This document shows positions 1-20,215 of a DNA stretch of 20,215 nt, piece after piece. The stretch spans positions 1 to 20,215 of the forward strand of contig JAISTN010000261.1 in the NCBI GenBank assembly GCA_031272565.1. Direction: 5' to 3'. Within the stretch, counting starts at the first letter, position 1; every line of letters begins with the position of its first letter. The translations under genes and the position numbers were made by a program. The DNA is from Bifidobacteriaceae bacterium. GTDB lineage: Bacteria > Actinomycetota > Actinomycetes > Actinomycetales > WQXJ01. A model generated the notes under the pieces. The model saw only the letters and a program-made list of their open reading frames with translations, ran no database searches and was not told the DNA's origin.

Positions 1-1028
1 CGGCGCCGGCCGCGCCCGCCGCCCCGGTGCTGACCGCCAGCGGCGATTCCAGCCTGGTCATCACCTGGCAGGCGCCGGCGGACGATGGCGGCTCGGTCAT
101 TACCGGCTATGAACTGGCCTTGTCTGATGGCACCGTGGTGCGGGTGGGCGCCTCGACGCTGCGCTACGTCTGGTCCGGCCTGACGCCGGGCGGCTACAGC
201 GCGACGCTGAAGGCGGTCAACGCCGTTGGCGAATCGGCCGGGGTGGACGGCGCCGGCCAGTTGGTGGTGGTTGAACCGCCGCGCCAGTACGGCCAGTTGA
301 CCCTGTCACCAGACCTGACCGGTAACGGCCTGGGTGACATCGTGGCCTTGACCACGGCCGGCACCGCCCACGTCCATTCCGTCAACACCAACGGCACCAT
401 TGTCGCCACCAAGACGCTGGCCACCGATCTGACCGGTCACAGCGTCTACGGTGCGGGCGATTGGAACGGTAACGGCAAGGCGGACATCCTGACCGTTTCG
501 GCTTCTGGCGCGCTCTACCTGCGGGCTGGCCTGGGTGCCGGCAAGGTGGCGGCGCCTGTCCAAATTGGCCGCGGCTGGTCCGGTTACCAACTGGTGCCCA
601 GCGGTGACTTGGACGGCGACAAGGTGGCCGACCTGTTGGCCATCGACAGCGCCGGGGTGCTGTGGCTATACGCTGGCAACGGCCAGGGAGCCTTCAAGCC
701 TGGCCGCACCCAGGTGGGCAAGGGCTGGACCAGCTTCACCGCCTTTGCGGCCGCGGACCTGAACAAGGACGGCAAGAATGACCTGCTGGGCGTGGGCGCC
801 TCCGGTGTGCTGTACGCCTACTTGGGCAAGGGCAACGGCCAGTTCCAGGCGGCGGTCCAGGTGGGCAAGGGTTGGTCCGGTTTTAGCCTGGCCGCCGGGG
901 CTGACCTGACCGGTGACGGCCTGGCCGACATTGTGGGCCGCAATAACACCACCGGTGTCACCTACCTGTACCGGGGCAAGGGCGGCGGCGCCTTCCAGGC
1001 CGCCAGCCTGTTGGCCTTGAACTGGTAG
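1..1028 (+). CDS. Fn3 + FG-GAP repeat secreted protein, 5' end missing
   Basis: The reading frame is open from the window edge (codons in phase from base 3) to TAG at 1026-1028, so only the C-terminal part is visible. A GTG at 27 sits inside the domain with no ribosome binding site, so I do not take it as the start. The first ~85 visible residues look like a fibronectin type III domain: an ITWQAP strand, a D-D-G-G-S turn, the ITGYEL strand and a Y-x-A-x-L-x-A-V-N strand. About 245 residues follow as five FG-GAP/VCBS-type repeats with Ca-binding-like loops such as DWNGNGKAD, DLDGDKVAD and DLNKDGKND, alternating with GKGWSGF-type strands. Such modules form extracellular beta-propeller-like adhesion or substrate-binding domains. 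The repeat module is clearly related to the C-terminus of the next gene. The catalytic or N-terminal part lies outside the window and its function is unknown. Confidence 0.85.
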   Translation, partial: APAAPAAPVLTASGDSSLVITWQAPADDGGSVITGYELALSDGTVVRVGASTLRYVWSGLTPGGYSATLKAVNAVGESAGVDGAGQLVVVEPPRQYGQLTLSPDLTGNGLGDIVALTTAGTAHVHSVNTNGTIVATKTLATDLTGHSVYGAGDWNGNGKADILTVSASGALYLRAGLGAGKVAAPVQIGRGWSGYQLVPSGDLDGDKVADLLAIDSAGVLWLYAGNGQGAFKPGRTQVGKGWTSFTAFAAADLNKDGKNDLLGVGASGVLYAYLGKGNGQFQAAVQVGKGWSGFSLAAGADLTGDGLADIVGRNNTTGVTYLYRGKGGGAFQAASLLALNW

Positions 1029-1071
1029 GCGGTCACTGGGTTTCCTCTTCTGGGTTACCTCCTGGTGCCGG

Positions 1072-1099
1072 GCCCGGTCAGCCGTGCGGTTGACCGGGC
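1072..1099. terminator. GC-rich inverted repeat after the Fn3/FG-GAP gene
   Basis: Perfect 9-bp arms GCCCGGTCA (1072-1080) and TGACCGGGC (1091-1099) flank a 10-nt loop that can pair further. There is no T-run behind it. It may terminate the upstream gene. Its right arm also contains TTGACC, a possible -35 box for the next gene, so it could instead be an operator. Confidence 0.45.
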
Positions 1100-1116
1100 T
1101 CGGCTCTTGCTAGCCT
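1090..1116 (+). promoter_or_regulatory. Candidate promoter for the first phosphoesterase gene
   Basis: TTGACC (1090-1095) is followed after 15 nt by TAGCCT (1111-1116). That spacing is short, but the -10 is preceded by TGC, giving an extended -10 (TGNTANNNT). A similar GCTAGYCTGG string occurs upstream of the second phosphoesterase gene (7241-7250). Predicted by eye only. Confidence 0.35.
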
Positions 1117-1176
1117 GGTGGCGTCCCGGTAGTGGTTTCCACCGCCCACCGTCCAGGAACCTGAAGGAGCCCCCAA

Positions 1177-3402
1177 GTGAGCCGCCGCCCATCCCGCCTT
1201 ATCCTCGTGGCCGCACCGGTGCTGGCCGCCGCACTAGTTATCAGCTTGACGGGAGGTGTGGCGAGCGGCATCGGCGGCCCAGATGACTCAGAGGCCGGTG
1301 TGGAGGCAGCCGGGGCCGTGCCTGTCCCCGCGCTGGCCATGGTGGGCGTGCTGAATCCGGTGGGCCTGAACAACGGCTTTGGGTTGGATCCCAAGACCCA
1401 GCGGACGGTCACCTGGCTGGCGTTGAACAGCGCCGGGTACACCGCGCCCTACATCAAGGTGGCCCCGGCTGGCAGTGACATCAGCCAGGCGGCGCCAAGT
1501 ACGGCCGGCTGCACGGTCAACGCCTTGGGTTCCGGGCTCAGTTCCTACACCGCCTACAGTTGCCCGGTGCGGGGCCTGACCCCTGGCACCACCTACCAGT
1601 ACAAGGTGGGCGCCCAGGCCAGCGCCGGCACCGACGAATCTGCCACCTTCAGCTTCACCACGGAAGCCAGCAGCGAGAGCACGTTCACCTTCCTGGACTT
1701 TGCCGACAGCCAAAGTTCTCCGGCCGCCACCTACACCACCTTCTGGGCCAACACACTGAACAGCGCCATCGCCGCCCACCCGGAGGCCAAGTTCCTGGTT
1801 CAGAACGGAGACATTGGCAACTCCAGTAGCGATGTGGCGGACTGGACCCTGTCGGTGGGGACGTCGCTCAGCGGCCTGGCCTTCAACCCGGTGTTGGGCA
1901 ACCATGACGATGGCTCGTCCGAGGCGCTGATGTGGGACGGCCTGTTCCCGCGCGAGTCGTTGACGGCGCGGCCCACTGCCACCGTGCCCTGGCCGTTGCA
2001 GTATTCGTATGTCTACGGCAACGCGTTGTTCTTGCACATCAACACGAACATGTATACCCCGTCGCGCCTGACGCGGACCTCCACCTGGGTGCGTCAGGCG
2101 GTGGCGGCCAACGGCAAGAACCCGGACGGCTCTGACCGCTTCATCATTGTGGTGCAGCACAAGTCGCCGTTTGGCGGCAGGCACTCCGGTGACGGCGCCT
2201 ACCCCACAGGTGATTACGGCAACCCCGACATTGTCAAGGAACTGCCCAAGACGTTTGCTGAGGTGGGTGTCGACCTGGTGCTGGCCGGCCATGACCACAA
2301 CCTGATCCGGTCGCTGCCCATCAAATGGGACTCGGTCACCGGCAAGGCGGTGTGGGACCGGTCCCTGGCCGGGCTGACCACCATCAATTCGGTCACCGAT
2401 GGTCTGGTCTACTACATTCCGCGCAACAGCGGTAGCAAGACCTATGCCGTGATCAATGAGCCCACCACCCAGAGCCGGCCGTGGGTGGCCTGGCGCTGGA
2501 GTTTCTCCGACTACGGCAACACACAGCCCGCCAACACGGTCTATTCGGTGGTGACCGTGAGCCGGGATTCGATCCAGGTCAAGAGCTACCGGACCGGTAA
2601 TCCCACCACGCCGGTGGACCAGTTCACAGTGGTGCAGCGCCAACCGGCGAACAAGTATGAGTGGTTCAGTTTGACGCCGGACTTGGAGGGTAACGGCCGG
2701 GGTGACATCCTGGCGGTGGACGCGACGACCGGCGCTCTGGACATGCACACGACGACTACCAGTGGGACGTTGTCGAGTAAGAAGGTGTTGGCGTCGTCTG
2801 GGTTGGGGAGGCACCGGGTGTTTGGCCCGGGGGACTGGAATGGTGACAAGAAGGCTGACATCATCACGGTTGACATGACTGGGACGATGTGGTTGCGGGC
2901 TGGTAATGGGGCTGGCGGGTTGGCGGCGCCGGTGCAGTGCGGCCGGGGCTGGACTAACTACCGGATCGTGCCAGCGGGTGACCTGAATGGTGATGGGGCG
3001 AACGACATGTTGGCGATCGACCAGGACGGGTTGCTGTGGTTGTATGCCGGGAATGGTAAGGGTGGGTTCATTCAGGGTCGGACTGAGGTGGGTCATGGCT
3101 GGGCTGGGTTTGACCTGTATGCGGCGGGTGATCTGAACAACGACAAGAAGGCTGACATCTTGTCGATCAACTCGTCTGGTTTGCTGTATGCCTACTTTGG
3201 GCGGGGTAATGGGACGTTCCAGGCGCCGGCGCAGGTTGGCCGCGGTTGGAGCAGGTTCACGTTGGCGGCGGGGGCTGATCTGAACGGTGACGGTAAGGCG
3301 GACATCGTGGGCCGGAGTGATTCGGTCGGTGACGTCTACTACTACCAGGGGAATGGGAACGGCACGTTCCAGGCCTCCAAGAAGATCGCCACCGGCTGGT
3401 GA
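1177..3402 (+). CDS. Secreted purple-acid-phosphatase-like metallophosphoesterase with FG-GAP C-terminus
   Basis: The 741-aa product probably hydrolyses phosphoesters outside the cell. The GTG start is chosen because AAGGAG (1164-1169) lies 7 nt upstream and a signal peptide follows at once (basic MSRRPSR, then a hydrophobic core to about residue 30). Residues ~57-163 resemble the Fn3-like N-terminal domain of purple acid phosphatases, with C112 and C129 possibly disulfide-bonded. The catalytic domain (~168-470) shows the full metal-ligand set: LDFADSQ (D174, D177), NGDIG (D212), GNHDD (N242, H243), H328 in VVQHKSPF, and GHDH (H372, H374). Residues ~494-741 are FG-GAP/VCBS repeats with DWNGDKKAD, DLNGDGAND, DLNNDKKAD and DLNGDGKAD loops. 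No sortase motif or C-terminal membrane helix is visible, so the protein is probably released or held by the repeats. Codon use changes sharply near 2650, where the repeat module begins. A paralogue lies at 7301-10003. The substrate is unknown. Confidence 0.88.
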   Translation: MSRRPSRLILVAAPVLAAALVISLTGGVASGIGGPDDSEAGVEAAGAVPVPALAMVGVLNPVGLNNGFGLDPKTQRTVTWLALNSAGYTAPYIKVAPAGSDISQAAPSTAGCTVNALGSGLSSYTAYSCPVRGLTPGTTYQYKVGAQASAGTDESATFSFTTEASSESTFTFLDFADSQSSPAATYTTFWANTLNSAIAAHPEAKFLVQNGDIGNSSSDVADWTLSVGTSLSGLAFNPVLGNHDDGSSEALMWDGLFPRESLTARPTATVPWPLQYSYVYGNALFLHINTNMYTPSRLTRTSTWVRQAVAANGKNPDGSDRFIIVVQHKSPFGGRHSGDGAYPTGDYGNPDIVKELPKTFAEVGVDLVLAGHDHNLIRSLPIKWDSVTGKAVWDRSLAGLTTINSVTDGLVYYIPRNSGSKTYAVINEPTTQSRPWVAWRWSFSDYGNTQPANTVYSVVTVSRDSIQVKSYRTGNPTTPVDQFTVVQRQPANKYEWFSLTPDLEGNGRGDILAVDATTGALDMHTTTTSGTLSSKKVLASSGLGRHRVFGPGDWNGDKKADIITVDMTGTMWLRAGNGAGGLAAPVQCGRGWTNYRIVPAGDLNGDGANDMLAIDQDGLLWLYAGNGKGGFIQGRTEVGHGWAGFDLYAAGDLNNDKKADILSINSSGLLYAYFGRGNGTFQAPAQVGRGWSRFTLAAGADLNGDGKADIVGRSDSVGDVYYYQGNGNGTFQASKKIATGW

Positions 3403-3433
3403 TGCGATGAGGCGCGAAGCCTGCCCCTAGGGT

Positions 3434-3464
3434 TGGCCACCCGGGTCCAGGTCCAAGGTGGCCA
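3434..3464. terminator. Inverted repeat downstream of the phosphoesterase gene
   Basis: TGGCCACC (3434-3441) and GGTGGCCA (3457-3464) are perfect 8-bp arms with a 15-nt loop, 31 bases after the stop codon. Only a short CTTT follows, so factor-independent termination is plausible but not certain. Confidence 0.4.
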
Positions 3465-3481
3465 CTTTGGTGCCGGGGGCG

Positions 3482-3506
3482 GGTGGTCTGGTTTACAAAG
3501 ACCACC
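3482..3506. promoter_or_regulatory. Palindromic operator-like site upstream of the YbaK gene
   Basis: GGTGGTCT (3482-3489) and AGACCACC (3499-3506) are perfect 8-bp arms around the AT-rich 9-nt centre GGTTTACAA. This is the size of a site for a dimeric repressor. It lies 67 bases before the next start codon and after the preceding hairpin. No convincing -35/-10 pair was found with it; CATACT at 3526-3531 is a weak -10 candidate. Confidence 0.35.
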
Positions 3507-3572
3507 GGCGGCCAGCCGCAGGCGGCATACTGAGGGGTAAGAACCAGTCCCCAACCCAATGAGGATTTCGCC

Positions 3573-4142
3573 ATGGCCACGTTGTCGTTTGGCAAGCTCG
3601 TCACCACTCCTGCCCTGGACCACCCGGAACTGTTGGCGCCCGCCACGCTAGCCGCCCTGCAGGCCTGGGCGGCCACGTCACCCCAGGTCAGCGACCTGGT
3701 GGGCGTAGGCGGGATAGACCCCGAACTGTCGGACACGGCGGCGTTGGTTGACGCTTACGGCCTGCCCTTCGAATCCTGCGTCAACTGTGTGTTGGTGGCA
3801 GGCAAACGGGACGGCGTCACCAAGGTGGCGGCCGTGGCGGTGCGGGCCGACACCCGGGCAGACGTCAACAACGTGGTGCGCCGGCTGCTGGATGTCCGCA
3901 AGGCGTCGTTCTTGCCGATGGACGTGGCGGTAGCGGAATCCGGCATGGAATACGGCGCCATCACGCCCATCGGGGTGCCGGGTGACTGGCGCGTGCTGAT
4001 CGATGCCGGGGTGGTCAGCCGCGGCCCGGCCATCATCGGGGCCGGCATCAGGGCGGCCAAACTGACCCTGCCCGGTGATCTACTGGGCGCCCTGCCCGGT
4101 GTCGAGGTGATCGACGGCCTGGCCCGCCCGGTGACGGCGTAG
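3573..4142 (+). CDS. YbaK/EbsC-family aminoacyl-tRNA deacylase
   Basis: The 189-aa cytoplasmic protein belongs to the YbaK/ProX superfamily, which hydrolyses mischarged aminoacyl-tRNAs in trans (for example Cys-tRNA(Pro) or Ala-tRNA(Pro)) and so protects translation fidelity. The family is recognised from the central VLVAGKRDG strand, the RADVNNVVRRLLDVRKASF helix-strand segment (~95-113), the M-E-Y-G-A-I-T-P-I-G-V-P motif (125-136) and the VLIDAGVV strand followed by R-G-P-A-I-I-G-A-G (~141-158). The length is normal. The ATG is preceded by TGAGG at about 3559-3563. It appears to be a single-gene transcript with inverted repeats on both sides. Which amino acid and tRNA it edits cannot be told from the sequence. 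Confidence 0.85.
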   Translation: MATLSFGKLVTTPALDHPELLAPATLAALQAWAATSPQVSDLVGVGGIDPELSDTAALVDAYGLPFESCVNCVLVAGKRDGVTKVAAVAVRADTRADVNNVVRRLLDVRKASFLPMDVAVAESGMEYGAITPIGVPGDWRVLIDAGVVSRGPAIIGAGIRAAKLTLPGDLLGALPGVEVIDGLARPVTA

Positions 4143-4181
4143 CGAGCCACCCGGTGGCGCCAGCGGCCGCGGTAGGCCTCT

Positions 4182-4202
4182 GGCCTGGGCCCCGGCCAGG
4201 CC
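4182..4202. terminator. Hairpin downstream of the YbaK gene
   Basis: GGCCTGG (4182-4188) and CCAGGCC (4196-4202) form a 7-bp stem with a 7-nt loop, followed by GTTTGCC. The T-tract is short; it is terminator-like by position and GC content. Confidence 0.45.
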
Positions 4203-4204
4203 GT

Positions 4205-4234
4205 TTGCCAGCGGGCGAGCCGGTCCGATAGCTT
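4205..4234 (+). promoter_or_regulatory. Candidate promoter for the fused kinase-regulator gene
   Basis: TTGCCA (4205-4210) and TAGCTT (4229-4234) are separated by 18 nt, a reasonable primary-sigma pair for a high-GC actinobacterium. A start near 4241 would give a 5' untranslated region of about 115 nt before the ATG at 4356. Confidence 0.4.
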
Positions 4235-4355
4235 GTGCCGTGACAGAGCCCCAAGTAACGTGTTTGCCCCCGTTCCCCCGGGTGGCACTGGCAAGATGCT
4301 GTCGGCCTTGCCCTGCCTCCCTGGGTCGCCCGCACACCCGGAGGTGATCCCCCTC

Positions 4356-6431
4356 ATGGCAGCCTTACCAGAAGCCGCCACCATGCCGGATCGGCTCAAG
4401 GCCGGTGCCCGGGTGTGGGATGCGGCCGTGGCCGTGGGGCTGGGCATTTGCGGTTCAATCGCCCTGTTCCTGCAGCGCCCGCCGGCGGTGCCGGTGTTGG
4501 TGGCGGTGATCATTGTGCTGTCCCACGCCGTCATGGGCATGGCCTACCGGCCCCGCAGTGAAGCCACCTACGAGGCCTGGGAGCGCACGGGGGTGTGGGT
4601 CTTCGACGCCTTGCTGGTTGGTGTCATCTTGACCTCGGGGGTGTTTGGCTATGTCGATCAGCCGGACGCCCGGCGCGGCCCCGACATGCCGTGGCAAACC
4701 GCCGCCTGCCTGATCGCCATCGTGCTGGCCTGGCTGATCTGCGCCCGGCCCTTGTTGCCATGGGAACAGCCCTTGCCGGGGTGGCGCTGGTGGCCGATGG
4801 CGATCGTCGCGGCTCTGGCCATGCTGGGCGTGGGTTACGTGGCGCCATCGGCGGCCATCGCTCAAGTGGCGGTCTACGGCATGTTGTGGGTCAGCGGCTC
4901 GTCTTCCAAACTGCTGGCCCGGCCGGCGGCGGGCACGGTGCTGGTGGCGGCTGCCGCCGGGATTGGGCTGACGCTGTCGCGGGGCTGGGCCAGCGCCCTG
5001 GTGATCGAAATCTGCGGCGTGATCTACTCGCTGCTGATCGGCATGTGGCTGCACAGCGGCTGGCGGTGGGGGGCGGAGAAGGCCTACCTGCTGGCTACGT
5101 TGGCGGAAACCAGGGCCTCGCTGGCGGCGGCCGAACGCGAATCCGGCGTGATGGTGGAACGTGAACGGCTCGCGCGTGAGATTCATGACACCATCGCCCA
5201 GTCGCTGGTGGGTGTGCTGATGGCGGCCGAGCGGGCCCAGGGCCGGGCAGCCGGGCCAGAGGTGAATGATCCGCTGTTGGCGGACGAACTATCGGTGGTG
5301 ATCGAATCGGCCCGGGAGGCCCTCAAGGAGGCCAGGTCGCTGGTGGCGGTGAGCGCCAAACTGGAGCATTCTGGCCCGCTTGACGAGGCCCTGGCGCAAC
5401 TGGCTAAACGGTTCACCCGGGAGACCGGCATTGTGGTGGACGCGAGTGTTGACCTGCCGGGCGCTTTGCCGCCGGACTTGCAATTGATGCTGCTGCGAGC
5501 GGCTCAGGAAGGTTTAGGTAACGTGCGGAAGCATTCTGGGGCGGCTCACGCTTGGGTCACCGCCAAAGCTCAAGAGGGCCAATTGGTGTTGGAGGTGGTG
5601 GACGATGGCGTTGGCTTGGTGGAGGGACCGGGCGGTAGCGCGGCGGGCTTTGGCCTGGCCGGGTTGCGCGAACGGGTGGCGGCCGTGGGTGGCCGGGTCG
5701 AACTGTGCCAGGCCGATGGCGGCGGGGCGCGTTTGACCGTCCAGGTGTCTCATGCCATGGAAGAGCCAGCGCCGACACCGGAGCCGGCCGGCCAGGCCGC
5801 TGATCAAACCAGCCCGGCCATCACAGTGATCGTGGCGGATGACCACCCGATTGTGCGCAAGGGCCTGGTTGATCTGCTACGGGATGACGCCCAGTTTGAG
5901 GTCCTGGGTGAGGCCGCCACGGGTGAAGAGGCGGTGGAACTCGCCCGCGAACTGGGCCCGGACGTGGTCTTGATGGATTTGCAGATGCCGGGCCGGGGCG
6001 GGGTCTGGGCCACCCAACAGGTCCTGGCCGATGCCGCCCGCTTGGGCCGGGGCACCCGGACCTTGGCGGTCACCATGTTCGATTCGGATGTCCGGATTGT
6101 GGAGGCGATGGGGGCTGGCGCGGATGACTACATCTTGAAGGCCAACCCGCCGCCCAAGATTGTCGAGGCGGTGCGGCGGGTGGCCGCGGGCAAGCCCCAG
6201 CCTTCGGCCGTGGTGGCGGCGGCGTTGGCCAACCCCGGCCAGCCGCTGACTCAGCGCGAGGCGGAGGTGTTGCGGTTGGTGGCCCGCGGTATGCCGAACA
6301 AGGAGGTGGCGGCCAAGCTGTTCGTGGCCGAATCGACCATCAAGACGCATCTTTCCAGCATCTACGCCAAGCTTGGTGTCAACGACCGGACGCACGCCGT
6401 CACCGAGGCGATTGCCCGCGAGTTGATCTGA
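4356..6431 (+). CDS. Single-chain two-component system: NarL/DesK-type histidine kinase fused to a LuxR-type response regulator
   Basis: The frame is open from 4233, but I choose ATG 4356: GGAGGTGATCC (4340-4350) upstream matches the usual bacterial anti-Shine-Dalgarno end over 11 bases. This gives 691 aa. Residues ~24-231 hold seven or eight hydrophobic membrane segments with no recognisable sensor domain. A coiled signalling helix (~238-272) leads to the HisKA_3 H-box REIHDT (H277). The ATPase domain has the N-box around N389 (AQEGLGNVRKH), a DDGVG motif at ~416 and GFGLAGLRERV at ~431. After a Pro/Ala/Glu linker (~467-487) comes a REC domain: acidic pair D495/D496 in VADDHP, phosphoacceptor D541 in LMDLQMPG, T573 and K595. 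A LuxR/NarL helix-turn-helix follows (~631-682, LTQREAEVL to KLGVNDRTHAV). All catalytic residues are present on both sides, and no stop or frameshift separates the halves. It probably senses an envelope or membrane signal and controls transcription from the membrane. Targets are unknown; the exported-protein genes next door are candidates only by position. Confidence 0.9.
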   Translation: MAALPEAATMPDRLKAGARVWDAAVAVGLGICGSIALFLQRPPAVPVLVAVIIVLSHAVMGMAYRPRSEATYEAWERTGVWVFDALLVGVILTSGVFGYVDQPDARRGPDMPWQTAACLIAIVLAWLICARPLLPWEQPLPGWRWWPMAIVAALAMLGVGYVAPSAAIAQVAVYGMLWVSGSSSKLLARPAAGTVLVAAAAGIGLTLSRGWASALVIEICGVIYSLLIGMWLHSGWRWGAEKAYLLATLAETRASLAAAERESGVMVERERLAREIHDTIAQSLVGVLMAAERAQGRAAGPEVNDPLLADELSVVIESAREALKEARSLVAVSAKLEHSGPLDEALAQLAKRFTRETGIVVDASVDLPGALPPDLQLMLLRAAQEGLGNVRKHSGAAHAWVTAKAQEGQLVLEVVDDGVGLVEGPGGSAAGFGLAGLRERVAAVGGRVELCQADGGGARLTVQVSHAMEEPAPTPEPAGQAADQTSPAITVIVADDHPIVRKGLVDLLRDDAQFEVLGEAATGEEAVELARELGPDVVLMDLQMPGRGGVWATQQVLADAARLGRGTRTLAVTMFDSDVRIVEAMGAGADDYILKANPPPKIVEAVRRVAAGKPQPSAVVAAALANPGQPLTQREAEVLRLVARGMPNKEVAAKLFVAESTIKTHLSSIYAKLGVNDRTHAVTEAIARELI
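5743..5759 (+). promoter_or_regulatory. Possible internal translation start for a free response regulator
   Basis: ATG 5757-5759 is in frame at the kinase/linker junction (residue 468), with AGGTG at 5743-5747 about 9 nt upstream. Starting here would give a 224-aa soluble protein, the usual length of a NarL-type regulator. The ribosome site is weak, so this is speculative. Confidence 0.25.
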
Positions 6432-6532
6432 CCTGGTCTCCTGGCGGGCCGGCCGTGGGTTTGCGCTGTTGAGAGGCTGTTTTGACACCCGTTGGGGGCT
6501 GGTGGCAGGCCAGGTGGCCGGCGTAAGGTGAG

Positions 6533-6558
6533 GGTGACAGCAACCGTCACCTGGAAGG
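6533..6558 (+). promoter_or_regulatory. Hairpin next to the ribosome site of the Ig-like protein gene
   Basis: GGTGAC (6533-6538) and GTCACC (6546-6551) can pair around a 7-nt loop. The stem ends one base before GGAAGG (6553-6558), the likely Shine-Dalgarno of the ATG at 6567, so it could modulate initiation. TAAGGT at 6524-6529 is a -10-like string without a good -35. Confidence 0.25.
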
Positions 6559-6566
6559 CCCCCCCA

Positions 6567-7196
6567 ATGAGCCGCTCGCCCGCCCGCCGCCTGTCCGCCG
6601 TTTCAGCTTTGACCGCCGCCTTGTTGGCCGCTGGTGCCCTGGCCCTGGGGCCGGCCGCCCAGGCCGACCCGCCCCCGGCGGTGGCGTTGTCCACGCCGGT
6701 GATTGTGGGTGGCGCCGGGGTTGGGCTGCCGCTCACGGTCACGGCTTCCTATGCGCCCACCACCGCTCAGGTGACCTACCAGTGGTTCAAGGGCACGTCG
6801 GTGGTGGGAACGGGCAAGACCTACACCATCCAGCCGGCCGACAAAGGCCAGGATCTGGTGGCCAAGGTGACCGTCAGCGCCGGCGGGCAGCAGGTGGTCA
6901 AGTATTCGAATCACATCCAGGTGTTGGGCATGATGTGGGTCGGAGCGGCAGCGGAGGGCCGGGCCGGCTACCTGTTGGCGGTGATGACCCAGCACGTGCC
7001 ACTGGCGGGCGTGAGCCTGACCTACGAGTGGTTCAAGGACGGCAAGCGGGTGGGCGGAGCACCCACCTACCTCAGCAGCCAGGCCGACATCGGCGGTGAT
7101 TTCGTGGTCAAGGTGACGGCTTCGATGGCCGGGGCGGGCACGTCCGTCAAGTACTCGAACCACTTCACCGTGATTCCCTGGCCGCCCACCGGGTGA
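6567..7196 (+). CDS. Small secreted protein with two Ig-like repeats
   Basis: The frame is open further upstream, but ATG 6567 is chosen because GGAAGG lies 8 nt before it and it starts a clear signal peptide (MSRSPARR, a hydrophobic core, likely cleavage after AQA at residue 33). The 209-aa product then has two related ~80-residue repeats (~41-119 and ~121-203). Each contains a Y-x-W-F-K strand (YQWFKGTSVVG; YEWFKDGKRVGG), a Y-x-x-x-x-A-D-x-G turn and a V-A/V-K-V-T strand, and ends in KYSNHxxV. This matches the Ig-like Y-Q-W-x-x-x-G repeats common at the end of actinobacterial exported proteins. Here they form the whole mature protein, with no enzyme domain, sortase signal or membrane anchor. 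It may be a surface-binding or accessory protein. It lies between the kinase-regulator gene and the second phosphoesterase gene, and its role is not known. Confidence 0.78.
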   Translation: MSRSPARRLSAVSALTAALLAAGALALGPAAQADPPPAVALSTPVIVGGAGVGLPLTVTASYAPTTAQVTYQWFKGTSVVGTGKTYTIQPADKGQDLVAKVTVSAGGQQVVKYSNHIQVLGMMWVGAAAEGRAGYLLAVMTQHVPLAGVSLTYEWFKDGKRVGGAPTYLSSQADIGGDFVVKVTASMAGAGTSVKYSNHFTVIPWPPTG

Positions 7197-7242
7197 CGAT
7201 TTGGGGCAACGTTCACTCTTCCCTCACGCAGGGTAGTTGGGC

Positions 7243-7248
7243 TAGTCT
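7243..7248 (+). promoter_or_regulatory. Candidate -10 box for the second phosphoesterase gene
   Basis: TAGTCT lies in the context GCTAGTCTGG, matching GCTAGCCTGG upstream of the paralogue at 1177. The -35 is poor (TTCCCT at 7219-7224, 18 nt away). The two genes may share a promoter type. Confidence 0.3.
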
Positions 7249-7300
7249 GGTAAGTACCCATTTGCACCGTTTCGCCCCAGAGCTTATTTAAGGAGCCCCC

Positions 7301-10003
7301 ATGCGTCGTGCCCGCCTATCCACTGTGTTCGCTGCCCTAAGTGCGGCCATCTTGCTGCCGTTAGGGGCTGGCGTTGGCCCAGCCCAGGCCGCCGGAGTCC
7401 TCGACCCGTACGGCCTGAACAACGGCTTTGGCCAGAACCCCAAGACCGAGCGTGTCATCACCTGGTTGGGTCTGGACAAGACCAAGTACACCAGCCCTTA
7501 CGTCAAGTTGGACATCGGTGGCGTGGCCGTCACGGCCAGCACCACCTGCACCACGAAGGACGTCACCAAGGCCATCAGTGACTACACCGCCTACACCTGC
7601 ACGGTCAAGGGCCTGACCCCTGGCACCACCTACAACTATCTGGTGGGCGCCAAGATCGGTAGCACGGACTACGAATCGCCCAAGTACCAGTTCACCACCG
7701 AGGCGGCTTCGACCAGCGAGTTCACGTTCCTCGACTTTGCTGATTCGCAGGGCGATGAGGACCTTTACACGCAGTTCTGGGGCAACACCTTGTCCAAGGC
7801 GTTGTCGCAGCACCCGGAGGCCGTCTTCCTGACCCACACGGGCGACATCGTCGACGATGTCGACAAGGACCACATGACCGGTTGGCTGAATGCTACCGGC
7901 AAGAACCTCAGGTCTCTGGCCTTCAACCCGGGGTTGGGCAACCACGATGACGGCTCCAGCGAGGGCGTCATGTGGGAGCAGTTGTTCTCCCGCCCGTCGT
8001 TGACGGCGGCCCCCAGCACCTCCACCTCCTACCCGTTGCAGTACGTCCAGGTCTATGGCAACGCGCTGTTCCTGTACGTCAACACCAACCTGGATTCCTC
8101 GTCCGAGCTGCAGAAGACCTCGGCCTGGGTGAAGCAGGCCGTGGCCGCCTATGGCACCAACGGGGATGGCACGTCGCGTTTCATCATCGTGCTGGAGCAC
8201 AAGTCGCCGTTTGGCGGCAAGCATGCCGGTTCCAGTTCCTATCCCGCGGGTGATTACAACAACTCAAACATCGTCAAGGAACTGCCCAAGACCTACGCCG
8301 AGGTGGGCGTGGACCTGGTCCTGGCCGGACATGACCACAACCTGATCCGCTCGCAGCCCATCACCTGGGACCTGGGCACTGGCAAGGCCGCTTGGGGCAC
8401 CGCCACCAACGCCAGCACGCCGCTGTCAAACATCAACTCGGGGTTGGACGGCCTGGTCTACTACATCCCGCGCAACTCCGGTGAAAAGACCTACAAGCTG
8501 ATCGACCCGCCCAAGTCGTCCAGCCGGCCCTGGATCAACTGGTACTACGCCTCGACCGACTATGGCAACGAGCAGCCGTCCAACACCATGTATTCGGCCG
8601 TCACGGTCAGCCAGACTTCGATCCAGGTCAAGACCTATAAGGTGGGCACCTCGGCCACCGCTGGTCAGTTGATCGACAGTTTCACCATCACACAGCCGGC
8701 GCAGTCGCAACTGACGCTGAGCCAGACCTCGTGGGGGCCGCAGTCCGCGGCCGAGACGCTCAACCTGGGCGTCACCAGCAACGTCGCCTGGAGCGCTGCC
8801 GTGACTTCTTCCACCTCCTGGTTGACGGTGGCTAACGCCAAGGGTTCCGGCAACGGCACCATCCAGATCAAGGTGACCCAGAACACCAGCAGCAAGGAAC
8901 GCACCGGCACCGTCACTATTGGCGGCCAGGGCGTGCCAACTCAGACCTTCACGGTGACGCAGCAGCCGCCAACCGTCAACTGGGGTCAGGCCACCTGGAC
9001 GGCGCCGATGGCGGGCGGCAGCATCACCGTGGCCGTCACCTCCAACACCAGCTGGACCATCAGCGGCACCAGCTCGTGGCTCTCCGTCAGCCCCACCTCG
9101 GGTAGCGGCAACGGCACGGTGACGGTGACGGCGGCCGCCAAGACGTCAACCGCCAAGCGGTCCCAGACGCTGAGCCTGAAGGCCTCCGGCGCCACCACCA
9201 AGACCCTGGTGGTGACCCAGGAAGCCAGTTCGGTGGCGGTCAGCCCCACCTCGGTGGCGGCGCCGGTGCTGGGTGGGACAACAGCGGCCATCACGGTGAC
9301 GGCGAACGTGCCGTGGACTGCCACCACCAGCGCCACCTGGTTGACCATCAATGGGGGCAGCGGCACTGGGAACGGTTCGTTCACGGTCACGGCGCAGGCC
9401 AAGACCAGTACTTCGTCCCGCTCCGCCACTGTCGCCATCAAGGGCGGTGGGGTGACCAAGAACGTGACGGTGACGCAGGCGGCCAGCACGCTGACCACCA
9501 GCCCGTCATCCAGTTGGAGTGTGACTCCGGTGGGTGGCAACACCAACGTCACCGTGACTTCGAACATCGCCTGGACCGTCACCACGACCGAGAGCTGGTT
9601 GCACGTCAGTTTGACGTCCGGCGTGGGCAATGGATCCTTCGTGATCACGGCCGATCCAAGGTCGACCTCGTTGTCCCGCACCGGCAAGGTGATAGTGACC
9701 GGCGGCGGTGTCACCAAGACCATCAACGTGTCGCAGGCGAGCACCACCTTGACGGTTAACCCTTCGAGCAGTTGGAACGCACCCAGTACGGCTGCCACCC
9801 GGTCGGAGACGGTTACCTCGAACACCACCTGGACGGTGACCTCAAACCAGTCGTGGCTAACGCTCTCAACTACCGGTGGCACCGGCAACGGCTCGTTCAC
9901 CATGATTGCCCAGTCGCATGACGCCTACGGCGGCACCCGGCCCACGGCCACCGTGACGCTGACGGGCAGCGGCGTCACCCGGACCATCACGGTGACCGAC
10001 TGA
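7301..10003 (+). CDS. Secreted purple-acid-phosphatase-like metallophosphoesterase with five BACON-like repeats
   Basis: The 900-aa exported protein starts at ATG 7301, with AAGGAG 5 nt upstream and a signal peptide ending near GPAQA (residue 30). Residues ~33-133 are the Fn3-like N-terminal domain of purple acid phosphatases (C83 and C100 possibly paired). The phosphoesterase domain (~140-465) has D145 and D148 in LDFADSQ, D182 in TGDI, N214/H215 in GNHDD, H300 in VLEHKSPF, and H344/H346 in AGHDH, so both metal sites look intact. These two domains align almost without gaps to the product of 1177-3402. The C-terminus differs completely: five ~85-residue repeats (~469-556, 558-642, 643-728, 730-814, 816-900) with a W-[TS]-x4-S-W-L strand, a G-S/T-G-N-G turn and a closing V-T-V-T-Q edge. 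They resemble BACON domains, linked elsewhere to carbohydrate or mucin binding. The physiological substrate and ligand are unknown. Confidence 0.88.
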   Translation: MRRARLSTVFAALSAAILLPLGAGVGPAQAAGVLDPYGLNNGFGQNPKTERVITWLGLDKTKYTSPYVKLDIGGVAVTASTTCTTKDVTKAISDYTAYTCTVKGLTPGTTYNYLVGAKIGSTDYESPKYQFTTEAASTSEFTFLDFADSQGDEDLYTQFWGNTLSKALSQHPEAVFLTHTGDIVDDVDKDHMTGWLNATGKNLRSLAFNPGLGNHDDGSSEGVMWEQLFSRPSLTAAPSTSTSYPLQYVQVYGNALFLYVNTNLDSSSELQKTSAWVKQAVAAYGTNGDGTSRFIIVLEHKSPFGGKHAGSSSYPAGDYNNSNIVKELPKTYAEVGVDLVLAGHDHNLIRSQPITWDLGTGKAAWGTATNASTPLSNINSGLDGLVYYIPRNSGEKTYKLIDPPKSSSRPWINWYYASTDYGNEQPSNTMYSAVTVSQTSIQVKTYKVGTSATAGQLIDSFTITQPAQSQLTLSQTSWGPQSAAETLNLGVTSNVAWSAAVTSSTSWLTVANAKGSGNGTIQIKVTQNTSSKERTGTVTIGGQGVPTQTFTVTQQPPTVNWGQATWTAPMAGGSITVAVTSNTSWTISGTSSWLSVSPTSGSGNGTVTVTAAAKTSTAKRSQTLSLKASGATTKTLVVTQEASSVAVSPTSVAAPVLGGTTAAITVTANVPWTATTSATWLTINGGSGTGNGSFTVTAQAKTSTSSRSATVAIKGGGVTKNVTVTQAASTLTTSPSSSWSVTPVGGNTNVTVTSNIAWTVTTTESWLHVSLTSGVGNGSFVITADPRSTSLSRTGKVIVTGGGVTKTINVSQASTTLTVNPSSSWNAPSTAATRSETVTSNTTWTVTSNQSWLTLSTTGGTGNGSFTMIAQSHDAYGGTRPTATVTLTGSGVTRTITVTD

Positions 10004-10025
10004 CCGTTTGGGAAACTGAGTGACT

Positions 10026-10082
10026 GACAAGGCGGCCGTCCAGCCGGGGCATCCCCGGCCGGGCGGCCGCCGGTCACTTGTC
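10026..10082. terminator. Long stem-loop after the BACON-repeat phosphoesterase gene
   Basis: Nested arms GGCGGCC (10031-10037)/GGCCGCC (10065-10071) and GCCGGGG (10043-10049)/CCCCGGC (10053-10059) form a strong hairpin. Flanking GACAAG (10026-10031)/CTTGTC (10077-10082) give an alternative outer closure. It lies 23 bases after the stop. No T-run follows, but it should separate this gene from the tryptophan unit. Confidence 0.6.
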
Positions 10083-10103
10083 CTAGGGTCGCTGTCCGTG
10101 CGG

Positions 10104-10109
10104 TAGGCT
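10104..10109 (+). promoter_or_regulatory. Candidate -10 box of the tryptophan-controlled unit
   Basis: TAGGCT is a common actinobacterial -10 form. Transcription from it would start at about 10116-10118, at or just before the leader ATG (10118). The best -35-like string, TTGTCC (10078-10083), is 20 nt away and overlaps the previous terminator, so the -35 is not convincing. Confidence 0.45.
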
Positions 10110-10117
10110 GGCTCTTG

Positions 10118-10159
10118 ATGCTGCACACAACCAACACCCAGTGGTGGCCCGCCTCTTAG
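10118..10159 (+). CDS. trpL: trp operon leader peptide
   Basis: ATG 10118 to TAG 10157-10159 encodes the 13-residue peptide MLHTTNTQWWPAS. Tandem TGG codons (10142-10147) sit directly before a hairpin arm, the hallmark of ribosome-mediated Trp attenuation. No Shine-Dalgarno is visible in the bases before the ATG, and a TAGGCT -10 ends only 8 bases upstream, so the message is probably leaderless or nearly so. Its role is regulatory: a ribosome stalled at the Trp codons when charged tRNA(Trp) is scarce lets the antiterminator form. Confidence 0.88.
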   Translation: MLHTTNTQWWPAS

Positions 10160-10209
10160 GCGGGAGTGTCGGCTAACCCAACCAACCGCCTGGTCCCAGG
10201 CGGTTTTTT
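10148..10209 (+). promoter_or_regulatory. Tryptophan attenuator (1:2 pause hairpin, 2:3 antiterminator, 3:4 terminator)
   Basis: Segment 1 CCCGCCT (10148-10154) pairs with segment 2 AGGCGGG (10158-10164) across a 3-nt loop. Segment 2 can instead pair through AGGCGG (10158-10163) with CCGCCT (10186-10191) of segment 3. Segment 3 (10184-10193, AACCGCCTGG) pairs with segment 4 (10196-10205, CCAGGCGGTT), followed by T6 (10204-10209), a classic intrinsic terminator. The Trp codons abut segment 1 and the leader stop lies in segment 2. A ribosome stalled on Trp should therefore free segment 2 to form the antiterminator, whereas one reaching the stop would cover segment 2 and allow termination. Confidence 0.9.
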
Positions 10210-10247
10210 GTTGCTTGGAGCCAGGCCCAACCGCAAGGAGCCCCCAA

Positions 10248-12110
10248 ATGGCCAGTGCCCTTCAAACCATCTTGACCAAAGACTTGCCCTTTGCCCTGAT
10301 CCGGCGTGGCACCGCCCCCAGCGTCGACCTGCTGACCGGGACTATCGCCGATGTCGATGCGACGGCCAGTATCCCGCTGGGCGACCAGGCGGACACCATC
10401 TTGGCCTTGGTTCCGTTCCGGCAGATCGCCGAGCGGGGTTTCGATGTGGTGGACGATGCCGCGCCCCTGCGCTGCCTGGTGGCCACCAGCCGCCAGACGG
10501 TTGACCTGGCCGAACTGCTGGCCGAACTGCCCGGGGCGGCACCAGCCTTCCAGGCCGAGGGCTTCGACATTGACGACCAGGCCTATGCGGAGCAGGTCAA
10601 GACGGTCATCCGGGAGGAGATTGGCCGGGGCGAGGGCGCCAACTTTGTGATCCACCGGTCCTTCCGGGGGCAGGTCGAGGCCAGCCCCAGCCAGGCGGTG
10701 CTGGCCTGGTTGGGGGCGCTGCTGCGGCGCGAACAGGGCGCCTACTGGACCTATGCCGTCAGCACCCCGGGGGTGGCCTTTGCCGGGGCCAGCCCGGAGC
10801 GCCACCTGACGGTCAAGGGGGGCGTGGTGACAATGAACCCCATCAGCGGCACCTACCGCCACCCGGCGGAAGGCCCCACCGTGCCCGGCATGCTGACCTT
10901 CCTGACGGACGCTAAAGAGGTTGATGAACTGTTCATGGTGGTGGATGAAGAACTCAAGCTGATGAGCGCGATTTGCCCCAACGGCGGCCGGGTCCTGGGA
11001 CCCTACCTGAAACCAATGAGCAAGGTCACCCACACTGAGTACTTGCTGGAGGGCGCCACCGACAAGGACCCGCGGGAGGTGTTGCGCCACACCATGTTTG
11101 CGCCCACTGTGACCGGCTCGCCCATGGAAAACGCCTGCACCGTGATTGCCCGCCGCGAGAAGCGTCCCCGCGGCTACTACGCCGGCGTCATGGCCCTATT
11201 TGAGCGGGACGGGGTGACCGGGCGCTGGGATGTGGACGCGCCCATCATGATCCGCACCGCCTATGTCAGCCCGGCGGGCCAGGTGTCGGTGCCCGCCGGC
11301 GCCACCTTGGTGCGGCACTCCGACCCGCTGAACGAGGTGGCGGAGACCCGCACCAAGGCGGCTGGCGTGCTGACCGCCATAGGCGCGCTGGCGGCCCCTG
11401 AAGCGGCGGATGGCCCCGCCGCTGAGGGCCAGGGCGCGGCGGTGGCGGACGATCCGCAGGTGGCCCGGACGCTGCTGTATCGCAACGAGCGGCTGGCCCA
11501 GTTCTGGCTGCAGCCGCAGACCGGCCAGGACCAGGTCCTGGCCGGTCTGGGCATCACGATCGTGGACGCGGAGGACCATTTCTCCCAGATGCTGGCCCAC
11601 CAGCTACGCCACCTGGGCGCCAGGGCCACGGTGGTGTCGTGGCGGGGCTACGACCCGGCGGCGCCATCGTTCGCCGATGACGTGGTGGTAGCAGGGCCAG
11701 GCCCCGGCGACCCTAGTTCGGCCGAACCCAGAATTGAAGCGCTGCGGCGTGTCATTGTGCGCCGGCTGGCCACCGCCAAGCCGTTGCTGGCGGTTTGTCT
11801 GTCGCACCAGATTCTGTGTCACCACCTGGGCTTTGACTTGCGCCAGTTGACCCGGCCGCACCAGGGCGAACAGTTGACCGACAACCTGTTTGGTTTGACC
11901 GCCACCCTGGGCTACTACAACACTTTCACGGCGGTGGCGCCTTTGACGCCGCCGGAAGGCTTCACGCTGGCTCGGCGCATGGGCACCGACGAGGTGATTG
12001 CGCTCAAGGGCCCACGCTTCGCCTCGCTCCAGGGCCACCCCGAGTCGGCTTTGTCGACGGACGGCCTGAACGTGCTGGGGACGCTCCTTCACGCTATTGT
12101 CAAGGGTTGA
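10248..12110 (+). CDS. trpEG: Fused glutamine-dependent anthranilate synthase (TrpE-TrpG), PhzE-like type
   Basis: The 620-aa product converts chorismate and glutamine to anthranilate, the first step of tryptophan synthesis. ATG 10248 is chosen because AAGGAG (10235-10240) precedes it; the frame extends 11 codons upstream into the attenuator region without a ribosome site. The chorismate-binding half (~1-385) carries MNPISGT (196-202), the KEVDELFMVVDEEL helix (223-236), THTEYLLEG (261-269), MFAPTVTGSPMENA (283-296), GYYAGVMALF and LVRHSDP (354-360). After an Ala/Gly/Glu linker (~383-403) comes a class I glutamine amidotransferase with GPGPGDP (483-489), nucleophile C517 in AVCLSHQ, and H597/E599 in GHPES. 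These motifs and the fusion order match phenazine PhzE (ADIC synthase) more than stand-alone TrpE. The Trp leader argues for a role in tryptophan synthesis. No LLES-type Trp feedback motif is obvious at the N-terminus. No other trp or phz gene is in the window. Confidence 0.85.
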   Translation: MASALQTILTKDLPFALIRRGTAPSVDLLTGTIADVDATASIPLGDQADTILALVPFRQIAERGFDVVDDAAPLRCLVATSRQTVDLAELLAELPGAAPAFQAEGFDIDDQAYAEQVKTVIREEIGRGEGANFVIHRSFRGQVEASPSQAVLAWLGALLRREQGAYWTYAVSTPGVAFAGASPERHLTVKGGVVTMNPISGTYRHPAEGPTVPGMLTFLTDAKEVDELFMVVDEELKLMSAICPNGGRVLGPYLKPMSKVTHTEYLLEGATDKDPREVLRHTMFAPTVTGSPMENACTVIARREKRPRGYYAGVMALFERDGVTGRWDVDAPIMIRTAYVSPAGQVSVPAGATLVRHSDPLNEVAETRTKAAGVLTAIGALAAPEAADGPAAEGQGAAVADDPQVARTLLYRNERLAQFWLQPQTGQDQVLAGLGITIVDAEDHFSQMLAHQLRHLGARATVVSWRGYDPAAPSFADDVVVAGPGPGDPSSAEPRIEALRRVIVRRLATAKPLLAVCLSHQILCHHLGFDLRQLTRPHQGEQLTDNLFGLTATLGYYNTFTAVAPLTPPEGFTLARRMGTDEVIALKGPRFASLQGHPESALSTDGLNVLGTLLHAIVKG

Positions 12111-12133
12111 AAGGTCGCGCTTCCGCGCGCCCT

Positions 12134-12156
12134 CAGGCCGGCTCCGGCCGGCCCTG
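12134..12156. terminator. GC hairpin between trpEG and the nucleoside operon
   Basis: GGCCGGC (12136-12142) and GCCGGCC (12147-12153) form a perfect 7-bp stem with a TCCG loop, extended by CA/TG across a one-base bulge. No T-run follows. It could stop or slow transcription from trpEG. I found no convincing promoter in the 79-nt gap. Confidence 0.4.
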
Positions 12157-12189
12157 GATCCCCCCAGGACAACCCAAGGGAGTAGCGCA

Positions 12190-13290
12190 TTGAAAAAAAA
12201 GTACGCAGTGGTAAGTCTGCTGGCGGTGGCAGGCCTTGTCTTGGCCGCCTGTTCCGACGCACCCGATGAGAGCACCGACAACGGCACTACCGATGCCGCC
12301 ACCGAAACCAGCGGTGCGGCCACCAGCGAGGCGGCCTCCGATTTCTTCGCCTGCATGGTGTCGGATGAGGGCGGTTTCGACGACCAGTCCTTCAACCAGT
12401 CCACCTATGAGGGCCTGCAGCGGGCTGGGGTGGACTTGGGGATCGAGGTCCTAGCCCTCGAATCCCATGATTCGAACGACTACGCGCCCAACCTGGAAGA
12501 CATGGTGGCTAAGGGTTGCGACATCACCATTACGGTGGGCTTCAACCTGTCGGAGGGCACCAAGACGGCGGCCGAGGCCAACCCCAGCTTGAACTACGCC
12601 ATCGTCGATGATTCGCAGATTTCGCTGCCCAACGTCAAGCCGATTGTCTACGCCACGCAAGAGGCCGCCTTCCTGGCCGGCTATGTGGCCGCCGCCTACA
12701 GCACCACCGGCAAGGTGGGTACGTTTGGCGGTGCGAAGATCCCCACGGTGACGATCTTCATGGATGGCTTTGCGGATGGCGTGGCCCGCTACAACCAGGA
12801 CAAGGGCGGCAACGTCGAACTGCTGGGCTGGGACAAGGCGACCCAGAACGGCTTGTTCACGGACGACTTCACAGACCAGGCCAAGGGTAAGACGACGGCC
12901 CTGAACCTGATCGCACAGGGTGCCGATGTCATCATGCCGGTGGCCGGTCCGGTCGGTCTGGGCGCCGCCCAGGCCGCCCAAGAGGACGGCAACACGGTCA
13001 TCATCTGGGTGGACGCGGACGGCTACCTGACCACGGAATACGGCTCGATCATTTTGACCTCGGTCATGAAGCTGATGGGCGAGGCGGTTGAGAACGTCAT
13101 CACGGACACCAAGGACGGCAATTTCTCGCCGGATCCGTACGTGGGCAACCTGGCCAACGGCGGTGTGGCGATTGCGCCGTTCCACGATTTCACCAGTCAG
13201 GTGTCGGATGAAACCAAGGCCGAGGTGGCCGCCCTTGAGGCCGCCATCCAGTCCGGTGAATTGAAGGTCGAATCAGACTCGGCCCCGTGA
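12190..13290 (+). CDS. bmpA: Bmp-family nucleoside-binding lipoprotein (ABC transporter)
   Basis: The 366-aa solute receptor of the nucleoside ABC importer is anchored to the outer face of the membrane. The frame is open from 12097, but TTG 12190 is preferred. AAGGGAG (12176-12182) lies 7 nt upstream, and the product begins MKKKYAVV with a hydrophobic core and the lipobox L-A-A-C (lipidated C21). The mature part, after a ~30-residue Thr/Ser/Ala/Glu linker, is a Bmp/PnrA-type periplasmic-binding fold: SDEGGFDDQSFNQ (58-70), DDSQ (140-143), YATQEAAFLAGYVAA (154-168), KVGTFGGAKIP (175-185), FMDGF (190-194) and VIWVDADGY-like segments. Bmp proteins bind purine and pyrimidine nucleosides. Codons 2-4 form a run of eight A in a GC-rich gene. 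It is followed by transporter and salvage genes, with a strong hairpin before the ATPase gene. The preferred nucleoside is inferred from context. Confidence 0.88.
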   Translation: MKKKYAVVSLLAVAGLVLAACSDAPDESTDNGTTDAATETSGAATSEAASDFFACMVSDEGGFDDQSFNQSTYEGLQRAGVDLGIEVLALESHDSNDYAPNLEDMVAKGCDITITVGFNLSEGTKTAAEANPSLNYAIVDDSQISLPNVKPIVYATQEAAFLAGYVAAAYSTTGKVGTFGGAKIPTVTIFMDGFADGVARYNQDKGGNVELLGWDKATQNGLFTDDFTDQAKGKTTALNLIAQGADVIMPVAGPVGLGAAQAAQEDGNTVIIWVDADGYLTTEYGSIILTSVMKLMGEAVENVITDTKDGNFSPDPYVGNLANGGVAIAPFHDFTSQVSDETKAEVAALEAAIQSGELKVESDSAP

Positions 13291-13324
13291 TGGGGTAACC
13301 GACTGGTTTGACCTGGCTAGCTCT

Positions 13325-13334
13325 CAGACGTCTG
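13325..13334. promoter_or_regulatory. Short perfect palindrome CAGACGTCTG
   Basis: A 10-base perfect palindrome, 35 bases after the lipoprotein stop and just before the long hairpin. It could be a protein-binding half of the intergenic control region or chance. Confidence 0.2.
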
Positions 13335-13339
13335 CCTGG

Positions 13340-13373
13340 GTGGGGCGGTATCGGCGGTCCGATGCCGCCCCAC
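13340..13373 (+). promoter_or_regulatory. 15-bp intergenic hairpin between lipoprotein and ATPase genes
   Basis: GTGGGGCGGTATCGG (13340-13354) pairs with CCGATGCCGCCCCAC (13359-13373) around a CGGT loop; the only non-Watson-Crick pair is one G-U wobble. No T-run follows. Its place after a binding-protein gene suggests partial termination or 3'-end stabilisation, which would raise lipoprotein output over the downstream ATPase and permeases. Confidence 0.7.
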
Positions 13374-13427
13374 ACCGGGCGGCGCGTCGGGGCGGCCCGG
13401 TCTCCCGGCTCTTAGGAGGAGCGTTCG

Positions 13428-14993
13428 ATGCGCCTTGAGTTGCGGGGCATCTCCAAGCGGTTTGGCGATTTCTATGCCAACCGCGAGATCGACCTGGTGG
13501 TAGAGCCGGGCCAGATTCACGCCCTGTTGGGCGAAAACGGCGCCGGCAAGTCAACCTTGATGAACGTTCTGTACGGCCTGTACCAGCCCGATGCCGGCCA
13601 GATCGTGCTGGACGGCCAGCCGGTCACGTTTGCCGGGCCGGGCCAGGCGATGGCGGCCGGGATTGGCATGGTGCACCAGCATTTCATGCTGGTGCCGGTC
13701 TTCACGGTGGCGGAAAACGTGGTGCTGGGGCACGAACCGGTGCACCGGGGTGACCTGATTGACCTGCCCAAGGCGCGGGCGTTGGTGCGGGAGATTTCGG
13801 CCCGCTTCAACTTCGATGTCGACCCGGACGCCCTGGTGGAGGACCTACCGGTGGGTGTGCAGCAGCGGGTGGAGATCATCAAGGCGTTGTCCCGCTCCGC
13901 ACAAGTCTTGATTCTGGACGAGCCGACCGCGGTGCTGACCCCGCAGGAAACCGACGAGTTGATGGCGATCATGCGGCAACTGGCCCAGGCCGGCACGTCG
14001 ATTGTTTTCATTACCCACAAGCTGCGTGAGGTGCGTGAGGTGGCGGACACCATCACGGTGATCCGCCTGGGTCGCGTGGTGGGGCAAGCCAGCCCCAGCG
14101 AACCGGAGGCCGCCCTGGCGTCCATGATGGTAGGCCGGGCGGTCAACTTGGCGGCGCAGAAAGAGGTGGCGGCGGGGCAGGCCGGGCCGGTGGCCCTGTC
14201 GGTCAAGAACCTGACCATCCTGGAACGCGGCGGCGTGCCGGTGTTGGACAACGTGTCGTTCGATGTCCGCCAGGGTGAGGTGCTGGCCGTGGCCGGGGTG
14301 CAGGGCAACGGGCAGACCGAACTGACCGAGGCGCTGATTGGGCTGCGCCAGCCAACCTCCGGGTCGATCGAACTGGCTGGCACCAATCTGGCCGGCCGGA
14401 CGGTCAAGCAGGTGCTGGACAGCGGCGTGGGCTACGTGCCGGAGGACCGCGGCAAGGACGGCATGGTGGCGACCTTCACCATCGCGGAGAATCTGGTCTT
14501 GGACCAGTTTGACCGGCCGCCCTTTGCGGCCCGGGGCTGGCTTGACTTGAAGGCGATTGGCCAGGCCGCCGCCCAGCGGATCGAGGCCTTCGATGTCCGC
14601 GTGGGCAGCGCCAAGGATGCCATGGCGACGCTGTCCGGCGGCAACCAGCAGAAGGTCATTTTGGCGCGCGAACTGTCCAAGGAGTTGAAGCTGCTGATTG
14701 CGGCCCAGCCCACCCGGGGCCTGGATGTCGGCTCGATCGAAACGGTCCACGCGGAGATTCTGAAGCAGCGTGACTTGGGCATTCCGGTGCTGGTGGTGTC
14801 GACCGAACTGGATGAGATCGCGGCGCTGGCGGACCGGGTCGCGGTGATGTACCGGGGCAAGGTGCTGGGCATTGTGCCCGGTGGCACCAGCCGCGAGACC
14901 TTGGGCTTGATGATGGCGGGGGTGCCGGCCGAGGTGGCCGTGGCCGGCGGGTCCGGCGGGGCGGCGGACGGCCAGGGGGAGGTGACACCATGA
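13428..14993 (+). CDS. nupA: Nucleoside ABC transporter, tandem ATP-binding protein
   Basis: The 521-aa cytoplasmic ATPase powers the importer. ATG 13428 has AGGAGG (13414-13419) 8 nt upstream. NBD1 has Walker A GENGAGKST (35-43), a Q-loop in VHQHFML (82-88), a relaxed signature LPVGVQQR (140-147), Walker B LILDEP (161-166) and switch H197. NBD2 has a degenerate Walker A GVQGNGQTE (290-298, no Lys), signature LSGGNQQK (402-409) and a degenerate Walker B LLIAAQPTRGLD (422-433). One competent and one degenerate site, with the A-A-Q-P variant, is typical of the RbsA/NupA sugar and nucleoside group. The gene overlaps the next permease by 4 nt (ATGA), so the two are translationally coupled. The assignment to nucleosides rests on the Bmp receptor and the downstream salvage genes. 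Confidence 0.92.
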   Translation: MRLELRGISKRFGDFYANREIDLVVEPGQIHALLGENGAGKSTLMNVLYGLYQPDAGQIVLDGQPVTFAGPGQAMAAGIGMVHQHFMLVPVFTVAENVVLGHEPVHRGDLIDLPKARALVREISARFNFDVDPDALVEDLPVGVQQRVEIIKALSRSAQVLILDEPTAVLTPQETDELMAIMRQLAQAGTSIVFITHKLREVREVADTITVIRLGRVVGQASPSEPEAALASMMVGRAVNLAAQKEVAAGQAGPVALSVKNLTILERGGVPVLDNVSFDVRQGEVLAVAGVQGNGQTELTEALIGLRQPTSGSIELAGTNLAGRTVKQVLDSGVGYVPEDRGKDGMVATFTIAENLVLDQFDRPPFAARGWLDLKAIGQAAAQRIEAFDVRVGSAKDAMATLSGGNQQKVILARELSKELKLLIAAQPTRGLDVGSIETVHAEILKQRDLGIPVLVVSTELDEIAALADRVAVMYRGKVLGIVPGGTSRETLGLMMAGVPAEVAVAGGSGGAADGQGEVTP

Positions 14994-16369
14994 GCGACCA
15001 GACGTTGCCCCCGGTGGAACCCGATCCGTCACCAGGCGCTGCCGTGACGCCGGCGGCCGCCGATGTCGTGTCAACGCCTGCGGCCGAGGCCGCCGAGGCG
15101 GCATCGGGCACCGTCGCCAAACCGTCTCAGGGCCGGCCGGCCGGCCAGCCTCCCGCCGCGCCCCCACCCGGGCGCTTCCAACTGGCCCTCAAGGAAATCC
15201 TGTCCGGTTCCTGGGTCACATCGGTCCTGGCGGTGCTGCTGGCCATGGTGGTGGGGGCGGTGCTGGTGGCTGCGGCCAACCCGGATGTGCAAAGTTCCGC
15301 CTCCTACCTGTTCGCGCGGCCGTCCGATTTCTTTGGGGCCGTCTGGGAATCGGTCAAGGACGCCTACGTCGCCATGTTCCAGGGCGCGGTAGTCAACTTC
15401 CAGGGCCAGGATGCGGTCGCCTTCATCAAGCCGATCACCAACACGTTGACCCAGGCCACGCCGCTGATCTTCGCCGGCCTGGGCCTGGCGGTGGGTTTCC
15501 GGGCCGGCCTGTTCAACATTGGCGCTCAAGGCCAGATCATCCTGGGCGCCATTCCCTGCGCCTGGCTCGGTTACGCGCTGCACCTGCCGCCGGTGGTCCA
15601 CCTGCTGGTGTGCGTGCTGGGGGCCATGGCCGGCGGCGCGCTGTGGGGTTTCATCCCGGGCATCTTGAAGGCCCGCACCGGCGCCAACGAGGTCATTGTG
15701 ACGATCATGCTGAACTCAGTGGCGGCCTTCGGCGTGTCCTATCTGCTGACGTTGGACGCCTTCCAGCGGGAGGGTTCCAACAATCCGCAAACGCCGCTGA
15801 TCGACTCCACCGCCCAGTTCCCCTATATCTTTGGCGGCCGTTTCACCACCCACTTTGGCTTCATCCTGGCTCTGCTGGCGGCCGTCTTCACCTGGTGGCT
15901 GCTGGACCGCTCCACCCTGGGTTTCCGCTTCCGGGCGCTGGGTGAAAACCCGCAGGCCGCCCGCACGGCCGGCATCAACACCAACGCCTGTTTTATCTGG
16001 GTCATGGTGATTGCCGGGGGGTTGGCCGGGCTGGCCGGCGCGGCCCAAGTCCAGGGCACCTTCCACTACTTGAACTCCGGTGTGGCGGCCTCGTTTGGCT
16101 TCGACGCCATCACGGTGGCGCTGCTGGGCCGGTCCCGGCCGCTGGGTACCGTCCTGGCCGGGTTGCTGTTTGGCGGGCTCAAGGCCGCCGCGCCGATGGT
16201 CCAATCGGCCGCCGGGTCCAGCGACGTGGTGCTGGTGCTGCAATCCGTCATTGTCCTGCTGATCGCCGCGCCACCCCTGATCCGGGCCGTCTTCCGGACA
16301 CCCAACCCGGAGCGGGTGCAGGCCCTCAAACTGGCCGCCGCGGCCGGCCCGGGGGAGGTGGCGGCATGA
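14990..16369 (+). CDS. nupB: Nucleoside ABC transporter permease 1
   Basis: The 459-aa membrane protein belongs to the branched-chain/sugar permease fold (BPD_transp_2). About nine hydrophobic segments are visible (near 75-95, 153-170, 178-195, 200-225, 235-255, 286-304, 331-353, 370-400 and 411-432). FNIGAQGQIILGA (175-187) and the coupling-loop region around RALGENPQAARTAGIN (315-330) are family hallmarks. The first ~60 residues are a Pro/Ala/Glu-rich, apparently disordered cytoplasmic extension; family members usually begin close to the first membrane helix. The start is fixed by the ATGA overlap with the ATPase gene and by GGGGGAGG (14976-14983) upstream. The gene ends in another ATGA overlap with permease 2, so ATPase and permeases are made together. 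Confidence 0.9.
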   Translation: MSDQTLPPVEPDPSPGAAVTPAAADVVSTPAAEAAEAASGTVAKPSQGRPAGQPPAAPPPGRFQLALKEILSGSWVTSVLAVLLAMVVGAVLVAAANPDVQSSASYLFARPSDFFGAVWESVKDAYVAMFQGAVVNFQGQDAVAFIKPITNTLTQATPLIFAGLGLAVGFRAGLFNIGAQGQIILGAIPCAWLGYALHLPPVVHLLVCVLGAMAGGALWGFIPGILKARTGANEVIVTIMLNSVAAFGVSYLLTLDAFQREGSNNPQTPLIDSTAQFPYIFGGRFTTHFGFILALLAAVFTWWLLDRSTLGFRFRALGENPQAARTAGINTNACFIWVMVIAGGLAGLAGAAQVQGTFHYLNSGVAASFGFDAITVALLGRSRPLGTVLAGLLFGGLKAAAPMVQSAAGSSDVVLVLQSVIVLLIAAPPLIRAVFRTPNPERVQALKLAAAAGPGEVAA

Positions 16370-17661
16370 GCCTGACCGGACTAGCCCCAGCCCCCCAAGC
16401 GGCCGAACTGCCGTTGGCTCCCGTGCTGGAACCGAAGACCTTCAAGGCGCCCATCGCGTTGAGCGTCTTTTGGGCCGTGGCCTGCGTTTTCACTGCCGTC
16501 ACACCGGCCGGGGTGAGCACTAAGTTCGAACTGGCCCGGCCTACCGACTTCGTCAAGATCCCGGATTTCGCCGTGCCGTCCCGGCCGTCCGTGATTGTGC
16601 TTTGCCTGCTGATGTTGGCGCCGTTGGCGGCATCCTGGCGCCTGGCCAACCAGCGCCGCCGGGTGGGCCTGTGGCTACCGTCCGCGTTTGGCGTGCTGTG
16701 GGTGCTGAGCTTCATGGTCTGGGTGGTGGCCGGCAAGACGGCCACCTGGACCTTGACCATCCTGTTGGCTTCCGCCCTGTCGCTGTCCATTCCGCTGGTG
16801 TTTGGCGCCATGACCGGCCTGGTCTGTGAACGGGTCGGTGTGATCAACGTGGCCATCGAAGGCCAACTGCTAGCCGGGGCCTTCCTGGCGGCGGTGGTGG
16901 CCTCCCGGGCCTCCAACTCCTACGCCGGCCTGATCGCGGCGCCCATTGCCGGGGCTCTGGTGGGCGCCCTGCTGGCGGTCTTTGCGGTCAAGTACTGGGT
17001 GGACCACATCATTGTTGGCGTGGTGCTGAACGTGCTGGTGAGCGGGCTGACCAGCTACCTGTTCTCAACTGTCCTGACGCGCGATGCCGCCCATTGGAAC
17101 CACGCTATCCAATTGCCGGTGCTGCCCATCCCGCTGCTCAGCCGCATCCCGGTGATCGGGCCCGTGCTATTCCGCCAAACCCTGCTGGTCTACCTGATGT
17201 ATGTGGCGGTGTTGGCTCTTAACATCATGGTCTTCAAGTCCCGTTGGGGCCTGCGCTTGCGGGCCTGCGGCGAACACCCCAAGGCGGCCGACACGGTTGG
17301 CATCAGGGTCAACCGGACCCGCATCCGCAACACCATTCTGGGTGGCGCCATCGCCGGCCTGGGCGGGGCCTACTTCACGGTGGCCTCCGGGCTGGCCTTC
17401 ACCAAGGACATGAGCGCCGGCAAGGGCTTCATCGCGCTGGCCGCCATGATTCTGGGTCGCTGGAACCCCAAGGGCGCGCTGGCCGCCGCGCTGCTGTTTG
17501 GCTTTGCCGAAGAACTGGCCGTGATGCTGGGTGTCATGGCCACCCCCATACCATCGAACATCTTGAACATGACCCCGTACCTGCTGACCATTTTCGCGGT
17601 GGCCGGTTTGGTGGGCCGGGTCCGTGCCCCCGCCGCTGAGGGCACCTTCTACCGCGACTAG
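16366..17661 (+). CDS. nupC: Nucleoside ABC transporter permease 2
   Basis: The 431-aa integral membrane protein is the second half of the translocation channel. Hydrophobic segments lie at about 30-46, 75-92, 103-122, 128-150, 166-180, 188-208, 213-233, 272-290, 322-340, 368-390 and 402-417. VGVINVAIEGQLLAGA (157-172) is the conserved permease motif corresponding to FNIGAQGQ in permease 1. RLRACGEHPKAADTVGI (297-313) is the coupling segment that contacts the ATPase. ATG 16366 overlaps the permease 1 stop in ATGA, with GGGGGAGG (16350-16357) upstream inside that gene. It ends 14 nt before the cytidine deaminase gene, which links transport to catabolism on one transcript. Confidence 0.9.
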   Translation: MSLTGLAPAPQAAELPLAPVLEPKTFKAPIALSVFWAVACVFTAVTPAGVSTKFELARPTDFVKIPDFAVPSRPSVIVLCLLMLAPLAASWRLANQRRRVGLWLPSAFGVLWVLSFMVWVVAGKTATWTLTILLASALSLSIPLVFGAMTGLVCERVGVINVAIEGQLLAGAFLAAVVASRASNSYAGLIAAPIAGALVGALLAVFAVKYWVDHIIVGVVLNVLVSGLTSYLFSTVLTRDAAHWNHAIQLPVLPIPLLSRIPVIGPVLFRQTLLVYLMYVAVLALNIMVFKSRWGLRLRACGEHPKAADTVGIRVNRTRIRNTILGGAIAGLGGAYFTVASGLAFTKDMSAGKGFIALAAMILGRWNPKGALAAALLFGFAEELAVMLGVMATPIPSNILNMTPYLLTIFAVAGLVGRVRAPAAEGTFYRD

Positions 17662-17675
17662 AACTGGAGACGCCG

Positions 17676-18100
17676 ATGAGCCGTACCGCCATTGAACTGG
17701 ATTGGGAACGCTTGACCAACCAGGCCGCTGCCGCCACGGCCTACGCCTACGTGCCCTATTCGCACTATCCGGTGGGGGCGGCCGCCATCGCGGCCGATGG
17801 CCGCCTGTTGATGGGCGCCAATGTTGAAAACGCCAGTTACGGCCTGACGCTGTGCGCGGAGTGTTCGCTGGTCAGCCAGTTGATCATGACCGGCGGCGGG
17901 CGCCTCACCCACTTTGTCTGTGTGGATGGCAACGGCTCGGTGATGGCGCCGTGTGGCCGCTGCCGGCAGTTGCTGTGGGAGCACGGCGGGCCGCACCTGC
18001 GGATCTTGACGCCCACCGGCGAATCGACTTTGGGCCACCTGTTGCCGGAGCCTTGGGGCTTGGATGACTTGAAGCGCGGCCCGGCCTGGGGGGAGAACTG

Positions 18101-18101
<1 letters not shown>
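17676..18101 (+). CDS. cdd: Cytidine deaminase
   Basis: The 141-aa zinc enzyme hydrolyses cytidine and deoxycytidine to uridine and deoxyuridine. The substrate-binding N49/E51 pair in NVENASYG, the C-A-E motif (zinc ligand C60, catalytic E62) and P-C-G-R-C (zinc ligands C93 and C96) are all present. VPYSHYPVGAA (26-36) is the typical N-terminal strand. The length is that of the small, tetrameric, three-cysteine class. GGAGA (17666-17670) precedes the ATG. The stop shares one base with the start of the phosphorylase gene (TGATG), so translation is coupled. The product feeds pyrimidine nucleosides to the next enzyme. Confidence 0.95.
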
Positions 18102-19599
<1,498 letters not shown>

Positions 19600-19603
<4 letters not shown>

Positions 19604-20215
19604 CTACGCCCGCCGGTCTGCCCACCAGGGCTCAAGTGGCCCAGATGGTGGACCACACGTTGCTCAAGCCGGAGGCGACCCCGGCCGATGTCGCCGCCCT
19701 GGTCCGCCAGGGTCTGGACCTGGGGGTGTACTCGGTTTGTGTCTCACCGTCCCTGCTGCCGCTGGAGGCTCACGGCCTGAAAACGGCCGTGGTCTGCGGT
19801 TTCCCATCCGGGGCGCACACCGCACCGGTCAAGGCGGCTGAGGCCGCGGGCGCGGTGGCGGCCGGCGCCGATGAGGTCGACATGGTGATCAACCTGGCCT
19901 GGGCGTTGACCGGCCAGTGGACCCTGCTGGAGGCGGAGATCGCGGCCGTCCGGGCGGCCGTGCCGGCCCCTGGGGTGCTCAAGGTCATTATCGAATCGGC
20001 GGCGCTGACGGATGACCAGATCGTGGCCGCCTGCCGGGCGGCGGAAGTGGCCGGGGCGGACTTTGTCAAGACCTCCACCGGTTTCCACCCGGCCGGCGGG
20101 GCCAGTGTGCACGCGGTGTCACTGATGGCGGCCACGGTGGGTGGACGCCTGGGTGTCAAGGCTTCCGGCGGCATCCGGGACGCGGCCACGGCGTTGGCCA
20201 TGATCGCGGCCGGCG
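19600..20215 (+). CDS. deoC: Deoxyribose-phosphate aldolase, 3' end outside the window
   Basis: The enzyme cleaves 2-deoxyribose-5-phosphate to glyceraldehyde-3-phosphate and acetaldehyde, the last step of deoxynucleoside breakdown. 205 residues are visible. The frame has no stop before the window end, and the expected full length is about 215-230 aa. [10 protein letters not shown] (18-27), SVCVSP (45-50), VVCGFPSG (64-71), EVDMVINL (92-99, D94), Schiff-base K157 in FVKTSTGF and K187 in VKASGGIR give a complete TIM-barrel active site. ATG 19600 overlaps the deoA stop (ATGA), with AAGGAGA (19587-19593) 6 nt upstream. A phosphopentomutase, needed to connect deoA and deoC, is not in the window and may lie downstream. 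Confidence 0.94.

Follow-up and report, generated by a model that had tools for sequence, protein, structure and literature searches.

A probable hybrid two-component regulator of the NarL/DesK type, tethered to the membrane, in an uncultured actinobacterial family

A single gene from a Bifidobacteriaceae bacterium probably codes for a hybrid two-component regulator of the NarL/DesK type that is tethered to the membrane. The gene (4356–6431, plus strand) lies within the 20,215-nucleotide stretch of DNA analysed here (the window; contig JAISTN010000261.1 of assembly GCA_031272565.1) and specifies 691 residues that join a membrane region, a histidine kinase, a receiver, and a LuxR-type DNA-binding domain. 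Phosphotransfer may occur in cis or between the two chains of a dimer, and DNA may be bound from the membrane. The source MAG comprises 2.28 Mb in 436 contigs and is 69.5% complete, the gene being on contig C251, and it also encodes separate kinases and regulators homologous to either half.

Domain anatomy of the fused protein

The initial annotation described an uninterrupted 691-residue frame, and 4356–6431 on the plus strand does translate from ATG to TGA without an internal stop. The longest frame begins upstream at TTG 4233; ATG 4356 carries a strong Shine–Dalgarno sequence, GGAGGTGA, located 8 nt upstream (4340–4347). The parts of the gene given below are all on the plus strand. The amino-terminal membrane sensor region (residues 20–232; 4413–5051) harbors six to seven hydrophobic segments by Kyte–Doolittle hydropathy, with seven peaks when the cut-off is set to 1.5 and six when it is set to 1.6, all before residue 233, and the regulator half exhibits no peak at 1.5. 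A multi-segment membrane region was therefore correctly recognized earlier, while the count of seven or eight segments given for it is only roughly supported.

Four Pfam domains score above cut-off. HisKA_3 (residues 268–331; 5157–5348) holds H277 (5184–5186), and HATPase_c (residues 378–464; 5487–5747) belongs to a family whose profile matches DesK kinase structures. A 24-residue linker rich in alanine, proline, and glutamate (5748–5819), which contains M468 (5757), connects the kinase to the receiver (Response_reg, residues 491–607; 5826–6176), and the chain terminates in a GerE/LuxR-type DNA-binding domain (residues 629–684; 6240–6407). The catalytic residues H277, D541 (5976–5978), T573, and K595 are present as had been claimed, together with the N-box and G-box motifs; the kinase motifs read HDTIAQ, GLGNVRKH, DDGVG, and GFGLAGL. 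The kinase half has the hallmarks of the DesK/NarL type, i.e., HisKA_3 with its phospho-acceptor histidine and HATPase_c with N- and G-boxes, and the regulator half those of NarL/FixJ proteins, in which GerE is preceded by a receiver that bears the acidic pocket, Asp, Thr, and Lys. Pfam detects no HPt domain, no recognized sensor domain, and no AraC-type domain in the protein, GerE being found instead of the last. Among solved structures, DesK is one of the best matches to the kinase half, and VraR, NarL, and DesR are among the best to the regulator half; among the best 60 of 204 matched chains, none covers both halves.

Genomic surroundings

The flanking genes, compared by Pfam for the window and the loci L045, L048, L049, and L051 (the flanks of L046 being left out), differ between loci, and the neighborhood therefore gives no functional clue. 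In the window, two large proteins with metallophosphatase domains flank the region (1177–3402 and 7301–10003), one with BACON and one with FG-GAP repeats. Further downstream (12097–19603), genes for a BMP-type substrate-binding protein, an ABC transporter, cytidine deaminase, and thymidine phosphorylase form a likely nucleoside salvage cluster.

A perfect inverted repeat, GGTGAC-N7-GTCACC (6533–6551), lies just upstream of a gene for a small secreted-looking protein (ATG 6567). Its reading as an operator would be no more than a guess, as the pattern was chosen after the repeat had been noticed. Across the whole MAG, the pattern has three exact matches and the reversed control has one. With up to two mismatches, there are seven matches in the window versus a shuffle mean of 2.2, and 0 of 100 shuffles reach seven.

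Fused relatives within the family

The family sample consists of 18 genomes that GTDB assigns to one family, including that of the window; NCBI gives the MAG proteins of this family the label Bifidobacteriaceae. Eight have a match at E ≤ 1e-40, and one-by-one inspection places members of this fused family in seven of the 18; no member was found in the other 11. The eighth match, in G001, is a two-gene pair that shares one frame with a TGA between the genes. Kinase, receiver, and GerE occupy one frame in G000, G007, G012, G014, and G016, the last four being 44, 44, 47, and 53% identical to the window protein, respectively. The fused frame of G014 runs off the contig start and has no N-terminus, and that of G016 begins at the contig start with only the ATPase half of the kinase (HATPase_c sub-threshold) ahead of the receiver and GerE. 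On contig 100 of G011, kinase and receiver are present and GerE is absent, and G006 has the receiver and GerE only. The domain columns align in the fused relatives despite linkers of different length. Since four other genomes keep the fusion, the possibility that the relatives all carry two genes, named in the initial annotation as evidence against a genuine fusion, fails.

In wider searches, the four domains occur together in P0001, P0002, P0004, and P0092 (among the best 120 of 144 protein matches), and the search of genome contigs yields 17 loci that are 27–40% identical over parts of the query.

Distribution of the fusion

An order-level sample of 297 genomes was searched with query residues 250–691, with five candidates scored per genome. 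Among the best rows listed, stop-free spans from kinase core to receiver come from G000, G014, G007, G016, and G011, all five of which belong to the window's own family; G012 appears as two rows inside one 750-residue frame. Thirty-eight further rows were fetched (L081–L118), in which either a long open frame was present or the match started at the last residues of the kinase. The kinase adjoins the regulator without a shared stop-free frame in every one of these, the two genes being in different frames in 36 pairs and sharing a frame, interrupted by one stop, in the other two. The arrangement as two genes, which had been stated to be the normal one, is that of 38 of 38 inspected order-level relatives. 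The offset of the kinase frame to the regulator frame is identical in all 36 different-frame pairs; because the frames differ by this same offset, fusing such a pair needs a frame change. The more distant kinase and regulator genes of L053, L054, L056, and L061 share a frame with exactly one stop between them, so that the loss of one stop would fuse them.

Weaker fusions can be missed in such a search, as exemplified by the GAF-type fusion of G038, which is absent from the listed rows of the order sample. When a phylum sample of 296 genomes was searched with the G038 fusion as query, 4 of 31 rows were stop-free spans (G038, G399, G401, and G528).

The kinase–receiver junction

Coding potential at the junction was scored in 60-nt steps across 5646–5957, using codon frequencies tabulated from ten other genes of the window. 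The annotated frame outscores both alternatives at 22 of 22 steps. Over the 24 linker codons, it scores approximately 0, while the two alternatives score −12 and −19 bits, and the linker is therefore coding-compatible rather than strongly coding. The GC3 of the fused gene is 0.82, compared to 0.81–0.87 in the ten genes behind the table; by GC3 alone, another frame is higher than the annotated one at 18 of 22 steps.

It is unlikely that the gene yields two products, i.e., the full membrane protein together with a free soluble regulator that arises through proteolytic cleavage of the linker or through translation starting internally at M468. The in-frame ATG at 5757 is preceded 9 nt upstream by AGGTG, and regulator-only copies exist in the family. 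However, 42 of the 369 internal ATG/GTG codons have an equally good Shine–Dalgarno match, and a 5-nt match is missing from the linker of each of the four fused relatives that retain GerE. M468 may be regarded as a weak candidate for an internal start that is not distinctive against those 369 codons. In L049, which is without GerE, the linker does contain a 5-nt match, at a TTG.

An assembly or sequencing artefact, in which an ordinary kinase gene and regulator gene, overlapping or out of frame with each other, were joined in error, is improbable. Such an error is conceivable, as the window junction is covered by a single assembled contig of a 436-contig MAG, a shifted-frame TGA overlaps GTG 5826, and the two-gene arrangement appears in the sister pair P0006/P0121 (4545-bp contig); moreover, because the kinase is out of the frame of the regulator in 36 of the 38 order-level pairs, a one-base error could fuse pairs of this kind. 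A start at GTG 5826, however, would fall three residues past the point at which the relative P0122 is annotated to begin, the annotated frame outscores its alternatives at every junction step and across the linker, and the four other genomes that keep the fusion were assembled separately. The junction, for which confirmation had been advised, shows no sign of a frameshift in its codon usage and recurs in relatives.

Trimmed and regulator-only forms

Membrane tethering is not constant in the family, since P0003 and P0005 retain kinase and receiver with GerE absent, and some copies are regulator-only. In L050 (contig C158 of G011), a scrap of the kinase C-terminus precedes the receiver and GerE, behind an unrelated gene. 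Eight leader comparisons were made. The N-terminal leader of the regulator P0126 is similar to the leader of P0007, a fused kinase (score 44, with 0 of 1000 shuffles as good), and matches P0003 with 1 of 1000 shuffles as good, but is unlike P0002 (559 of 1000) and L045 (135 of 1000). For L052, no convincing leader match was found among four (best, 18 of 1000 shuffles). In the regulator tree, L050, L052, P0123, P0124, and P0126 sit among the fused or kinase-bearing copies, whereas the separate regulators P0127 and P0122 branch outside them.

Two further observations concern copy arrangement. P0123 and P0124 are related separate regulators, each on a 6121-base contig, and are probably neighboring copies. 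G011 holds both L049 (C100), a membrane kinase–receiver without the HTH, and L050, with its receiver, GerE, and kinase scrap, an arrangement that looks as though a single fused gene family had been shared out over two loci.

That the fusion is degenerating, with tethering of no benefit or even a burden and copies disappearing as they shed their HTH or kinase, is very improbable: P0003 and P0005 without GerE, and the scrap of L050 with the leader of P0126, as if a kinase had been cut out, are what it would predict, but the catalytic residues and domains of the window copy are intact, its codon usage is normal, and the domain order survives at 44–53% identity in four genomes.

History of the fusion

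The closest kinase among the matches listed, P0006, is a 466-residue protein of 50% identity that ends without a receiver. P0121, a separate gene product of 210 residues with 64% identity to the regulator half, is among the closest regulators. Each is on a JGI contig of 4545 bases, and the two are therefore probably neighbors on one contig.

Trees were built from 15 kinases (419 columns) and from kinase and regulator concatenated (623 columns). P0006/P0121 are placed beside the window protein with bootstrap values of 94 (kinase) and 90 (concatenated). A fused clade that excludes P0006 is rejected (AU 0.006 and 0.009, respectively), while the tests do not reject a grouping that unites P0006 with the remaining fused proteins (AU 0.090 and 0.124). 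The regulator-only tree decides nothing (AU 0.28–0.64). Over a shorter region, the kinase tree unites P0001 and P0006 at a bootstrap of 81, and P0006 groups with the other fused proteins at 71 (regulator) and 78 (concatenation); in a wider regulator tree, P0121 likewise joins these other fused proteins, with a bootstrap of 67.

Because the kinase and concatenated trees reject a fused clade without the stand-alone P0006, the history needs at least two events: the genes fused on two occasions, or they fused once and one fused gene later split. A possible course, put forward tentatively, is that the genes fused twice in one uncultured actinobacterial family and subsequently split into HK–REC and REC–HTH forms. 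This would leave a natural series in which one system exists as fused, as trimmed, and as separate proteins, with tethering both gained and lost along it.

Comparison with known systems

Hybrid kinases occur commonly, and the HTCS form an established class. In classical hybrid kinases with a phosphorelay, the receiver passes its phosphate on to an HPt or to a second regulator; the window protein itself contains no HPt domain. In two-gene systems of the NarL/FixJ type, the regulator is soluble and separate from the kinase. The window protein shares its kinase, receiver, and HTH families with DesK/DesR and other NarL/FixJ systems, but these consist of two separate proteins, whereas in the window kinase and regulator share one frame, with only a weak candidate for an internal start. 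The P0006/P0121 pair includes the closest kinase among the matches listed, yet it too would be two proteins, the pairing being the probable one given above.

In the Bacteroides HTCS, exemplified by BT4124 and BT4663 (PMC11253607), a membrane kinase and a DNA-binding regulator are joined in one chain. The 691-residue protein is similar in that a membrane sensor kinase (membrane by hydropathy only), a receiver, and a DNA-binding domain form one chain, and in that a dimeric kinase would keep two DNA-binding domains together. There are also salient differences. The DNA-binding domain of HTCS is of the AraC type, in contrast to the HisKA_3, multi-segment membrane region, and GerE of the window protein, and HTCS regulate polysaccharide use (PMC11253607). 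The best reading is that it would work like the AraC-type Bacteroides HTCS but is not a member of that class. The design had been called unusual; among the listed order rows the fusion is confined to the window's family, but the HTCS design, and soluble fusions of the same domain types, are known elsewhere.

The order kinase–receiver–GerE in one frame is shared by five other, soluble-looking proteins, P0092 (Ktedonobacterales; named "hybrid sensor histidine kinase/response regulator transcription factor" by NCBI) and those of G038, G399, G401, and G528; in G401 (L079), HisKA_3 was not detected and the receiver is below cut-off. Their sequences are distant from the window family, and the latter four harbor GAF or PAS sensors, with none detected in P0092. 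At a cut-off of 1.6, G038 and G401 each have one hydrophobic peak, which lies inside a GAF or receiver domain, and G399, G528, and P0092 have none. These five fusions are thus without a multi-span membrane domain, unlike the window family, in which the corresponding counts are six for the window protein, four for L045, five for L048, seven for L049, and four for the truncated L051.

Proposed mechanism

Kinases of these families dimerize, phosphorylate their own histidine, and hand the phosphate to an aspartate of the receiver. In the proposed model, the kinase would dimerize through HisKA_3, and a membrane or extracellular signal would alter its activity. H277 would be phosphorylated from ATP, and the phosphate would be transferred to D541 of the attached receiver, either in the same chain or in the partner chain. 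The two HTH domains would always be side by side in such a dimer. Since the kinase would already be dimeric and its HTH domains permanently paired, the main control would be the relief of REC–HTH closure upon phosphorylation rather than monomer-to-dimer switching. The tethered HTH pair would then bind promoters that come to the membrane.

For a tethered HTCS dimer, PMC11253607 argues that monomer-to-dimer switching is unlikely and shows closure between the receiver and the DNA-binding domain; it further states that the recognition helix of NarL is likewise held at the interdomain surface. By analogy, closure logic of the HTCS type is the best-supported model for the 691-residue protein, with the steps beyond its domain anatomy remaining conditional.

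Significance

Earlier census work is reported to have found that fusion of kinases to receivers is influenced by the presence of a membrane sensor or a DNA-binding output (Cock and Whitworth 2007, as relayed in PMC3018481), the reason given being that sensor and output each need their own cellular place. The family described here joins both, a membrane sensor and a DNA-binding output, in one chain, with an HTH of the LuxR type. No membrane HisKA_3–REC–GerE fusion was found in the titles and abstract openings listed by one open-access library. As far as these searches reach, a multi-span membrane NarL/DesK fusion that retains the LuxR-type HTH is a new form of an already known design. The family includes moderately diverged relatives in fused, trimmed, and two-gene form, and it may serve to test how tethering affects the specificity between kinase and regulator, and how it affects a type of regulator that is usually switched by dimerization.
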